Origin: Halococcus saccharolyticus DSM 5350
Lineage (GTDB): Archaea; Halobacteriota; Halobacteria; Halobacteriales; Halococcaceae
Assembly (NCBI RefSeq): GCF_000336915.1
Contig: NZ_AOMD01000033.1
Coordinates: 120,078-184,077 of the forward strand
Length of the DNA: 64,000 bases
Direction: 5' to 3'
Shown: piece after piece, positions 1 through 64,000 of the stretch
Layout: each line of letters starts with the position of its first letter
How positions within the stretch are numbered: the stretch's first letter is position 1
Made by a program: the position numbers and the translations under genes
The notes under the pieces: generated by a model
What the model saw: the letters and a program-made list of their open reading frames with translations, nothing else
Told to the model about the DNA's origin: nothing
Database searches by the model: none

Positions 1-18
1 GATGTGTATAAGAGACAG
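1..18 (+). other. Tn5 mosaic-end (Nextera adapter) remnant
   Basis: These bases equal the last 18 nt of the 19-bp Tn5 mosaic end used in tagmentation libraries (GATGTGTATAAGAGACAG). The match is exact and sits at the very edge of the window, while genuine haloarchaeal sequence starts right after it. It is almost certainly library adapter left at a contig end and not part of the genome. Confidence 0.95.
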
Positions 19-44
19 CCGCTACGAGGCCTCGTTTACTCCGT

Positions 45-935
45 TCACTCGGCCTCGCCTGTCTCGATCGGGGCGTTGACCAGATTCCCCCACTCGGTCC
101 ACGAGCCGTCGTAGTTCCGGACGTCGTCGTAGCCCAGCAGGTCGTGGAGCGCGAACCACTCGATCGAGGAGCGCTCGCCGACGCGGCAGTAGGTGATGAT
201 CGATTCGTCGCCCTCGACGCCGTGATCGGCGTAGAGTTCGCGGAGCTCGTCGGCGGATTTGAACGTGCCGTCGTCGTTCAGGACCTGTGCGACCGGAACG
301 TTCGACGCACCGGGAATGTGGCCGCCGCGCTGGGCGGTTTCCTGGAGGCCCTCGGGTGCGATCTTCTCGCCGGTGAACTCCGCAGGCGAGCGCACGTCGA
401 CCATCGGGATTCCGGTTTCGAGTGCCTCGTCGACCTCGCGCTTGTACGCTCGGATGTTGTCGTAGGGACCGCCAGCGACGTACTCGGTGGGTGAGAACGC
501 GGGCACCTCGTCGGTCAGGGGGTAGTCGTTGTGAACCCAGTAGTCTTTCCCGCCGTCGAGCACGCGCGCGTCGTCGTGACCGAAGTACTTGAACTCCCAG
601 TAGGCGAACAGCGCGAACCAGTTGGCGATGTGGCCGTCGCCGTAGAACACTACTGTGGAATCGTCCGCGATGCCGTGGCTCCCACAGAGCGACTCGAACC
701 CCTCCTTGTCGAGGATGTCGCGTTCGGTCTCGTCCGAGAGGTCTTCGTCCCACTGGAGCCCGATCGCGCCGGGGATGTGCCCCTCGTCGTACCGTGAGGG
801 AAAGTCGTCGTCTTCGGGTGATTCGGGGCTGTTGACCTCCACGAGCCGGTATTCGGCATCGTCATCTCGAAACTCGTCGAGGTGGTTTTCTATCCAGTCG
901 GCCGAAACCAGGACGTCGTTGGCGTAATCGCTCAT
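45..935 (-). CDS. Two-domain sulfurtransferase (rhodanese)
   Basis: Predicted thiosulfate/3-mercaptopyruvate sulfurtransferase of 296 aa, moving sulfane sulfur through a cysteine persulfide in the cytoplasm. It has two rhodanese modules: residues 10-140, catalytically silent, and 165-285, active. The second carries the loop CRVGERS with C250 as nucleophile, as in classical TST enzymes, followed by the usual GSWTEW segment. It starts with ATG and is divergent from a second rhodanese across 184 bp. Its substrate in vivo (thiosulfate, mercaptopyruvate or a thiolation partner) cannot be read from sequence. Confidence 0.92.
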   Translation of the reverse strand: MSDYANDVLVSADWIENHLDEFRDDDAEYRLVEVNSPESPEDDDFPSRYDEGHIPGAIGLQWDEDLSDETERDILDKEGFESLCGSHGIADDSTVVFYGDGHIANWFALFAYWEFKYFGHDDARVLDGGKDYWVHNDYPLTDEVPAFSPTEYVAGGPYDNIRAYKREVDEALETGIPMVDVRSPAEFTGEKIAPEGLQETAQRGGHIPGASNVPVAQVLNDDGTFKSADELRELYADHGVEGDESIITYCRVGERSSIEWFALHDLLGYDDVRNYDGSWTEWGNLVNAPIETGEAE

Positions 936-1119
936 GATCCGTCTTCGTTTCGTCGACTGAGCACAAAGCGTTCCTGCTTGAATAGGTAGCGTCGTTCGTG
1001 GAACGATCGCTTCGTGCCCCTCTCACCGATTCTTCGTTGTGCTCCGCCGTCAGCAGCGGTGCCGAACCGTGGTCGCATCGGATGGTTGGGTTCAAGCCAC
1101 CACGCCACGTAGCAAAATC

Positions 1120-1908
1120 ATGACTGATGTCGTGGTGTCCGCCGAATGGCTCGACGAGAACCGCGATGACGTGCGGATCGTCGACGTGCGCGACGAGTGG
1201 GAGTTCGAGGGGATCGGCCACGTTCCCGGTGCGGTCAACATCCCCTTCGATTCGTTCCGCGCTCCCGACGGCGACGAGGGAATGCTGCCCGGCGAAGAGG
1301 TCTTCGCCGATCTCCTCGGCGGGGCGGGAATCGAACGCGGCGACGAGATCGTGGCGTACGACGACACGCACGGCGTGTTCGCCGCCCGATTTCTCGTCAC
1401 GGCCGAACTCTACGGTCACGACCGGTCAAATCTCCATCTGCTCGACGGGGATTACAGCGCGTGGGGTCGTGGCCACGAGACGACTACCGAAACGACTCCG
1501 GCCGACCCCGTCGAGTACGCCCTCGAACGACCCGACGACACAGTACTGATCGATCGTGAAGCGATCACAGCAGCGGTCGATGACGGCGATGGACTGCTGG
1601 TCGACACTCGTGAGGCGTGGGAGTACGAAGAGGGCCACATCCCCGGCGCAATCCAGCTCGACTGGCGTGAGTTCGTCGACGACGAAACACGTGGACTCGA
1701 GGATCGAGAGACGATCGAGGACCTTCTCGACGACCACGGCATCCCCCGCGACCGCCGAGTGATCCTCTACTGCAACACCGCCCGCCGGATCAGCCACACC
1801 TACCTCGTCTTGCGACATCTCGGCTTCGAGAACCTCGGGTTCTACGAGGGGAGCCTGACCGAGTGGGAGCAGGCGGGTGGGGTGATCGAGACAAGCGAGG
1901 GCGACTGA
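1120..1908 (+). CDS. Two-domain sulfurtransferase (rhodanese) paralog
   Basis: Predicted sulfurtransferase of 262 aa with tandem rhodanese domains. The C-terminal domain holds the catalytic C218 in the loop CNTARRISH, clearly different from the CRVGERS loop of the neighbouring divergent rhodanese, so substrate preference probably differs. The frame is open upstream to 1039, but the ATG at 1120 begins the conserved domain (MTDVVVSAEWL), aligned with the N-terminus of the neighbour. The two genes look like an old duplication placed head to head; a shared sulfur-metabolism role is inference. Confidence 0.9.
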   Translation: MTDVVVSAEWLDENRDDVRIVDVRDEWEFEGIGHVPGAVNIPFDSFRAPDGDEGMLPGEEVFADLLGGAGIERGDEIVAYDDTHGVFAARFLVTAELYGHDRSNLHLLDGDYSAWGRGHETTTETTPADPVEYALERPDDTVLIDREAITAAVDDGDGLLVDTREAWEYEEGHIPGAIQLDWREFVDDETRGLEDRETIEDLLDDHGIPRDRRVILYCNTARRISHTYLVLRHLGFENLGFYEGSLTEWEQAGGVIETSEGD

Positions 1909-1991
1909 GTGCAGCGAGGAAGCCCTCGTAGCGGAGCGGGGAGCGAACGCGACCCGCGGAGCAGGGCGAGAGCGACTGAACGGAGTCGTTC

Positions 1992-2012
1992 GAGAGGCCC
2001 GGAGGGTCTCTC
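1992..2012 (+). terminator. Hairpin downstream of rhodanese gene
   Basis: GAGAGGCCC and GGGTCTCTC form a 9-bp stem with one G-T pair around a 3-nt loop, about 85 bp after the rhodanese stop codon. There is no downstream T-run, so it could be an RNA-processing or 3'-end stability element instead of a classical terminator. Confidence 0.35.
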
Positions 2013-2115
2013 GTGATGACGAGTGTGCGAAACTCTCTCGAACCATGAAGGGGACCTCGAATCGAAGCGGCGAACCGCGGAGACCGACTGATCGCCCGCT
2101 CCATTGGATCAACAC

Positions 2116-2124
2116 GCATATGCA
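2116..2124 (+). promoter_or_regulatory. TATA-like element of HTH regulator gene
   Basis: The AT-rich GCATATGCA lies 24-32 bp before the ATG at 2148. This is the spacing expected for a leaderless haloarchaeal transcript and favours that ATG over the in-frame GTG five codons earlier. Confidence 0.45.
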
Positions 2125-2147
2125 AACACGCGGTGAATGGATCCTCA

Positions 2148-2807
2148 ATGAGCACTATCGCGAACATCGAGATTCCCGCCGACGAGTTCGCCCTCCACGA
2201 TACACTCGTCGCGGTGTCCGACCTCGAACTCGACGTCGAGCGCGTCGTGGCCCACGACGACGAGCGCGTGATGCCGTTCATCTGGGTGTCGAGCGACCAC
2301 ATGGACGACGTCGAACGGGCGTTCGAGAACGATGCGAGTATCGAGAACCTCGAACTCCTCTCCGATCTCGGCGAGGAGCGACTCTACCGGATGGACTGGA
2401 CCACGGAAATCGAGGTGGTGGTCCAGATCCTCGTCGAGGCGGATGCGACGGTACTCGACGCCTTCGGGACGGACGGCCGGTGGGAGTTCCGAATCCTGTT
2501 TCCCGAGCGCGAGGCGCTGTCGATGACCCACGAGTTCTGTGAGGAGAACGGACTTACTATCGATATCCAGAACATCTACGAGATGGACGCTGATCGCCAC
2601 GGTCGGTTCGGACTCAGCGAAGCCCAACACGAGACGCTCATCGCGGCGTTCGAGCACGGGCACTACGAGGTACCCCGCGACATCACCCTCGACGACCTCG
2701 CCGATGAACTCGACATCTCTCACCAGGCACTCTCCGAGCGGTTCCGGCGGGCGTACAGCACGCTGATCGAGAACACCCTGATCGTCGGTGTCGGCGACGA
2801 GGAGTGA
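2148..2807 (+). CDS. Bacterio-opsin-activator-like HTH-10 regulator
   Basis: Predicted DNA-binding regulator of 219 aa. Residues about 1-150 resemble the sensor-like domain found with HTH in Bat family proteins. Residues about 155-212 form the HTH-10 domain (LSEAQHETLIAAFEHGHYEVPR start, DLADELDISHQALSERFRRA recognition region). It lacks the PAS/GAF modules of full-length Bat, so it is a short family member of unknown ligand. The start ATG is chosen over the GTG at 2133 because of the TATA spacing. Targets cannot be deduced; neighbours suggest no specific pathway. Confidence 0.85.
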   Translation: MSTIANIEIPADEFALHDTLVAVSDLELDVERVVAHDDERVMPFIWVSSDHMDDVERAFENDASIENLELLSDLGEERLYRMDWTTEIEVVVQILVEADATVLDAFGTDGRWEFRILFPEREALSMTHEFCEENGLTIDIQNIYEMDADRHGRFGLSEAQHETLIAAFEHGHYEVPRDITLDDLADELDISHQALSERFRRAYSTLIENTLIVGVGDEE

Positions 2808-2893
2808 CGGAGTCGGCGGCAGACAGGGTGGTTCGCTCGTCGCTTGCAACTGCTGGACAGGGATTTAGTCGTGTTCGGACCGAAGAAGCGACG

Positions 2894-3034
2894 ATGACAC
2901 GATGCGTAGTCTGCGGAAGGGACGTGCATCGAGACGACGCACCGGAGCGAACGGATCACGACGGCGAGACGTACTACTTCGACGCCACGGAGTGCAAAGA
3001 GGCGTTCGAGGACGATCCTGAACAGTACACGTAG
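2894..3034 (+). CDS. Small YHS/TRASH-like metal-binding protein
   Basis: 46-aa protein with CVVC (C4, C7) and a second half YYFDATECKEAFEDDPEQY (C34), the pattern of YHS/TRASH domains that bind soft metals or act as metallochaperone modules. The frame runs open from 2804, but the ATG at 2894 places the domain at the N-terminus and no homologous-looking sequence precedes it. It lies 86 bp after the HTH regulator on the same strand. A copper or zinc role is inference from the fold. Confidence 0.8.
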   Translation: MTRCVVCGRDVHRDDAPERTDHDGETYYFDATECKEAFEDDPEQYT

Positions 3035-3087
3035 ACAGGAGTCTCGCCGCGGCGGCCCGGACTTCTCTGGCAGTTCCCGTCGAGATG

Positions 3088-3765
3088 TCAGGGAACGACG
3101 CCGACGGTCAGCAGCGTGCCGTGAGTCCGGTAGCGCTCGACCATCGCCGTGCGGGTGTCGAACCCGTCGGTCGGGAACTCTTCGTCGGGCGGGATCTCGA
3201 TCTCACGGTCGGGAATCGTGTCCTGGCTGGCGACGTGAAACCCCGCCTCGCGGAACACGTCACGGTACTCGGCCATCCCCCACCGAGTCATCGCCACGCC
3301 GACGTTCTCCTCCCAGTCGGCGGTGTGGACGCTCTCTTCGAAGTAGTTCACCGCACAGTAGAAGGTGCCGCCCGGCCGGAGCACGCGCCGGAGTTCGTCG
3401 AGTGCGGCGCGGGGATCGTTCGCGTAGTAGAACGCTTCCATCGTGACGGCGTGATCGAGGCTGTCGTCGGCGAACGGGAGGTGTTCGAAGTCACCGACGA
3501 GAAAGCCGACTACGGGATCGTCGGTGTACGAGGCGGCGTTTCTGACCATCTCGGGTGCGCCGTCGAGACCGTAGCTCCGCACGTCGGCGGTCTCGCGGAG
3601 TGCGCGCCCGGCGTAGCCGCTGCCACAGCCCAGATCGAGCACGCGGTCGCCGGCCTCGACGGGCATGCGGGCGAGGACGTGCTTTGCGGTGTGCCAGTGG
3701 CGTTCCTCCATCCCGCGGTCGCGGCCCTCGGCGGCCCACGCGTCGAACTCCTCTCTGACGCTCAT
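3088..3765 (-). CDS. Class I SAM-dependent methyltransferase
   Basis: 225-aa methyltransferase of the Methyltransf_11/UbiE type. Motif I VLDLGCGSGYAG lies at residues 43-54 and binds SAM; an acidic residue after strand 2 (YGLDGAPEM) and GDFEHLPFADDSLDHAV (motif II/III region) follow. The C-terminal half gives no clear substrate clue. It is convergent with the small YHS gene and divergent from the DUF2391 gene. It could methylate a small molecule such as a quinone precursor, but the context does not support a specific substrate. Confidence 0.85.
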   Translation of the reverse strand: MSVREEFDAWAAEGRDRGMEERHWHTAKHVLARMPVEAGDRVLDLGCGSGYAGRALRETADVRSYGLDGAPEMVRNAASYTDDPVVGFLVGDFEHLPFADDSLDHAVTMEAFYYANDPRAALDELRRVLRPGGTFYCAVNYFEESVHTADWEENVGVAMTRWGMAEYRDVFREAGFHVASQDTIPDREIEIPPDEEFPTDGFDTRTAMVERYRTHGTLLTVGVVP

Positions 3766-3884
3766 ACCGGGGCCAGGGAGGCGACCGTGAAAACCGATTC
3801 GCCGGGCCGTCGTTCAGCAGTCGTTCACGGACCGGAGCGGTAGGACGACCGTCTCGCCGGAAGGGGGGTCGGATGTGCGAGTCG

Positions 3885-3906
3885 ATCGGGACGTGGCCGT
3901 CCCGAT
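3885..3906. promoter_or_regulatory. Perfect 8-6-8 inverted repeat upstream of DUF2391 gene
   Basis: ATCGGGAC and GTCCCGAT flank a 6-nt spacer (GTGGCC). The repeat lies 38 bp before the DUF2391 start and about 120 bp before the divergent methyltransferase start. It could be an operator or a hairpin in the leader. Confidence 0.35.
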
Positions 3907-3944
3907 AGCGCAGGCGTCTTGTTCGACGGCCGCGAGCGACCGGT

Positions 3945-4370
3945 ATGGCGCGATGGCGACCCCAGTTCCAGGTGGCGGACATCGCTCAGCAGGTCGTCGG
4001 CGGTTTCCTGCTCGCCGGGCCGTTCGTCGTCACCGAGGAGGTCTGGACGCTCGCGATCAGCATGGGGTGGCTGCACGGGATCGCCACCATCGCGCTCGTG
4101 TTCGCCATCGGCTACGGTGCGCTCTATGAGGCCGACGCCGACCGCGACCCGGAACGCGAGCGGACCGTCGTGGGAGTCCCGGTCCGGTTCGTCTCGCTGA
4201 TGGGTGTCGCCTTCGGATCGGTCGTGATACTCGCGGTGGTGTTCGACGCCCCGGCGACGTTTCTCGCGGATCTACCGGCGATGGAGCGCCTCGGCGTGAC
4301 GCTTCGGGCGATCTCCGTGGGGGCGATCTTCAGCGTCGTGGGTGCGGCCACCGCGGATAGCGTGTACTGA
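3945..4370 (+). CDS. DUF2391 family integral membrane protein
   Basis: 141-aa protein matching the DUF2391 (TIGR02587-like) membrane family by its pattern of about four hydrophobic helices: residues roughly 15-35, 43-60, 80-100 and 115-138. The short loop ALYEADADRDPERERT lies between helices two and three. Function of the family is unknown. No partner gene is obvious; the next gene on the same strand begins about 100 bp downstream. Confidence 0.75.
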   Translation: MARWRPQFQVADIAQQVVGGFLLAGPFVVTEEVWTLAISMGWLHGIATIALVFAIGYGALYEADADRDPERERTVVGVPVRFVSLMGVAFGSVVILAVVFDAPATFLADLPAMERLGVTLRAISVGAIFSVVGAATADSVY

Positions 4371-4473
4371 ACCGGCGGATTTTGCGGGAACCGGTGCCGA
4401 ACGGTGTCGCCAAACCGATCGAGCGGACCGCGGGGTCGCAGGGATTAAGACGACTCCCGTCCCGGTTCGGCGC

Positions 4474-5052
4474 ATGGATTATGCGCTCACGGTTGAGGAC
4501 ACACCGGACACCATTCCAGCCGGGACCGGAGTACTCCTCTGTCATCCAAGCACCGGCGAAACCGACCGGATCGACACCGACTTCCTGAGTACCGACACTG
4601 ACCGCTTTCTCGTGATCTCGACGCGGACCACCGCCCGCGAGGTCGAACAGAAACTCGAACACTACACGGTCGACCGATCGAAAGCGACGATCCTCGACGC
4701 ACTCAGCGTCGAACGAGGCTACTCGCGCCGCTCGGGCGACGATATCCATTACGTCGCCTCGCCCGACGACCTCGATGGAATCGTCGAGAGCACTCGCGAG
4801 TTCCTCGCCGCGACCGACGGCAAACGACGGGTCAGCGTCGACTCGATCACCGAGATGGCGTACTACGCCGACGAAGAGCGCGCCCGCGAGGCGGTGACGT
4901 CGCTGCTCGCCCTCCTCGACGAACACGACGCCGTCGGACTGTTTCACCTCGCGGAGGAGGTCCACGACGAGAGTATCGTCGAAGGCTATCGCGACCTGTT
5001 CGACGGCGTGATCACGCTCGACCCCGACGGCAGCGTGGTCGGCGAGTTCTGA
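4474..5052 (+). CDS. Haloarchaeal RecA-like fold protein without Walker A
   Basis: 192-aa protein of a haloarchaeal family I recognise only as uncharacterised (DUF7090-like). Strand/helix order resembles a RecA/KaiC core: GVLLCHPST near residues 19-27, RFLVISTRTTAREV, and RVSVDSITEMAYYADEE at the Walker B position. The loop that would be Walker A (CHPSTGE) lacks GKT/S, so ATP binding is doubtful. The frame extends upstream to 4342; the ATG at 4474 is preferred because the preceding residues are non-conserved arginine-rich sequence overlapping the DUF2391 gene. Confidence 0.6.
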   Translation: MDYALTVEDTPDTIPAGTGVLLCHPSTGETDRIDTDFLSTDTDRFLVISTRTTAREVEQKLEHYTVDRSKATILDALSVERGYSRRSGDDIHYVASPDDLDGIVESTREFLAATDGKRRVSVDSITEMAYYADEERAREAVTSLLALLDEHDAVGLFHLAEEVHDESIVEGYRDLFDGVITLDPDGSVVGEF

Positions 5053-5164
5053 CGGTTCCGGCAGTGTTCACGTCGCCCTGACCGGATTGCTGCTAATAGA
5101 CGCCGAACTCGATCCGTGAGCAAATTCCGCCATCCCATGACAAACGATAACATCGGGTAAGACA

Positions 5165-5176
5165 AACCTTATCAAT
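5165..5176 (+). promoter_or_regulatory. BRE/TATA of subtilase gene
   Basis: AACCTTATCAA lies 26-33 bp before the ATG in an unusually AT-rich stretch, giving a leaderless start. The preceding CAAACC fits a purine-rich BRE. Confidence 0.55.
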
Positions 5177-5200
5177 TTCGGGGAAGAATCGAATATTGCC

Positions 5201-6622
5201 ATGTCACAGCACAACAGACGAACGTTCCTTCAGCTGACTGGTACGGCGATCGGCGCTGCAACGCTCGGTGCAGGCACCGCGACGGCGAGTACCTCGGACT
5301 CGCGATTCTTCATCAACCTCCGCGACGTCGACCGTTCGGAGGTCCCCGACGACATCGAGATCATCCACGATCTCTCGCAGGCCGATGTCCTCGTCGCACG
5401 CGGCGACCAGGAGCGTGTAAATGGCACGACGGTCGCCGACCGTGTCATCGATCGGGGCGACGATCGCACTGGTGCCGTCAAGTCACGGGATGGACCGACA
5501 ACCGACGGCAAGGGGTCGAGCCACAACCACGACGGTCCGCCGAAAAACAGCGAGTTCCAGTGGGACAAGCGGATCCAGGATCTCAACAACGAACTGACCG
5601 ACAAACCGGGCGGCGGCAAGTCCATCCACGATACGGCGACCGGCGCGGGCACCCGTGTCGCCGTCGTCGACTCCGGCGTCTACGACGCCCATCCCGATCT
5701 CGCGGGCGTCGTCAACGACGACCTCTCCGAGAACGTCTCGGAGGACGAGTTCGACTTCCGTCCCAACGGTGCCGGCGACCACGGGACACACGTCGCGGGC
5801 ATCATCGCTGCGACCAACAGCAACGACGGTCCAGATGGCGGTGTCCTTGGGACGGCCCCGGACACCGAAATCGTCGCCTATCGGATGTTCTCGGGTCAGG
5901 AAGGCAAACAGGGCGACGGCTACGCCGGATGGGTGAAAGCCGCCGAAGCGGACTGTGACGTCATCAACTACAGCGTCGGCTTCCCTGCACCGTTCGTCTA
6001 CGTCGACGAGTACCCGTTCCTCACGGAGGAACTCCGCATTGCTGAACAGGTCGCGGAGTACGTCCGTTCGCAGGGAACGGTCATCGTCAACTCCGCGGGC
6101 AACGACTCACTCAACATGTCCCCGGAGAACACCCTCAGCATCCCCACGGAGGCCGAGGGTGTCTTCGGCGTCGCCGCGACCGGACCGATCGGCTGTGGCT
6201 GGGGCGGCAAGCACAGCGACAACGAGGCGAAGTGGCTCACGGGCAACCGACTGGAGGACCCGACGGACTCCCCGGCCTTTTACACCAACTACGGGAGCGC
6301 CGTCGACGTGAGCGCCGCGGGCGGGGACTTCGACACCGAAGCCGAGGTCGAGGAAGCCCAGCGCGACCTCGTTTACTCGACCGTCTTCGAAACCGACGAA
6401 AGCGGCGACACTGTTCCGGCCTACGGCTGGAAGGCCGGCACCTCGATGGCCGCCCCGCAGGTCGCGGGTGCGGCTGCGCTCGTCCGCTCGCTGCGTCCCG
6501 ACGCCAGCGTCGAAGAGATCGAATCGCTCATCCAGGACACCGCGAGCAGCGCACCTGGGGGCGAAACCTATCACGGTGCCGGTCACCTCGATCTGGAACG
6601 ACTGGTCAAGCGCGTGAAGTAA
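5201..6622 (+). CDS. Secreted subtilisin-like serine protease (halolysin-type, S8)
   Basis: 473-aa S8 protease predicted to be exported folded by the Tat system: RRTFLQ at residues 6-11 is followed by a hydrophobic stretch ending TATA. A propeptide spans about 30-140. The catalytic triad is D157 (VVDSGVYDAHPDL), H194 (DHGTHVAGI) and S415 (AGTSMAAPQVAGA), with oxyanion N301 in NSAGND. The protein ends soon after the catalytic domain (residue 473), so it lacks the long C-terminal extension of larger halolysins. Likely role: extracellular protein degradation. It is monocistronic with its own strong promoter. Confidence 0.93.
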   Translation: MSQHNRRTFLQLTGTAIGAATLGAGTATASTSDSRFFINLRDVDRSEVPDDIEIIHDLSQADVLVARGDQERVNGTTVADRVIDRGDDRTGAVKSRDGPTTDGKGSSHNHDGPPKNSEFQWDKRIQDLNNELTDKPGGGKSIHDTATGAGTRVAVVDSGVYDAHPDLAGVVNDDLSENVSEDEFDFRPNGAGDHGTHVAGIIAATNSNDGPDGGVLGTAPDTEIVAYRMFSGQEGKQGDGYAGWVKAAEADCDVINYSVGFPAPFVYVDEYPFLTEELRIAEQVAEYVRSQGTVIVNSAGNDSLNMSPENTLSIPTEAEGVFGVAATGPIGCGWGGKHSDNEAKWLTGNRLEDPTDSPAFYTNYGSAVDVSAAGGDFDTEAEVEEAQRDLVYSTVFETDESGDTVPAYGWKAGTSMAAPQVAGAAALVRSLRPDASVEEIESLIQDTASSAPGGETYHGAGHLDLERLVKRVK

Positions 6623-6657
6623 CGGCCACTGTCCGTCGTCTTCCGAGCACTTCACGC
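6612..6657 (+). terminator. Inverted repeat spanning subtilase stop codon
   Basis: GCGTGAAGT (6612-6620, containing the last codons and the first base of the stop) is perfectly complementary to ACTTCACGC (6649-6657). It is a 9-bp stem with a 28-nt loop and may mark the mRNA 3' end. Confidence 0.35.
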
Positions 6658-6750
6658 CGTCGGCGATCGCCTTTCGTTTCTAAATGATGATTTACCGCAG
6701 CGAGGGCAATCGCTTGATGAGCGTGCGCTCGTCGATCGACGAGCGGTGGG

Positions 6751-6897
6751 TCACCCGTCGAATTCCCCGAGAGTCTTCGTGGCCCATTCGGCCACGTACT
6801 CCGCACCATACTCGCGGTAGGCTTGGTATCGAGCGCACCGAACGGTGTTGGGAGGTCGAGGTCGTGTTTTATCCCGCTGCAGGCGAGTTCTGACGAT
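6751..6897 (-). pseudogene. Duplicated, frameshifted C-terminal fragment of the 7533-8315 gene
   Basis: The minus strand encodes ELACSGIKHDLDLPTPFGAL, matching the last ~50 residues of the intact gene 782 bp away (ELACSGVKHDLDLPTPFGAL). The stop codon aligns exactly (TCACCCGTCGA in both). One base is missing (TAGGCTTGG versus TAGGCCTTGG), which breaks the frame, and numerous substitutions show it is no longer under strong constraint. Similarity ends near 6897. The fragment and the intact copy bracket the membrane gene between them, implying a partial duplication tied to that gene's arrival. The rest of 6623-6964 shows nothing else. Confidence 0.85.
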
Positions 6898-6964
6898 GCT
6901 CGGATCAGCGCGGAGACGACTCTCACCTCAAGACATTTGTTTCCGGATCATGTGGCTGGAATAG

Positions 6965-7510
6965 ATGGGAGAGTTTCGGACGAGAGGCGGTCGCTGTGTG
7001 GTGGAACACGGTGAAGTACGCCTCGAACCTCTCGGCCTCGGTGGTCGGCTCCGGCGGCATTACGAGAACCTCAAACTCGCCCACCGGCAGCGGTACGAGC
7101 GGGGACTGCTTCGTTTTGGATTCGTTCTGTTGATGGGTGTCTACAGCGTCGGACAGTTTCTGTACGCGCTGGTGTTCGGTAACGAGTGGCTCGCAGTGCT
7201 GGGAATCGGCGGCGCAGTCGGATTCCTCGTAGTCGTATATGGATACTTTCTGGTCCGCAAACGCATCAGACGGTGGTTTCGCGGATATACGGACGAGCGA
7301 ACGATCCCGGTACGTGCCATCGAATCGATCGATCCGCGGCCGAAACGCCCCTTCCGAGCGCCACACATCGTTATCCACTACAGCGAGTACGGCACGGAAG
7401 CGAAACGCTACGTCGGCGTCTGTACGCAGACGCCGCTCGCCGACGAGGAGTTCGAGACGGCGAAAGCGGTGCTCATGGACGAACACGATCTTCCGATCAC
7501 TACGGCGTGA
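6965..7510 (+). CDS. PH-like membrane protein of unknown function
   Basis: 181-aa protein with two adjacent hydrophobic helices (about residues 48-68 and 73-97) flanked by basic segments. A soluble C-terminal part (TIPVRAIESI..., HIVIHYSEYGTEAKRYVGV) has the look of a bacterial-type PH domain. Base composition is slightly lower in GC than the neighbours. It lies between two copies of the end of the downstream gene, so it may have been inserted together with that duplication. Function unknown; the start ATG is the first in frame after a stop. Confidence 0.6.
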   Translation: MGEFRTRGGRCVVEHGEVRLEPLGLGGRLRRHYENLKLAHRQRYERGLLRFGFVLLMGVYSVGQFLYALVFGNEWLAVLGIGGAVGFLVVVYGYFLVRKRIRRWFRGYTDERTIPVRAIESIDPRPKRPFRAPHIVIHYSEYGTEAKRYVGVCTQTPLADEEFETAKAVLMDEHDLPITTA

Positions 7511-7532
7511 CCCATAGTCACCGCGGCGTTCG

Positions 7533-8315
7533 TCACCCGTCGAGCTTCTCGAAGGTCTTCGTGGTCCACTTGACCGCGTACTCCGCACCGTACTCGCGAT
7601 AGGCCTTGGTATCGAGCGCACCGAACGGTGTCGGGAGGTCGAGGTCGTGTTTCACGCCGCTGCAGGCCAGTTCCGCAGCCGCCGCGAAGGACGTGTCGCC
7701 GGTGGCGACCTCGTTCGAGAGGTCGGCGAGCCGTGGTTCGAGACGTTCGCCAGCGTCGACCCACGCATCGTGGAGTTCGGGATGGCTGTCGCGCCACGTC
7801 GTGAAGGTTTCGCGGGTGTGGAGACCGCAATAGGCGTCGTAGAGCGCGGCGGCGAGCTGATAAGTGTCGGCGGGGCCGAGCAGCGTCGCGGCCGCGAGGT
7901 CGGGATAGGAAGACTCGAAAAAGCCGAGGAAGTGTTCCGGGAGGCTGAGGCCCGTCTCGACGAGAGCGTCGGCGAGTAAGAAGTCGACGAACGCGTCGGG
8001 TGATCCTTGGAGACGGGGTTTGACGAGGACCGTCGGCGGCCTGGTTTGGGTAGTCCACGCGACCCCGCCGTCGCCGGGCATCCCGACCGTGAACGCGTCG
8101 CCCGCGTAGCGTTCGAGTGCGGCGGGAGCGTCCGACGGAAGCCACTCGTCGGGATAGCTGCGCGGATCGAGGCCGTCGACGAGCGGGCCGAGTGACTCCG
8201 CGACCGTGGGATCGAGCGTCTCGAAATCGCGCTCGCAGTCGAGAACGAGCGCGCCGGGCACGTGCTCGTCCCGAACGGACGCGAGCTCGTCCGTAAGCTC
8301 CCGCGGCTCGAACAT
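7533..8315 (-). CDS. Uncharacterised haloarchaeal protein
   Basis: 260-aa acidic protein I cannot assign to a characterised family. No transmembrane segment or nucleotide-binding motif is visible; a conserved-looking core is LACSGVKHDLDLPTPFGALD near the C-terminus, containing a cysteine and HD. It begins 6 bp after a tiny membrane ORF on the same strand, and both likely share the TATA element at 8434. A decayed copy of its 3' end exists at 6751-6897. The duplicated segment covers exactly the part with the possible active-site cysteine. Confidence 0.7.
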   Translation of the reverse strand: MFEPRELTDELASVRDEHVPGALVLDCERDFETLDPTVAESLGPLVDGLDPRSYPDEWLPSDAPAALERYAGDAFTVGMPGDGGVAWTTQTRPPTVLVKPRLQGSPDAFVDFLLADALVETGLSLPEHFLGFFESSYPDLAAATLLGPADTYQLAAALYDAYCGLHTRETFTTWRDSHPELHDAWVDAGERLEPRLADLSNEVATGDTSFAAAAELACSGVKHDLDLPTPFGALDTKAYREYGAEYAVKWTTKTFEKLDG

Positions 8316-8321
8316 GACGAG

Positions 8322-8411
8322 TTACGTGAGCGCGAGCGCAACGATGACGCCCACCGCGAGCAGCGCCGATACTCCGACTGTTCCCACCACGACCTTCGTT
8401 GCCTGACTCAT
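8322..8411 (-). CDS. 29-aa single-helix membrane protein
   Basis: Short ORF translating MSQATKVVVGTVGVSALLAV and then a further hydrophobic run ending ALT, a single membrane helix with an N-terminal lysine. Support: a TATA element 23-30 bp before the ATG (leaderless start), clean start and stop, and a 6-bp gap to the next gene on the same strand. Function unknown; it may be a membrane micropeptide or simply the first cistron. Confidence 0.6.
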   Translation of the reverse strand: MSQATKVVVGTVGVSALLAVGVIVALALT

Positions 8412-8433
8412 GGCCACCCTTTCTCAGGGCGGT

Positions 8434-8441
8434 GTGTTAAG
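8434..8441 (-). promoter_or_regulatory. TATA element for the small membrane ORF operon
   Basis: On the minus strand CTTAACAC lies 23-30 bp before the ATG of the 29-aa ORF, the spacing for a leaderless mRNA. Confidence 0.5.
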
Positions 8442-8530
8442 TGCTTCAATTGCCCCGTCCCGTCCTGCCCGCGACACAGTCGCCGCGATAGGCCTCCCAG
8501 TGTGACTGCGCCTGCGATCTGTCGTCCGAG

Positions 8531-9139
8531 TCACTCCGGGTACTTCGGTTCGCGCCGCTCCGCCCGTTCGAGCGCACGCTCGATCACGGCTCGCACGTCG
8601 CCGTGGAACGTGCCGCCGTGGCCGGCGTACATCCCCTCGACGCCCTCGGGGAGTCGATCGAGGATTCGCTCGATGCTCTCGATGAGCTCCTCACGGGACT
8701 GGCCCGCCATATCGGTTCGGCCGAAACTGCCGTCCTCGAATGCGCCGTCGTCGTGGACTACGACATCACCCGAGAAGATCGTCGACTCGGAGACGAACGC
8801 GACGTGGTCGTCGGCGTGGCCGGGTGTGTACACCACCTCGAACTCCTCGTCGCCGATCCCGACCCAATCGCCGTCGCCGAGCGCATCCGTGCGCCGCGGG
8901 TGATCACCGTACGCCCAGAGCTCGGGATCGAAGGCGTCGAGCACGGTGTCGAGCGCGCCGACGTGATCGCCGTGTTGGTGGGTCAGGGCGACTGCGTCGA
9001 GAGCGTCGACGTGCTCGGCGATCACGTCCTCGACGCCGTCCATCGCCCCGGCGTCGACCAGCACTGTGCGCTCGCCGTCGACGAGATATGCGTTGCAGGT
9101 GAACGTCTCGGCACCCTCGGTAACGGTGATCGCGTCCAT
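8531..9139 (-). CDS. MBL-fold metallo-hydrolase
   Basis: 202-aa metallo-beta-lactamase-fold hydrolase (glyoxalase II-like). Metal ligands are visible in order: THQHGDHVG (H54, H56, D58, H59), TPGHADDH (H108), FSGD (D125) and the C-terminal GHG (about H174). That is a complete dinuclear Zn or Fe site. It is compact and lacks the C-terminal domain of true glyoxalase II, so substrate (thioester, lactone or other) is open. Transcribed alone, divergent from the DUF5786 gene. Confidence 0.88.
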   Translation of the reverse strand: MDAITVTEGAETFTCNAYLVDGERTVLVDAGAMDGVEDVIAEHVDALDAVALTHQHGDHVGALDTVLDAFDPELWAYGDHPRRTDALGDGDWVGIGDEEFEVVYTPGHADDHVAFVSESTIFSGDVVVHDDGAFEDGSFGRTDMAGQSREELIESIERILDRLPEGVEGMYAGHGGTFHGDVRAVIERALERAERREPKYPE

Positions 9140-9233
9140 GATTCATGCTCGGCCGCCGACTGCTTGAGTGTGCCGGCAACGGGTTCATCTACTTACAAAT
9201 GTTTTTTCTGTAGGGATTCCCTTAGTGGCGTGT

Positions 9234-9416
9234 ATGGGCTTTGGGAGCTACGATGAATCCGAGCAGGGGAACCAGGAGTATGACACCGACTTCGAGAACG
9301 AGGACGACGGCGACCTCAAAACCGAAGAGAACGACCACGCGGGCGAGGTAAACTTCGAGTTCGGCGAGTCGAACGACGAACTCCTCGACCGACTGCAGGA
9401 CATCAAAGAGGAGTAG
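9234..9416 (+). CDS. DUF5786 family small acidic protein
   Basis: 60-aa, very acidic protein starting MGFGSYDESEQ, the hallmark of the haloarchaeal DUF5786 family. There is no hydrophobic segment; a C-terminal amphipathic stretch (ESNDELLDRLQDIKEE) could be a short coiled helix. Its stop (TAG) abuts the ATG of the DUF99 gene, so the two are co-transcribed and probably coupled. Function unknown. Confidence 0.8.
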   Translation: MGFGSYDESEQGNQEYDTDFENEDDGDLKTEENDHAGEVNFEFGESNDELLDRLQDIKEE

Positions 9417-10004
9417 ATGAAGACCGGGGCTCGCGCCCTCGGCGTCGCCGAATCGTACCGCTCTGACGCCGCACGGAGCACCCTCGCCGGTGCGGTGGTC
9501 CGGGCCGACCGCGTCGTCGACGGGTTCGCCGTCGACTCGTGCACCGTGGGCGGCACCGACGCCACCGAGACCGTCGTCGCTCTCGCCGATCGCCTCGCGC
9601 GCGAGGACGTCGCCTACCTACTTTTCGCCGGCATCGCGCCCGCGTGGTACAACCTCATCGACCTCCACCGTCTCCACACCGCCGTCGACCGTCCCGTGCT
9701 CTTGATCTCGTTCGAGGCGAGCCCCGGCCTCGAACCCGCGCTCCACGAGGCGTTTGCTGGCGACGCGCTCGAATCACGGCTCGAAACATATCGTGCGCAG
9801 CCGCCGCGTCGCCGGCTGTCGGTCAACGACGAGACGGTGTTCGTCCGGAGCGTGGGTCTGGCGGACGACGAGGCCGCCGACGTCGTCCGCGCGTTCACGC
9901 CGGAGGGCGGCCGGCCCGAACCGCTGCGAGTCGCCCGGCTGGTCGCCCGCGCTGCCGATGCGTGGCAGGCGATGGATGGGGGCACTCTCGATACGGCAAA
10001 CTGA
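9417..10004 (+). CDS. DUF99 (UPF0215) family protein, endonuclease V-like fold
   Basis: 195-aa archaeal DUF99 protein. The family is related to endonuclease V in fold. Visible features: GVAESYRSD at the N-terminus, AGAVVRADRVVDGFAVDSCTVGG, and ISFEASPGLE in the middle. It follows the DUF5786 ORF with no gap. A nucleic-acid role is plausible from the fold and from the uracil-DNA glycosylase about 230 bp downstream, but is not shown by the sequence alone. Confidence 0.82.
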   Translation: MKTGARALGVAESYRSDAARSTLAGAVVRADRVVDGFAVDSCTVGGTDATETVVALADRLAREDVAYLLFAGIAPAWYNLIDLHRLHTAVDRPVLLISFEASPGLEPALHEAFAGDALESRLETYRAQPPRRRLSVNDETVFVRSVGLADDEAADVVRAFTPEGGRPEPLRVARLVARAADAWQAMDGGTLDTAN

Positions 10005-10048
10005 TCGGTGGTATCGCTCTCGGGCGGAGCACTACTGGGACCGAACCC

Positions 10049-10190
10049 GACACAGATGAGAACCGCAGGCCACACCCTCCCTAGCCGATTCGCTCGATCG
10101 CTTCGCTCCCTCACTCATCCCTCGCACGAGTCGCGCGCCTCGACGGCGCGCTCCCGCGCGCCAACCGCCGACACAGCACCGCCCAGCAGC
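10049..10190 (+). repeat. Interspersed repeat, family A copy 1
   Basis: Begins CACAGATGAGAACCGCAGGC and continues with CCACACCCTCCC, then palindromic CGCTTCGCTC tracts, CATCCCTCGC, a hairpin GCGCGCC-TCGAC-GGCGCGC and CCGCGCGCC. Further copies of the same order are at 17947, 41647, 56360 (reverse) and 62998. It fills most of the gap between DUF99 and UDG genes. Confidence 0.8.
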
Positions 10191-10236
10191 TACCCCGAAG
10201 CCGGACGGTTAAGACGACCGCCAGCGAACCCGGCGT

Positions 10237-10848
10237 GTGAGCGACGATACGGGCCACATGGATGGATTGGAGGTGATCGAGTGCGAGCGCTGTCCCGAAC
10301 TCTGCGCGTCGCGCAGCCGGATCGTCAACGGGACGGGGCCCGAAGACGCCGAGTTGCTGTTCGTCGGCGAAGGGCCGGGCGAACACGAGGACGAGGGTGG
10401 CGAGCCGTTCGTCGGCCGGAGCGGAACCGTCCTCGACGATGCACTCCGCGACCACGGCCTCGAACGCGACGCCGTCCGGATCACCAACTGCGTCCGGTGT
10501 CGCCCACCGGGGAACCGCGATCCCCACAAGGATGAGCTCGCAAACTGCCGGGAGTATCTCGAACGCGAGATCAGTCGTGTGGACCCCGAGCTCGTGGTCA
10601 CGCTCGGGAAGGTCCCCACCGAACACCTCCTCGGCCGCGACGCCGCGGTCACGAAGGAGGCGGGCACGATCGAGGACGCGCGACTCGACGGAACCGCCCA
10701 CCGCGTCCTGATCTGCGTCCACCCCGCAGCCACGCTGTACGATTCGAGCCAGCAGGGGACGTTCGAGTCGGCGATCGCCACCGCCGCCGAGGTCGCTGGC
10801 GTGGCCGAGAGCGACGGGAGTGGCCAGTCGCGCCTCGGCGGGTTCTGA
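10237..10848 (+). CDS. Uracil-DNA glycosylase, family 4-type Fe-S enzyme
   Basis: 203-aa UDG removing uracil from DNA. Motif A GEGPGEHEDEGGEPFVGRSG (residues 45-63) carries the family 4 E/G pattern and motif B is HPAATLY. Cysteines for a 4Fe-4S cluster are C16 and C19 (CERC), C85/C88 (NCVRC) and C104. The given start is GTG; an ATG at 10258 (MDGLEVIECERC) is an alternative that still keeps all cysteines. In a high-GC organism this repairs cytosine deamination. Transcribed alone after a repeat-filled gap. Confidence 0.88.
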   Translation: MSDDTGHMDGLEVIECERCPELCASRSRIVNGTGPEDAELLFVGEGPGEHEDEGGEPFVGRSGTVLDDALRDHGLERDAVRITNCVRCRPPGNRDPHKDELANCREYLEREISRVDPELVVTLGKVPTEHLLGRDAAVTKEAGTIEDARLDGTAHRVLICVHPAATLYDSSQQGTFESAIATAAEVAGVAESDGSGQSRLGGF

Positions 10849-10996
10849 AATCTCGCGTAGGGTCGTATCCTCCGCTCTTTCGACGGGACCGTCTTCGGAT
10901 CACCGATCGAACGTTCGTAGTTAATGTCCCTCAAAAACTATTTGACCGTTGCGGGGATGGCCACCTGCACGGACGACTCCTCGTCCGAGAGACACT

Positions 10997-11698
10997 ATGG
11001 ATGTCGAACTCACCCACCGCCCGTCGTACACCCACCTCGTGGTCGAACTCGCCGCCGGCGAAACCGTCATGGCCGAACCCGGCGCGATGGTCACCCACTC
11101 GCCGTCGGTGTCGATCGAGACGGAATCGAGCCGTGACGGTCTCGTGAGCTCCGCGAAATCGATGCTCGGCGGCGAGTCGGCGTTTGCCAACCGGTTCACT
11201 GCCGAGAGCGAGCCAGGGACCGTGACGCTCTCGCCGCCGACACCCGGTGACGTCCACCACCACGAACTCGACGGCGAGACGCTGTACGCCGTCGACGGGG
11301 CGTATCTCGCCTCCGATCCCGATATCGACATCGACTCGGAGTTCGGCGGCCTGGAGTCGATGCTGTCAGGTGCGGGCCTCACGCCGCTCGCGCTGAAGGG
11401 TACCGGCGACGTGTTCATCGAGGCGTTCGGTGGATTGGAGACTATCGCCCTCGATCACGGTGAGTCCCACGTCGTCGATAACGACCACGTCGTGGCGTGG
11501 GAGGGCAGCGTCGAGTTCGATGCGCGCCGGGTCGGCGGGCTGAAATCCACACTCCTCAGCGGCGAGGGGATCGTAATGGACTTCACCGGTCCCGGGACGG
11601 TGTGGTACCAGACCCGCGGGCTCGATACCTTCACCGAGGAGATCATGGAAGCGATGCCCGGCACCGGCGACGACGGCGGTTTCGAAGTCGAGTTCTGA
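10997..11698 (+). CDS. AIM24/TIGR00266 family protein
   Basis: 233-aa protein of the AIM24 beta-helix family (related to tryptophan RNA-binding attenuator-like folds). Characteristic pieces: AGETVMAEPGAMVTHS, a central LAGGESAF-like loop (MLGGESAFANRF), ALKGTGDVFIEAFG, and GPGTVWYQTRGLDTF near the C-terminus. The ATG at 10997 is preferred over an upstream in-frame start since family members begin at MDVEL. A TATA-like AAAAACTATTTGACC lies about 55 bp upstream. Molecular function is unknown. Confidence 0.85.
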   Translation: MDVELTHRPSYTHLVVELAAGETVMAEPGAMVTHSPSVSIETESSRDGLVSSAKSMLGGESAFANRFTAESEPGTVTLSPPTPGDVHHHELDGETLYAVDGAYLASDPDIDIDSEFGGLESMLSGAGLTPLALKGTGDVFIEAFGGLETIALDHGESHVVDNDHVVAWEGSVEFDARRVGGLKSTLLSGEGIVMDFTGPGTVWYQTRGLDTFTEEIMEAMPGTGDDGGFEVEF

Positions 11699-11737
11699 AA
11701 GCGTCGAACCACCGTCCGAAACGCACCGGTCCGCTGT

Positions 11738-12439
11738 TCAGCCGAGCGCGCGTCGGACGTTGTCGGGAAACACGTCGCGATCGAGCCGACGCCGGACACT
11801 GGGAACGGCGTCGGCTGGCGTGGCGAGATCGAACGACGGCAGTGTGTGAACCGGCACGCCAGTCATGCGTTCGAGCTCGGCCCCGTTCGTCCGCTCGGCG
11901 ATCGTCTCGCCGGCGTACTCGTTCAGGACGACGGCGTGGGTCCGAACGCCACGCGCCGCGAGTGCCTCGACCGTGAGCGCGGTGTGGTTCAGCGTCCCGA
12001 GTCCCGAGCGTGCGACCACCACCGCCGGGAGTTCGAGGTCGGCGACGAGGTCGATCACCTCTCGATCGTCGACGAGCGGCACCCGAACCCCACCGACGCC
12101 TTCGAGCACCCCGACCTCGCTGGTAGCGAGCGCCCGCTCGCAGCCCTCGCGGATCGCAGCGTACGAGAGCGACGCGCCGATCTGCTCGGCGGCGACGCGC
12201 GGCGCGAGTGGCGGTTCGAGCCGTTCGATGCAGGTCGCGGCGTCGTCTGTCTCACACGCTTCGGCGACGAACTCCGCATCGTCGTCGGGCGGATAGCCAG
12301 TCTGAACCGGCTTGACGGCGCGCGCATCCACGCCGTCCTCGCGAAGCCACCCGACGAGCCCAGCGGTGACGACCGTCTTGCCCACTCCCGTGTCGGTCCC
12401 CACCACCGCGAACGTCCCCTCCGAAGCCGTTTCACTCAT
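11738..12439 (-). CDS. bioD: Dethiobiotin synthetase
   Basis: 233-aa BioD, ATP-dependent closure of the ureido ring from 7,8-diaminopelargonate (or its carbamate) to dethiobiotin. The P-loop GTDTGVGKTVV is near residues 14-24, VKPVQTGYPP is the substrate loop and EGVGGVRVPL the switch region. It overlaps the end of bioF by 8 bp and is the last gene of the operon. Confidence 0.93.
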   Translation of the reverse strand: MSETASEGTFAVVGTDTGVGKTVVTAGLVGWLREDGVDARAVKPVQTGYPPDDDAEFVAEACETDDAATCIERLEPPLAPRVAAEQIGASLSYAAIREGCERALATSEVGVLEGVGGVRVPLVDDREVIDLVADLELPAVVVARSGLGTLNHTALTVEALAARGVRTHAVVLNEYAGETIAERTNGAELERMTGVPVHTLPSFDLATPADAVPSVRRRLDRDVFPDNVRRALG

Positions 12440-13709
12440 CCAGTACTCCAGCAGCGCGCCCCGCCTCGTGGAACGCTTCCAGACACCGCTCGATCTCCCT
12501 CTCGGTGTGCGTCGCCATCGGAGCGACGCGAATCCGACTCGTCCCCTCGGGCACCGTCGGCGGGCGGATCGCCGGCGCGACGATCCCGTGCTCGGCGAGT
12601 GACTCCCCGAACGCGACCGCCTTCGACCTATTGCCGACGAGCACCGGGAGGATCTGGCTTTCGCCGAGCACGCGATAGCCCATTTCGTCGAGTCCGTCGC
12701 GGAGCCGTTCGACGACGTTCCACAGCCGCTCGCGGCGCTCGCCCTCGCGGGCGATAGCGAGGGCTTCGCGCGCCGCAGCCGCTGCTGGTGGCGCGAGGCC
12801 GGTCGAAAACACGAACGAGCGCGCGGCGTTCGCGAGGTGTTCGACCAGCGCCTCGCTTCCGGCGACGTACCCGCCCTGGCTCGCGAGCGCCTTCGAGAGC
12901 GTCCCCAACTGGACTTGCACCCGATCCCCGAGCCCTTCGTGTCCGACGATCCCGGCTCCGTCGGCGTAGAGACCAGTCGCGTGGGCTTCGTCGACCATCA
13001 CCCACGCGCCGTGACGCTCGGCGGCGTCACAGATCGCCGCGAGCGGAGCGACGTCGCCGTCCATGCTGAACACCGAGTCGGTCACGACCAGCCACGATTC
13101 GTCTTCGCCCTTCCTTGCCTGCTCGTCTCGTCTCGCCATCGCCGCGCCGAGCGCATCGGCGTCCGCGTGATCGTAGACCATCGTCTCCGCACACGCGAGT
13201 CGGCAGCCGTCCACGATGCTCGCGTGGTTCAGCTCGTCGGAGAAGATCACGTCGGGCGCGAGCGCGGCGATCGTGCCGACGTTCGCGGCGTAGCCCGACG
13301 AGAAGACGAGCGCACGCTCGGTGTCCTTCGTCCGGGCGAGGTTGCGTTCGAGCGCGCGGTGGACGGGCGTATCGCCGGTGACGAGGCGGCTCGCGCCCGC
13401 GCCGGTTCCCACCTCTCGGGCTGCCGCCGCAGCCGCCTGCTGCACGCGATCGTTGTCGGCCAATCCGAGGTAGTTGTTCGACGCGAGGATCACCTGATCT
13501 TCGCCCGCGAAGTTCGAGATTCCATCACCTGGATCGGTGGCCACGCGGCTCCGTGCCGCGACCCGCTCGGTCGGCGCGAGGTCGCGCCGGAGACCTCGCT
13601 GCTCGCGTGCGTCGAGTCGCTCCCGGAGGGCGAAGCCATGCGCTGAATTCTGATGGTCGTCTTCGACGGTCTCCGTCGTTTCCGGGACGGTCGTGTCGCG
13701 TTCTGCCAT
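12432..13709 (-). CDS. bioF: 8-amino-7-oxononanoate synthase
   Basis: 425-aa PLP enzyme of the alpha-oxoamine synthase family; condenses pimeloyl thioester with alanine to KAPA. PLP lysine K273 sits in GTLSKALASQGG, with D240 and H243 in VDEAHATG and the substrate strand NNYLGL at 78-83. About 30 extra acidic N-terminal residues precede the family core. Its start abuts the stop of the bioU-like gene (1-nt overlap). No bioC/bioH/bioW/bioI gene for pimelate supply is present in the window. Confidence 0.92.
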   Translation of the reverse strand: MAERDTTVPETTETVEDDHQNSAHGFALRERLDAREQRGLRRDLAPTERVAARSRVATDPGDGISNFAGEDQVILASNNYLGLADNDRVQQAAAAAAREVGTGAGASRLVTGDTPVHRALERNLARTKDTERALVFSSGYAANVGTIAALAPDVIFSDELNHASIVDGCRLACAETMVYDHADADALGAAMARRDEQARKGEDESWLVVTDSVFSMDGDVAPLAAICDAAERHGAWVMVDEAHATGLYADGAGIVGHEGLGDRVQVQLGTLSKALASQGGYVAGSEALVEHLANAARSFVFSTGLAPPAAAAAREALAIAREGERRERLWNVVERLRDGLDEMGYRVLGESQILPVLVGNRSKAVAFGESLAEHGIVAPAIRPPTVPEGTSRIRVAPMATHTEREIERCLEAFHEAGRAAGVLDE

Positions 13710-14830
13710 CAGAACCCTGGCATCAGGTCCGCGGGGCCGAACACGCCGTACTCGCCCGCACGATTGCGCCGCACGCCCGCCTTCAGGTAGCCGAGTGCGG
13801 GGCCGTTGACGTTCGCCGCCATGCTGGTCTCGTCACCGAGTTCGAAGGTGTTGGTCGCGCGCTCGCCGTCGAACGTTTTCCCGGTGACGGTCACGGTCGT
13901 CGTGGTGGGCTTCTCGTCGTTGCGTACGTCGAGCACGCCGCCGACGGTCACGTCTGCGGCGTCGCAGATGCCCGCTCGCTCCAAGAGCACGTCGTCGGCG
14001 TGTTCCATGTCCTCGAACTCGATCACGCCGTTGTGATCGTCGACGATCGCTTCGATCTCGTCGTCCGAGAGGTCGCGTGCGCTCTCGTTGTCGTAGCCAG
14101 GCAAGTGTGCGATATCCTCTCTGACTGTGCCCCGGTTGTCCTCGTAGCCCGATTGCAGTCCGACGCCCCAGTGGATATCCACTGCTTCGACTTCGACGAA
14201 CGACTGGGCGGCGAGTGCCGCCGCACCGGTCAGGAAGCCTGGCGTCGCGCCCGCACCGCAGACGAACGTGATCCCCGACTCCTCGAAGGCGTCGGGACGC
14301 TCGTCGAGCAGCCCGATCACCCGCGATCGCTTCAGAACATCGACGAGCACGCCCTTGTAGTCCGCTGCGGCGAACTCTGCGGCGACTTCGGGGATGAAGT
14401 CGTGTTCGAGGTTCGGGAGCGCGATCAACACCGCATCGATCGCGTCGCTCTCCGCGATGGTGTCCGCGATCGGCGTCTCAGTGGGGCGGGCCTGCGCCGA
14501 CGCGACGACGCCCGCCTGCTCGCCGTGCTGTTTGACCGTCGCCGTGCCGCCGTCCGTCTGCGGCTCGCGGCTCTCGCCGGTCGCCGCTCGCCCGTCCGCG
14601 GCTTCCCGCCGGTCGGCCGCGCTCGCCACGTTCCCTTCCGTCGCGGCGAGGAGTTCGTCCACGTCGAGGCCGTCGTGATCGACCGCGATACCGTGGCGAT
14701 CGCAGGCCGCCACGGGCGTCAGCCCTTGCTTGGCCTGTGAGACTTCGAGTGCTCGCCGTCCGATACCGCCCGTACCGAGTACCGCGAATCTGATGTCGTC
14801 CATAGTCTGGATGGTGTCTCCGTCCGTCAT
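13709..14830 (-). CDS. bioU: BioU-like NAD(P)-dependent oxidoreductase of biotin synthesis
   Basis: 373-aa protein usually labelled saccharopine-dehydrogenase-like. It has a Rossmann motif VLGTGGIGRR (17-26) and LIALPNLEHDF (135-145). It lies between bioB and bioF in an operon lacking bioA. This fits BioU, the suicide enzyme first shown in cyanobacteria that donates a lysine amino group to KAPA and so replaces BioA. Candidate donor lysines are K159 and K167 (VDVLKR), unverified. An Ala/Gly/Thr-rich insertion at about 62-118 is low-complexity. The second methionine (14803) is an equally good start. Confidence 0.75.
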   Translation of the reverse strand: MTDGDTIQTMDDIRFAVLGTGGIGRRALEVSQAKQGLTPVAACDRHGIAVDHDGLDVDELLAATEGNVASAADRREAADGRAATGESREPQTDGGTATVKQHGEQAGVVASAQARPTETPIADTIAESDAIDAVLIALPNLEHDFIPEVAAEFAAADYKGVLVDVLKRSRVIGLLDERPDAFEESGITFVCGAGATPGFLTGAAALAAQSFVEVEAVDIHWGVGLQSGYEDNRGTVREDIAHLPGYDNESARDLSDDEIEAIVDDHNGVIEFEDMEHADDVLLERAGICDAADVTVGGVLDVRNDEKPTTTTVTVTGKTFDGERATNTFELGDETSMAANVNGPALGYLKAGVRRNRAGEYGVFGPADLMPGF

Positions 14831-14833
14831 CGA

Positions 14834-15955
14834 TCAGTCGTCGCTCGCGTTGCTCGTGGCCGTCCCCGCTGCCGTCTCGACCGTTGAGGTCGGCGAGTCA
14901 GCGTCGTCCCGCCCGCGAGCCTTCACGTCGGCGGGATCGAACTCGTTCGTCTCCATGTTCGGCTCCAGACCGGCGCGCTCGATCGACTCAATGTCTGCGC
15001 CGGGTGACTGGCCCGCGGTCGTGAGGTAATCCCCAGTGAGGACGCCGTCTGCACCCGCCTCGAAGGGGAGGTGTTGCTCGTCGGGCCGGAGATTGACCTC
15101 GCGCCCGCCGGTCAGCCGGACCCGTGCCTCGGGGTGGAGCAGTCGGTAGATCGCGATCGTCTTGATCAACTCCGCCGTCGAGATATCGGCGTGGTCGGCG
15201 TCGCCGAGCGGCGTGCCTTCGACGGGATTGAGGACGTTCACGGGAAGCGAGGACACCCCGATCTTCTGCAACTCGATCGCGGCCTCGACTCGATCCGTGG
15301 GTGTCTCGCCCATCCCGAGGATCACGCCAGCGCACAGGTCCATTCCGGCCTCCTTGGCGACTCGGAGGGTGTGCAGCCGATCCTCGAAGTCGTGGGTGTT
15401 CACGATCTCGTCGAAGTAGCGCCGCGAGGTCTCGATGTTGTGATTGTAGTGATTCAGCCCCTCTTCGACGAGGATCGTGGCTTCTTCTTCGGTGAGAAGG
15501 CCGAGCGAGGCGTCGACCTCCACTCTGGTCTCGTCGCGCACGAGCCGAATGGCCTCGATGACCTCGGCCCACTCCTCGGGACGGCGCTCCTTCGAGACGC
15601 CCTTCTCGGCGACCACGATCCCGAAACGTTGTGCGCCGTCGCGCTCGGCGCGTTTGGCGGCCGCGAGGATCTCCTCTGGATCGAGGAAACCGTAGGTGTC
15701 GATCCCAGTGTCGAAGTGGACCGACTGTGCGCAGAACCCGCAGTCCTCGGCGCAGTCGCCCGCCTTCGCGTTCACGATCGAACACGCGTCGACCGTGCCG
15801 TCGCCGAACTCCGATCGGACGAAATCGGCGGCTGCCGCGAGTTCCTCGACCGGCTGGGCGAGCAGCGCCACGCCGTCCGTCCGGTCGAGGCGCTCGCCGT
15901 CGAGAACACGCCCCACCGCGTCGTCGATCGTTGCGTTTCCAGTCTCGTAAACCAC
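14834..15955 (-). CDS. bioB: Biotin synthase
   Basis: 373-aa radical SAM enzyme inserting sulfur into dethiobiotin. The 4Fe-4S motif is C68-x3-C72-x2-C75 in GDCAEDCGFCAQS. Later GMGETPTDRVE and LTGGREVNLR match the BioB barrel, the latter containing the Arg ligand of the 2Fe-2S cluster. The start is GTG (GTG GTT TAC GAG), with a TATA-like CTATGAT about 28 bp upstream. The C-terminus has an acidic/Thr-rich tail of about 40 residues. It is the first gene of bioB-bioU-bioF-bioD. Confidence 0.93.
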   Translation of the reverse strand: MVYETGNATIDDAVGRVLDGERLDRTDGVALLAQPVEELAAAADFVRSEFGDGTVDACSIVNAKAGDCAEDCGFCAQSVHFDTGIDTYGFLDPEEILAAAKRAERDGAQRFGIVVAEKGVSKERRPEEWAEVIEAIRLVRDETRVEVDASLGLLTEEEATILVEEGLNHYNHNIETSRRYFDEIVNTHDFEDRLHTLRVAKEAGMDLCAGVILGMGETPTDRVEAAIELQKIGVSSLPVNVLNPVEGTPLGDADHADISTAELIKTIAIYRLLHPEARVRLTGGREVNLRPDEQHLPFEAGADGVLTGDYLTTAGQSPGADIESIERAGLEPNMETNEFDPADVKARGRDDADSPTSTVETAAGTATSNASDD

Positions 15956-16064
15956 AAATCAGAAAACAGTTGACGGGATCATAGTCCTTGCGGGCGATGG
16001 CTGCATCCGGCCGTCGACGTCGCCGAGAGAAAGCGACTTAGCCCGTCCCGTGGTACGCGACGAC

Positions 16065-16718
16065 ATGAGCGAAGCGCAGACCCAGCGCACCGCGGCGTCG
16101 GTGGTCGTGGTCGACTACGGTCTCGGCAATCTCCGGAGCGCGACCCGCGGTCTCGAACGCGCGGGGGCCGCCGTCGAGATCACCGACGACCCCGCCGCAT
16201 TCGCGGGCGCGGACGGGATCGTGCTGCCGGGCGTGGGCGCGTTCCGTGAGGGCGTCGAGAACGCCGGCCCCTATCGCGAGGCGCTGCTCGACGCCGCCGA
16301 CGCAGGGACGCCGGTGTTCGGCATCTGTCTCGGGATGCAGATGCTCCTCACCACGAGCGAGGAGGCAGAACGCGCTGGCGAGGGCGACGTCGAGGGGCTC
16401 GATCTGATCCCCGGCCGGAACGTCCGCTTTACCGGCGATCGGAAGGTGCCCCACATGGGCTGGAACGAGCTCGCGGTCGAGCGCGACCACCCGCTCGTCG
16501 AAGGGGTGGATGGGGAGTACGCCTACTTCGTTCACTCCTACTACGCCGAACCCAACGACGAGAACGCGGTCGTCGCCCGCACGGAGTACGGCGTCGACTT
16601 CCCGGCCGTCGTGGCCGACGAGTCCGGCACCGTCTTTGGGACCCAGTTCCACCCCGAGAAAAGTGGCGAGACCGGTCTGCGGATCCTGCGGAACTTCGTC
16701 GATCTCTGCGCTGAATAA
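16065..16718 (+). CDS. hisH: Imidazole glycerol phosphate synthase, glutaminase subunit
   Basis: 217-aa class I glutamine amidotransferase supplying ammonia to HisF in histidine synthesis. The nucleophile is C88 in GICLGMQ, with H196 and E198 in FHPEKSG and the N-terminal VVDYGLGNLRS typical of HisH. The start ATG (MSEAQTQ) is chosen over the GTG five codons earlier. No other his gene is nearby. It is divergent from bioB. Confidence 0.93.
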   Translation: MSEAQTQRTAASVVVVDYGLGNLRSATRGLERAGAAVEITDDPAAFAGADGIVLPGVGAFREGVENAGPYREALLDAADAGTPVFGICLGMQMLLTTSEEAERAGEGDVEGLDLIPGRNVRFTGDRKVPHMGWNELAVERDHPLVEGVDGEYAYFVHSYYAEPNDENAVVARTEYGVDFPAVVADESGTVFGTQFHPEKSGETGLRILRNFVDLCAE

Positions 16719-16794
16719 CCTGGCCGCCGGCCAACGCGTCGCTCTTCTGTCCGTTGCGAAAGAACCTTTGTGGGATGCGCGTGCAGACCGTGCA

Positions 16795-17739
16795 ATGGCA
16801 AGCAACAGGTCCGTCGTGATCGCTGCCCTGATCGCCAACGGCGCGATCGCGATCCTCAAGTTCGCCGGCTTTCTCCTCACCGGGAGCGCGGCGATGCTCT
16901 CGGAGACCTATCACTCGATCTCCGATACGGGTAATCAGATCTTCCTCCTCATCGGTATTCGGTATGGCGGCAAGGAAGCCAGCCGCGAGCACCCGTTCGG
17001 CTACGGGAAGGCACAGTTCTTCTACAGCTTCCTCGTGAGCGTCCTCCTCTTCGGGATCGCGGGCTGGGAGAGCGCGAAACACGGCTACAACGCGATCGTC
17101 CACCCACACACCGCGGAGATGGGGCAGGCGTCGCTCCCACTGATCGGTTCCTTCCCTGGAATCTGGGTCAACTACGGCGTGCTCATCGCTGCGATCGTCT
17201 TCGAGGCCTACGCGCTCAAGAAAGCCAACGACGAGATGACTCGCCAGATCGACGAACACGGCTGGAGCGGATACCGCGAGGCATTTCGGAAAACGAGCGA
17301 CGTGACCACGCTGACCGCACTGACCGAGGACACGATCGCCATGGCCGGTGCGGGGATCGCGCTGTTCGGGGTGTTCCTCAGTCGATACACCGGCAACCCG
17401 CTCTACGACGCGGTGGCCGCACTCCTGATCGGACTCATGCTCATGGGCTTCGCGATCGCGCTCGCGTGGGAGAACAAACGTCTCCTGCTCGGCGAGAGCC
17501 TGCCGGCCGACGAGGAACGCAAACTCCGCGAGGTGATCGCCGAATGGGATGGTGTCGAAGAGATCATCGACTTCCGGACCGTCTACTTCGGACCAGAACA
17601 GCTCCTCGTGACCGCCGACGTCGCGCTCGACGCGGGCCTCGAAACCGAAGACATCGACGACTACATCTCCGAAATCGAAAACACACTGATGGAAACGCAA
17701 CCGCAGATCCGGAAGGTCTACATCGAACCCGAGGTCTGA
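16795..17739 (+). CDS. Cation diffusion facilitator, SLC30A9-like type
   Basis: 314-aa CDF metal exporter with about six membrane helices and a C-terminal cytoplasmic ferredoxin-like domain (DFRTVYFGPEQLLVTADV). The TM2 metal site reads YHSISDTGNQ. In TM5 the usual HxxxD is replaced by LTEDTIAMAG, the ED-containing variant seen in SLC30A9-type members, so metal choice (Zn, Mn, Co) should not be assumed from classical ZnT. The frame is open upstream into hisH, but the ATG at 16795 starts the first helix. Single gene, ending in repeat DNA. Confidence 0.88.
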   Translation: MASNRSVVIAALIANGAIAILKFAGFLLTGSAAMLSETYHSISDTGNQIFLLIGIRYGGKEASREHPFGYGKAQFFYSFLVSVLLFGIAGWESAKHGYNAIVHPHTAEMGQASLPLIGSFPGIWVNYGVLIAAIVFEAYALKKANDEMTRQIDEHGWSGYREAFRKTSDVTTLTALTEDTIAMAGAGIALFGVFLSRYTGNPLYDAVAALLIGLMLMGFAIALAWENKRLLLGESLPADEERKLREVIAEWDGVEEIIDFRTVYFGPEQLLVTADVALDAGLETEDIDDYISEIENTLMETQPQIRKVYIEPEV

Positions 17740-17744
17740 CGGCC

Positions 17745-17946
17745 CCACATTTTGCTACGGTCGTTCGCGTTGCTCACTCCCTCGCAAAATGTGGATCAAA
17801 AGCCGTTGTCACCTCCTCCGGAAGAGCGAAGCTCTTCCGTGCTCTCGCTCGCTTCGCTCACGAGAACTTCGGAGGTTCCTCGGCCCGCTCACTGGCCTGC
17901 GGCCTCGTTCGCGGTACGATTACTTCATCCCGCCACCGCCCCGCGA
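17745..17946 (-). repeat. Interspersed repeat, family B copy 1
   Basis: Read on the minus strand it contains GTACCGCGAAC, GAGCGGGCCGA, GGAGGAGG, CTTTTGATCC and a terminal hairpin CCACATTTTGC/GCAAAATGTGG (11-bp perfect stem). A second hairpin is GGAAGAGC-GAA-GCTCTTCC. The same order occurs at 34276 and 54190. It starts immediately after the CDF stop codon. Confidence 0.8.
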
Positions 17947-18075
17947 CCGCCACACACCTCCCCAGCCGACTGCGCTCCTCGTTCGCCTGCGGCTCACTCC
18001 GGTGCTCATCCACTAGCAGAGCAAGCTCTGTTGAGCCTGCACTCGCTCGGTTCGTGCAGACCTCGCGCGCCGTTT
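17947..18075 (+). repeat. Interspersed repeat, family A copy 2 (divergent)
   Basis: GCCACACACCTCCCCAGCCG followed by CGCTC tracts, CTCATCC, a hairpin CAGAGC-AA-GCTCTG and TCGCGCGCC. This is family A order with a different hairpin stem. It abuts the family B copy in opposite orientation, so the whole 485-bp gap before the XPD gene is repeat plus a short promoter. Confidence 0.7.
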
Positions 18076-18224
18076 CGCGGTCGGTACTCGTATTCACTCA
18101 CACATGACCGCGTGCGCGCCGACCGTAGTGGCCAGACGTGAGAGTGCTGACACGCGACGCCCTCGACCACTTCCGCTGCGCCACACGAACCCTTTTGTCC
18201 GAACGCGCCGGAAAACCGGCTACT

Positions 18225-20447
18225 GTGGCCGCCGACTCGTCTCCCTCGCTGCGATTCTTCCCGTACGAGTCTCCCTACGAGAACCAGACCGCGGCGATCG
18301 AACGCATCCACGACGCGCTCGGCGACGAGCGCGACGTCCTCTTCGAGGGAGCCTGTGGCACCGGCAAGACCCTCTCGGCGCTCGTGCCCGCGCTCGAATT
18401 CGCCCGCGGGGAGGACAAGACGGTGGTCATCACCACCAACGTCCACCAGCAGATGCGCCAGTTCGTCGCCGACGCCCGCGCGATCAACGACCACGAACCC
18501 CTGAAAGCCGCGGTGTTCAAGGGCAAGGCCGCGATGTGTCACATCGACGTCGACTACGAGGAGTGCCAGGTGCTCCGCGATAGCACGAAAGACCTCGTCG
18601 ACGCCGAGGAGGATCTCGCGGAGCTCGAAGCCCGCGAGGACGACCTCCTCGCGGCGAGCCAGGCGGGCGACGACGACGCAACCGAGGCCCGCAGCGCGGT
18701 GATGGACGAACTGGAGAGCGTCGAGAGCGAAGTTGACGATCTCCGCGGGGAATCGATCTGCGAGCACTACTACAACAACCTCACCGCCGACACCGACGCC
18801 TTCTACGCGTGGCTCGCGAGCGATGTCAGGACTCCCGAAGAGATCTACGAGTACGCTGAGGGAGAGAATCTCTGCGGGTACGAACTCCTCAAGGAGGGGA
18901 TGGAAGCGATGGATCTCGTGGTGTGTAACTACCACCACCTGCTCGATCCCACCATCCGCGAGCAGTTCTTCCGGTGGCTCGGCCGCGACCCCGAGGACGT
19001 CATCGCCGTGTTCGACGAGGCTCACAACGTCGAGAGCGCGGCGCGCGAGCACGCGACTCGCACCCTGACCGAGACTACACTCGACAGCGCGCTCGCCGAG
19101 CTCGACGACGCGGGCGATCCGCGAGCGGACCAGGCGAACAACGTCGTCGGGGCGTTCCGGCGCGCGCTCGTCGCGACCTACGACGAACAGTTGGGATTCG
19201 GCGAGCGCGAGCGGATCGACGAGGATTGGGAGGACCTCGCGATCGCCAACCCAGAGGGTCGCGACGACCTCACGCTCGCCTTCCTCGACGCCTACACCGG
19301 ACAGGGGATCGACGCCGACGTGGAGGCCGGCCTCGCGCTCGGGGCGGCGCTCGACCGGGAGTACGACCGGGCGTACCGCAACGGCGAGACCCAGGTCCGA
19401 AAGGAGTGCCAGACCCTCCAAACGCTGCGGTTCGTCGAGTCGTGGCTCGCCGACGGCGGTAAGCGCGCTGGGGGCGCGCGATCCTCGTCGGGCGAGCGAA
19501 GCGAGTCCGACGGCACGTCCGGCGGCCGCCATCCCGTGGTCTCGGTGCGCGAGGGGCCGGACGGCGTCTACGGCCGTGCGGAGTCGTTCGCCTCGATCCC
19601 GAGCGACGTGACCGAGCCGCTCTTTTCGAGCCTCCACGCGAGCGTGCTGATGAGCGCGACGCTCCGGCCGTTCGAAGTTCTCGAAGACGTGCTCGGTCTC
19701 GACGATCCCGAAACGATGGCGTACGGCCTCACCTTCCCCGAGGAACGCCGCCGGACGTTCGCGGTCGACACGCCAGCGCTGTTCGCGAGCGAACGCGACG
19801 ATCCCGCGGTTCAGGAGTCGGTCGCCGGCACCGTGCGCGACGCGATCCGCTTCACGCCAGGCAACACCCTTCTCTTTTTCCCGAGCTACGCCGAGGCCGA
19901 GCGGTATCACGACCGGATCGCTGCCGGAACCGCGGCGACGACGTACCTCGACGAACCGGGCGAGGCGGTCGAGTCGCTCCGCGAGCGGTTCGCGGCGGAC
20001 GCCGACGGCGCGCTGTTCACTTCGCTGTGGGGCACGCTCACCGAGGGTGTGAGTTTCGACGGTGACGACGCCAATACCGTGCTCGTGGTCGGAGTTCCGT
20101 ATCCCCATCTCGACGACCGACTCGAAGCTGTCGAGGACGCCTACGACGCCGCGTTCGACGACGCCTCGGGCTGGGAGTACGCCGTCGAGATCCCCACGAT
20201 CAGGAAGACGCGCCAGGCGCTCGGCCGGGTGCTGCGCTCGCCCGAGGAGATCGGAGTCCGTGCGCTGCTCGATGCGCGCTACACCCAGCGCGGCCACGAG
20301 GAGATGGGCAAGTACAGCGTCAGGGACTCCTTCCCGGCCGAGGAGCGCGCCGAACTTGTCGATGTCGCGCCCGGGAAACTCAAATACGCGATGCTGAACT
20401 TCTATACCGACCACGACGCCTACGACGGCGACCCGCCGACGCCGTGA
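18225..20447 (+). CDS. XPD/Rad3-type Fe-S DNA helicase
   Basis: 740-aa superfamily 2 5'-3' helicase (archaeal XPD/ERCC2 relative). Walker A GACGTGKTLS is near residues 42-51 and DEAH appears as VFDEAHNVE. Four cysteines between them (AAMCHID, YEECQVL, ESICEHY, ENLCGYE) can hold the 4Fe-4S cluster, with an acidic helical arch between. GTG at 18225 is chosen: TATA-like CCCTTTTGTCC sits 27-36 bp upstream and the protein starts just before FFPYESPYENQ. A Gly/Ser-rich linker at 19460-19530 is encoded by sequence resembling the intergenic repeats. Confidence 0.88.
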   Translation: MAADSSPSLRFFPYESPYENQTAAIERIHDALGDERDVLFEGACGTGKTLSALVPALEFARGEDKTVVITTNVHQQMRQFVADARAINDHEPLKAAVFKGKAAMCHIDVDYEECQVLRDSTKDLVDAEEDLAELEAREDDLLAASQAGDDDATEARSAVMDELESVESEVDDLRGESICEHYYNNLTADTDAFYAWLASDVRTPEEIYEYAEGENLCGYELLKEGMEAMDLVVCNYHHLLDPTIREQFFRWLGRDPEDVIAVFDEAHNVESAAREHATRTLTETTLDSALAELDDAGDPRADQANNVVGAFRRALVATYDEQLGFGERERIDEDWEDLAIANPEGRDDLTLAFLDAYTGQGIDADVEAGLALGAALDREYDRAYRNGETQVRKECQTLQTLRFVESWLADGGKRAGGARSSSGERSESDGTSGGRHPVVSVREGPDGVYGRAESFASIPSDVTEPLFSSLHASVLMSATLRPFEVLEDVLGLDDPETMAYGLTFPEERRRTFAVDTPALFASERDDPAVQESVAGTVRDAIRFTPGNTLLFFPSYAEAERYHDRIAAGTAATTYLDEPGEAVESLRERFAADADGALFTSLWGTLTEGVSFDGDDANTVLVVGVPYPHLDDRLEAVEDAYDAAFDDASGWEYAVEIPTIRKTRQALGRVLRSPEEIGVRALLDARYTQRGHEEMGKYSVRDSFPAEERAELVDVAPGKLKYAMLNFYTDHDAYDGDPPTP

Positions 20448-20515
20448 CTTGGTCCCGGAACCCTCCTCCGTTCTCCTCGATTCCCGCTCAACCCATTCGA
20501 CAGCGTTAAGTGAGC

Positions 20516-20535
20516 GTGTAAAGCAGGCTTTACAC
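20516..20535. promoter_or_regulatory. Perfect 9-2-9 palindromic operator
   Basis: GTGTAAAGC-AG-GCTTTACAC, 20 bp, placed 11-30 bp before the DUF2178 start codon, i.e. over the expected TATA/TSS of a leaderless mRNA. A dimeric repressor is expected; the XRE protein encoded second in this operon is the natural candidate. Confidence 0.75.
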
Positions 20536-20545
20536 ACCACAGATC

Positions 20546-20959
20546 ATGACAGAAACGCCACCGATCCAGAAGGGACAGCGATACAATCGAATCGTCATCG
20601 CCGTGTTCGCGGCAGGTGTCCTGAGCTTCTTCATTGGCATGGCTCTCGACCAGTACTTTGTGGGACTCGTCGTGTACTCGGTCGCGGGCTTATCCGGGGT
20701 CGCGGCGTTGCTGTATCTGCGGTTCGTGAGCCCGGTCAGACTGGCAGACGAACGCCAACAGCGGCTACACGAACGCGCCAGCGGCGCGCTCGTGACGCTA
20801 GTTGCGATGGTCGGTCTCCCGGTGGTGATCGGCCTGTACCTGTTCGACGCAACCAGCTACTACGCCATCTCACCGTTTCTTTGGGGTGCTATCTCTGCAG
20901 TCGGTGGACTGTACCTGCTGTGGGGCGGTATCTACACCCTCTTTCGGTACCGCTCGTGA
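20546..20959 (+). CDS. DUF2178 family membrane protein
   Basis: 137-aa protein with four hydrophobic helices (about residues 17-35, 39-58, 80-102, 109-131). A conserved basic/acidic loop LADERQQRLHERASG between helices two and three is typical of DUF2178. The first gene of a two-gene operon: its TGA overlaps the GTG of the XRE regulator. Expression is probably controlled at the palindrome just upstream. DUF2178-XRE pairing is common in prokaryotes; the biological signal sensed is unknown. Confidence 0.82.
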   Translation: MTETPPIQKGQRYNRIVIAVFAAGVLSFFIGMALDQYFVGLVVYSVAGLSGVAALLYLRFVSPVRLADERQQRLHERASGALVTLVAMVGLPVVIGLYLFDATSYYAISPFLWGAISAVGGLYLLWGGIYTLFRYRS

Positions 20960-21177
20960 AAAACAACCTTCGAGCGCGGCGAGACCGCACGGATCAGAGT
21001 CAGGGCGATCTCGCGGCAGCGGTCGACGTCACCCGCCAGACCATCAACGCTATCGAACGCGAACGCTACGACCCCTCGATCGAACTGGCATTCAAGCTCG
21101 CCACCCACTTCGACTGTCGCATCGAGGACCTGTTCGATCCGGAGTTGGACGGGGCGATGCAAGACTCTGAGGGATAA
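20956..21177 (+). CDS. XRE-family HTH regulator, probable autorepressor
   Basis: 73-aa HTH_3 protein: KNNLRARRDRTDQSQGDLA, VTRQTINAIERERYDPSIEL as helices 2-3, then FKLATHFDCRIEDLFD, the standard single-domain layout of short Cro/CI-like regulators. It starts with GTG overlapping the DUF2178 stop (GTGA). Size and fold fit a homodimer binding the 20-bp palindrome that precedes the operon. Confidence 0.87.
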   Translation: MKNNLRARRDRTDQSQGDLAAAVDVTRQTINAIERERYDPSIELAFKLATHFDCRIEDLFDPELDGAMQDSEG

Positions 21178-21277
21178 GACGACGCCCGTGCACGAAGGCA
21201 CGCGGATACGGAAACGCCGCCGATCCAACCGTGCCGCGAGGTCAAGGTTTTTGCCGCCGCCACGCGACCGCGTGGAT

Positions 21278-21700
21278 ATGGACTATCAGACACTCGACGC
21301 CGGCCGCGAGTTCGTCGCGCGGCTCGATACCGGTGCGGACTGGCGAAGCGAGATCGAGACGCTCGCTGCCGACGCCGGCGTCGACGCGGGGTTTTTCTTC
21401 GGGCTCGGCGCAGTTCAGGACGCCGAACTCTACTTCTACGACCAGGACACGAAGGAGTACGACGCGATCGAATTCGACGAACCGCTCGAAGTCGCGGCGT
21501 GTGTCGGCAACGTCTCGTGGCTCTCGGGTGATCGGTTTGCCCACACCCACGCGGTCTGCTCGCGCGAGGACGGCTCGACGATCGCGGGCCACCTCAACGC
21601 TGGAACGGTGTTCGCCGGCGAGATATACCTCCGCGAGTTCGACGCCCACCTCGAACGCGAGCGCGACGAGACGACCGATCTCGATCTCTGGCCGCTCTAA
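21278..21700 (+). CDS. PPC (DUF296) domain protein
   Basis: 140-aa plants-and-prokaryotes-conserved domain protein. It has FFFGLGAVQDAELYFYD, the metal-binding-like AHTHAV and the GHLNAGTVFAGEIYL signature. The ATG at 21278 begins the domain; upstream in-frame residues are arginine-rich and not family-like. Its TAA overlaps the ATG of the PolD2 gene (TAATG), so the two are translationally coupled. PPC proteins often trimerise and some bind AT-rich DNA. A role near replication is only suggested by position. Confidence 0.87.
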   Translation: MDYQTLDAGREFVARLDTGADWRSEIETLAADAGVDAGFFFGLGAVQDAELYFYDQDTKEYDAIEFDEPLEVAACVGNVSWLSGDRFAHTHAVCSREDGSTIAGHLNAGTVFAGEIYLREFDAHLERERDETTDLDLWPL

Positions 21701-24700
21701 TGCGCGCCGACGACGAACGCTACTTCGAGCGGATCGAATCCCAGCTCGACGAGGCGTTCGCGGTCGCTGAAACCGCACGCGGGAAAGGTGGCGATCCCAC
21801 TCCCGAGATCGAGATCCCCGTGGCGAAGGACATGGCCGACCGGGTCGAGAACATCCTCGGGATCGAGGGCGTCGCCGACCGCGTCCGCGAACTCGAAGGC
21901 GAGATGAGCCGGGAGGAGGCCGCCCTCGAACTCGCCGCGGACTTCGCGGAGGGGCGAGTCGGCGACTACGAGACCGACGCCGGCAAGATCGAGGGCGCGG
22001 TCCGAACTGCGGTTGCGCTCCTCACCGAAGGCGTGGTCGCCGCGCCGATCGAAGGGATCGATCGGGTCGATCTCGCCGAGAATCCCGATGGAACCGAGTT
22101 CGTCCGGGTGTTTTACGCCGGACCGATCCGCTCGGCCGGTGGGACCGCTCAGGCACTCTCGGTGCTCGTCGCGGACTACACCCGCGCGCTGCTCGGCCTC
22201 GCCGAATACGAGGCCCGCGAGGAGGAGGTCGAACGCTACGCCGAGGAGGTCGACCTCTACGACGCCGAAACTGGCCTCCAGTACTCCCCGAAAGACGCCG
22301 AGACGAAGTTCATCGCCCGGAACTCGCCGGTGATGCTCGACGGCGAGGCCACCGGCCAGGAGGAGGTCTCGGGCTTTCGCGACCTCGAACGCGTGGGGAC
22401 GAACAACCCTCGCGGCGGGATGTGTCTCGTGCTCGCCGAGGGGATCGCCCAGAAGGCTCCCAAGATCGAGCGCTACACCACCGATCTCGACGAGGTGGAC
22501 TGGCCGTGGCTCGACGACCTGATCGCCGGCACCATCGGGAAATCTGCCGGGAACGATGACGACGCTGACGGCTCGGATGCTGACGACGCCGAAGACCAGG
22601 CTGACGAAGCTGATGACGGCGACGAAACCGACGACGAATCGGAATCGGCTGCCGACGAGGATTCAGAACCCGACGGCCCGCTTCGGCCCGAGCCCTCGAC
22701 GAAGTTCCTCCGGGACCTGATCGCCGGCCGGCCGGTGTTCGGCCACCCGAGCGAGGCCGGCGGCTTCCGGCTGCGGTACGGCCGCGCGCGCAATCACGGC
22801 TTCGCGACCGCGGGGGTCCATCCCGCGACGATGCATCTCGTCGACGACTTCCTCGCGACCGGCACGCAGTTGAAGACCGAACGACCAGGAAAAGCCGCCG
22901 GTGTCGTGCCCGTCGATTCGATCGAGGGGCCCACCGTGAGGCTGGCGAACGGCGACGTCCGCCGGATCGACGATCCCGAGGAAGCCCTCGAACTCAGAAA
23001 CGGGGTCGAGGCGATCCTCGATCTCGGCGAGTACCTCGTCAATTATGGGGAGTTCGTCGAGAACAACCACCCGCTCGCGCCCGCCTCCTACACCCACGAG
23101 TGGTGGATCCAGGAGTTCGACGCGACCGACGCGAACGTCCAGGCGCTCGCGGACTCGACACGGGTCGATCTCGAACACCCCACTCCCGAGGAAGCGATCG
23201 AGTGGGCGATCGAGTACGACGCGCCGCTCCATCCCGAGTACACCTACTGCTGGCACGATCTCTCGGTCGAGTCGTTCAAAACGCTTGCCGACGCGGTCGC
23301 GGCGGGCGAACTCGTCAAGGGCGAACTGGCGCTCGAACCTGCGCCCGAGGTCCGTGACGCGCTCGAAGCGCTGCTCGTTCCGCACAACCAGGCCGCGGAC
23401 GCGCTTCGAATCACCGAATTCCGGGCGCTCGTCCGATCGCTCGGGTTCGACGAGAACTGCGATCGGACGTGGGAGCGCCTCTCGACGGAAGCGAGCGCCT
23501 GGCCGAACGCGATGAAGGCCGCCCGCGAGGTCGCGCCGTTCGCCCTCCGCGAACGCGCCCCGACCCGGATCGGCGGCCGGATGGGTCGCCCCGAGAAGTC
23601 CGAACAGCGCGAGCTCTCGCCCGCGGTCCACACCCTCTTTCCCATCGGCGAGGCCGGCGGCAACCAGCGCGACGTGAGCGCGGCGGCCGAGCACGTCCAC
23701 GACGACGTCGGGGAGCGCGGTGTCGTTCCCGTCCAGGTCGGTCGGCGCGAGTGCGTCGATTGCGGCGAACGGAGCTACGAGACGCGGTGCCCAGACTGCG
23801 GCGGCGTCACCGAGCCGCGCTACGAGTGTCGCGACTGCGAGATCGCGGTCGAACCCGACGAGTCGGGGCGGGCCGAGTGCCCGCGCTGCGGGAGCGAGGC
23901 AACCCCGACCGAGTGGCGCACGGTCGACATCCGCGAGGAGTTCCACGACGCGCTCGACGCGGTCGGCGAGCGCGAGAGCGCCTTCGACATGGTGAAAGGC
24001 GTGAAGGGGTTGACCTCGAAGCTCAAGACGCCCGAACCGATGGAGAAGGGCGTCCTGCGAGCGAAACACGGCGTTTCGTCGTTTAAGGACGGCACGGTCA
24101 GGTACGACATGACCGACCTCCCAGTGACGAGCGTCCGTCCCGCCGAACTCGACGTCTCGGTCGATCAGTTCCGCGAACTCGGCTACCACGAGGACATCGA
24201 TGGCGACCCGCTCCGCCACGCCGATCAGTTGGTCGAACTCCGGGTTCAGGACATCGTGCTCTCGAACGGCGCGGCCGAGCACCTCCTCCGGACGGCGGAT
24301 TTCGTCGACGACCTCCTCGACCGGTACTACGGTCTCGATTCGTTCTACGACTTCGACGATCGCGACGACCTCGTGGGCGAACTCGTGTTCGGGATGGCCC
24401 CTCACACTTCGGCGGCGGTCGTCGGTCGCGTCGTAGGGTTCACGAGCGCCGCCGTTGGGTACGCACACCCTTATTTTCACGCATCGAAAAGAAGAAATTG
24501 CGATGGTGACGAGGATTGTGTAATGCTGTTGATGGATGGGCTGTTGAACTTCTCGAAGGAGTACCTGCCGGACAAACGGGGTGGCCGGATGGACGCTCCG
24601 CTGGTGATGTCCTCGCGGATCGATCCCGCCGAGATCGACGACGAGGCCCACAACATGGACGTGGTCGAGCGTTACCCTCGCGAGTTCTACGAGGCGACCC

Positions 24701-25245
24701 TCGAAATGGCCGAACCAGGCAGCGTGGATATCGAGATCGCCGAGGAAAGTATCGGCACCGACACGGAGTACACTGGATTCCGCCACACTCACGACACCTC
24801 GAATCTCGCGCTCGGCCCCTCCTTGTCGGCGTACAAAACGCTGGGCGCGATGACCGAGAAGATGGACGCCCAGCTCGAACTCGCCAGAAAGCTCCGGGCC
24901 GTGGACGAGACCGACGTCGCCGAGCGCATCATCGAGTACCACTTTTTGCCCGATCTCATCGGCAACCTCAGAGCCTTCTCCCGTCAGGAGACGCGGTGTC
25001 TCGACTGCGGCACCAAGTACCGCCGAATGCCGCTCACCGGCGAGTGCCGCGAGTGTGGCGGCGGCGTGAATCTGACTGTCCACGAGGGCTCGGTGAAGAA
25101 GTACATCGACACCGCCACCCGGGTCGCCGAGGAGTACGGCACCCGCGACTACACCAAGCAGCGCCTCGAAGTGCTTGACAAAACTCTCGAAAGCGTGTTC
25201 GAGAACGACAAAAACAAACAGAGCGGGATTGCCGATTTCATGTAG
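21700..25245 (+). CDS. polC: DNA polymerase D large subunit (DP2)
   Basis: 1181-aa catalytic subunit of the archaeal replicative polymerase PolD, partner of DP1. The active-site motif NCDGDED spans residues 933-939. Two zinc-finger regions are visible: CVDCG/CPDCG/CRDC/CPRCG around 684-730 and CLDCG/CRECGGG near the C-terminus, the latter followed by the short tail that contacts DP1/PCNA (KQSGIADFM). Residues about 280-320 are a Asp/Glu linker. No intein is present. Codons over the active-site motif are AT-rich and atypical. Ends in a T-rich terminator. Confidence 0.96.
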   Translation: MRADDERYFERIESQLDEAFAVAETARGKGGDPTPEIEIPVAKDMADRVENILGIEGVADRVRELEGEMSREEAALELAADFAEGRVGDYETDAGKIEGAVRTAVALLTEGVVAAPIEGIDRVDLAENPDGTEFVRVFYAGPIRSAGGTAQALSVLVADYTRALLGLAEYEAREEEVERYAEEVDLYDAETGLQYSPKDAETKFIARNSPVMLDGEATGQEEVSGFRDLERVGTNNPRGGMCLVLAEGIAQKAPKIERYTTDLDEVDWPWLDDLIAGTIGKSAGNDDDADGSDADDAEDQADEADDGDETDDESESAADEDSEPDGPLRPEPSTKFLRDLIAGRPVFGHPSEAGGFRLRYGRARNHGFATAGVHPATMHLVDDFLATGTQLKTERPGKAAGVVPVDSIEGPTVRLANGDVRRIDDPEEALELRNGVEAILDLGEYLVNYGEFVENNHPLAPASYTHEWWIQEFDATDANVQALADSTRVDLEHPTPEEAIEWAIEYDAPLHPEYTYCWHDLSVESFKTLADAVAAGELVKGELALEPAPEVRDALEALLVPHNQAADALRITEFRALVRSLGFDENCDRTWERLSTEASAWPNAMKAAREVAPFALRERAPTRIGGRMGRPEKSEQRELSPAVHTLFPIGEAGGNQRDVSAAAEHVHDDVGERGVVPVQVGRRECVDCGERSYETRCPDCGGVTEPRYECRDCEIAVEPDESGRAECPRCGSEATPTEWRTVDIREEFHDALDAVGERESAFDMVKGVKGLTSKLKTPEPMEKGVLRAKHGVSSFKDGTVRYDMTDLPVTSVRPAELDVSVDQFRELGYHEDIDGDPLRHADQLVELRVQDIVLSNGAAEHLLRTADFVDDLLDRYYGLDSFYDFDDRDDLVGELVFGMAPHTSAAVVGRVVGFTSAAVGYAHPYFHASKRRNCDGDEDCVMLLMDGLLNFSKEYLPDKRGGRMDAPLVMSSRIDPAEIDDEAHNMDVVERYPREFYEATLEMAEPGSVDIEIAEESIGTDTEYTGFRHTHDTSNLALGPSLSAYKTLGAMTEKMDAQLELARKLRAVDETDVAERIIEYHFLPDLIGNLRAFSRQETRCLDCGTKYRRMPLTGECRECGGGVNLTVHEGSVKKYIDTATRVAEEYGTRDYTKQRLEVLDKTLESVFENDKNKQSGIADFM
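24458..24545 (+). other. AT-rich rare-codon patch over PolD2 active site
   Basis: Within a gene that almost always uses GC-ending codons, residues about 920-948 use TAT, TTT, AAA, AGA AGA, AAT, TGT, GTA and TTG. The patch covers KRRNCDGDEDCVML, the segment that DP2 inteins interrupt. Boundaries are by eye. Confidence 0.7.
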
Positions 25246-25250
25246 ACGAA

Positions 25251-25260
25251 CCTTTTTATT
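25251..25260 (+). terminator. T-rich terminator after PolD2
   Basis: CCTTTTTATT begins 5 bp after the stop codon, fitting archaeal oligo-T termination. Confidence 0.5.
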
Positions 25261-25261
25261 T

Positions 25262-25650
25262 CGGGGGTTCGCGCTCGCTCGTTTCACTCGATCGCGCTCA
25301 ACCCCTCGCAAAAACGTTCATGAAAAACACCCGCTCGTTCGCCTGCGGCTCACTCGCGGTGTTCTCGTGAGCGACCGCAGGGAGCGAACGAGAGCCAGAG
25401 AGACGCGAAGCGTCTCTCGTGAACCGCGCTCGCTGCGCTCGCGTGGATACTATCTCCACCGACCGCAACCCCACCGCAGAAGCCCTCGGCCCGCGCGGCG
25501 GGCCTCGCCCTTCATCCGCCAGGAAAGCAGCACTCTCCCGAGCCCTGCGGTCGCTCCGCGATCGCAGGACGCCAGATCCGCACCGCCCCGCGACCGCACC
25601 ACGACTGCACAGCACCACCGAACCCCTCGACAGTCCGGGATGAACGGCAC
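25262..25650 (-). repeat. Composite interspersed repeat, family B-related
   Basis: Minus-strand sequence GGCGTCCTGCGATCGCGGAG, then CGACCGCAGGGCTC and GGATGAAGGGCGAG, matches the first half of the copy at 54190. Toward 25262 it holds AGAGACGC-GAA-GCGTCTCT (perfect 8-bp stem) and long CTCGTTCGC/GCGAACGAG arms. It fills most of the 467-bp gap between PolD2 and the next gene; no gene is seen there. Confidence 0.7.
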
Positions 25651-25712
25651 CCTCCAAGCTCTCGCACAACCAGCGTAAGTGTTTATTACCGTTGCTGTCC
25701 AAGACTACGGGT

Positions 25713-26033
25713 ATGAGTGACACAGGCGAGGAGCGCGTCAGAGCGTCTGACGGCCGACGGCTGCGTTTCGAGCAGACGGTGTACGACGAGCACGGCGAGG
25801 AGTTGGGCACGATCCGCGGGTTCGATGACGACGGGTTTTACGTGACGGCCGAAGAGGGCATCGTCCCGCTCGAAACCGAACACGCTCGGGGTGCCACGCC
25901 AGGCGCGGGCGAGATGGACCTCATGTGGCGGTGCTGGGAGTGCGGCGAGATCGGCAAGATCGCCGACATCCCCGATGAGTGCCCCTCCTGTGGCGCGCCG
26001 AAGGAGGACATCTATTACTGGACCGAGGATTAG
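25713..26033 (+). CDS. Rubredoxin-like zinc-ribbon protein (DUF7130-like)
   Basis: 106-aa protein with an N-terminal beta-rich domain (RLRFEQTVYDEHGEELGTIR) and a C-terminal rubredoxin-type knuckle pair: C74-x2-C77 (WRCWECGE) and C90-x2-C93 (ECPSCGAP). This binds Zn or Fe. The start ATG is preferred to an in-frame one at 25692; a TATA-like GTTTATTACC lies about 25-35 bp upstream. Family members are haloarchaeal and uncharacterised; redox versus structural function is open. Followed 9 bp later by the ketopantoate reductase. Confidence 0.8.
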   Translation: MSDTGEERVRASDGRRLRFEQTVYDEHGEELGTIRGFDDDGFYVTAEEGIVPLETEHARGATPGAGEMDLMWRCWECGEIGKIADIPDECPSCGAPKEDIYYWTED

Positions 26034-26042
26034 TCCCACTGA

Positions 26043-26921
26043 ATGGAGATCGTCGTCTTCGGTGCCGGCAGCCTCGGGAGTCTCGTCGGCGGACTGTGCG
26101 CCCGCGAGCACCACGTGACCCTCGTCGGCCGCGATCCCCACATCCAGGCAGTCCGCGATTCGGGTCTCCACGTCGGCGGCGCGTTCGATTTCACCGTCCG
26201 CCCGGCCGCACGAACCGATCCACCTCCGTCTGCCGATCTCGCGCTGGTGACTGTCAAGGCGTTCGACACCGACGACGCTGCCCGCGCGCTCGTCGACTGC
26301 GATCTCGACGCCGTCTGCTCGCTCCAGAACGGTCTCGGCAACGAGGAGCGCCTCGCCACTCGCCTCGACGGCGTCCTCGCGGGAACCTGCACCTACGGCG
26401 CGAGGCTCGTCGAACCGGGCCGCGTCGAGTGTACCGGGATCGGCGAGATCGCTCTCGGCGCACCCGATGGCGGTCGCTCGGCGTGCGCCGAACGGGTCGG
26501 CCGTGCGCTCCGGAGGGCAGGCGTGGAGACGACCGTCGCCGACGATATGCCCCGACGACTTTGGAAGAAGCTCGCGGTCAACGCGGGCATCAACCCCACG
26601 ACCGCGCTCGCCCGAGTCGAAAACGGCGCGCTCGCCGACGAGCCACTCCACGGCATCGCCGGCGACGCCGCCCGTGAAACCGCTCGGGTCGCGCGCGAGC
26701 AGGGCGTCGATCTCGGGGACGACGAAGCTGTCGCGGCGCTCGATGCGGTCGTCGAGGCCACGGCCGCAAACACCTCCTCGATGCTCCAGGACGTGCGTGC
26801 CGGCCGGCGAACGGAGATCGACGCCATCAACGGGGCCGTCGTCGACCGCGCCGACGCGCCGGTACCGGTGAACCGGACGCTCGCCGGGCTGGTCCGAGCG
26901 TGGGAAGCTGGCGATCAGTAG
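26043..26921 (+). CDS. Ketopantoate reductase family protein
   Basis: 292-aa two-domain dehydrogenase of the PanE/ApbA family (2-dehydropantoate 2-reductase), NADPH-dependent, in pantothenate/CoA synthesis. N-terminal GAGSLGSLVGG (residues 6-16) binds NADPH; SLQNGLGNEE and the helical C-terminal domain with RLWKKLAVNAGINPTTAL hold the catalytic lysine and substrate asparagines. Probably co-transcribed with the rubredoxin-like gene. Paralogs of this family can act on other keto acids, so the exact substrate is inferred. Confidence 0.85.
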   Translation: MEIVVFGAGSLGSLVGGLCAREHHVTLVGRDPHIQAVRDSGLHVGGAFDFTVRPAARTDPPPSADLALVTVKAFDTDDAARALVDCDLDAVCSLQNGLGNEERLATRLDGVLAGTCTYGARLVEPGRVECTGIGEIALGAPDGGRSACAERVGRALRRAGVETTVADDMPRRLWKKLAVNAGINPTTALARVENGALADEPLHGIAGDAARETARVAREQGVDLGDDEAVAALDAVVEATAANTSSMLQDVRAGRRTEIDAINGAVVDRADAPVPVNRTLAGLVRAWEAGDQ

Positions 26922-26945
26922 TCCCGTTCGCCTTGCTCCCGTCGC

Positions 26946-28409
26946 TCACTCGATGTAGCCGAGGTCTTCGAGACGTTGTTTCGCGTCGTCGCCCATCCCC
27001 GACAGCACCGCGTCGTCTTCGACGTCGGTCCACGCCTCGCGGTCGGCCTCGAATTCTCCTAACGAATTTTCGAGCGCCGCGATCACGGGGTCGTCGGTCT
27101 CGCGGACGTTCTCGGTCTCGCCGGGGTCCTCGTCGAGCCGGTAGGCCTCGTCGGCGATCCGCTCGTTGTGGATGTACTTGCCAGCGGGCCGGCGAGCCGC
27201 TCGCATCCGGGAGTAAAACCGCGAGTTCTTCGGGAGGTCGATCCCGGCGTCGCTCGCCTTTCCCTCCAGTTGGTTGAGTTCGACCACCGGCTGGTAGTAC
27301 TCCACGAACGCGTTCGGCTCGTCGCGGAACCCCTCACCGAGCAGCGACCGCTGGGGATCGAGCGAAACGCCCTCGCCCTCCACTCCGGCGTGATCGAGCA
27401 CAGTATGGTAGAGATCGATGAGTTCCACCTGCTCGTCGTACCGGCCCGCGTCGATATCGGGGTGTTTGACCATGAGGGGGACGTTCACGATCGGATCGTA
27501 CACGCCGAACTCGTGGCCGTAGAGGTCGTGTTCGCCGTGGAGTTCGCCGTGGTCGGCACAGACTACCACGAGGGTGTCCTCCCACTCACCGTTCGCCCGC
27601 ATCCACGAGAACAGCCGATCGAGCTGGTCGTCGACGTGGTGAATCTCGGCGTCGTACAGCCTGCGGATCGCCTCCCACTCGTCGTCGCCGATGTCGCGCG
27701 CACCGGCGTTGTACTCCTTCGAGTTCTGGCACACGGCAGTCGAATCGACGCCGGGGGCGAACTGCTCTCTGTGCTCGTCGGGCGGGTGGTAGGGGAGATG
27801 GGCGTCCATCAGGTTGATGAACGAGAAGTACGGCTCGTCGGTCCCGTCGATGAACTCGATCGTGCGATCGATCACCGCGGGCGTCTTCGAGTCCGCGCCG
27901 CCGCCGCTCGCGAGGTGTTCGTGGATCGCGTTGCCGACGCCCACGAGCCAGTCCGCGACCTGCCGGAGGCGCTCGCTGTCGTTCATCGTCTTCCACGCCC
28001 GCGCGAGCGGCCCCGAGAGGAACTCGCCGGGCATCACTTCGAAGAAGTTGTCCTGACTATCGAACCCGTCGGTGAGGTGGGTGTAGGGGGTGATCCACGC
28101 GTTCGAGGAGTAACACGCGCTCGTGTGGGTCGCCGAGAGTGACTCGGCGAGGGTGGTGGCGTCTTCGAGATACGGGTTCTCCTGAGTCGCCCCGTGGTCG
28201 CCGGGATACAGTCCCGTGAACATCGAGGCGTGCACGGGAAGCGTCCACGGCGCTGGTGCGACCGCCTGCTCGAAGACAGCGGCCTCCTCGGCGAACCGTT
28301 CGAGCCCGGGCGTCGTCTCGCGGTCGTAGCCATAACAGGAGAGGTGGTCCTTCCGGACCGTGTCCATGACGACGAACAGGACGTTCCGGTTCGACGCGCG
28401 ATCGCTCAT
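26946..28409 (-). CDS. Sulfatase-fold hydrolase without formylglycine cysteine
   Basis: 487-aa alkaline-phosphatase-superfamily enzyme. Metal ligands appear in FVVMDTVRKDHLS and in the C-terminal VVVCADHGELHGEHDLYGH. At the nucleophile position the sequence reads APWTLPVHASMFTG: T replaces the Cys/Ser of the CxPxR motif, so classical formylglycine maturation is not possible. This resembles Thr-nucleophile phosphodiesterases/phosphoglycerol transferases. No signal peptide is seen. TATA-like TATTTATG lies about 22-29 bp before the ATG at 28409, which is preferred to a start 40 codons upstream. Confidence 0.82.
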   Translation of the reverse strand: MSDRASNRNVLFVVMDTVRKDHLSCYGYDRETTPGLERFAEEAAVFEQAVAPAPWTLPVHASMFTGLYPGDHGATQENPYLEDATTLAESLSATHTSACYSSNAWITPYTHLTDGFDSQDNFFEVMPGEFLSGPLARAWKTMNDSERLRQVADWLVGVGNAIHEHLASGGGADSKTPAVIDRTIEFIDGTDEPYFSFINLMDAHLPYHPPDEHREQFAPGVDSTAVCQNSKEYNAGARDIGDDEWEAIRRLYDAEIHHVDDQLDRLFSWMRANGEWEDTLVVVCADHGELHGEHDLYGHEFGVYDPIVNVPLMVKHPDIDAGRYDEQVELIDLYHTVLDHAGVEGEGVSLDPQRSLLGEGFRDEPNAFVEYYQPVVELNQLEGKASDAGIDLPKNSRFYSRMRAARRPAGKYIHNERIADEAYRLDEDPGETENVRETDDPVIAALENSLGEFEADREAWTDVEDDAVLSGMGDDAKQRLEDLGYIE

Positions 28410-28595
28410 ACATACCCGTCGCCGTCCCCGCGCATAAATACACGCCGTTCGCGCGTCGCCGTCGGATGAACGAGAGGGAGGATAGAATAAGAGAGGGACG
28501 TTACCACACCGCTGACCCCGCTCGTTCATCCAACCGGAACCGACGTGGCACCCGCAAACACGGGGCTTAACACACCCTGTGGAGTATCCGTAGCC

Positions 28596-30317
28596 ATGTT
28601 AGCACAGACGGTCGCGACGACCGAGATCGATCTGCTTATCGTCTTCATGATCGCCGCCGGTGTCGGTATCTTCGTCGCGAAGGTCGGTCGGTTTCCCTAC
28701 ACCATCGCGCTCCTGATCGCGGGCTTTGGGATCTCCGTGATTCAGACCCAGACCGGGGTCGATCTGTTCCCTTTCGAGCTCTCACACGACCTCATTCTGC
28801 TGGCGCTCCTGCCGCCGCTCCTCTTTGAGGGGGCGGCGACGACCGAGATCAACTCCTTCCGGGCGAACCTCGCTCCGATCCTCGCGATGGCCGTTCCCGG
28901 GCTCGTGGTTTCGGTGCTCGTGCTCGGGTTCCTCGGCCAGTTCGCGTTCGGGTTCCCGCTGTTGATCTCGCTGTTGTTCGCTGCGATGATCCTTCCGACC
29001 GACCCGGTGAGCGTGCTCGCGCTGTTCAAGGAACTCGGCGCACCGGAGCGGCTCTCGACGCTGGTCGAGGGCGAGAGCCTGCTGAACGACGGCGTCGGCG
29101 TCGTAGTGTTCACCGCGCTGCTCGCGCTCGCCGAGGAAGCCCAGCAGTCCGGCACGCCGGCCGCGGAGCTGTTGACGCCCTCCCGAATCGGGTCGACCGT
29201 GCTCGACATCGCGATTTCGAGCGGTGGCGGGCTGGTCGTCGGGCTGGTCACTGGCTACGCGGTCTACCGGGTGATGGCGAACCTGGACGAGCACATGACC
29301 GAGATCGTGCTCACGCTCATTCTGACCTACGGAAGCTTTCTGCTCGCCGAACACTACTTCCACGTCTCCGGCGTGATCGCGACGGTGGTCGCGGGGCTAC
29401 TCATCGGCAACCGTGGCGCGGAGCACGCGATGAGCCCACAGACCAAGCTTTCGGTGTTCAATACGCTCGAAACCGCTGCGTTCATCACCAACACGTTCAT
29501 TTTCGTCGCGATCGGTGCGACCACGCCGGTCAGAAATCTCGTCGAGTATGCCGGCCCGATTCTGATCGCGATCCCGCTCGTACTGGTCGCACGCGCTGTG
29601 GCGGTCTACCCGCTCACCGCGATCGCGAACCAGGTCACCGACCGCGACGTACCCCTGAACTACCAGCACGTGATGCTCTGGGGCGGTCTCCACGGGTCGA
29701 TCCCGATCGCACTCGCCTTGGGGTTGGATGCGTCCGGTCTCGGGGGGCCGCTGGTGACACAGCTGAAGGCGATGGTGTTCGGGGTCGCCGCGTTCAGTCT
29801 CGTCGTCCAGGGGCTCTCGATGGCGGGACTACTCGACCGGCTCGGGATCGTCACGCGGACGGAGGACGAACGGCTCTACGAACTCCTCAGCGGCCGCGAA
29901 CGGGCGACCGACGCCGCGCTCGAAGCCGCCGAGAATCTCCGCCAGCAGGGCGACATCCCGGGCAACGTCTACGAGGACTTCACCGCTGAGTACGAGGAGG
30001 AACAGGAGGATCTCCACCGCGCGATCTCGCAGCTGATGCAGGAAAACCCCGAACTTCGGCGCGAGGAGCTGTTGGTCGGCGAACGCCGACTGCTCCAGCG
30101 CGAGAAGAGCGCGATCCAGGACGCGATTCGCGACGGTGTCATCGCCGACGACGTCGGCGACCGGCTGCTCGAAGAGGTCGACCTCAAGCTCGATCGGGTC
30201 AACGACGGCGTGAGCACCGTCGACGAGCGCGAGGAGGAGTTCGAGGAGTTCTGGCGCACCCAGGCGAACGAGTTCGGCCTCGACATCGAATCCCGACGCG
30301 AGGGTGCGGACGACTGA
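28596..30317 (+). CDS. Cation:proton antiporter, CPA1/NhaP type
   Basis: 573-aa Na+(K+)/H+ antiporter with about 12 membrane helices to residue 410. The core motif ILPTDPVSVLALFKE and GESLLNDGVGVV carry the ion-binding Asp/Asn residues. A cytoplasmic tail of about 160 residues is strongly helical and charged (EEEQEDLHRAISQLMQEN), possibly regulatory. The ATG at 28596 is supported by CTTAACAC 25-33 bp upstream. It is divergent from the sulfatase-fold gene. Expected role is pH and sodium homeostasis. Confidence 0.9.
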   Translation: MLAQTVATTEIDLLIVFMIAAGVGIFVAKVGRFPYTIALLIAGFGISVIQTQTGVDLFPFELSHDLILLALLPPLLFEGAATTEINSFRANLAPILAMAVPGLVVSVLVLGFLGQFAFGFPLLISLLFAAMILPTDPVSVLALFKELGAPERLSTLVEGESLLNDGVGVVVFTALLALAEEAQQSGTPAAELLTPSRIGSTVLDIAISSGGGLVVGLVTGYAVYRVMANLDEHMTEIVLTLILTYGSFLLAEHYFHVSGVIATVVAGLLIGNRGAEHAMSPQTKLSVFNTLETAAFITNTFIFVAIGATTPVRNLVEYAGPILIAIPLVLVARAVAVYPLTAIANQVTDRDVPLNYQHVMLWGGLHGSIPIALALGLDASGLGGPLVTQLKAMVFGVAAFSLVVQGLSMAGLLDRLGIVTRTEDERLYELLSGRERATDAALEAAENLRQQGDIPGNVYEDFTAEYEEEQEDLHRAISQLMQENPELRREELLVGERRLLQREKSAIQDAIRDGVIADDVGDRLLEEVDLKLDRVNDGVSTVDEREEEFEEFWRTQANEFGLDIESRREGADD

Positions 30318-30388
30318 TTCGGACGGGTCGCAACGCTCTATCGTGCCCTAAAAACGAGCGATGGTGAACGGGGAAGCGCTCGCCGTGC

Positions 30389-30757
30389 TCAGAACGGGGC
30401 CTGCGGCCCTTCGTCGTCCTCGCTGCCGCCCTCGCCGGGGAACGATGGACTCATTCCGCCGCCGCCGAAGCCGGCATCGCCCATCCCGCCGCCGTCCATC
30501 CCGGTGTTGGCGTGAACCTGTTCGATCTCGGGGATCTCCTTGACCATCCGGCTCTTGATCGCCTGGATCGTCATCGGCGAAATCCCACAGCCCGAGCAGG
30601 CACCGCCGAGCGAGACCGTAACCTCGCCGGCCTCGCGGTCGAGGTCCTGGATCGCGGCGCTGCCGCCGTGCATCTGGATCTGCGGGAAGTTCCGGCGCAG
30701 GAAGTTCGAGATCTCCTCGCGCAGGTCGTCGTCGCTCCCCTGTGTTTCCGTGCTCAT
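30389..30757 (-). CDS. NifU C-terminal-domain Fe-S scaffold protein
   Basis: 122-aa Nfu-type protein: CSGCG (C54, C57) in the context SLGGACSGCGISPMTIQA, a labile 4Fe-4S carrier site. The N-terminal 50 residues complete the domain; the tail is Gly/Met-rich (GMDGGGMGDAGFGGGGM). It likely passes clusters to client enzymes, of which BioB, UDG and two helicases are encoded in this window. Followed on the same strand by nothing within 70 bp; preceded by DUF5783. Confidence 0.9.
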   Translation of the reverse strand: MSTETQGSDDDLREEISNFLRRNFPQIQMHGGSAAIQDLDREAGEVTVSLGGACSGCGISPMTIQAIKSRMVKEIPEIEQVHANTGMDGGGMGDAGFGGGGMSPSFPGEGGSEDDEGPQAPF

Positions 30758-30788
30758 GATCGTGTCTCACGGTACGGCGGCTGTCTTC

Positions 30789-31151
30789 TTAGGCTTTTGG
30801 ACTCCCGTCATCGAGTCCGAACACTGCCTCGAGCTCGGTTTCGAGCGTTTCGACGTACTCCGTGAGAACGCGGTCGAGTTTCTCCTCGTCGACCACCACG
30901 CCGGTAACGCGCTCGGCGGGATCGTCGGGGAGCTCGATCCTGAACTCCCCGTTTCCGTCGGCTGCACCGTCCTCACTGTCCGCGTCGTAGAACGGCTCGC
31001 TCTCGTTCAGCACCTGCTGGTCGATCGCGTGGACGAGATTGGAGTCGTAGCGCTCGCCCATCTGCTCGAAGGCGTTTCGATACGCGGTCTGGAGCTCGGG
31101 GAAGTAGTGCTCGTACTTGTCCTCGAACTTTTCGGGACTGAACTCGGTCAT
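30789..31151 (-). CDS. DUF5783 family protein
   Basis: 120-aa acidic haloarchaeal protein starting MTEFSPEKFEDKYEHYFPEL, which I recognise as the DUF5783 type. Mostly alpha-helical by eye, no membrane segment, no metal motif. It lies 31 bp upstream of the Nfu gene on the same strand, so the two probably share an mRNA. Function unknown; it is present widely in haloarchaea, suggesting a housekeeping role. Confidence 0.75.
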   Translation of the reverse strand: MTEFSPEKFEDKYEHYFPELQTAYRNAFEQMGERYDSNLVHAIDQQVLNESEPFYDADSEDGAADGNGEFRIELPDDPAERVTGVVVDEEKLDRVLTEYVETLETELEAVFGLDDGSPKA

Positions 31152-31273
31152 GGTCGGTTCGTCGGGCGGGACGGACTAAAGCCAGGCGATCGGTGGGCTG
31201 AGTCGCGCTCATGTCCGACGAATCACTCTCCGCGTTCCACAATCGATTTGTGACCCATGGATGAACGATCGGT

Positions 31274-32365
31274 ATGGATCCGCGCGTCCGCGAGCACGCT
31301 GACGTCCTCGTCGAACACTGCTGTGACGTGACCGCCGATGACAACGTCCTGATTCACGCCCCGCCGGCGGCCGAGGACCTCGTGGTCGCGCTCTACGAAC
31401 GCCTCGGCGAGCGCGGCGCGCGACCCGCGCTCCACTGGTCGAGCGGGCGGGCTGGACGGGCGTACGCCCGGGCGATGGACCCCGACGAGTACCGCACCGC
31501 CGACCACACGCTCGCCGAGATGGAAGAAACCGATGTCGTATTCATGATCGGCGGATCGCAAAACACCGCCGAAACCAGCGACGTGGCTCCCGAGATGAGC
31601 GCCGCACGGGGTCGGGCCCACGAACCGATCTTCAAGGAGCGCCTCGCCAAACAGTGGGTCATCACCCAGCATCCGACGGCTGGCAACGCACAGAAAGCCG
31701 AAATGAGCACCGAAGCCTACAACGAGTTCGTCTACCGCGCGGTGAATAAGGACTGGGACGCCCAGCGAGAACACCAAGCACAGATGGTCGAAATCCTCGA
31801 TCCGGCGAGTGAGGTCCGGATCGTCTCGGGCGAGACCACCGATATCTCGATGTCGATCGACGGGATGGACGCCGCGAACGACGACGGCGAGATGAACATG
31901 CCTGGCGGCGAGGTGTTCACCGTCCCGGTACCAGAATCGGTCGCTGGCGAAGTCCGCTTCGACAAGCCGCTCCTTCGGAGCGGACGGGAGATCGAGGACG
32001 CCTTCCTCCGGTTCGAAGACGGCGAGGTGGTCGAGCACAGTGCGGAGAAAAATGAGGACCTCCTGACGTCGATCCTCGACACCGACGAGGGTGCGCGCCG
32101 GCTGGGCGAACTCGGCATCGGGATGAACCGCGACATCGATCGGTTCACGTACAACATGCTGTTCGACGAGAAGATGGGCGACACCGTCCACATGGCGGTC
32201 GGGGACGCCATCGACGAGTGCGTTCCCGACGATGCCGAGAAGAACGAGAGCGCCCAGCACGTCGACATGATCGTGGACACGAGCGAAGATTCGCGAATCG
32301 AGATCGATGGCGAGGTGATCCAGCGAAACGGCACGTTCCGGTTCGAGGACGGCTTCGACGCGTAG
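31274..32365 (+). CDS. M29-family aminopeptidase
   Basis: 363-aa thermophilic-metalloprotease-family (M29) aminopeptidase. The dinuclear metal site is visible in the C-terminal half: GGEVFTVPV (E), LGELGIGMN (E), DTVHMAVG (H) and QHVDMIVD (HxD). N-terminal MDPRVREHADVLVEHCCDV matches the family. It cleaves N-terminal residues from peptides in the cytosol. The next gene is a close paralog 70 bp downstream in the same orientation. Confidence 0.9.
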   Translation: MDPRVREHADVLVEHCCDVTADDNVLIHAPPAAEDLVVALYERLGERGARPALHWSSGRAGRAYARAMDPDEYRTADHTLAEMEETDVVFMIGGSQNTAETSDVAPEMSAARGRAHEPIFKERLAKQWVITQHPTAGNAQKAEMSTEAYNEFVYRAVNKDWDAQREHQAQMVEILDPASEVRIVSGETTDISMSIDGMDAANDDGEMNMPGGEVFTVPVPESVAGEVRFDKPLLRSGREIEDAFLRFEDGEVVEHSAEKNEDLLTSILDTDEGARRLGELGIGMNRDIDRFTYNMLFDEKMGDTVHMAVGDAIDECVPDDAEKNESAQHVDMIVDTSEDSRIEIDGEVIQRNGTFRFEDGFDA

Positions 32366-32435
32366 CTCTGCTTCGATCGGCCTGGCAACATTTGCGTTCC
32401 GAAAACGGTTTGCACGGTCCAGTCGGGGTTCGCGT

Positions 32436-33536
32436 ATGGATCCGCGCATCCGTGAGCACGCCCAGCTCGTCGCCGACGCTGTCGACCTCTCGGCGGGCGA
32501 TGACTTCGTGATCAAATCCGAGCCTCCGGCCGACGATCTCGTTACTGCGCTCTACGAGATCGCCGGCGAGCGGGGTGCGAACCCGCTCGCGATCCGGACC
32601 AATCGGAGCGGCCGGGCGATCCGGGCGTATCTCCGGGCGGCCGACGAGGCCGATGTCGAGTTCGAGACGCCGGCCCACCAGCAGGCGCTCATCGAGGACG
32701 CCGACTGCCACGCCGTTATTCGCGCTCACCAGAACGTGACCGAACTCGGCGACGTCGCCAGCGAGACCAACGCGGCCTACGAGAGCGCCCACAGCCCGAT
32801 CCTCGACGAGCGCCTCGGCGACCGCTGGACACTGACCCAGCACCCGACCCCCGCGAACGCCCAGCTCGCCGAGATGAGCACCGAGGCCTACGAGAACTTC
32901 GTCTACGACGCCGTTCTGAAGGACTGGGACGAACAGGAGGCGTTCCAGGCACAGATGGTCGAAATCCTCGACCCCGCCGAGGAGGTCCGGATCGTCTCGG
33001 GAGAGGGGACTGATGTACGGATGTCGGTCGCGGGCAACCACACCATCAACGACACCAGCTCCAACAACCTCCCCGGCGGCGAGGTGTTCACCGCACCGGT
33101 TCCCGACTCCGTCGAGGGCGAGGTTCACTTCGACAAACCGGTCTACCGCCGCGGCAGCGAGATCACCGACGTCCGACTGACGTTCGAGGACGGCGAGGTG
33201 GTCGAGCACAGCGCAGAGAAAAACGGGGATCTGCTGACCTCGATCCTCGACACCGACGAGGGCGCGCGCCGGCTGGGCGAGTTGGGAATCGGGATGAATC
33301 GCGACATCACGGAGTTCACGTACAACATGCTGTTCGACGAGAAGATGGGCGATACCGTCCACATGGCGGTCGGACGGGCTTACGAGGCGAACGTCGGCGA
33401 GGACAACGAACAGAACGAGAGTGCCCAGCACGTCGACATGATCGTGGACATGGGCGAGGACTCCCGGATCGAGGTCGACGGTGACGTGATCCAGCGGAAC
33501 GGAACCTTCCGCTTCGAGGACGGCTTCGAAGAGTAG
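32436..33536 (+). CDS. M29-family aminopeptidase, tandem paralog
   Basis: 366-aa paralog of the preceding aminopeptidase, with the same metal-site blocks (GGEVFTAPV, LGELGIGMN, DTVHMAVG, QHVDMIVD). Identity is highest in the last 120 residues and lower in the substrate-binding N-terminal half, as expected for a tandem duplication with specificity drift. It has its own 70-bp leader with the A-rich GAAAACGG. Converges with the SDR gene 6 bp after its stop. Confidence 0.9.
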   Translation: MDPRIREHAQLVADAVDLSAGDDFVIKSEPPADDLVTALYEIAGERGANPLAIRTNRSGRAIRAYLRAADEADVEFETPAHQQALIEDADCHAVIRAHQNVTELGDVASETNAAYESAHSPILDERLGDRWTLTQHPTPANAQLAEMSTEAYENFVYDAVLKDWDEQEAFQAQMVEILDPAEEVRIVSGEGTDVRMSVAGNHTINDTSSNNLPGGEVFTAPVPDSVEGEVHFDKPVYRRGSEITDVRLTFEDGEVVEHSAEKNGDLLTSILDTDEGARRLGELGIGMNRDITEFTYNMLFDEKMGDTVHMAVGRAYEANVGEDNEQNESAQHVDMIVDMGEDSRIEVDGDVIQRNGTFRFEDGFEE

Positions 33537-33542
33537 CGCCCG

Positions 33543-34241
33543 TTAGAACTCCTCGACGTGCGGTCGCAGATCGAGTTCGAGCGTCCACGCGCTGCGCTCC
33601 TGCTCCACCAAGTGCCAGTAGCTCTCGGCGATGGCGTCGGGATCGAGATACTCCTCCGGACTCCCGACCTCGCGTTCGGGTGGTCGGATCCCACCGTCGA
33701 TGACGACGTGAGCGACGTGGATGCCCTCCGGACCGAGGTCGCGCGCCATCGACTCCGCCATTCCGCGGACGGCGAACTTGCCGGCCGAGAACGCGAGCGC
33801 GCCGTCGTTGCCTCGTACTGAGGAGGTCGCACCGGTGAAGATCACCGTCCCGCCGTCCTCGTCGAGCATGTCCTCGACGGCCTCCTGCGAGCAGAGGAAG
33901 CCACCCCGAGCGCCGACCGCGAGCGCCTGGTCGAACTCCTCGGTCGAGAGGTCCTGCAGCCCCTTCCACGCACCGCCGCTGGCGTGGTTCACGAGCACGT
34001 CCACGGGCCCGAACGCCTCGCGGACGGTCTCGAACCCCGCTTCGACCGCTTCCGGGTCGGTGATGTCGGTCGGGACCGCGAGCGCGTCGCCAGGCGTTTC
34101 GTCGAGTTCGTCAGCGAGGCTCTCGATGAACTCTCCCGAGCGTGCGAACAGTCCCACGTCGCAGCCCTCGGATGCAAATTTCCGGGCGATCGACGCACCG
34201 AGACCCGAGCCGACGCCCGCGATGACGACTGTGCGTGTCAT
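33543..34241 (-). CDS. Atypical SDR oxidoreductase lacking catalytic Tyr
   Basis: 232-aa short-chain dehydrogenase/reductase. The cofactor loop AGVGSGLGASIARKFA starts at residue 8 and NHASG replaces NNAG. In the catalytic helix the expected YxxxK reads FSAGK, so Phe replaces the general-acid Tyr while Lys is kept. The C-terminus (HVAHVVIDGGIR, LDLRPHVEEF) fits a known SDR subgroup that shares this Phe. Catalysis may use another residue or be lost. The frame extends far upstream, but the ATG at 34241 begins the Rossmann fold. Confidence 0.85.
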   Translation of the reverse strand: MTRTVVIAGVGSGLGASIARKFASEGCDVGLFARSGEFIESLADELDETPGDALAVPTDITDPEAVEAGFETVREAFGPVDVLVNHASGGAWKGLQDLSTEEFDQALAVGARGGFLCSQEAVEDMLDEDGGTVIFTGATSSVRGNDGALAFSAGKFAVRGMAESMARDLGPEGIHVAHVVIDGGIRPPEREVGSPEEYLDPDAIAESYWHLVEQERSAWTLELDLRPHVEEF

Positions 34242-34275
34242 GATTGAACTAGCAGGTGTGCCGACAAAACCGTTT

Positions 34276-34446
34276 GGCGGCTGGCGGTGTTGGTGCGGTG
34301 GCGGTGCGGAAGTCACTAGCAACCGTACCGCGAGCGACCGCAGGGAGTGAGCGGGCCGACGACTGACCGAAGGGAAGGAGGAGGCTTTTGGCTCAGATTT
34401 TGCCAGCGGAGCGAGCGCTAGCAAGCGGAGCGCAGCAAAAGGTGGA
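34276..34446 (+). repeat. Interspersed repeat, family B copy 2
   Basis: Runs GCGGTGGCGGTGCGGAAGTC, then GTACCGCGAGCGACCGCAGG, GAGCGGGCCGACGA, GGAGGAGGCTTTTGG and a terminal arm ATTTTGCC...GCAAAAGG. It closely follows the order of the copy at 54190 and ends directly at the tRNA-derived direct repeat. Confidence 0.8.
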
Positions 34447-34583
34447 CGGGCACGACGGGATTTGAACCACGGTTGTTCCACTCGCTTCGCTCGTTTCACT
34501 CCCTGATTCAAATCCCGCGTCCGTCGTTCGTCACGCCTCGCTGTCGCTCGGCGATGACTCACGGGCACGACGGGATTTGAACC
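34446..34583. repeat. Direct repeat of the tRNA-Arg 3' end, possible attachment-site remnant
   Basis: A 23-bp sequence (34446-34468) is identical to 34561-34583, which is the acceptor and T-arm 3' end of the tRNA gene. Spacing is 115 bp. Between them TTCAAATCCCG (34507-34517) is an inverted copy of CGGGATTTGAA (34456-34466). This is the geometry of a tRNA-targeting integrase scar or a partial tRNA duplication. Confidence 0.65.
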
Positions 34584-34636
34584 CGCGACCGTTTGGTTAG
34601 AAGCCAAACGCTCTCTCCGGACTGAGCTACGTGCCC
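34562..34636 (-). tRNA. tRNA-Arg (anticodon UCU)
   Basis: 75-nt cloverleaf on the minus strand: acceptor GGGCACG/CGTGCCC with discriminator G, D-arm GCTC/GAGC, anticodon stem TTTGG/CCAAA with loop CTTCTAA (anticodon TCT), T-arm GCGGG-TTCAAAT-CCCGT. No intron and no encoded CCA. It decodes AGA, a codon rarely used in this genome but used twice in the anomalous PolD2 patch. Confidence 0.95.
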
Positions 34637-34719
34637 CGGTCGGGGATTCGCGCCGTCGGTGAAAAGTAGTCGGGTCTGGTGCGGAACGCTTACGCCTGTC
34701 TCCGGCCAACCGTCGACCG

Positions 34720-35301
34720 ATGAGGGTCATCGGGATCGTCGGATTGCCCGGCAGTGGCAAGAGCGAGGCTGCGGCCGTCGCCCGCGAGACGGGGGTGCCC
34801 GTGGTGACGATGGGCGACGTCATCCGAGAGGCGTGCCGCGAGCGTGGACTCGACCCCGCGACACACCACGGCGAGATGGCGAGTGCGCTCCGCGAGGAGG
34901 GGGGACCGGAGGCGATCGCCGAGCGCTCGCTGCCGATGATCGAGGACGCACTCGACGACGCCGACACCGTGCTGGTCGACGGGATTCGATCGGCTGTCGA
35001 GGCGACGCGCTTCGAGGCCGCGTTCGGCGAGGCGTTCACGCTCGTCGCGATCGAGGTCCCCTTCGAGATTCGGGCCGAGCGCGTCGATTCGCGCGGCCGG
35101 GACACTCCTGCCACCGAGGGCGGTGAGAGTCTCGAAGCACGTGACGAGCGCGAACGCGGGTTCGGGATGGACCACGCGATCGCCGACGCCGATCTCACGA
35201 TCACGAACACCGACTCGCTCGACGCGTTCCATGACCGGATTCAGGCGTTACTCGACGGCCGGACGGATGCGATCGGCGCGGAGCGGGGGACCGAGTCGTG
35301 A
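34720..35301 (+). CDS. UPF0200 nucleotide kinase-like protein
   Basis: 193-aa P-loop kinase-like protein: GIVGLPGSGKSEAAA (Walker A, residues 5-19), VVTMGDVIREA as nucleotide-binding helix, and VLVDGIRS as Walker B/DGxR. It resembles dephospho-CoA kinase/adenylate kinase; in archaea this UPF0200 family is a proposed candidate for missing kinases. Its TGA overlaps the GTG of the UPF0201 gene, a pairing widespread in archaea. Substrate not determinable here. Confidence 0.85.
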   Translation: MRVIGIVGLPGSGKSEAAAVARETGVPVVTMGDVIREACRERGLDPATHHGEMASALREEGGPEAIAERSLPMIEDALDDADTVLVDGIRSAVEATRFEAAFGEAFTLVAIEVPFEIRAERVDSRGRDTPATEGGESLEARDERERGFGMDHAIADADLTITNTDSLDAFHDRIQALLDGRTDAIGAERGTES

Positions 35302-35711
35302 TCTACCGGGTCGACGTTGCGATCACCGCGCCCGTACGCGACACCGAAGTCACCGATCGCGTCGCCGACGCGATCACGAACCTCTTTCCGGAGGCCGAAC
35401 TCGAACGCGGACCGGGCGAGATCAGCGCCGAAACCCACTCGCTCGACCACTTCTCGGAACTCCTCCACCGCCAGGAGATCCTCGATACCGCTCGGGGCGA
35501 GTTCTTCGACGGCCGTCAGGGCGACGCCCTCTCCTTCGATCTGAAGAAACAGGCCGCGTTCGAGGGCGTGGTCAACTTCGCGGTCGGCGAGCCGAGCGAA
35601 CTCGGCGAGATCCACGTCCGGGTGCGCGTCCACGAGCCGTCCGTCGAGGCGTACGTCGATCACGTCGCCCCGTCGACCGAGGACGGAACGCCGGTCACCG
35701 ACGGTCCGTAG
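35298..35711 (+). CDS. UPF0201 (COG1325) family protein
   Basis: 137-aa protein beginning with GTG (overlap GTGA with the preceding stop). Features of the UPF0201 family: RVADAITNLFPEAELE, HSLDHFSELLHRQEILDTAR and a beta-rich C-terminal half. The family has been described as a predicted RNA-binding/exosome-associated protein; direct evidence is limited. Converges with, and overlaps by 17 bp, the oxidoreductase gene on the other strand. Confidence 0.82.
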   Translation: MIYRVDVAITAPVRDTEVTDRVADAITNLFPEAELERGPGEISAETHSLDHFSELLHRQEILDTARGEFFDGRQGDALSFDLKKQAAFEGVVNFAVGEPSELGEIHVRVRVHEPSVEAYVDHVAPSTEDGTPVTDGP

Positions 35712-36786
35712 CACGGTCCGCGCTCGCCTCGTCGAACCCGCTAACGAAGATTGCTACCCACTCGCTCATGTCTCGCTTTCGACGTACTTCGACCGATTCG
35801 ACCCATTTCACCCACTGGAATCCGCGCCGGCCGGGCGCGACGAGCCGGAGGGGGAAGCCGTGGCCGTGGCTGAGCCGTTCGCCATCGACGTGGGTCGCGA
35901 GCAGTGCGTCGCGGGCCTCCTCGATCGGCAGACTCCAGCGATAGCCCGTCACCGATCGGAACGAAATCCACTGCGCCTCGTCGGTCGGTTCGGCGCTATC
36001 GAGGAGATCGCCGATTCGGATACCCTGCCAGTCGTGCGTCGAGTACCAGCCGCTGGTGCAGTCGAGCACGGCGCGGCGTCCCGCGTCCGAATCGAGCGCT
36101 CCACCGTCGAACGCGAGTTCGCGCTCGACTCGGCCGCCGACCCGGAGCTGCCAGTCGTCGGGATCGATCGGATCGGGATCGTCAGCGACCCAGCTCGTGA
36201 CCGGGAACGCGTTGCCCTCGCCGCTGCCGTCCTCGCGCGACCCAGTGAAGCGGTGGTCAGCGCCCGCGAGCCCGAACAGCCGGTTGGCTCCGCGCTGGAG
36301 TCGCCACGTCAGCGCACCGAATCCCACGACAGCGACGCCACTCAGTGCAGTCCGTCGCCCCGCGAAGTCGTCGGTGCTCGGGGCGCGGAACCGTCCGCGT
36401 AGGTGGATGAGCAAGAGAGGAACGACGAGCACGCCGAGCGCCATGTGGACGAACAGCCCCGTCCACGGACCGATCCCGAAACGGCCACCGAACGTCCAGT
36501 AGACTCCGGTAGCGAGCGCCGCGATGGCCACAGCTCCGAGGAGGATCGAGAACGGGGTGTATCGGTCCCACGCTGCCCGGCTGGTCACACGGTGGCGCAC
36601 GCGTCGGAGTTTCCAGAACAGCAAGAGGACGAGCGAGAGGCCGCCGATCCCGTGGGTCACGAACACCCACGCGTCGCCGGTGCGTCCCGACACGAGCCCG
36701 AGGAGGCCGGTGGCGACCGCGAAGCAGACGGCTCCGAGAATCGACCAGTCGACCAGCCGCGGCGGGAGTTCGAGACGCGATCCCAT
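35695..36786 (-). CDS. Membrane b-type cytochrome-Mo oxidoreductase fusion
   Basis: 363-aa protein. Residues 12-130 hold four membrane helices with histidines H45, H114 and H128 suited to b-heme. Residues 200-335 form a sulfite-oxidase-type molybdopterin domain with Mo-ligand C243 (LDCTSGWYSTHDW). Between them lies GRRTALSGVAVVGFGAL (143-159), a twin-arginine-like signal followed by a fifth hydrophobic stretch. It resembles a single-chain MsrQ-MsrP arrangement, with the Mo domain probably outside. Substrate unknown. Confidence 0.8.
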   Translation of the reverse strand: MGSRLELPPRLVDWSILGAVCFAVATGLLGLVSGRTGDAWVFVTHGIGGLSLVLLLFWKLRRVRHRVTSRAAWDRYTPFSILLGAVAIAALATGVYWTFGGRFGIGPWTGLFVHMALGVLVVPLLLIHLRGRFRAPSTDDFAGRRTALSGVAVVGFGALTWRLQRGANRLFGLAGADHRFTGSREDGSGEGNAFPVTSWVADDPDPIDPDDWQLRVGGRVERELAFDGGALDSDAGRRAVLDCTSGWYSTHDWQGIRIGDLLDSAEPTDEAQWISFRSVTGYRWSLPIEEARDALLATHVDGERLSHGHGFPLRLVAPGRRGFQWVKWVESVEVRRKRDMSEWVAIFVSGFDEASADRATDRR

Positions 36787-36846
36787 CGTTCAGAGTACGG
36801 GCTCCAGGCGGTTGAGCCCTGCGCCCACTTGCGACGGACGCCCCTC

Positions 36847-37830
36847 TCAGCCGTACGACCGCTCGGCGACCGTCTTGCCTACCTCGTTCCGCACCGTTAC
36901 GGTGTCGCCGTCGTTGTTCCAGACGGCCCCCGACGCACCCCAGTACAGTTCGTTTCGACTATCCGACCCGGAACCCGTATAGAGCGCGACCCGCTCGCCT
37001 GGTCCGAGCGCGAACCCCTGTGGGAACGTGTAGGTGTGATCGGCGGCGTCGCTCACGGTCCAACCGGCGAGAACGAGTCGGTCCTCGCCTCGATTCTCGA
37101 ATACGATCCGTTCGCCGTTGGGGTTCGCGTTGTCGTTGCCCGGCGCGTCCGCGTCGATCTCGGCGATCACGAGTCCGCCTGGTTCCGACCGCTCCCCGGT
37201 CGTCGCTCCCGACTCGGTGCTATCGGTCGCACACGTCCAGAGACCGAGTTTCTTCCGCTGGGCGCGCGTCTCGGCCCGGTCGAACCGATCGCGACCCGCG
37301 AACGAGGTGTCGTACACCCGGGCGTACCCCTCGGCGACGAGTCGGTAGTTGACTCCGGTCCCGTCGTGGCGGACGAACGCCAGCAGCCGACCGTAGCGGT
37401 CGCGGCGGTCGCCGCCGACCACGAGGCGCACCTGCTCGTCCGCGAGCACTCGTTCGACGAACTCGCTCGCGTTCCGGCCAGCGTCCCGGAGACAGGTATT
37501 CCCCGCCTCGGTGTCGGGAACGCCCTCGAACTCCGGAGGATCGTTCGCGACGTGGACTTCCGGCGTGTCGACGCCGAGCAGCCGGACCGTGTCGATCGTC
37601 CCGTTCGAGTATCGGACTTCGATGGTGTCGCCGTCGACGACCCGGATGACGGTCGCCGCTCGTCCCGTCGCTCGGTCAACGGCTGTTCCGCCCGTGGCAG
37701 TCGCTGCCGGGGTCGTCGTGGCACCTGGCGTCTCGACCGGCGACGCCGTGGGTTCGGTCGTCCCCGGCGTCGTTCCCGCGCAGCCAGTGAGGACGACACA
37801 GGTGACGAGAACCCACGTGAGGCGGCGCAT
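36847..37830 (-). CDS. Secreted nuclease lipoprotein with lamin-tail domain
   Basis: 327-aa exported protein. The lipobox LTGC places the lipidated cysteine at residue 17, followed by a Thr/Pro-rich linker to about 55. A staphylococcal-nuclease-like domain (about 58-200) has VVDGDTIEV, VRLLGVDTPEV and DRYGRLLAFV with the catalytic R/D/E set. The C-terminal 110 residues (GLVIAEIDADAPGND..., ERIVFENRG, WTVSDAADHTYTFP) are a lamin-tail/LTD domain. Likely digests environmental DNA at the cell surface. ATG at 37830 is preferred over GTG two codons upstream. Confidence 0.88.
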   Translation of the reverse strand: MRRLTWVLVTCVVLTGCAGTTPGTTEPTASPVETPGATTTPAATATGGTAVDRATGRAATVIRVVDGDTIEVRYSNGTIDTVRLLGVDTPEVHVANDPPEFEGVPDTEAGNTCLRDAGRNASEFVERVLADEQVRLVVGGDRRDRYGRLLAFVRHDGTGVNYRLVAEGYARVYDTSFAGRDRFDRAETRAQRKKLGLWTCATDSTESGATTGERSEPGGLVIAEIDADAPGNDNANPNGERIVFENRGEDRLVLAGWTVSDAADHTYTFPQGFALGPGERVALYTGSGSDSRNELYWGASGAVWNNDGDTVTVRNEVGKTVAERSYG

Positions 37831-37893
37831 ACTCACACGATCGCGTCATCCCTTCTAAACCCTCGGACGAGTTTCGGCGGTTCCGTCTCGGGT

Positions 37894-38451
37894 TCAGACC
37901 ATGACCTGGACGACCCCGAATAACACGAGCACGCCGAGCACGTCACAGACGTTCGTCACGACCGGGATCACGAGATCGTCGGGATCGAGCTCGAACCGGT
38001 AGGCGGCGTAGGTCGCCACGACGGTGACGGCGACGGCGAGCACCGAGAGCACCGCACCGCTCGCGGTCGCGACCAGCACCACCGTCGGGAGCGTGAGGCC
38101 CGAGCCGGCGGTGAGTGCGGTGAGTCCCCACGCTCCCGCGCCGACGACCGGAAAGACGGTGAGCGCGAGCCCTACGGTCGCGACGGCGTTGCCGGCGAGG
38201 GTGTCGTCGGTCGGCGAAAAGGAGAGCGTGCCGAGATGGAACGCCGTCGAGAGCCGCGCGGCGAGAACGCTCCCCAGATTGCCTGCCGTGCCGATCGTGA
38301 CCGGAACGAGCACGAGCAGCGCGGGGTAGCGAAGCAGGGTGGCCTCGAACGAGCCGAGCACGAACCCGCTGCCGAGTTCGACGAGCGTGAGCACGACGAG
38401 GACGGGCAACAGCGCCCGTGTGATCGCCCGGAACGTCCACTCGGTCGCCAC
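37894..38451 (-). CDS. MgtE/SLC41 membrane-domain protein, second half
   Basis: 185-aa protein with about five membrane helices and the MgtE-type pattern VPVTIGTAGNLGSVLAARLSTAFHLG. It lacks the cytoplasmic N and CBS domains of bacterial MgtE. It starts with GTG directly after the stop of the paired gene. The two halves together would give one SLC41-like two-repeat pore for Mg2+ or another divalent cation; heterodimer formation is inference. Confidence 0.83.
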   Translation of the reverse strand: MATEWTFRAITRALLPVLVVLTLVELGSGFVLGSFEATLLRYPALLVLVPVTIGTAGNLGSVLAARLSTAFHLGTLSFSPTDDTLAGNAVATVGLALTVFPVVGAGAWGLTALTAGSGLTLPTVVLVATASGAVLSVLAVAVTVVATYAAYRFELDPDDLVIPVVTNVCDVLGVLVLFGVVQVMV

Positions 38452-39030
38452 TCATCCACCTCCGAGCGCGAGCACGATCCGCACTGCGAGCAACAGGTAG
38501 GCGATCCCGAACACGTCGCCGGTGGTCGTGACGAGCGGCCCGACCAGCGTGTCGGGGTTGTACCCCCGCCGGTAGCCAGCGAACACCGCGAGCACGACCA
38601 CCGTCGAGAGCGTCACGCCCGAGAACAGCCCGGCGAGCACCGCGATCCCGACGAGCGTGGTAAGCGGCGCGGGTGACGCCGAAAGCGCCCACAGGACGAC
38701 GTACGCCGCAGTCGCGGCGAACGCGCTCGCGAGCAATCCGTTCGCGATCGACGCCGCGACCGCCGACCGGAGCCGTGGGTCACCGCCGCGCACTCGGGGT
38801 TCGACGAGGCCTTGGTGAAGCGCGGTGGCGATCCGTGCGCCGAGCGAGCTGTAGACGTTGCCTCGCGTCGCGAGCAACGCGGGCACGAGCACGAGCAGTC
38901 CCGACACCGCTCGGAGTTCCTCGCGCATCCCGCCGAGGACTACGCCCGCGAGAAGCCCGCCGACGAGACTCGCCGACAGCGCCGGCAGCGCCTCGCGGTA
39001 GGCCTCGCGCGCGACCTCGGCAACGGTCAT
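38452..39030 (-). CDS. MgtE/SLC41 membrane-domain protein, first half
   Basis: 192-aa membrane protein with five or so helices and the signature LVPALLATRGNVYSSLGARIATALHQG, the MgtE pore motif. No CBS or N domain. Its TGA is immediately followed by the GTG of the second half with zero spacing, so the subunits are made from one mRNA. The paralogous halves mirror the internal duplication of SLC41 transporters. Confidence 0.85.
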   Translation of the reverse strand: MTVAEVAREAYREALPALSASLVGGLLAGVVLGGMREELRAVSGLLVLVPALLATRGNVYSSLGARIATALHQGLVEPRVRGGDPRLRSAVAASIANGLLASAFAATAAYVVLWALSASPAPLTTLVGIAVLAGLFSGVTLSTVVVLAVFAGYRRGYNPDTLVGPLVTTTGDVFGIAYLLLAVRIVLALGGG

Positions 39031-39177
39031 TGCGTGGATCGACCGCCGCCAACGGTAAAAAGGTCGCTCAGTGCCGTCGTGTTGAGCACCACTCGATCGG
39101 CCTCGGGAGCGACGGATCTCGGGTATCCGATTCGCAGTCGGGCAGCTGGCGGGGCTCGTCTCTCCGTTGCTCCACCA

Positions 39178-40029
39178 TCATCCAGGTTCTCCGGATTGGA
39201 GCTCGCGGCCGTAAATAGCCACCAGACCGAGCGCGAGCGCCCACGTGACTGCCGCTTCGAACCAGTGTAGCGTGTTGGTGACGTGCTGGATCGGGTTCAG
39301 TAGCGTCGAGGCGTTGAGGCTGGCGTGAAATAGCACTACCAGCAAGACGCTACGCTCGGTGGCACGGTACAGCCACGTGAACACGACCGAAAGTGCTAGC
39401 GTGTTGATCGCGTACGGAACGAAGGGTGTGCCGTACTGACTCACTCCTGCCGTCATGAACAGTGGGAGATGCCAGAGCGCCCATACGGCACCGATCACGA
39501 GGCTCGCCATCACTGCGTCGAACCGTTCGAGCAGTCGCGGCAGGGCGAACCCGCGCCAACCGAGTTCCTCCTGTCCGCCACCCAGCACGGACAGAGAAAT
39601 CACGTCGAGCGTGTAGATCAGTGGCAGCGCGTAGATCGGTCCCTGTCGAACGAGATCGGGCTGTTCGATCGGAGCTCCGAGAGCGACGGCGGCAACGCTC
39701 GTAGCTGTAATCAGGACGAACGGAATCCCCAGTGTAGCGAGATACCACTGAGGGTGGACGCGCCACCGGAGCACCGGACCGACCCACGCTCGCAGCGAGT
39801 CGCCAACGAGCCACGTGACGATCGCCGCCGCAACTGGTGGACCCAATACGCCGATAACGGTCATCCCGAGCACCAACGGCTCTCGATCGACGACACCGGC
39901 GGCTACGGGCACCCATCCGGCCCACGAGATAACCAGCGTCAGCGCGAAGAAGCTCGAGACGTCACGACTGGCAACGAACGCGCCGATCGGACCAAGCCGG
40001 TACGTTCGAGAGGCGACTGATCCGTTCAT
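39178..40029 (-). CDS. CPBP intramembrane metalloprotease
   Basis: 283-aa polytopic protein of the CPBP/Rce1 (Abi) family. Motif 1 is GGGQEELGWRGFALPRL (EExxxR), motif 2 FDAVMASLVIGAVWALWHLPL (FxxxH-like with WHLP), and later a histidine in LFHASLNAS. About eight helices. It could cleave membrane or prenylated peptides; family members also act in self-immunity to peptide toxins. GC is a little lower than its neighbours. No bacteriocin-like ORF is adjacent. Confidence 0.87.
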   Translation of the reverse strand: MNGSVASRTYRLGPIGAFVASRDVSSFFALTLVISWAGWVPVAAGVVDREPLVLGMTVIGVLGPPVAAAIVTWLVGDSLRAWVGPVLRWRVHPQWYLATLGIPFVLITATSVAAVALGAPIEQPDLVRQGPIYALPLIYTLDVISLSVLGGGQEELGWRGFALPRLLERFDAVMASLVIGAVWALWHLPLFMTAGVSQYGTPFVPYAINTLALSVVFTWLYRATERSVLLVVLFHASLNASTLLNPIQHVTNTLHWFEAAVTWALALGLVAIYGRELQSGEPG

Positions 40030-40118
40030 CGCTGCCGATCATCGCGTTCATATGCAATAAACACGTTCACGAGCGACGAACATATCACGTGGTGTCACCG
40101 GACGAAGTGAGAATCCGC

Positions 40119-41522
40119 TCAGCCGAACGGTCCGCCACCGCCGCCCATGCCACCCATTCCACCCATCCCGCCGCCGCCCTCGCCCTCCATCCGCTTCATC
40201 ATCCGCTGCATGTCGGCGTCGCCCATCCCCTGGAACTGCTTTAGGGTGCGCTCCATCATCCGGTGCTGTTCTAAGAGTTCCTGCACGCGCTCTTCGGGCT
40301 GGCCGCTACCGCGCGCGATCCGGCGGGTCTGGCTCGCGCCGATCGAGCGGGGGTTTTCGAGTTCGTCCTCGGTCATCGAGTCCATTACGATGTCGAAGCT
40401 CCGCATCCGGTCCTGGGTGACGTCCATCGCGTCGTCGGGGAGCTGGTCCTTGATCCCGCCGCCCAATCCAGGGATCATGTCGAGCACCTGATCGAGGGGC
40501 CCCATCTTGTTCATCGCGTCCATCTGGTGGCGCATGTCCTTCAGGGTGAACTGCCCCTCCAGGATGTCCTCTGGGTCCCAGTCCTCCTCGTCGGTGTCGG
40601 TGTCGGCCATCGCGCGCTCGACGCGCTCGGCGAGCTGCTTGAGGTCGCCCATCCCCAGCAGCCGGGAGATGAACCCGTTGGGCTCGAAGCGCTCGACGTC
40701 CTGAACCGTCTCACCGGTCCCGAGGAACGCGATCGAGGAGTCGGTCTCGTTGACCGCCGTGAGCGCACCTCCACCCTTCGCGGTCCCATCGAGCTTGGTG
40801 ATCGCGACGCCGTCGATCCCGATCGCCTCCTCGAAGCGCTGAGCCTGATCCTTCGCTCCCTGCCCCAACGCCGCGTCCATCACGAGCAGGCTCCGATCGG
40901 GTTCGACGACCGCGTCGATTTCCTGAATCTCGTCGATCAGTCCCTCCTCCAGGGCGTGGCGACCCGCGGTGTCGACGATGTGGATGTCGGCTTCCTCGGT
41001 CGCCGCGAGGCCGTCGCGGGCGATCTGGACGGGATCGTCGGCGTCGGGATCGCCGTAGAAGGTGACCTCCGCGCGTTCTGCCATCTCCTTCGCCTGATCG
41101 TACGCGCCTGGCCGGAAGGTGTCGGTCTGGATCACCGCCGGGCGCAGCCCCTTCTTTGAGAACCACCACGCCATCTTCGCCGCGGTCGTCGTCTTCCCCG
41201 ACCCCTGGAGCCCGGCGAGCAGGATGGTCTGGGGTTCGAGCGGGAGGTCGGTCGATTCGCCGACGAGATCGACCATCTCCTCGTAGACGATCCGGAGGAC
41301 GAAATCGCGAGCTGTGGTGCCGCCTGGCGGCTCCTCTTCGAGCGCGCGCTGCTCGATACTGTCCGAGAGCTCCATCACGAGGTCGATCTCGACGTCGGCC
41401 TGGATCAGCGAGCGCTGGATCTCCCGGACGACCTCCTCGACGTCCTCCTCGTCGAGTCTGGTCTTTCCCTGAAGTCGGTCGAGAGTTCCCCGGAGGGAAC
41501 TCCCGAGGTCGTCGAGTACCAT
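40119..41522 (-). CDS. ffh: Signal recognition particle protein SRP54
   Basis: 467-aa GTPase that binds signal peptides and 7S RNA. N domain about 1-90, G domain with [22 protein letters not shown] and [11 protein letters not shown] domain from about 300 with methionine-rich helices ([12 protein letters not shown]). The tail is Gly/Met-rich ([14 protein letters not shown]). It lies near its receptor FtsY, with one unrelated gene and a repeat between. Confidence 0.96.
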
Positions 41523-41646
41523 TTCCCATCTCTACGCCGTGTGGCTGGTAAAGGCTTGTCCGTCGAACTGTGTGGCTGAGGCTCATCCTGGCTTTGAGGC
41601 TGTGGCATCGAAACGGGTAGAAACGACGTGAAATGCTCACTCACCC

Positions 41647-41760
41647 GAGACAGATGAATACCGCAGGCCACACCCTCCCCAACCGATTCGCTCCGCTCGT
41701 TTCACTCGCTTCGCTCATCCCTCGCGCGAGTCGTGCGCTTCGCGTACTCCCGCGCGCCAT
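41647..41760 (+). repeat. Interspersed repeat, family A copy 3
   Basis: CAGATGAATACCGCAGGCCA, CACCCTCCCCAACCGATTCG, CGCTTCGCTC tracts, CATCCCTCGCGCGAGTCG, an imperfect hairpin GTGCGC-TTC-GCGTAC and CCCGCGCGCC. It lies between SRP54 (divergent) and the 3' end of the metal-dependent hydrolase gene. Confidence 0.8.
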
Positions 41761-41766
41761 CCGCTG

Positions 41767-42258
41767 TTACCCGATGATCCCCGTGAACCACAACACTGCG
41801 GCCGTCGCGCCCACCCCGAGCACGAACAGGAACCCGTTCGCGAGCGTGCTCGACGCGCGGGCGAACCCGAGCGAGAACCGACGGGTGGACAGCGGCCAGA
41901 ACGGCGCGATCCCCATCGGCGTCAGCCAGTCGGCGACGAGATGTGCGACGACCGCCAGCGCGCCGAGTCCGAACCCGAACGAGCCAAGCAGCCGTGGCTC
42001 GAACCTGGGTAGCCCAGTTCCGAGGAACCATCCGGCCGCGCCGCACGCGAGTCCGACGAGCACCGCGAACCCGATGGTGTGGGTCGGGCCACGATGGGAA
42101 ACGAACGGGAGCCGCAGATCGACATCCGGCAGCATGGCGAGCCAGATCATCACGGCGAACCCGGTGATGGCAAGCGCGACCCGCCCCGTCACGAGCATCG
42201 CGTAGCCCGCTGGCGCGTAGCAAAGCAGCCCGACCCCGATGTGGCCCTGGCGGTACAC
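41767..42258 (-). CDS. YdjM-like membrane metal-dependent hydrolase
   Basis: 163-aa membrane protein of the LexA-regulated/YdjM (DUF457) type: MYRQGHIGVGLL at the start, AMLPDVDLRLPFVSHRGPTHT with conserved D and HRGxTH, and VAHLVADWLTPMGI near the end. The histidines and aspartates are the presumed metal ligands. About four hydrophobic helices. Starts 18 bp after the ftsY stop, so it is probably co-transcribed. Substrate unknown. Confidence 0.85.
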   Translation of the reverse strand: MYRQGHIGVGLLCYAPAGYAMLVTGRVALAITGFAVMIWLAMLPDVDLRLPFVSHRGPTHTIGFAVLVGLACGAAGWFLGTGLPRFEPRLLGSFGFGLGALAVVAHLVADWLTPMGIAPFWPLSTRRFSLGFARASSTLANGFLFVLGVGATAAVLWFTGIIG

Positions 42259-42276
42259 ACCTGCTCCGCTCCCCGA

Positions 42277-43590
42277 CTACTCCTCGCCGCCGAGCAGCCG
42301 GTCGACGAGCACGTCGGGATCGAACCGCTCGATGTCGTCGTAGCCCTGGCCAGTCCCCAAGAAGAGAATCGGTTTGCCGGTGACGTGGGCGATCGAGATC
42401 GCCGCCCCACCCTGGGAGTCGGCGTCGGCCTTCGCCAGAATTGCGCCGTCGATCGCCGCGGCGTCGTCGAACTCCTCGGCGCGATTGGTGGCGTCCTGGC
42501 CCGCGACCGCCTCGTCCACGAACAGTGTCATGTCGGGATCGACCACGCGATCGATCTTCGCGAGCTGGGCCATCAGGTCGTTCGAGGTGTGGAGTCGACC
42601 CGCCGTATCGCCGAGCACCACGTCGATGTCGTTCGCCTCGGCGTACTCGACCGCATCGTAGAGCACGGCGGCCGGATCGGAGCCCTGGTCGTGAGCGATC
42701 AGCTTCTTTCCCAGTCGATCGGCGTGCTCGCCCAACTGCTCGTTCGCGCCCGCCCGATAGGTGTCGCCGTTCGCGAGCACGGTCGAAAGCCCGCGCTCCT
42801 CGAAGTAGCGCGCGAGCTTCGCGATGGTCGTCGTCTTCCCGACACCGTTGATCCCCGTGAAGACGATCGTCACGGGCTTGTCGGCCTCCGCGATCCGTTC
42901 GTCGAAGTCGAACTGGCCGACGCTGATCACCTCCCGGAGGGCCTCGGCGAGCGCCTCTTCGACCACCGTGCCGGTGGTCTTGACTTGGGCGCGGGTCGCG
43001 CCGGTAAGCTCCTCGCGGAGCCGGTCGAGGATCGCCTCGGCGACGCTCATCTCGACGTCGCTTTCGAGCAGCGCCATCTCGAGATCGAACAGCGGGGCGT
43101 CGAGTTCGCCCGCCTCGATCAGCGACTGGCCGGTGGCGAACAGTTTCGCACGCGTCCCGAGACCGAGATTGCTTCCTTCCCCATCGTCGCTCTCCGCCTC
43201 GTCCGCTTCTCGATCGTCGTCCGTCCTTGACGTCGACCATCCTCTGCGCGCCGCGTCGGCAGCGGTCTCCGTGGACCGCTCCGCCGCCGGCTCCGTTGGC
43301 TCCGCCGGCTCGTCCGCCGTCGCTGATGCGGGTTCACCATCCGGGCCTTCCGTTTCGGGGGTCGCGTCGGCCTCGGCTCCTGCTGACGCCGCCGCCTCCC
43401 TCGTGGTCTCCGGCTCCGTCTCGGCTCCGGCCTCTGCCTCGACCCCACCGCCGGGAGCGTCGGGTTCGGCCTCGTCGCTCTCGATTTCACTCTCGGCTTC
43501 GGAGTCTGCGGCCTCACTGGCCGCCTCGTCGAGTTCCTCCTCGGCGTCGCGCTGGAAGGAGGAGAGCTTGTCCTTGAGTCCGTCGAACAT
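42277..43590 (-). CDS. ftsY: SRP receptor FtsY
   Basis: 437-aa SRP receptor GTPase. Residues about 15-115 are a long acidic, Ala/Glu/Pro-rich membrane-associating region, then the NG domain with FTGINGVGKTTTIAKLA, DTAGRLHTSNDL and AKADADSQGG. It docks SRP54-ribosome complexes at the Sec translocon. It begins 9 bp after the prefoldin alpha stop in the same direction. Confidence 0.95.
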   Translation of the reverse strand: MFDGLKDKLSSFQRDAEEELDEAASEAADSEAESEIESDEAEPDAPGGGVEAEAGAETEPETTREAAASAGAEADATPETEGPDGEPASATADEPAEPTEPAAERSTETAADAARRGWSTSRTDDDREADEAESDDGEGSNLGLGTRAKLFATGQSLIEAGELDAPLFDLEMALLESDVEMSVAEAILDRLREELTGATRAQVKTTGTVVEEALAEALREVISVGQFDFDERIAEADKPVTIVFTGINGVGKTTTIAKLARYFEERGLSTVLANGDTYRAGANEQLGEHADRLGKKLIAHDQGSDPAAVLYDAVEYAEANDIDVVLGDTAGRLHTSNDLMAQLAKIDRVVDPDMTLFVDEAVAGQDATNRAEEFDDAAAIDGAILAKADADSQGGAAISIAHVTGKPILFLGTGQGYDDIERFDPDVLVDRLLGGEE

Positions 43591-43599
43591 CGTTCGGCC

Positions 43600-44073
43600 T
43601 TACTCGTCGTCGTCCGCGTCCTCGCCCATGCCGCCCATCTGGCCCTGGAGCTGCTGCATCTGCTGTTGTTGGAGCTGCTGGGCCTGCTGTTCCAGCTCGT
43701 CGCGCTCGCCCTCGACCTCGGTGATCTCCTCGCGGACCTCCTCGATCCGGTCGTCGAGCGCGTCGCGTTTGGTTTCGAGGGTGTCGATCGCGCCCTCCTT
43801 GTCGCGCTCGGCAGCGTAGCCACCGCCGAGGCTCACCACTGCCTCGTCGATATCCTGGATCTCGGCCCGGACGTACGCGTCGCCGCCGAGCGGGACCTGC
43901 ACTGTCGAGCCGCTCTCGAGCGCGTCGAGCGCCTCCGTCGCCTCGTCGATCTCGCGCTGTTCCTCTTGAAACTCTTCGATCTCCTGTTCGAGCGCCTGCT
44001 CGTGGCGTTCGAGGTTCTCGATCTCCTCTGAAAGTTGTTCGAGCTGGCCGCCACCGCCGCCACCGAGGCTCAT
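43600..44073 (-). CDS. pfdA: Prefoldin subunit alpha
   Basis: 157-aa chaperone subunit forming the alpha pair of the archaeal prefoldin hexamer that hands nascent proteins to the thermosome. Two long coiled-coil helices (about 12-50 and 95-140, rich in E/Q/L) flank the beta-hairpin core VQVPLGGDAYVRAEIQD. The C-terminus is Gln/Met-rich. The frame is open far upstream; the ATG at 44073 begins the conserved MSLGGG. A hairpin precedes it. Confidence 0.93.
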   Translation of the reverse strand: MSLGGGGGGQLEQLSEEIENLERHEQALEQEIEEFQEEQREIDEATEALDALESGSTVQVPLGGDAYVRAEIQDIDEAVVSLGGGYAAERDKEGAIDTLETKRDALDDRIEEVREEITEVEGERDELEQQAQQLQQQQMQQLQGQMGGMGEDADDDE

Positions 44074-44098
44074 CGGCTGCCTCCCCGCACGGCAGCCG
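44074..44098 (-). promoter_or_regulatory. Hairpin with SD-like loop directly before pfdA
   Basis: CGGCTGCC and GGCAGCCG form a perfect 8-bp stem with a 9-nt loop. On the mRNA the loop ends in GGGGA and the stem continues GGCAGCCG straight into ATG. The purine-rich ribosome-binding site is therefore half inside the structure, which could modulate initiation. The other ~85 bp up to aIF6 show no gene. Confidence 0.45.
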
Positions 44099-44182
44099 CT
44101 TTCGATCGATACGTTTCGGATGTTACGAACTCGTCCATATCCCGGTTGGGCGGGCGCGCCGGAAGTATGTTGTCTTACCCGC

Positions 44183-44848
44183 TCACTCGATGTACCCGAG
44201 CGCGTCCTCGATCCGCCCGAGTTCGGGGCCAGTCGTCTCGTCACCCGCGACGTACCCATGCGAATTGGCGAGCAGTCCCGATCCTACCACCGGCGCACCG
44301 TAGTTGATGGTCCCGATGTCCGCCGGTACGTCGAGCAGTTCTTCCAGATAGTCGAGCTCCTCGTCGGTGCTCTTCGGATGACAGAGCACGCCCTGATTGG
44401 TGGCGACCGCCGCCGTCCCGACGGTTCGAACGCCAGCGAGCACGCCCCGATCGGCCGGCACGCCGAGATGTTCCTCGACGACGGCGATCGCCTCGTCGGG
44501 GAGATCTGGGTGGAGATACGCGCCGTCATCGTTCGCGAGCACGACGTTGCCGGCGGCGTTGATCCGGCCCGGCAGCTCCGCGACCGATACATCGAGCGCC
44601 TCGTCGAGCCGGTCGCGCTCGACGTCGGTAAGTCGGCTGCTCGTCACCAACCCGTTGGAGTTGCCCGCGACGAGCGCACCTACGGTGCCGGAGCCGGCGA
44701 TCGTCGTTCGTACTGTGGAGACGCCGAGCTCGTCGGTCAGTTCCGCGAGACGGTCGTCGTCGACGTCGGGCCGAACGAGCAAACAGTCGTCGGTGGCTCG
44801 GGCGAAGACGCCGACGTACGCCGAACCGGCGAAGGCCGCGCGGAGCAC
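44183..44848 (-). CDS. Translation initiation factor aIF6
   Basis: 221-aa anti-association factor binding the 50S subunit. Pentein repeats are visible: [19 protein letters not shown] at the start, [35 protein letters not shown] and [16 protein letters not shown]. The start is GTG at 44848 (family begins xLRAxFAGS); the upstream open frame overlaps L31e and is not real. It follows L31e with a 1-bp gap in the conserved archaeal order L39e-L31e-IF6. Confidence 0.93.
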
Positions 44849-44849
44849 G

Positions 44850-45128
44850 CTACTCCGCGTGTTCGGCTTCGACCACGCGCTCGCCTTCCTCCTCGAACCG
44901 CGCCGCCCGCACGCGGAGCTTGCTCGGGGGGTTCGACCGCCCACGCGACCAGACCGCTTCGTTGATCGAAGGGTCGAGCCGCACCGCGTCGTGATCTGTT
45001 TTGAAATGCTGTGCGAGGTGGTCCCGGATGAGCGTCATCGCCCGGTCTGCACCCTCGTGGTTCGCGCCCGCCTTCACGTCTCTGAGGGGGACCGTCACGA
45101 CCCGCTCCTCGAAGTCCTCGGCGCTCAT
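44850..45128 (-). CDS. 50S ribosomal protein L31e
   Basis: 92-aa ribosomal protein L31e. [34 protein letters not shown] and [20 protein letters not shown] match the family; a longer acidic tail than in non-halophiles is usual for haloarchaea. Its ATG overlaps the L39e stop (TGA) by 4 bp. Confidence 0.95.
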
Positions 45129-45277
45129 TCGTCCGTGTCGCTCCGCCGCCAGTTACGCCGCTTCGGGTTGCGCATCACGTCGCGGTCGGTCTTCATGATG
45201 ACCCACGCCGGTACCCGCGAGTTCTGGCGTTCGAGCTTCCCCAGCCGCTTCTTCTTGGCTTTCGAGTTCTTACCCAT
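45125..45277 (-). CDS. 50S ribosomal protein L39e
   Basis: 50-aa basic protein [20 protein letters not shown] followed by [20 protein letters not shown] and ending NWRRSDTDE, the full L39e length. It lines the exit tunnel. First gene of the L39e-L31e-aIF6 operon. An in-frame upstream ATG would add 17 non-family residues and is rejected. Confidence 0.96.
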
Positions 45278-45337
45278 GATGGGTGTGTTCCGCCGGCGTG
45301 GCTTAAATCGTTGTCCTTCTGTCCGCAACGCACTCTC

Positions 45338-46135
45338 TCAGACAAGCGCCAGCGGAGCCATCACGACCACGCCGACGCCGAGCCCGGCGAGGAGTTCTCG
45401 ACGGCCGCCACCGGGCAACCCCGCACCGACCTCGCGCGCCTCGGGAATGAACTCCGAGACGACGAGGTAGATCATCGCGCCCGCCGCGAACCCGAAGCCG
45501 AACGGGACGAACGCGCGCGCGACCCGGACGAACGCGAACGCCACCACCGCGCCGACGGGTTGGGGCAGGCTCGAGAACACCGACCACCAGACCAGGCGTT
45601 GCCGCGGCACGCCCATCTCCCGGAGCGGGATCGAAACCGCTACACCCTCGGGAACGTTATGGATCGAGATCGCGACGGTCATGAAGGCAGCGAGCACCGG
45701 CACCGTGAACCCCAGCAGTTCTATTCCACCGCCGAAATTCAGGTCGGCAAAGGAGACCCCCACGGCGACCCCTTCGGGAAAGCTGTGGACCGTGAGCACG
45801 CCGAGGATCAAGAGGAGTTTTCGATAATCGGCCTCGGCGTACTGCTTCGGATGCACTTCCCAGCCCTCGATGACGTGGTGGCTGACGATCACGAGCGCGA
45901 CGCCGGCGAGGAGTCCGGGAACGATCCCCCAGACTGTGCCCTCGGCGAGCCCCTCGAACACTAGGCCGAACACCGACGCTGCCACCATGATCCCCGAGGC
46001 CAGCCCCCAGAGAACGACGCTCGTCCGATCGCTCACGTCGTCGACGAGGAAGAAGGGCAGCGCCCCGAGGCCGGTCGCGAGCGCGGTGAGCAACCCCGCA
46101 ACGAACACCAACGCGAGGTTCGCCAGCGCGACCAT
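45338..46135 (-). CDS. ZIP family metal transporter
   Basis: 265-aa ZIP transporter with eight predicted helices. The TM4 signature VHSFPEGVAVGVSF and TM5 SIHNVPEGVAVSIPL carry the H/E metal ligands; the variable loop before TM4 has HVIEGWEVHPKQYAEADY. It imports Zn2+/Fe2+/Mn2+ into the cytosol. A TATA-like TTTTGATAAG lies about 30 bp upstream. Together with the CDF gene it gives this window an import/export pair, although far apart. Confidence 0.9.
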   Translation of the reverse strand: MVALANLALVFVAGLLTALATGLGALPFFLVDDVSDRTSVVLWGLASGIMVAASVFGLVFEGLAEGTVWGIVPGLLAGVALVIVSHHVIEGWEVHPKQYAEADYRKLLLILGVLTVHSFPEGVAVGVSFADLNFGGGIELLGFTVPVLAAFMTVAISIHNVPEGVAVSIPLREMGVPRQRLVWWSVFSSLPQPVGAVVAFAFVRVARAFVPFGFGFAAGAMIYLVVSEFIPEAREVGAGLPGGGRRELLAGLGVGVVVMAPLALV

Positions 46136-46215
46136 ACTGTCGAACGACGATCCAGCGACTTAGGACTTATCAAAACACGTATATTTTCGGCCTGCCTAAA
46201 CCGATGTGTCGCGGT

Positions 46216-46767
46216 TCAGAGCGCGAAGCGCTCGACGGTCGTGTACTCCGGTCCGTCGTCGGCGAGCACGCTCTCGGTCAGTCGGACCTCCCCGATATCG
46301 AGCGTCCCGACTGTGGGATCGTCCTCACGGAGCGCGCGCTGGACTCGATCCTTGCCGCCGGCGTGATCCATTCGCGCGATCGTCGCGTGCGGCGTGAACT
46401 CGTGATCGGCGGGATCGAACCCCGTCTCGACGGTCCAATCCTCGATCGCCTCGTGGAGTCTGGCAAGCTCGTCGCCACCCTCGCGGACGCCGATCCAGAG
46501 CACGCGGATGTACTCCTCGCTCGGGAACGCACCGAATCCACCGAACGCGGCCTCGAACGGCTCGACACCCGCTTCGTCGACTGCCTCGGCCAGATTCTCC
46601 CGGAGGTCCGATACTCGATCCGCCTCGACCTCGCCGAGGAACTTCAGCGTCACGTGGACGTTGCCGGGGTCAGTGAGTCGCACCCCACTCGCGTCGGCGA
46701 TCGTTTCCTGAACGGCCGCGATCTCTTCGGCGAGCCCGTCGAGGTCGACGCTCACGAACAGTCGCAT
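46216..46767 (-). CDS. thpR: RNA 2',3'-cyclic phosphodiesterase ThpR
   Basis: 183-aa 2H phosphoesterase. The two histidine motifs are HVTLKFLG (H38) and HATIARM (H127). It opens 2',3'-cyclic phosphate termini on RNA, acting in RNA end repair, and is often called LigT. Divergent from the TPR gene across 53 bp. Confidence 0.93.
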   Translation of the reverse strand: MRLFVSVDLDGLAEEIAAVQETIADASGVRLTDPGNVHVTLKFLGEVEADRVSDLRENLAEAVDEAGVEPFEAAFGGFGAFPSEEYIRVLWIGVREGGDELARLHEAIEDWTVETGFDPADHEFTPHATIARMDHAGGKDRVQRALREDDPTVGTLDIGEVRLTESVLADDGPEYTTVERFAL

Positions 46768-46820
46768 ACCCAGCGTACGCGGTCGTAGCCCTTAATCGCG
46801 GTCGTCGTCTATGGACCCCC

Positions 46821-47687
46821 ATGACCGACGACGAGCCCGAACGCTCCCCCGACAGCGAACCGAGCCGCGACGCCGACAGCGAACCGAGCCGCGACGCCGA
46901 CGACCGCGACCCCCGCCCCGCATCCGACGAGCCGGTCCCAGACCCTGCCGACGACGCCGCGGGAGACCACCAGTTCTCCGAGGGACAGGGCTTTTCGGAG
47001 CCCGAGGGATTCGATCTCGACCCGCCCGAACTCTCGGTCGACCCGAGCGAGGTCGACCCCGTCGACTCGCGCGCGGTGGCCGACCTGCTCGACGAGCGCC
47101 AGCTCGGTGCCGGCGACGTGGATAGCGAGGAGCTCGTCGACGTCGGGCTGAACTACCTCCGGATCAATCGGTACGAGCAGGCGACTGAAACGCTGGAACG
47201 CGCGGCCAGATTCGCCGACGACGAACCGATCGAACAGGAGGCGTGGGTCAACAAGGGTGCGGCCCACGCCGAACTCGAAGAGTACGACGAGGCGATCGGG
47301 GCGTACCAGGAAGCCCTCCGGATCGACGACCGGAGCGAACACGCCGCGAGCGCCGAGACCAACCTCGCCTCCGCGCTCTGGGAGGCCGGCCGGACCGAAC
47401 AGGCCTTGGAACACGCCGAACGCGCGGTCGAGATCGACGCGCGCTTCCCGCAAGCGTGGTTCAATCGCGGGTTCTTCCTGCTCGAACGCGGGCTCGCGAG
47501 CGAGGCGCTCGACGCGTTCGACAACGCGATCCGGCTCGGCTTCCGGAACGCCGAGGTCATCGAAGAGAAAGCCCGCGCCCTGGAGGAGGTCGGCAAGGAC
47601 GAGCGTGCGGAGGAACTCGCCGCGGAGGCCCGCGAACTCCGCGAGGAGGCGGAGGAGGAGCTCGTCCGTGATCGTCAACGAGCGTGA
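46821..47687 (+). CDS. Tetratricopeptide-repeat protein
   Basis: 288-aa acidic protein. Residues 1-80 are a disordered Asp/Glu/Ser region containing two exact copies of SEPSRDAD. From about 105 to 260 there are four TPR-like helical pairs (VDVGLNYLRINRYEQATETL, AHAELEEYDEAIGAYQEALR, and further LASALWEAG and AWFNRGFFLLERG). It probably mediates protein-protein contacts. Its 3' end overlaps the DUF424 gene by 20 bp. Confidence 0.87.
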   Translation: MTDDEPERSPDSEPSRDADSEPSRDADDRDPRPASDEPVPDPADDAAGDHQFSEGQGFSEPEGFDLDPPELSVDPSEVDPVDSRAVADLLDERQLGAGDVDSEELVDVGLNYLRINRYEQATETLERAARFADDEPIEQEAWVNKGAAHAELEEYDEAIGAYQEALRIDDRSEHAASAETNLASALWEAGRTEQALEHAERAVEIDARFPQAWFNRGFFLLERGLASEALDAFDNAIRLGFRNAEVIEEKARALEEVGKDERAEELAAEARELREEAEEELVRDRQRA

Positions 47688-47961
47688 GACGCCCGAGGGC
47701 CGTCTGGTCTCGGTCTGCGATCCGGAGGTACTCGGCGAGACCTTCGCAAACGGCGAGATCGACTTCGAAGTGAACGAGGAGTTCTACGACGGCCAGCCCG
47801 CCGACGAGGAGGAGGTAGTGGCGAGTCTCGCGGGTGCGAGGGTGGCGAACATCGTCGGCAACGACGCCGTGGCACTCGCGGTCGAGCACGGGTTCGTCGA
47901 CGAGGAGAGCGTGCTCGACCTCGGCGAGACCCGCCACGCCCAACTGCTGCGCTTGGAGTGA
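47668..47961 (+). CDS. DUF424 family protein
   Basis: 97-aa archaeal DUF424 protein starting with GTG (VIVNERETPEGRLVSVCD) inside the end of the TPR gene. Family core: LGETFANGEIDFEVNEEFY and NIVGNDAVALAVEHGFVDE. The family is conserved in archaea and suspected to bind RNA or associate with translation; sequence alone does not settle this. Start choice follows the family N-terminus. Confidence 0.87.
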   Translation: MIVNERETPEGRLVSVCDPEVLGETFANGEIDFEVNEEFYDGQPADEEEVVASLAGARVANIVGNDAVALAVEHGFVDEESVLDLGETRHAQLLRLE

Positions 47962-47971
47962 ATCGCGTCGA

Positions 47972-48256
47972 CTACTCGTCGACGAGCCCGCCGAACTCCT
48001 CGATCGGGACGCCCTCCATCGAATCCATGTCGAGGCCGTGGCGCTCGGCGGCCAGCGAGACCTCGAACACCGACTCGCGGTCGGGGGCCTCGAACACCAC
48101 GAGGAAATCGTATCGCCCGAGCAGCGCGTAGGTCTCCTGGAGTTCGGCCTCGACCTCCTCCAGCTCGATGTTGATGTCGCCCCAGAGCGAGGCGAGTTCT
48201 TGGAGGTCCTGAAACTCACCGTCGACGACTTCGACGAGCGCAACCCAGGTCTGCAT
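47972..48256 (-). CDS. GYD-like small ferredoxin-fold protein
   Basis: 94-aa protein: MQTWVALVEVVDGEFQDLQE, then LGRYDFLVVFEAPDRESVFE and a short C-terminal helix. The GRYDxxV segment is typical of the GYD domain family, small dimeric alpha+beta barrels of unknown role. The frame extends upstream but ATG at 48256 begins the domain. It converges with DUF424, 10 bp apart. Confidence 0.75.
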   Translation of the reverse strand: MQTWVALVEVVDGEFQDLQELASLWGDINIELEEVEAELQETYALLGRYDFLVVFEAPDRESVFEVSLAAERHGLDMDSMEGVPIEEFGGLVDE

Positions 48257-48408
48257 GGCCGGCGTTCCGCTCGCGGCAACTAAAACCGTTCCGGCCGAGC
48301 ATATCACTAGACGGCTCGTCGGATGGTTTCGGCCGTCCGTGCTGCACAAAAGCCGGGGCTTGCAGATGCCGACGGGGAGCTTTACCCGTTCGCGTCCGGT
48401 GTAGTTCC

Positions 48409-48555
48409 ATGAGCTACTCCACAACTGCTGGTTGGTCGCTGTTCACCTCCGGTATCGTCACGCTGCTGTTGGTCTGGGTCCCCGGCGATTCGCTGTACTG
48501 GGGTATCGCGCTGCTCGTGCTTGGTCTACTGGTGATGTCGCGCCGCGTCGTCTGA
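48409..48555 (+). CDS. 48-aa two-helix membrane protein
   Basis: Small ORF: MSYSTTAGWSLFTSGIVTLL, then a hairpin turn VPGDSLYW and a second hydrophobic helix ending SRRVV. Basic residues at the end suit the positive-inside rule. A TATA-like GCTTTACC lies 22-30 bp before the ATG (leaderless). Function unknown; nothing else occupies the gap before sufS. Confidence 0.65.
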   Translation: MSYSTTAGWSLFTSGIVTLLLVWVPGDSLYWGIALLVLGLLVMSRRVV

Positions 48556-48615
48556 GCGCCACGAACGCGCGACTGACCGAAGGAATGTTCCCCCTCCGGA
48601 CCGTACGCAGCGTCA

Positions 48616-49863
48616 ATGAGCAGTCAGACCGCCGAACCGCTCGATGTCGAACGGATTCGGGGCGAGTTCCCGATCCTCGAACGCGAGGTGGGTGACGGCC
48701 AGCGCCTCGCGTATCTCGACAACGCCGCTACGAGCCAGACGCCCGATCGCGTGATCGACGCGATGAGCGATTACTACCGGGGCACCAACGCGAACGTCCA
48801 CCGGGGCATCCACCACCTGAGCCAGGAGGCCTCGATCGCGTATGAAGAAGCCCACGACCGCCTCGCCGAGTTCGTCGGAGCCTCGGGCGGCCGCGAGGAG
48901 ATGATCTTCACGAAGAACACCACCGAGGGACTCAATCTCGTTGCGTACGCGTGGGGCCTGAACGAGCTCGGCGAGGGCGACGAAGTAGTCCTGACCGAGA
49001 TGGAACACCACTCCTCGCTGGTGACGTGGCAGCAGATCGCCAAGCGGACCGGCGCGGACGTGCGCTACATCGGGATCGACGACGCGGGTCGCCTCGACAT
49101 GGACCACGCCCGCGAGGTGATCGGTCCCGACACCGAGATGGTCTCGGTAACCCACGTCTCGAACACCCTTGGCACGATCAACCCGATCGCCGACCTCGCC
49201 GACCTCGCCCACGACCACGACAGCTACATTTTCGCCGACGGTGCCCAGGCTGTGCCGCACCAGTCCGTCGACGTCGAGGCGCTCGACGTGGATTTCTACG
49301 CCTTCTCGGGCCATAAGATGTGCGGCCCGACGGGGATCGGCGGGCTCTACGGCAAGAAAGCGATCCTCGAAGCGATGGAGCCGTTCATGTACGGCGGCGG
49401 GATGGTCCGGAAGGTCGAGTTCGAGAAGACCACGTGGGCCGACCTGCCGTGGAAGTACGAGGCGGGCACGCCGCTGATCGCCGAGGGGATCGCGCTCGCC
49501 GAGGCCGCCGATTATCTCGACGAGATCGGTCTCGATCGGATCGATCGCCACGAGCGCGAGCTCGCCGATTACGCGGTGGAGCGGTTGAACGAGTTCGACG
49601 ACATCGAGATCTACGGCCCGCCGGCCGGCGAGCGTGCGGGCCTCGTTTCGTTCAATCTCGACGGCGTCCACGCCCACGACCTCGCGAGCATCATGAACGA
49701 TCACGGCGTCGCGATCCGGCCCGGCGACCACTGCACCCAGCCGCTTCACGACGTGCTCGGCACGGCGGCCTCCGCCCGTGCCTCGTTCTATCTCTACAAC
49801 ACGAAAAGCGAGGTCGACACCCTTGTCGAGGCCATCGACGACGCCAGGCAGCTGTTCGCGTAG
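48616..49863 (+). CDS. sufS: Cysteine desulfurase, SufS type
   Basis: 415-aa PLP enzyme converting cysteine to alanine and enzyme persulfide for Fe-S assembly. YLDNAATSQTP near the start, PLP lysine K234 in FSGHKMCGPTG, and the persulfide cysteine C373 in GDHCTQP are all present. A SufU-type partner gene lies at 53757. The intervening regulator and exporter genes separate the two, so they are probably not one mRNA. Confidence 0.93.
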   Translation: MSSQTAEPLDVERIRGEFPILEREVGDGQRLAYLDNAATSQTPDRVIDAMSDYYRGTNANVHRGIHHLSQEASIAYEEAHDRLAEFVGASGGREEMIFTKNTTEGLNLVAYAWGLNELGEGDEVVLTEMEHHSSLVTWQQIAKRTGADVRYIGIDDAGRLDMDHAREVIGPDTEMVSVTHVSNTLGTINPIADLADLAHDHDSYIFADGAQAVPHQSVDVEALDVDFYAFSGHKMCGPTGIGGLYGKKAILEAMEPFMYGGGMVRKVEFEKTTWADLPWKYEAGTPLIAEGIALAEAADYLDEIGLDRIDRHERELADYAVERLNEFDDIEIYGPPAGERAGLVSFNLDGVHAHDLASIMNDHGVAIRPGDHCTQPLHDVLGTAASARASFYLYNTKSEVDTLVEAIDDARQLFA

Positions 49864-49995
49864 GCTGCTACGGCTCACTCGATCGATTACCGTCCGCACT
49901 CGATCCGAACGAGTATCGAACGCGGTCTCGGGAACGACCTGTCCGGGGTCGGGAGTCGCGAACGGCCGGGAATCGAATGGCGGGTACAACCGTCC

Positions 49996-50016
49996 CGTTC
50001 CGAGATGTTGGGAACG
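49996..50016. promoter_or_regulatory. Inverted repeat CGTTCC-N9-GGAACG
   Basis: A 6-bp arm pair centred at 50006, just upstream of a TATA-like CCTATACC at 50026-50033 for the wHTH operon. A position directly before the TATA is typical of archaeal activator or autoregulator sites. Confidence 0.4.
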
Positions 50017-50064
50017 ACCGGGACGCCTATACCGGCTCCGGGAAAAACGGTAGCAACGACGGAC

Positions 50065-50112
50065 ATGACTCTCGCTGCTCTCCGAACGGCCGACACGGTC
50101 GACGCTACCTGA
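50065..50112 (+). CDS. Possible 15-aa leader ORF before the wHTH gene
   Basis: MTLAALRTADTVDAT then TGA, ending 1 nt before the regulator's ATG. The upstream TATA at 50026-50033 puts the 5' end within about 10 nt of this ATG, so ribosomes would meet it first. Coding status is unproven. Confidence 0.3.
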   Translation: MTLAALRTADTVDAT

Positions 50113-50113
50113 C

Positions 50114-50566
50114 ATGAGCGATCGACACGTCGGTTCGAGCCGCCTGCCACTCATCCCGTCGCATACCGATCCGACCGACTCGGCCACCGACCTGGCCCGC
50201 TGGTCGACCGACGAGCCGGACGGTCCCGATCTCGAAACGGTGTTGCGATCGCTCGACGACGACAACTGTCGGGCGATCCTTCGACTGCTGGATCGCCCGA
50301 AATCCGCGAGCGAGCTCTGCGAGGCGTGTGATCTCTCCAGCTCGACGGTGTACCGAAAGCTCGAACTGCTCCGCGACGCCGCGCTCGTCCGGGAGTACAC
50401 AGACGTTCGGTCCGACGGGCCGAACGTCACGCGCTACGAGCGCGATTTCACCGATGTCTCGATCACCATCACCGACGACGGGTTCACGGTGTCGGTCGCC
50501 CGGCCGGAGCGAGACGCGGAGGATCGCCTGGCATCGTTCTGGTCGGCGATGAAAGAGGAATCGTGA
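50114..50566 (+). CDS. Winged-helix (ArsR-like) transcription regulator
   Basis: 150-aa regulator. Residues 38-95 form a winged helix: LETVLRSLDDDNCRAILRLL, ASELCEACDLSSSTVYRKLE as recognition helix, then YTDVRSDGPNVTRYER as wing. The C-terminal 40 residues (SITITDDGFTVSVAR) form a small beta domain. The stop shares its A with the next gene's ATG (TGATG). The pair regulator plus DUF7521-like membrane protein suggests membrane-linked signalling; ligand unknown. Confidence 0.85.
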   Translation: MSDRHVGSSRLPLIPSHTDPTDSATDLARWSTDEPDGPDLETVLRSLDDDNCRAILRLLDRPKSASELCEACDLSSSTVYRKLELLRDAALVREYTDVRSDGPNVTRYERDFTDVSITITDDGFTVSVARPERDAEDRLASFWSAMKEES

Positions 50567-50841
50567 TGGAACCGCTCGTCGCTCTGGTCGTCGTCGTCAA
50601 ACTCGTCGCGCTCGTCCTCGGTGGCGTGGTCTCCGTGCTGGCGTACCGGGCCTACAGACGGACACGGATCGCCGGCCTCCAGTACTTCTCGGTGGGACTG
50701 CTCGTCATCACCCTCGGCACGGTTCTGGTCGGTGTCTTCCACCACTTCCTCGGCGTCCCGACTACGATGGGAATGCTCCTCGAAAGCGTGATCGTCTGTG
50801 CCGGGTTCGGTGTCATGATCGTCGGACTGTATGAAGGGTGA
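50566..50841 (+). CDS. DUF7521-like three-helix membrane protein
   Basis: 91-aa hydrophobic protein with three helices (about 4-26, 38-60, 66-88) joined by a basic loop AYRRTRIAG. It is translationally coupled to the upstream wHTH regulator through TGATG; a GTG one codon earlier would overlap instead. Such regulator-membrane protein couples recur in haloarchaea and may act as sensor-regulator units, by inference. Confidence 0.75.
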   Translation: MEPLVALVVVVKLVALVLGGVVSVLAYRAYRRTRIAGLQYFSVGLLVITLGTVLVGVFHHFLGVPTTMGMLLESVIVCAGFGVMIVGLYEG

Positions 50842-50918
50842 CTCAGAAACGAAGTCCAGTTTCCCACGTTCTGGGAACTCCCCATTGGTCTTTATCGGTC
50901 TCCCTCGGAGGGCGTTGC

Positions 50919-50993
50919 ATGACCGACGCTTTGCCCTCCGTTAGCCGCTCCGCATCCGGCGCGACCACAGTCGGTGGTACCGGGAACCGATGA
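50919..50993 (+). CDS. Possible 24-aa leaderless ORF coupled to the RND gene
   Basis: MTDALPSVSRSASGATTVGG and then TGNR, with its TGA overlapping the exporter ATG (ATGA). TCTTTATCGG ends 20 bp before this ATG, close to leaderless spacing. If translated, it would deliver ribosomes to the exporter start. No domain is seen; coding status unproven. Confidence 0.35.
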   Translation: MTDALPSVSRSASGATTVGGTGNR

Positions 50994-53659
50994 AATCGGG
51001 ACTGTCGTCTCGATACGCGGACGTTCTCGCCTCGCGAAGCAAGCTGGTGATCGCGCTCTTGCTCGTCCTTACCGCCGTCGTCGGTGCGGGCGCGATCGTC
51101 GGCACGACCGGCCAGGGATCGATCGGCCAGGCCGCGATCGACTCACCCGAACAGGCCGCACTCGACCGGATCGACGCGACTTACGACACGGACGAGGCGG
51201 TGGTCGCACAGGTCGTCGTCAGGGACGAAGGTGGCGACGTCCTCACCCGCGACTCACTGCTCGAAAGTCTGCGACTCCAGCAGGAACTCCGCACGAACGC
51301 GTCGATCAACGCGACGCTCCAGAACGGAACCGGTGTGGTCGGCATCGAGAACGCCGTCGCGACCGCCGCATTCGCCCAGAACGCCAGCGAGCGCACCAAC
51401 GCACCGAACACCAACGCGTCGGGTGCCAACGAATCGAGCGCCGACGCGTCGAATGCCAGCGCTGGCGCGGATTCGGGCGCGAGCAACGCCACCACCGCAG
51501 CGGCGGCGGGCGGGACCGGCCAGCCGCGGGCTCCGACGCTCGACCAGCAGATCGCGGCGCTCGAATCGCGCTCCGACGAGCAGGTTGAGGCGCTGCTCGG
51601 TCGGCTTCTCGACTCGAACGCGACCGCTCCGGGCGGCGATCCAACCCAGTTCCTGCCCTCGGACTACGAGCCGGGGACGACGCAGGCCGACGCGCGGAGC
51701 ACGCTCGTCTTCCAGCAGAACCCGGAGACATCGGGAACGACCGAGGGAGCGGTCTACGACGCCCAGGTGGCGATCGAGTCGCGGGTCGAGGCGCGCTTTG
51801 CCGACGCGTTCGTCTTCGGGCCGGGTATCATCGACGCGGAGACCTCCCAGGCCATCGGCGACACGTTCACGATCATCACGCCCGTCGCGCTCGTGCTCCT
51901 GTTGACCGTTCTCACGATCGCCTACCGTGACGTGGTGGATGTCCTCGTGAGCCTCTTCGGGGTCGCCGTCGTGCTGGTCTGGTACGCCGGCATTCAGGGC
52001 TGGCTCGGCATCGCGATGAACTCGATCCTGATCGCCGTTCCCTTCCTGCTCATCGGCCTGAGCATCGACTACTCGCTGCACGTCATCATGCGCTACCGCG
52101 AGGCGCGCGAGGGGGTGCTCGACACCGATGACGGGAGTGCAGCGCGGCGAGATCCCATCACAGCGATGCGTCTCGGGATCGGCGGCGTCGTGCTCGCGCT
52201 GGCTACCGCAGCGTTCTCGACGGCTGTCGGTTTCCTCTCGAACTACGTCAGCCCGCTTGGCTCGATTCAGGACTTCGCCGTCCTGAGCGGTGTCGGCATC
52301 GTCGCCATCTTCCTCGTCTTCGCGGCGCTCGTGCCGGCGGTCAAACTCGAACTCGAACGCTTCTTCGATCGGCGCGGCCGCGACCGCGAGAAGAGCGCCT
52401 TCGGCGTCGGCTCGGGGCTGGTCAACCGTGCTCTCGCTGGGAGCGCCACGCTCGCACGGCGTGCCCCCGTCGTCGTCATCGCCGTCGCGCTGGTGCTCGC
52501 CGCCGGTGGCGCGTACGGTGGGACGACCATCGACACGGAGTTCAATCAGGCCGATTTCCTCCCTCAGGATGCCCCGGAATGGATGGACTCGCTCCCGGAT
52601 CCCTTCGCGCCCGGCGACTACGAGGTGAGTCAAAATCTCAATTACCTGAGCGAGAACTTCCAGCAGCGCGGGCAGGGATCGACGGGACAGGTGCTGATAC
52701 GCGGGGACGTGACGGCACCGGCGCTCCTCACCGCGGCCGAGAACGTGACCCGGACGACCGAGGGCGGCACGATCGTCGTCGATCCCGACGGACGGGCCGC
52801 CATCGAAAGCCCAGCGTCCGTGCTTCGAACCGTTGCCGCCGAGAACGAGACGGTCGCCGGCGCGATCGAGACGCGCGATACGGACGGCGACGGACTCCCC
52901 GACAGGAACGTCGCGGCGGTCTACGACCGACTGTTCGACGCCGCCCCCGATCGGGCGTCGTCAGTGCTGTATCGTGCGGAGAACGGTTCGTATGCGTCCG
53001 CTCGTCTCACCGTTGGTGTCCAGGGGAACGCCTCCTCCCAGTCGGTCGCGGGCGACGTTCGCGACGTTGCCGCGTCGATCGAGGCGAACGCGCCGGTGCG
53101 GGCCATCGCGACGGGCGGGCCGGTCATCACCGGCGTCGTTCAGACCGCGCTCCTCGAAACGCTCATCGAGGGGTTCGCCATCACGCTCGGCGTCATTCTC
53201 GCGCTCCTCGTCGGACTGTACTGGTGGCGACACCGTGCGCCGGGGTTGGGCGTCGTGACGCTCGCTCCCGTCGTCGTCGCGCTCGCGTGGCTGCTCGGCA
53301 CGATGGCGGCGCTCGGCCTGCCCTTCAACAGCGAGACCGCCGTCGTCACGAGCCTCGCGATCGGTCTCGGGGTGGACTACAGCATCCATCTCGGCGAGCG
53401 CTTCGTCGACGAACGGAGCCGTCACGACTCGCTCGCGGACGCGCTGTCGGCGGCGCTCACGGGAACAGGTGGGGCGCTGCTCGGGAGTGCGGTGACGACC
53501 GCCGCTGGGTTCGGTGTGCTCGCGCTGGCGCTGTCGCCACCGCTCCGACGGTTCGGCATCGTGACCGGGCTGAGCATCGTCTACGCGTTCGTGGCGTGCG
53601 TGACGGTGCTTCCCGCGCTGCTCGTGCTCCGGGAGCGGTTGGTCGCACGCCTGGCGTAG
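50990..53659 (+). CDS. RND/MMPL-superfamily membrane transporter
   Basis: 889-aa exporter with the RND two-repeat plan: TM1 at about 15-42, a large outer loop to about 290, helices 2-6 to about 450, TM7 near 490, a second outer loop to 720 and helices 8-12 to the end. The sterol-sensing-like segment GLSIDYSLHVIMRYRE and its repeat GLGVDYSIHLGERFVDE carry the conserved Asp. The first loop has an Asn/Ser/Ala-rich tract with several N-x-S/T sequons (about 130-170). Such proteins export lipids, isoprenoids or drugs; substrate unknown. Confidence 0.88.
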   Translation: MKSGLSSRYADVLASRSKLVIALLLVLTAVVGAGAIVGTTGQGSIGQAAIDSPEQAALDRIDATYDTDEAVVAQVVVRDEGGDVLTRDSLLESLRLQQELRTNASINATLQNGTGVVGIENAVATAAFAQNASERTNAPNTNASGANESSADASNASAGADSGASNATTAAAAGGTGQPRAPTLDQQIAALESRSDEQVEALLGRLLDSNATAPGGDPTQFLPSDYEPGTTQADARSTLVFQQNPETSGTTEGAVYDAQVAIESRVEARFADAFVFGPGIIDAETSQAIGDTFTIITPVALVLLLTVLTIAYRDVVDVLVSLFGVAVVLVWYAGIQGWLGIAMNSILIAVPFLLIGLSIDYSLHVIMRYREAREGVLDTDDGSAARRDPITAMRLGIGGVVLALATAAFSTAVGFLSNYVSPLGSIQDFAVLSGVGIVAIFLVFAALVPAVKLELERFFDRRGRDREKSAFGVGSGLVNRALAGSATLARRAPVVVIAVALVLAAGGAYGGTTIDTEFNQADFLPQDAPEWMDSLPDPFAPGDYEVSQNLNYLSENFQQRGQGSTGQVLIRGDVTAPALLTAAENVTRTTEGGTIVVDPDGRAAIESPASVLRTVAAENETVAGAIETRDTDGDGLPDRNVAAVYDRLFDAAPDRASSVLYRAENGSYASARLTVGVQGNASSQSVAGDVRDVAASIEANAPVRAIATGGPVITGVVQTALLETLIEGFAITLGVILALLVGLYWWRHRAPGLGVVTLAPVVVALAWLLGTMAALGLPFNSETAVVTSLAIGLGVDYSIHLGERFVDERSRHDSLADALSAALTGTGGALLGSAVTTAAGFGVLALALSPPLRRFGIVTGLSIVYAFVACVTVLPALLVLRERLVARLA

Positions 53660-53756
53660 ATCGCGCGACACTGCCCGGATGGATTCCCCCGTCTGACGCG
53701 GCCGTTCGACCCCGCCCGGAATCCTTTTGCGTCGCACGCGCGTACCTCGATTCACT

Positions 53757-54176
53757 ATGAGCATGGGTTCGGATATGTATCGCCAGCAGATCCTCGATCA
53801 CTACAAGAACCCGCGCAACTACGGCGACCTCGACGATCCCACCTTCAGTCACGTCGGCGAGAACCCGATGTGTGGCGACGAAATCAAGGTCGACGTCAAC
53901 CTCGCCGACGACGGCGAAACCATCGAGTACGCCGCCTTCTCGGGTGAGGGCTGTGCGATCAGTCAGGCAAGCGCGAGCATGCTGACCGACGAGCTTCAGG
54001 GGATGACGCTCGACGAACTCGACGAGCTCGACCGCGACGACGTGATCGATCTCCTCGGGGTGGACATCAGCCCGATGCGGGTGAAATGCGCGGTGCTCGT
54101 CGAGATGGTGGCCCAGGACGGTGCGGCGATCTATCAGGGCGAAAAGACCTCGATCGAGAAGACCACGACCGAATAG
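53757..54176 (+). CDS. sufU: SufU-type Fe-S scaffold/sulfur-transfer protein
   Basis: 139-aa U-type protein: MYRQQILDHYKNPRNYG, then C39 with D41 (NPMCGDE), C66 (GEGCAIS) and C111 (VKCAVLVEM), the three cysteines plus Asp that bind zinc and accept persulfide from SufS. The insertion between C66 and C111 fits SufU rather than IscU. ATG at 53757 is preferred to an upstream in-frame start. A T-run (GGTTTTTG) follows the stop. Confidence 0.92.
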   Translation: MSMGSDMYRQQILDHYKNPRNYGDLDDPTFSHVGENPMCGDEIKVDVNLADDGETIEYAAFSGEGCAISQASASMLTDELQGMTLDELDELDRDDVIDLLGVDISPMRVKCAVLVEMVAQDGAAIYQGEKTSIEKTTTE

Positions 54177-54189
54177 CGGTTTTTGCTGT

Positions 54190-54478
54190 GGCTGTGGTGC
54201 GGCGGCGGTGCCTGGCGTCCTGCGTTCGCGGAGCGAACGCAGGGCTCAGGCGAGCACTGCTCGCCTGGTGGATGAAGGGCGAGCGGCGCGAACGAACGGA
54301 GTGAGTGAGCACGCGAGGGCTTCGGCGGTGCTGTGCGGTGGCGGAAGTGCTAGGAGTCGTACCGTGAGCGACCGCAGGGAGCGAGCGGGCCGACGACCGA
54401 CCAACGGGAGGGAGGAGGCTTTTGGTCCAGATTTTGCCAGCGAACGAGCGAAGCGAGTGAGCGCAGCAAAAGGTGGGT
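54190..54478 (+). repeat. Interspersed repeat, family B copy 3 (longest)
   Basis: Includes GGCGTCCTGCGTTCGCGGAG, hairpin GGCGAGCA-CT-GCTCGCC, GGATGAAGGGCGAG, GTGCGGTGGCGGAAGTGC, GTACCGTGAGCGACCGCAGG, GGAGGAGGCTTTTGG and a terminal ATTTTGCC/GCAAAAGG arm pair. It occupies the whole SufU-RadA gap between convergent genes; no gene is seen. Confidence 0.8.
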
Positions 54479-54480
54479 GT

Positions 54481-55515
54481 CTACTCGGGCTTCAACCCCT
54501 CCTCCTCGACGCGCATCACGGCCTCGCCGTCGGCGAGGTTTGGAGCGTCGACGAGCCGGACGATCCGTTTGGTGCCCTTCGACTTCCGGAGGTACATCCG
54601 GAACGTCGACTTGTGGCCGAGGATGTTCCCGCCGATGGGCTGTGTCGGGTCGCCGAAATAGGAATCGGGGTTCGAGGCGACCTGGTTCGTCACGACGGTG
54701 GCGGCGTTGTAGAGGTTGCCGACCTTGTCGATGTCGTGGAGATGTTTGTTGAGCTTCTGCTGGCGGGAGGCGAGCTCGCCCCGACCGACGTACTCCGCGC
54801 GGAAGTGGGCGGTGAGCGAGTCGATACAGACCAGCCGGACGGGCCACTCCGAGTCTTCGTGTTCGCTCGCGATGTCTTGGGCCTTCTGCGCGAGGAGGAT
54901 CTGGTGGTTGGAGTTGAACGCCTTCGCGACGTGGATGTTGTCGAGTACGGACTCGATCAGTTGATCCATCGCGTCCTCGCTTTCGGGACCGCCCTCGATC
55001 TCGCGAGCCTCCAGCGCGGCGGCGATCGCCTCGTCGGGGAGCCCACGGACCATCTGGGCGATGCGCTCGGGACGGAACGTGTCCTCGCTGTCGATGAAGA
55101 TCGCGCTACCCTCGAGGCCGCCGTACTCCTTGGGGAGCTGGACGTTGACCGAGAGTTGGTGGGTGACCTGGGACTTGCCCGCGCCGAACTCGCCGTACAC
55201 TTCGGTGATCGACTGGGTTTCGACCCCGCCGCCGAGAAGGTCGTCGACCTCGTCGACCTGCCAGCTGAGCTTGCCGATCTCGTTGCGGCGTTCGAGGACG
55301 TTGGCACCGGTCTCGAACCCGCCGATGTCGGCGGCGTCGCGTGCGGCGTTGATGATGTCTGCTGCCGTGCTCTCGCCGATGTCGGCGGTGTTCGAGAGTT
55401 CGCCCGGGCTCGCGACCGCGATGCCCTGATACGAGTCGAAGCCGGATTCGGTGAGCTTGTCCGCGGTTGCCGGCCCGACGCCGGGCAGGCTCTCGAGATC
55501 CTCGGTTGTCGCCAT
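54481..55515 (-). CDS. radA: RadA recombinase
   Basis: 344-aa archaeal Rad51/RecA homolog for homologous recombination. An N-terminal helix-hairpin-helix ([12 protein letters not shown], 10-21) precedes the ATPase core with Walker [10 protein letters not shown] (108-116) and Walker [12 protein letters not shown]. The L2 region [20 protein letters not shown] is intact and there is no intein. A GGAGGT Shine-Dalgarno lies just before the ATG and TATA-like GCTTTATC is about 25-30 bp upstream. Confidence 0.96.
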
Positions 55516-55639
55516 ACCTCCGGGTTGTGCGGCTCCCCTGATAAAGCCTCGTTAACAGCTCAGTGTAAGTGAAACCTGTCGGCATCGAGGTGTTGTCTTC
55601 TCCTGTTCGTCCGATTTGCGTTGCATCAACTTGGGGCGG

Positions 55640-56242
55640 CTACTCCCACGGATGTCGCCCACTGTCGGGCCAGAGCGGATACCAGTAATCTTTGTCCGAC
55701 TCGATGTCGAGTTCACCGTCGAGCACCGATTCGAGCTTGAACTCCACGGTCGAGTCGCGCTCGCTGCTCGACCGCGGTGCGAAGGGGTAGTACGCGCCGC
55801 GCCGGAAGGAGTAGACCCAGTAGATCGGGCCGTCCTCGTCCTCGAAGCCGAACAGCGCGGCGAGCAGTCGTGAGCCGTACCCGCGCTCGATCAGCGTGTC
55901 GGCGGCGAAGTGAACGCTCGTCACCAGGTCCTCGAAGTCCCGATCCGCGAGGACGACCCACTCGTACCCATGAGAGTCGTCGACGAAGCGGGCCTCAGTG
56001 CCGGTCTCGACTTCGCCTGCTTCGAGGATCGCCTCGACTTCCTCCACGGCGTCCGCGAAGTCCGTACTGTCGACGCCCGAAAAGCAGAGTGCGGCCACTC
56101 CCGCGGGATCGTAGCCGAGATCGGCCTCCATCGTGAGGTAGGCGGTGCTCATCCCGAAGAGGTCCTCGGGGTCGGCGTCGCGGGTCGCGTCCGCCTCCGC
56201 GCTCATCCCGAGCGCCGACCGGAGTCCGTCGAAGATGCCCAT
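55640..56242 (-). CDS. pspAB: PspA-associated protein PspAB
   Basis: 200-aa protein starting MGIFDGLRSALGMSAEADAT and containing DPEDLFGMSTAYLTMEADLG, the pattern of haloarchaeal PspAB. Alpha+beta, no membrane helix. It lies near htpX on the same strand; htpX and pspAB neighbour each other in many haloarchaea, supporting a membrane-stress role. A 515-bp repeat-filled gap separates them here, so they have separate promoters. Confidence 0.82.
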   Translation of the reverse strand: MGIFDGLRSALGMSAEADATRDADPEDLFGMSTAYLTMEADLGYDPAGVAALCFSGVDSTDFADAVEEVEAILEAGEVETGTEARFVDDSHGYEWVVLADRDFEDLVTSVHFAADTLIERGYGSRLLAALFGFEDEDGPIYWVYSFRRGAYYPFAPRSSSERDSTVEFKLESVLDGELDIESDKDYWYPLWPDSGRHPWE

Positions 56243-56359
56243 ATCGGGGGTTACGGCGCTGGGAATAAAAACCCGAACCGATCCGGCTCGAACGTCTCCA
56301 CTATCTCTCGCGGAAGCTCGCGTAGCGAACGGGTTGTGCGGTCACAGTGTGGTTGCAGT

Positions 56360-56496
56360 GCGGTTGGCGCACGGCTGCGCGCCGCCTGTCGGCGCGCAAC
56401 TCTCGTGCGAGGGATGACTGAGGGAGCGAACGGAGTGAACGACTGAAAGAGTCGGTTGGGGAGGCGTGTGGCTTGCGGTTCTCATTTGAGTCGGCA
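56360..56496 (-). repeat. Interspersed repeat, family A copy 4
   Basis: Minus strand: CAAATGAGAACCGCAAGCCA, CACGCCTCCCCAACCGACTC, CGTTCGCTCCC, CATCCCTCGCACGAG, then hairpin GCGCGCCG-ACAGG-CGGCGCGC. Same order as the other A copies with a different stem sequence. Confidence 0.8.
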
Positions 56497-56542
56497 TCAG
56501 TGCGGTCTCGACAGCGGCAGACCGTCGACCACGACTCCTTCG

Positions 56543-56720
56543 AAAGCCCCCGGCGGCTCGGCTTCCGGGCCTCGCTGTGCTCCGCGCCTCGATCACTCCG
56601 TTCGCTCACGAAGACGCCGAGCCGCCGGCCCCTTTCAGTCCCGGAAGACGCGGCGCGTCTTCCGACCCTCACGGTGGCGAAGCCGCCGCTCAGTCCCACC
56701 CGTAGCGGTTGCTCGAGGGT
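56543..56720. repeat. Hairpin-rich intergenic sequence
   Basis: A perfect 13-bp inverted repeat CCGGCGGCTCGGC (56550-56562) / GCCGAGCCGCCGG (56616-56628) and a perfect 9-bp hairpin GGAAGACGC-GGC-GCGTCTTCC (56643-56663). The latter is the counterpart of GGAAGAGC-GAA-GCTCTTCC in the repeat at 17745. No gene is seen between this and htpX. Confidence 0.6.
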
Positions 56721-56757
56721 CGTCGATCGGTGTAACTCGCAAAAATTCAGTACGCGA

Positions 56758-57627
56758 TCAGGCCGTTTCGAGTTCGCTCTGCATGTCTTTCAGCCGTTCG
56801 ACGCGCTGTTCGGTCGAAGGGTGTGTCGAGAGCAGCTTTCCGATCGCGCCGCTCTTGATCGGGATGATGAAGAACGCGTTCATGTCGGCCTGGTCGCGGA
56901 GATCCCGATCCGGGACGCGATCCATCTGGCCGTCGATCTTCACGAGCGCTGACGCGAGCGCCGATGGCCGGCCGGTGATGATCGCTCCACCCCTATCGGC
57001 GGCGTACTCCCGGTAGCGCGAGAGCACACGCACGAGCAGGAACGAGACGATCCCGACCACGAGCGAGACGAGGATCGCGACGATGACCGGTGCGCCACCG
57101 CCCTCGCGGTCGCCGCTGAACAGCCAGCCCCACCGCACGATCATGAACGCGAGCGTCGAGAGGAACGTGGCGATCGTCATCACCATCACGTCGCGGTTCT
57201 TGACGTGGGTGAGTTCGTGCGCCATCACGCCCTCTAACTCCTCTTGGTTCAGTGTGTCCATGATCCCCTGCGTGACGCAGACGGTCGCGCTCGACTGCGA
57301 GCGGCCGGTCGCGAAGGCGTTCGGCGTCCGGCTGTCGGCGACCGCCACCGTGGGCTTCGGGAGGTCGGCCTGCTGGGCGAGCCGCCCGACCATCGCGTGG
57401 AGCTCGGGATACTCCTCCTCACTGACCTCGTGTGCGCCCATGCTGTAGAGCGCGATCTTGTCGCTGAAGAAGAACTGTCCGACCATGAACAACCCCATCA
57501 CGAGAACCATCACGCCGAGGTTCGTATACACCGACAGCACGCCGATGAAGACGACGTAGAGCGCGAGCAGCAGGAGCATCGTCAGGCCCATCCTCGCCTG
57601 AAGGCCCCAGTCGGTCTTCCATTCCAT
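56758..57627 (-). CDS. htpX: HtpX-family M48 membrane metalloprotease
   Basis: 289-aa zinc protease for membrane-protein quality control. HELTH (H137, E138, H141) is followed by the third-ligand region SRYREYAADRGG. Four hydrophobic helices: two at about 15-55 and two flanking residues 150-205. The active site faces the cytoplasm. ADSRTPNAFATGRSQSSATV is the conserved HtpX segment. Divergent from NMD3. Confidence 0.95.
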   Translation of the reverse strand: MEWKTDWGLQARMGLTMLLLLALYVVFIGVLSVYTNLGVMVLVMGLFMVGQFFFSDKIALYSMGAHEVSEEEYPELHAMVGRLAQQADLPKPTVAVADSRTPNAFATGRSQSSATVCVTQGIMDTLNQEELEGVMAHELTHVKNRDVMVMTIATFLSTLAFMIVRWGWLFSGDREGGGAPVIVAILVSLVVGIVSFLLVRVLSRYREYAADRGGAIITGRPSALASALVKIDGQMDRVPDRDLRDQADMNAFFIIPIKSGAIGKLLSTHPSTEQRVERLKDMQSELETA

Positions 57628-57763
57628 ATGGGCCTTACTAAGCGTTCAGGTCATAAATCTTCGTCGCTCCGTGCCACGGATTCCCGAGTCCCGCCATACC
57701 GACTCCGCGTTCGCCACCGGACGAGTCACGCCGCTTAACCCGCTGAGGGACGTTCCTCGTTCA

Positions 57764-58870
57764 ATGAGCGAGTCGCGGCAGTTCTGTCCTCGGTGTGGCG
57801 ACCCCGTCGAGTCGACGGTCGCCGCGGCCGACGGACGCGCACCGATCTGTGAGGACTGCTTCTTCGAGGACTTCGATCTCGTCGACGCGCCCGATCGGAT
57901 CGAGGTTCTCGTGTGTGCGACCTGTGGAGCGGTCCGACGCGGCAAGCGCTGGGTCGACGTCGAGGCGCGCGATTACACCGACGTCGCGATCGACGAGGTG
58001 GCCGAGGCGCTGACGATCCACGTCGACGCCGAGGCGTTCGAGTGGCGGGTCGAGCCCGAACAGGTCGACGAGACCACCGTCAGGATGCACTGTCTCCTCT
58101 CGGCGAGCGTCCACGACCGCCCGATACAGACCGAACTCACGATCCCTGTCAAAATCTCGCGGGGCACCTGCACCCGGTGTGGTCGGATCGCGGGCGATTA
58201 CTACGCGAGCACGGTCCAGGTTCGCGCCCGCGGACGCACCCCGACCGACCACGAGGTCGAGCAATCGATCGCCATCATCACCGAGTACGTCGACGAGCGT
58301 GAGGCCGACGGCGACCGCGACGCGTTCGTGACCGAACTCGACGAGACTGCCGATGGTGTCGACGCCAAACTCTCGACCACCCAGATCGGCCGGGCGGTCG
58401 CCGAGCGGATCGTTCGCCAGCTTGGCGGCACCGTCGACGAATCCGCGACGCTCGTGACCGAGGACGAGGACGGCGACGAGGTGTACCGCGTGACCTACGC
58501 CGTCCACCTTCCGGAGTTCACGCCGGGTGACGTCATCGATCCCGACGACGACGATCCGCTGCTCGTCCGGAGCGTCCAGGGGAACTTGAAGGGGGTCCAC
58601 ATCACGACCGGCGAACCCTACGAGGCGGCCTTCGAGGACGGCGAGGCACCCGACGCCCGCCGGCTCGGGGACCACGGGGACGCCGACGAAACCACGCTGG
58701 TCGCGATCGAGGACGATCACGCCGTCCAGGTGCTCGATCCCGAGACCTACGCGGCAAAGACGATCCCACGGCCCGACTACCTCGATTCCGACGCCGACAG
58801 GGTACGAGTACTCAAGAGCCGCGCCGGTCTCCACGTCCTGCCGGACATCGACGCCAGCGAAACCGACTAA
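57764..58870 (+). CDS. NMD3-related ribosome-associated zinc protein
   Basis: 368-aa archaeal homolog of the 60S export adaptor NMD3. N-terminal zinc knuckles: C8/C11 (CPRC), C29/C32 (CEDC), C51/C54 (CATC) and a later CTRC pair. Middle and C-terminal beta-rich domains (RAVAERIVRQLGGTVDES, VYRVTYAVHLPEFTPGD) follow. In archaea it probably assists large-subunit maturation together with aIF6. The ATG at 57764 is chosen because it starts just before the first CxxC. Confidence 0.9.
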   Translation: MSESRQFCPRCGDPVESTVAAADGRAPICEDCFFEDFDLVDAPDRIEVLVCATCGAVRRGKRWVDVEARDYTDVAIDEVAEALTIHVDAEAFEWRVEPEQVDETTVRMHCLLSASVHDRPIQTELTIPVKISRGTCTRCGRIAGDYYASTVQVRARGRTPTDHEVEQSIAIITEYVDEREADGDRDAFVTELDETADGVDAKLSTTQIGRAVAERIVRQLGGTVDESATLVTEDEDGDEVYRVTYAVHLPEFTPGDVIDPDDDDPLLVRSVQGNLKGVHITTGEPYEAAFEDGEAPDARRLGDHGDADETTLVAIEDDHAVQVLDPETYAAKTIPRPDYLDSDADRVRVLKSRAGLHVLPDIDASETD

Positions 58871-58893
58871 TTCCCGGGTTCACAACGACCGAT

Positions 58894-58980
58894 ATGACTC
58901 GCCAGCAGTGGTTCGCGCTGCTCCTCGTGGTGTTGATGATCTCTTCGACGTTCGTGTCCGTGATCGGGACCTTCCTCTGA
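58894..58980 (+). CDS. 28-aa hydrophobic membrane micropeptide
   Basis: MTRQQWFALLLVVLMISSTF followed by VSVIGTFL: one membrane helix with an N-terminal Arg. It begins 23 bp after NMD3 in the same direction and could be translated from that mRNA. I recall similar short ORFs in other haloarchaea but cannot verify here. Function unknown. Confidence 0.55.
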   Translation: MTRQQWFALLLVVLMISSTFVSVIGTFL

Positions 58981-59156
58981 GCGCCACCCCTGTCTTCGGC
59001 ACCGGTTGCTGTCGCCTGCTTGAGTGCCTTCACCGACGGTTGCCGACGTGAACCGACGGACGACGATCCGACGAGTCGTGATCGGTCTTTCGGTGTCCTC
59101 TCCCGCGGGAAGCTTCCTTCATCGACTTTTTATCCGCGCCTCCGATCGTGATTGGC

Positions 59157-60830
59157 ATGCCGCTCGAAAGTATTGCCGCGGGCCCGTGGTCGTTGCTGCC
59201 CGCGCTCCTCGCTATCGTGATCGCGTGGTACACCCGCGACGCGCTCATCGGCCTGTTCGTCGGCATCGCCGGCGGGGCCGTCGTCTACGGTGCCTTCCGT
59301 CCCGGAGTGGTTGGGGTCCCGGACGGTCTCGTCGGGGAACTTCCCGGCACCGTTCTCGGCGGACTGCTCGGTCCGACGGTGATTCCCGAACTGATCGCCA
59401 CGTCGCCGCTGTTCGCCGACCCCTGGTACGTCAAGAACGTCCTGCTCGCACTCTTCGCGATCGGCGGGCTGATGGGGCTGATGATCCGCGCCGGCGCGAT
59501 CCGCGGCGTGCTGGAGGCGCTCGCCAGCCGGGTCGACTCGCCCGCTGACGCCGAGAAAGCCTCCTTCCTCGCGGGGATCATCATCCACATCGACGACTAC
59601 TTCAACTGCTTGGTGGTCGGCTCGATGATGCGCCCCCTCACTGACGAGTACGATGTCTCGCGCGCGAAACTCGCGTACTACGTCGACAGCGCGGGCAGTC
59701 CGGCCGCCCGCCTCGCGTTCTACTCGACGTGGGGGGTCGCGCTGGTGGGGTTCATCGGCGCCGGAATCACCGCCGCGGCCCAACAGGACGTCCTCCCGTC
59801 GGGGATGTCGAACTACGTCACCCAGTCGGGCGACGGGCTCCAGGCCGCCACCGACGCGGTCTGGCCGCTGTTTTTCAACAGCATTGGCTTCGCCTTCTAC
59901 TCGTGGACCGCGCTCCTCATCGCCGCCCTCGTCGCGTGGCAGGTCATCCCCAATGTCTTCGGGATGGGACGCGAGGAGGAGCGCGCCCGCAACGGCGGTG
60001 GTGTCGTGGGACCCGACGACGACCCACTCGTCTCCGACGAGATGGCGAACTACGAGATGTACGAGGGCGCGACGCCCGACTGGCGTAACTTCGCGATCCC
60101 GGTCGCGGTGATCGTCGGCGTCGGCCTCATGGCGATGTTCTGGCGCGCTTCCCCCGTCGTGAACGCGCCGCAGATATCGACGGTGTTTGCGGCGTTCGGC
60201 TACGAGTTGATCGTCCCCGCTGGCGGGCCGTGGTCGTTCAACATCGGCGGGATCCGGCTCGGTCTCGCCGCGCTCACGGGACTGATCGTCGGCTTTCTGC
60301 TCTTTCGGGCGCGCGGTGACATTCCCTCGAACGCCGACGCGACCGACGCGATGGTCAACGGGTTCAAGGGTATCTTCCTCGCAGCCGCGATCCTCACGCT
60401 CGCCATCACGATCCAGAACACCGTCTCGACCCTCGGGATCTCCGATTTCGTTACCGACTGGTTCCGCGGCGTGCCGGTCGGACTCATTCCGGTGCTCGTC
60501 TTTCTCGTGACGGGGTTCGTCAGCTTCTCCGACGGGAGCTCGTGGGCGACCTACGGCATCATGTTCCCCATCGCGATTCCGGTGGCGTTTTCGACCGGCG
60601 CGAACCTCCCCCTCGTGCTCGGTGCGGTGCTCTCGGGGGGTATCTTCGGCGATCACTGCTCGCCGATCTCCGACACCACGGTGCTCTCTTCGTCGACCAG
60701 CGGTGCGGATCACATGGTCCACGTCCGGACGCAGATCCCCTACGCGCTCATGTGTGCGGGGGTCGCTGGCACGCTCTTTCTCGTGCTCGGCTTCGTGGTT
60801 CCAGGGGGATTCTCGCTCATCCCGTACTGA
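59157..60830 (+). CDS. NhaC-family Na+/H+ antiporter
   Basis: 557-aa antiporter of the NhaC superfamily with about 12-13 helices. Marker segments: GIIIHIDDYFNCLVVGSMM with paired acidic residues in a membrane region, DSAGSPAARLAFYSTW, and FSDGSSWATYGIMFP plus GGIFGDHCSPISDTTVLSS near the end. The ATG at 59157 is supported by TTTTTATCC 24-32 bp upstream; a GTG three codons earlier is less likely. Likely exports Na+ or exchanges amino-acid-like substrates, as some members do. Confidence 0.9.
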   Translation: MPLESIAAGPWSLLPALLAIVIAWYTRDALIGLFVGIAGGAVVYGAFRPGVVGVPDGLVGELPGTVLGGLLGPTVIPELIATSPLFADPWYVKNVLLALFAIGGLMGLMIRAGAIRGVLEALASRVDSPADAEKASFLAGIIIHIDDYFNCLVVGSMMRPLTDEYDVSRAKLAYYVDSAGSPAARLAFYSTWGVALVGFIGAGITAAAQQDVLPSGMSNYVTQSGDGLQAATDAVWPLFFNSIGFAFYSWTALLIAALVAWQVIPNVFGMGREEERARNGGGVVGPDDDPLVSDEMANYEMYEGATPDWRNFAIPVAVIVGVGLMAMFWRASPVVNAPQISTVFAAFGYELIVPAGGPWSFNIGGIRLGLAALTGLIVGFLLFRARGDIPSNADATDAMVNGFKGIFLAAAILTLAITIQNTVSTLGISDFVTDWFRGVPVGLIPVLVFLVTGFVSFSDGSSWATYGIMFPIAIPVAFSTGANLPLVLGAVLSGGIFGDHCSPISDTTVLSSSTSGADHMVHVRTQIPYALMCAGVAGTLFLVLGFVVPGGFSLIPY

Positions 60831-60860
60831 TTCCTCGGGTGCTTCGCCCGATTCCGTTCC

Positions 60861-62600
60861 TCAGTCCGATCCCCAGACGTCGGCGAGTGGGTGGTCGTCG
60901 GGATCGGTCCGTGAGCTTCGCGTCCGCCGATTCGTGGCGGCGGTACCGACACTGCCACCGTCGCCGCCGGCAGCGTCGGGATCGAACTCTGGTAGTTCCG
61001 AACGGCTCATCCGATCGACCTGAGCGGCGAACCAGTCGGGCATCGCGCCGCGCGAGCGATCGAACAGGTCGAGCAGGCTCGCGTCCGCGAGATACGTCGC
61101 GCCGTGATCGTCGGGCGCGCGCACGACTCGACCGCACGCCTGGATCACGGTCTTGAGCGCCGTTCGGTAGTACCAGCCCCACTGGCCCTCCTCCAGCCGC
61201 CGCGCGACCCGCGAATCACGAGTGTTCGGATACGGGGCCTTGCAGAGCACCTGCCATCGGGCGAGATCCCCCTCCAGATCGAGCGCCTCCTCCATTTTCA
61301 CCGATACAAATAGTTCGGGATCGTCGGTCGCGAGCCACGTCTCCAGCGCCTCGTCCCGGTTCTCGCGGTCGTGCGTACGGATCCGCTCGCCGACGCCGAA
61401 CTCCCGCAGACGATCCACGAGACGCTCCGCGATGGCGTAGGAGTGGGCGTGGACGATCCCCTTTTCCTCGGCGTGACGGGTCATGAGCTGGACGATCAGG
61501 CGCGCGATCTTCGGGAGGGTCTCGTCGCGGTGCTCGTAGGTCATCTTTCCCTGCGTCACGTCGTACAGTGGTCGATTCTCGACTGGAAATGTATGGGAGA
61601 CGTCGACCAGCGCCGCGTCGTCGGGATCGAGCCCGACGCCACGACAGAACCCCTCTTTGTCGAGAATGGTCGCCGACAGCAGCGCGAAGTTGTTGGCGCG
61701 GTCCCAGACCGTATGCTGGAGGTAGCGTTCGGGGTTGAGCGGCTTGATCGTCACCGTTCCACCCTCACCGCCCGGCTGATCGACGATCCACGTGCTCGCA
61801 CTCCCCGGGTCCCGGTAGTCCGAGACGAACCAGTCGAGGTTCGAGATGAGTTCTTGCAGTCGGTCGCGCTCGGTGACTTCCGCGATCGTGAGTTCGTCGG
61901 CTCCCACGAGCGTGTCCTTCCGGCGACCGCAGACGCCCGAGAGACGGTCGGCGAAGCGGGCTGCGGCCTCAGCGCCGTCGATGTCGGGGATCGAAAGCTC
62001 GTCCCACACCGGTACCGTGTCGGGCCGGAGGTCGATGGTGGCGTACATCTCGGCCCACTCGGCGAGTCCGTGAGCCTCGTCGATCACCGCCACGTCGCGC
62101 TGGCCGAAGGCCTCGGAGCCCGCGGTCTGCATGAAGTAGGCGAGCGTCATCGCCGCGATCGAACGGTTCGAGGCGATCGCCCGATCAGAGAAGTACGGAC
62201 AGCGGTGTCTGATCGAACAGTCGAAGCCTGTCTCGCGCGCACACGGCGCACGATCCACCGGGGTGTCGGTTTCGCCAGCGACCAGACACGTGTAGTTGCG
62301 CTTGCCGCGGATGACCTGGAGATCAGAGAGGAGGGGATCGGCCGCCACGTCGTCGAGCTGGGAGACTTGCGGGGTGGTGTAGTACGCGCCGACCGGTTCG
62401 GCAGGTGCGGCCTCGTCGGCCCGCACCGCACACCCCGCGATCGCCCGTGCGAGCAGCGACTTCCCCGAACCTGTGGGCGCGCGCACCAGCACGACGTCGT
62501 TGCCCGCCGCGAACGCCTCGCGGATCTCGTGGAGGGCTGCCTGCTGGTTCCCCCGGTAGGATGGCGCGGGAAACTCGCTCTCGATCCGGGCGGGGTTCAC
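60861..62600 (-). CDS. DinG/XPD-like Fe-S DNA helicase
   Basis: 579-aa superfamily 2 helicase. Walker A RAPTGSGKSLLA (40-51), four cysteines C105, C120, C128 and C134 for a 4Fe-4S cluster, and DEAH in VIDEAHGLAEW. The C-terminal half holds the second RecA domain with QACGRVVRAPDDHGATYL (motif VI). It is shorter than the other XPD-type helicase of the window and likely has a distinct repair role. It converges with NhaC and is followed upstream by a small zinc-ribbon gene on the same strand. Confidence 0.88.
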   Translation of the reverse strand: MNPARIESEFPAPSYRGNQQAALHEIREAFAAGNDVVLVRAPTGSGKSLLARAIAGCAVRADEAAPAEPVGAYYTTPQVSQLDDVAADPLLSDLQVIRGKRNYTCLVAGETDTPVDRAPCARETGFDCSIRHRCPYFSDRAIASNRSIAAMTLAYFMQTAGSEAFGQRDVAVIDEAHGLAEWAEMYATIDLRPDTVPVWDELSIPDIDGAEAAARFADRLSGVCGRRKDTLVGADELTIAEVTERDRLQELISNLDWFVSDYRDPGSASTWIVDQPGGEGGTVTIKPLNPERYLQHTVWDRANNFALLSATILDKEGFCRGVGLDPDDAALVDVSHTFPVENRPLYDVTQGKMTYEHRDETLPKIARLIVQLMTRHAEEKGIVHAHSYAIAERLVDRLREFGVGERIRTHDRENRDEALETWLATDDPELFVSVKMEEALDLEGDLARWQVLCKAPYPNTRDSRVARRLEEGQWGWYYRTALKTVIQACGRVVRAPDDHGATYLADASLLDLFDRSRGAMPDWFAAQVDRMSRSELPEFDPDAAGGDGGSVGTAATNRRTRSSRTDPDDHPLADVWGSD

Positions 62601-62638
62601 GTTCGGAAAATCGCCGCCCGGAAGGTAAATCCTCCGGG

Positions 62639-62863
62639 CTACTCGTCGATCGTGTGCTCGTACCCGTCGAGCGCCGCGACGTCCCTCGCCCGCGCGTCCT
62701 CGGGGAGTTCCTCGATACAGTCATAACAGAGGAGATGCTCGGAGCCGTCTTCGAATTCGAGGGTCAGCCCCTCGCTCGCGTCACCGCCAAACGTCCAGAG
62801 GTTCGCGATCCCGCCCGCGATCTGCACCGCACGCCCACAGCCGTCACACGGCTCGGTAGTCAT
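62639..62863 (-). CDS. 74-aa zinc-ribbon protein
   Basis: Small protein with C6-x2-C9 (PCDGCG) and C46-x2-C49 (LLCYDCIEEL), a treble-clef/zinc-ribbon of the type seen in haloarchaeal DUF families. The middle is beta-rich (GGIANLWTFGG, LTLEFEDGSEHL). It starts 21 bp after a perfect 20-bp palindrome and is followed 38 bp later by the Fe-S helicase gene. It may be an autoregulator or helicase accessory; both are inference. Confidence 0.78.
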   Translation of the reverse strand: MTTEPCDGCGRAVQIAGGIANLWTFGGDASEGLTLEFEDGSEHLLCYDCIEELPEDARARDVAALDGYEHTIDE

Positions 62864-62883
62864 GTATTGTCGGTGGGTACGCC

Positions 62884-62903
62884 CAGAGAAAGCCCTTTCT
62901 CTG
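62884..62903. promoter_or_regulatory. Perfect 9-2-9 palindrome in zinc-ribbon promoter
   Basis: CAGAGAAAG-CC-CTTTCTCTG, 21-40 bp upstream of the ATG, i.e. across the expected TATA position. Its geometry equals that of the operator at 20516-20535, with a related AAAG/CTTT core. Confidence 0.6.
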
Positions 62904-62997
62904 ACTCCTGGCGGCCGAAGCATTCGCTACCGGTCGAGCGTCGCGATTACTGTCGATCGGGTCGGTGATGAGCGCTAATTTGTCCGAACCGAACTCC

Positions 62998-63116
62998 GAT
63001 ACAAATGAGAACCGCAAGCCACACCCTCCCCAGCCGATTCGCTCACTCGCTTCGCTCGTTCGCTCATCCCTCGCGCGAGTCGGGCGTCTTCGACGCCCTC
63101 CCGCGCGCCACCGCAC
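62998..63116 (+). repeat. Interspersed repeat, family A copy 5
   Basis: CAAATGAGAACCGCAAGCCA, CACCCTCCCCAGCCGATTCG, CGCTTCGCTCG tracts, CATCCCTCGCGCGAGTCG, perfect hairpin GGGCGTC-TTC-GACGCCC and CCCGCGCGCC. It fills the gap between the zinc-ribbon gene and the last gene. Confidence 0.8.
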
Positions 63117-63199
63117 CGAAACCGAGTGACAGTCCGACCAATAACGCCCGGATCTACCGGCGAGCGTGGACTTATACTCCGCCGGCCCCTCCCTCGCGT

Positions 63200-64000
63200 A
63201 TGCGCGTGTTGGTGACCGGCGCGACGGGGTTCGTCGGAAGTCGCCTCGTCCCGGCGCTGATCGAGGCGGGCCACGACGTCAGAGTGCTCACCCGCGACGC
63301 CGACGGGTACGACGGGCCGGCCGGCGAGGTGTGCGAGGGCGACATCCTCGATGCCGGCACGTTCGAACACGCTCTGGAAGGGATCGACGCCGCGTACTAC
63401 CTCATCCACTCGATGGAGTCCGGGACCGACTTCGCGGCGCGAGATCGCCGAGCGGCCCACAACTTCCAGCGCGCGGCGAGCGAGGCGGGTATCGATCGGG
63501 TGCTCTACCTCGGTGGGCTGGGCGAAACCCGCCAGGGCCTCTCCGAGCACCTGATGTCCCGCCGCGAGGTCGAGACCATCCTCGCCGACGGCAGCTACGA
63601 CCTCACCACGCTCCGGGCTGCGATCATCGTGGGCGAGGGCTCGTCGAGCTTCGCGATGGTCGAACAGCTCGTCCACCGGCTTCCAGTGATGATCACGCCG
63701 AAGTGGGTCCGTACCGAGTGCCAGCCCATCGCGATCGCGGACGTGATCGCCTATCTCGTGGGCTGTCTCGACGTCCCCGAAACCGCGGGTGACACCTTCG
63801 AGATCGGCGGTCCCGAGGTGCTGACCTACCGCGAACTCCTCGAACGCACCGCCGGGATCGCCGATCGGTCGCTGTTCATCCTTCCCGTGCCGGTGCTCTC
63901 GCCGAAGCTCTCGGCGTACTGGGTTGATCTCGTCACCGACATCCCGAAGGCGGTCGCCCACCCGCTGATCCTTGGGCTCAAGAACACCGTCGTGGTCGAC
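63200..64000 (+). CDS. NAD(P)-binding Rossmann protein, 3' truncated by window
   Basis: First 267 residues of an extended-SDR/NmrA-like protein; the frame is open at the window end. N-terminal VLVTGATGFVGSRLVPALIE binds NAD(P), then RAAIIVGEGSSSF and IAIADVIAYLVGCLD resemble the complex I 39-kDa-subunit/UDP-sugar epimerase-like group. The classical YxxxK is not evident, suggesting a binding or atypical reductase role. Starts with ATG 84 bp after the repeat. Confidence 0.83.
   Translation, partial: MRVLVTGATGFVGSRLVPALIEAGHDVRVLTRDADGYDGPAGEVCEGDILDAGTFEHALEGIDAAYYLIHSMESGTDFAARDRRAAHNFQRAASEAGIDRVLYLGGLGETRQGLSEHLMSRREVETILADGSYDLTTLRAAIIVGEGSSSFAMVEQLVHRLPVMITPKWVRTECQPIAIADVIAYLVGCLDVPETAGDTFEIGGPEVLTYRELLERTAGIADRSLFILPVPVLSPKLSAYWVDLVTDIPKAVAHPLILGLKNTVVVD

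Follow-up and report, generated by a model that had tools for sequence, protein, structure and literature searches.

The polC gene in the window (the whole 64,000-nucleotide stretch of Halococcus saccharolyticus DSM 5350 analysed here) carries a dense patch of rare, AT-ending codons at an empty intein insertion site. The chance that this patch is a homing-endonuclease footprint, i.e., a multi-codon synonymous divergence of the empty target, is put at about even. The patch lies on the insertion site itself, its counterparts are spread over a broad range of haloarchaea, its codons are hypervariable and the empty alleles avoid the core sequence common to intein carriers. From these patterns we infer selection, as opposed to mutation, as the driver of the changes, and a reduction of cleavage or homing as their effect.

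Rare codons at the pol-IIa site of polC

The gene (21700..25245, forward strand) encodes the large subunit DP2 of DNA polymerase II (PolD). Its open reading frame matches NCBIfam TIGR00354/NF003103 (E=0) and, compared with its relatives, is uninterrupted and free of inteins. Codons are numbered here from the Cys of KRRN|CDGDED (codon 0, 24499). Although GC3 of the gene is 0.84, sliding GC3 falls to a minimum at 24463, where 4 of 15 and 6 of 20 codons are GC-ending (15- and 20-codon windows, respectively). When codons were shuffled within each amino acid, none of 5000 permutations gave a minimum as low in 20-codon windows, so the AT-rich patch described in an earlier note on this DNA is real. 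It is best delimited as codons -14 to +7 (24457..24522, forward strand), of which 8 of 22 are GC-ending; 14 AT-ending codons were observed against 2.9 expected after normalisation for amino acid, the next two bases and the composition of the gene itself. Synonymous changes at the insertion site are thus clustered beyond chance. The range 24458-24545 proposed in the earlier note holds the patch core but is generous at its right end, as the signal is only mild 3' of 24522. Adjacent AGA AGA codons occur in the patch and nowhere else in the gene, where AGA makes up 5 of 90 Arg codons, and for AT excess at -10 to +7 the allele ranks within the top 4% of intein-free alleles. Next-codon context on its own yields some rare codons (Glu before CT is GAA in ~65% of cases, for example at codon -40, 24379-24381), due to which correction for codon context matters in haloarchaeal genomes.

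The insertion point of pol-IIa inteins, KRRN|C, falls between codons -1 and 0 (24498..24499, forward strand). Across 391 genomes of the class, the C-terminal half of DP2 is uninterrupted in ~40% and split in the remainder, and in family searches most splits fall at query residue 1-2 and fewer at ~31-32. In all 90 nonredundant intein-bearing genes in which both flanks were read, the split lies exactly at N|C. The inteins measure 176-228 aa (mini) or 488-517 aa (full), and three congeners of the host carry one of 493 aa. Both of the congeneric inteins scanned (G252 and G156) contain splicing domains together with LAGLIDADG_3 (E about 1e-15), while this domain is absent from the two mini-inteins scanned. 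Hence, KRRN|C in the window is the empty target of inteins that encode a LAGLIDADG homing endonuclease in congeners, and the earlier placement of the patch exactly at an intein insertion site was right. A second site, pol-IIb (KRGG|RMDAP; 24585..24586, forward strand), corresponds to the split at query residue ~31-32 and is also empty in the window; the congener G391 is split nearby.

Both pol-IIa and pol-IIb are named for the DP2 gene in a published allele list (PMC4071816), which describes pol-IIa as an ancient and widespread allele that some lineages have lost. The gene and the insertion point are the same as in that report; the window differs in having no intein, and the present finding is about codon choice in the empty target (neither codon nor GC content occurs as a term in PMC4071816). 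As a separate observation, the full pol-IIa inteins L169, L171 and L172 match helix-turn-helix models weakly (Phage_CI_repr and HTH_23, with scores near or under the gathering thresholds) at residues 157-204, between the splicing and LAGLIDADG parts, and this region may represent a DNA-binding module of the endonuclease.

Codon excess across haloarchaeal polC

The polC set comprised 164 intein-free, 54 full-intein and 38 mini-intein genes (92 intein-bearing), with about 69,000 background codons used for context normalisation. In both the intein-free and the intein-bearing genes, AT-ending codons reach 2-3 times expectation over ~30 codons on each side of pol-IIa. From about -33 to +28 (24400..24585, forward strand), most 5-codon bins of the intein-free genes have context-normalised observed/expected ratios of 2.3-3.3; the ratio declines at both ends and is near 1 outside. 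The right end of this zone coincides with the pol-IIb site (24585), beyond which there is no excess. Close independent intein-free pairs differ synonymously at 0.40 at the site as against 0.22 in the background (p=9e-13), i.e., about twice as much, while mini-mini pairs show no significant synonymous excess at the site (p=0.21). The close congeners G323 and G072 differ from the window at 13 and 14 of 24 site codons, with background differences of 0.22 and 0.17, respectively. Patches in polC are therefore general across haloarchaea, but their codons are not conserved.

The excess is position-specific even within one amino acid (-0.02, 0.55 and 0.07 at the His codons -32, -11 and -7), and the same rare CAT stands at codon -11 in carriers and non-carriers alike. 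In intein-free and full-intein alleles, the trough flanks the insertion point left and right; mini-intein alleles show it at its weakest on their N side. Codons ending in A and codons ending in T are each raised on either side, and deamination of single-stranded DNA after resection was rejected as a cause for want of any asymmetry. Amino-acid composition and next-codon context were likewise rejected, since the signal persists after normalising for both, and so was conservation, as conserved sequence continues past the trough edges and no trough occurs at conserved motifs lacking inteins. Furthermore, per-codon AT excess in intein-free alleles over 24397-24585 shows a period of ~3.15 codons (9.4 bp; permutation p=0.003 over all periods, post hoc), which is absent in a control stretch.

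Dependence on intein state

Close to the site (-10 to +7), the excess follows the order intein-free > full intein > mini-intein (Kruskal p=1e-8). Matching alleles to their nearest neighbours gave intein-free alleles 2.3 additional AT-ending codons in this interval (83 pairs, p=1e-7; 51 close pairs, p=3e-4), with no difference at +7 to +29 or in control windows; as the pairs are greedy nearest neighbours instead of a full phylogenetic model, these p-values are approximate. The departure is sharpest in the core (codons -2 to +7; 24493..24522, forward strand), where intein-free alleles mismatch the consensus of carriers at 1.22 more codons (51 close pairs, p=3e-6), with no mismatch difference beyond -34. 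The core CGG AAC|TGC GAC is found in 14 of 164 intein-free alleles (9%) as compared to 36 of 92 intein-bearing ones (39%; p=7e-9), whereas AGA at -3/-2 occurs in 31 of 164 and 3 of 92, respectively (p=2e-4). In polC, empty alleles thus deviate from the target borne by occupied alleles. Where full inteins are locally more prevalent, the trough of intein-free alleles is no deeper (rho -0.10, p=0.2).

Other intein targets and control motifs

Similar signals were found at intein sites of two other replication genes. In 30 intein-free mcm genes, the mcm-a site in Walker A (GDPGTGK|S) is the top-ranked 20-codon window (rank 1 of 673); this position was confirmed in 20 intein-bearing genes and is likewise given in PMC10643990. 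After mcm-a, the highest internal peaks of mcm are two that fall close to SAGL|T and DKM(R)|S, which are intein sites in other genomes. In polB (31 intein-free genes), the two highest internal peaks fall on YGDTDS (YGD|TDS) and NSLYG, both of them intein sites, while correction for context left no clear peak at a third intein site of this gene, near residue 370. No AT-ending excess was seen at motifs that bear no intein in the searched genomes, namely Walker A of PAN (0.72) and of AtpA (0.96), NADFDGD of RpoA' (1.19), and SLYPM (0.60) and exo I of polB. Some haloarchaea have a known rpolA intein (PMC4071816), so RpoA' serves as a control for the searched genomes rather than for the whole class; mcm Walker B was not usable as a control because an intein site adjoins it. 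The codon signal thus marks intein sites in three replication genes and not active sites in general.

The earlier note had set against its own reading the case in which all intein-free haloarchaea show the same AT-rich codons owing to an unrelated constraint. Most of them do have an AT-rich trough, but the codons differ, and the signal recurs at other intein sites without extending to active sites generally. At mcm-a and polB-c, the trough of carriers is as strong as that of intein-free alleles (p=0.4 and p=0.2, respectively), so a greater deviation of empty alleles is not seen at every intein site, and the signal marks the site rather than its emptiness. Besides polC, the intein sites of mcm and polB were scanned in the host genome: the intein-free mcm (L349) has an AT-ending patch at the mcm-a Walker A (8 against 3.3 expected), and the polB-c site has none (3 against 2.5 expected).

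Proposed mechanism

Inteins sit in invariant motifs, which are thought to deny their hosts any change of target. Haloarchaea, congeners of the host among them, harbour circulating pol-IIa inteins with LAGLIDADG endonucleases, and empty alleles would face cleavage and gene conversion, as established in Haloferax for other inteins. Because the protein motif belongs to a conserved catalytic region that cannot change, the DNA target could be altered through synonymous sites only. As endonucleases tolerate single synonymous changes, a resistant allele would need many of them; with GC3 already at ~84%, near saturation, nearly every available synonymous change would yield a rare AT-ending codon. Recurrent endonuclease pressure would thereby favour multi-codon synonymous escape and produce a cluster of such codons. 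Contact-dependent selection predicts a position-specific excess of the kind observed, unlike regional or uniform mutation. Selection to resist a homing endonuclease, one of the readings offered in the earlier note, fits the population data best.

Certain observations go beyond simple avoidance. The polC zone from -33 to +28 (~190 bp) is wider than a LAGLIDADG target, and nucleases of this family cut sites bearing several synonymous changes (PMC10643990, PMC3024317). Further, the common core of carriers could alternatively reflect homogenisation. Simple avoidance is insufficient to explain the wide zone together with the equal troughs of carriers at two other sites; these would require either mutagenic repair of cuts or an arms race whose invaded alleles stem from alleles that had diverged earlier. 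Selection against flanking homology is another possible contributor, since homing falls with shorter homology (PMC3024317).

Alternative explanations

The main rival to synonymous escape is mutagenic break repair, which is considered unlikely, if still to be reckoned with. Repeated cutting of empty sites followed by error-prone or synthesis-rich repair, or by homing, would raise GC-to-AT change, and the synonymous hits alone would survive, with no resistance needed. Haloferax provides a documented case of nuclease cutting followed by error-prone repair (PMC10643990), and both the doubled synonymous divergence and the two-sided trough, least pronounced on the N side in mini-intein alleles, agree with such a process; nevertheless, the left-right asymmetry of C-to-T and G-to-A was not found, the excess is not uniform along the zone and the avoidance of the carriers' core would call for an extra step. 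A constraint unrelated to inteins, such as slow codons at catalytic motifs for co-translational folding or another nucleotide-level function, with intein insertion being coincidental, appears rather improbable. Equally critical motifs without inteins lack a trough, synonymous variation across the zone is higher instead of lower, and trough depth in polC depends on intein state, even though the troughs common to carriers and non-carriers at mcm-a and polB-c, rare codons identical in all groups (CAT at -11) and the 9.4-bp periodicity would be in keeping with it. The loss of GC-favouring conversion is given very little weight. Here, presence/absence polymorphism of a 1.5-kb intein would block heteroduplex formation, so that a putative GC-biased conversion keeping GC3 high elsewhere fails locally; this would account for a roughly symmetric trough in both allele types, with a shallower N side where a mini-intein is present, but predicts neither the position-specific excess nor the avoidance of the core.

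The earlier note had also suggested a co-conversion scar, in which flanks brought along by an intein from an AT-richer donor stayed after its loss, and had proposed nucleotide alignment with intein-containing and intein-free polC to find that donor. In the haloarchaeal polC set, such comparison revealed no clear donor and no close intein-bearing match; the best matches to the patch are intein-free alleles of other families (background identities for alleles with a two-codon length difference were taken on the N side). Flank distance does not follow intein distance (54 full-intein alleles, partial rho 0.07). With no donor and with flanks that do not track inteins, a scar is unsupported; the trough is moreover deepest in intein-free alleles and the codons of G323 and G072 differ from those of the window, making this origin improbable. 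In its favour are a 37-nt run identical between the patch and L019 (an intein-free allele of another family) and blocks resembling AAA AGA AGA AAT in L086 and L012. The L019 run leaves a small door open to a foreign origin of the patch, as had been proposed. At codons -11 to -8, the haplotypes CAC CCT TAT TTT and CAT CCG TAC TTT recur across families (L002, L086, L054, L384 and others), and CCT/CCA at -10 is strongly linked with TAT at -9 (p=4e-12), which hints that short blocks may be exchanged among empty alleles; the linkage also speaks for a scar. Near-identical patches between distant alleles number 218, against a mean of 160 and a maximum of 196 in a stratified null that kept column frequencies and AT level; with sharing just slightly above the null, regional transfer of one haplotype was rejected.

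Relation to known systems and implications

The mcm/cdc21-a intein (PMC10643990) shares with the present system a life cycle of empty, invaded and mini states. In that study, nuclease pressure gave rise to escaper point mutations in the target DNA, and there was a hint of lower activity in some homologous sites that stayed uncut; its site comparison was made at the amino-acid level with stress on nuclease tolerance, whereas the signal here is one of synonymous composition over hundreds of genes. Homing of the polB intein in Haloferax volcanii (PMC3024317) likewise proceeds into empty sites and depends on target sequence and on the length of flanking homology, but the changes tested there were non-synonymous and single synonymous changes were stated to be tolerated in vitro. 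Target-site arms races are already known as an idea, while no description of a multi-gene rare-codon footprint at archaeal intein sites was found in the open-access literature searched for synonymous change or codon usage at intein targets; relative to that literature, the footprint appears new and its escape function is a proposal.

Extended beyond polC, synonymous escape would amount to silent-site immunity, in which dense rare-codon patches at intein targets of essential replication genes serve haloarchaea at large as a genome-wide defence against endonucleases; this broader proposal is tentative and falls somewhat short of an even chance. If it is true, such immunity becomes apparent because, where GC3 is saturated, an AT-ending codon results from every synonymous escape. 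Should silent positions indeed provide escape, genomes alone would suffice to measure the host's part in the intein life cycle, and the persistence of empty alleles beside active endonucleases would become directly testable. Codon patches would then mark sites under attack and allow a search for unknown intein targets, with patches predicting past or present targets in genes without a known intein. Under mutagenic repair as well, the patches would hold a record of cleavage history.
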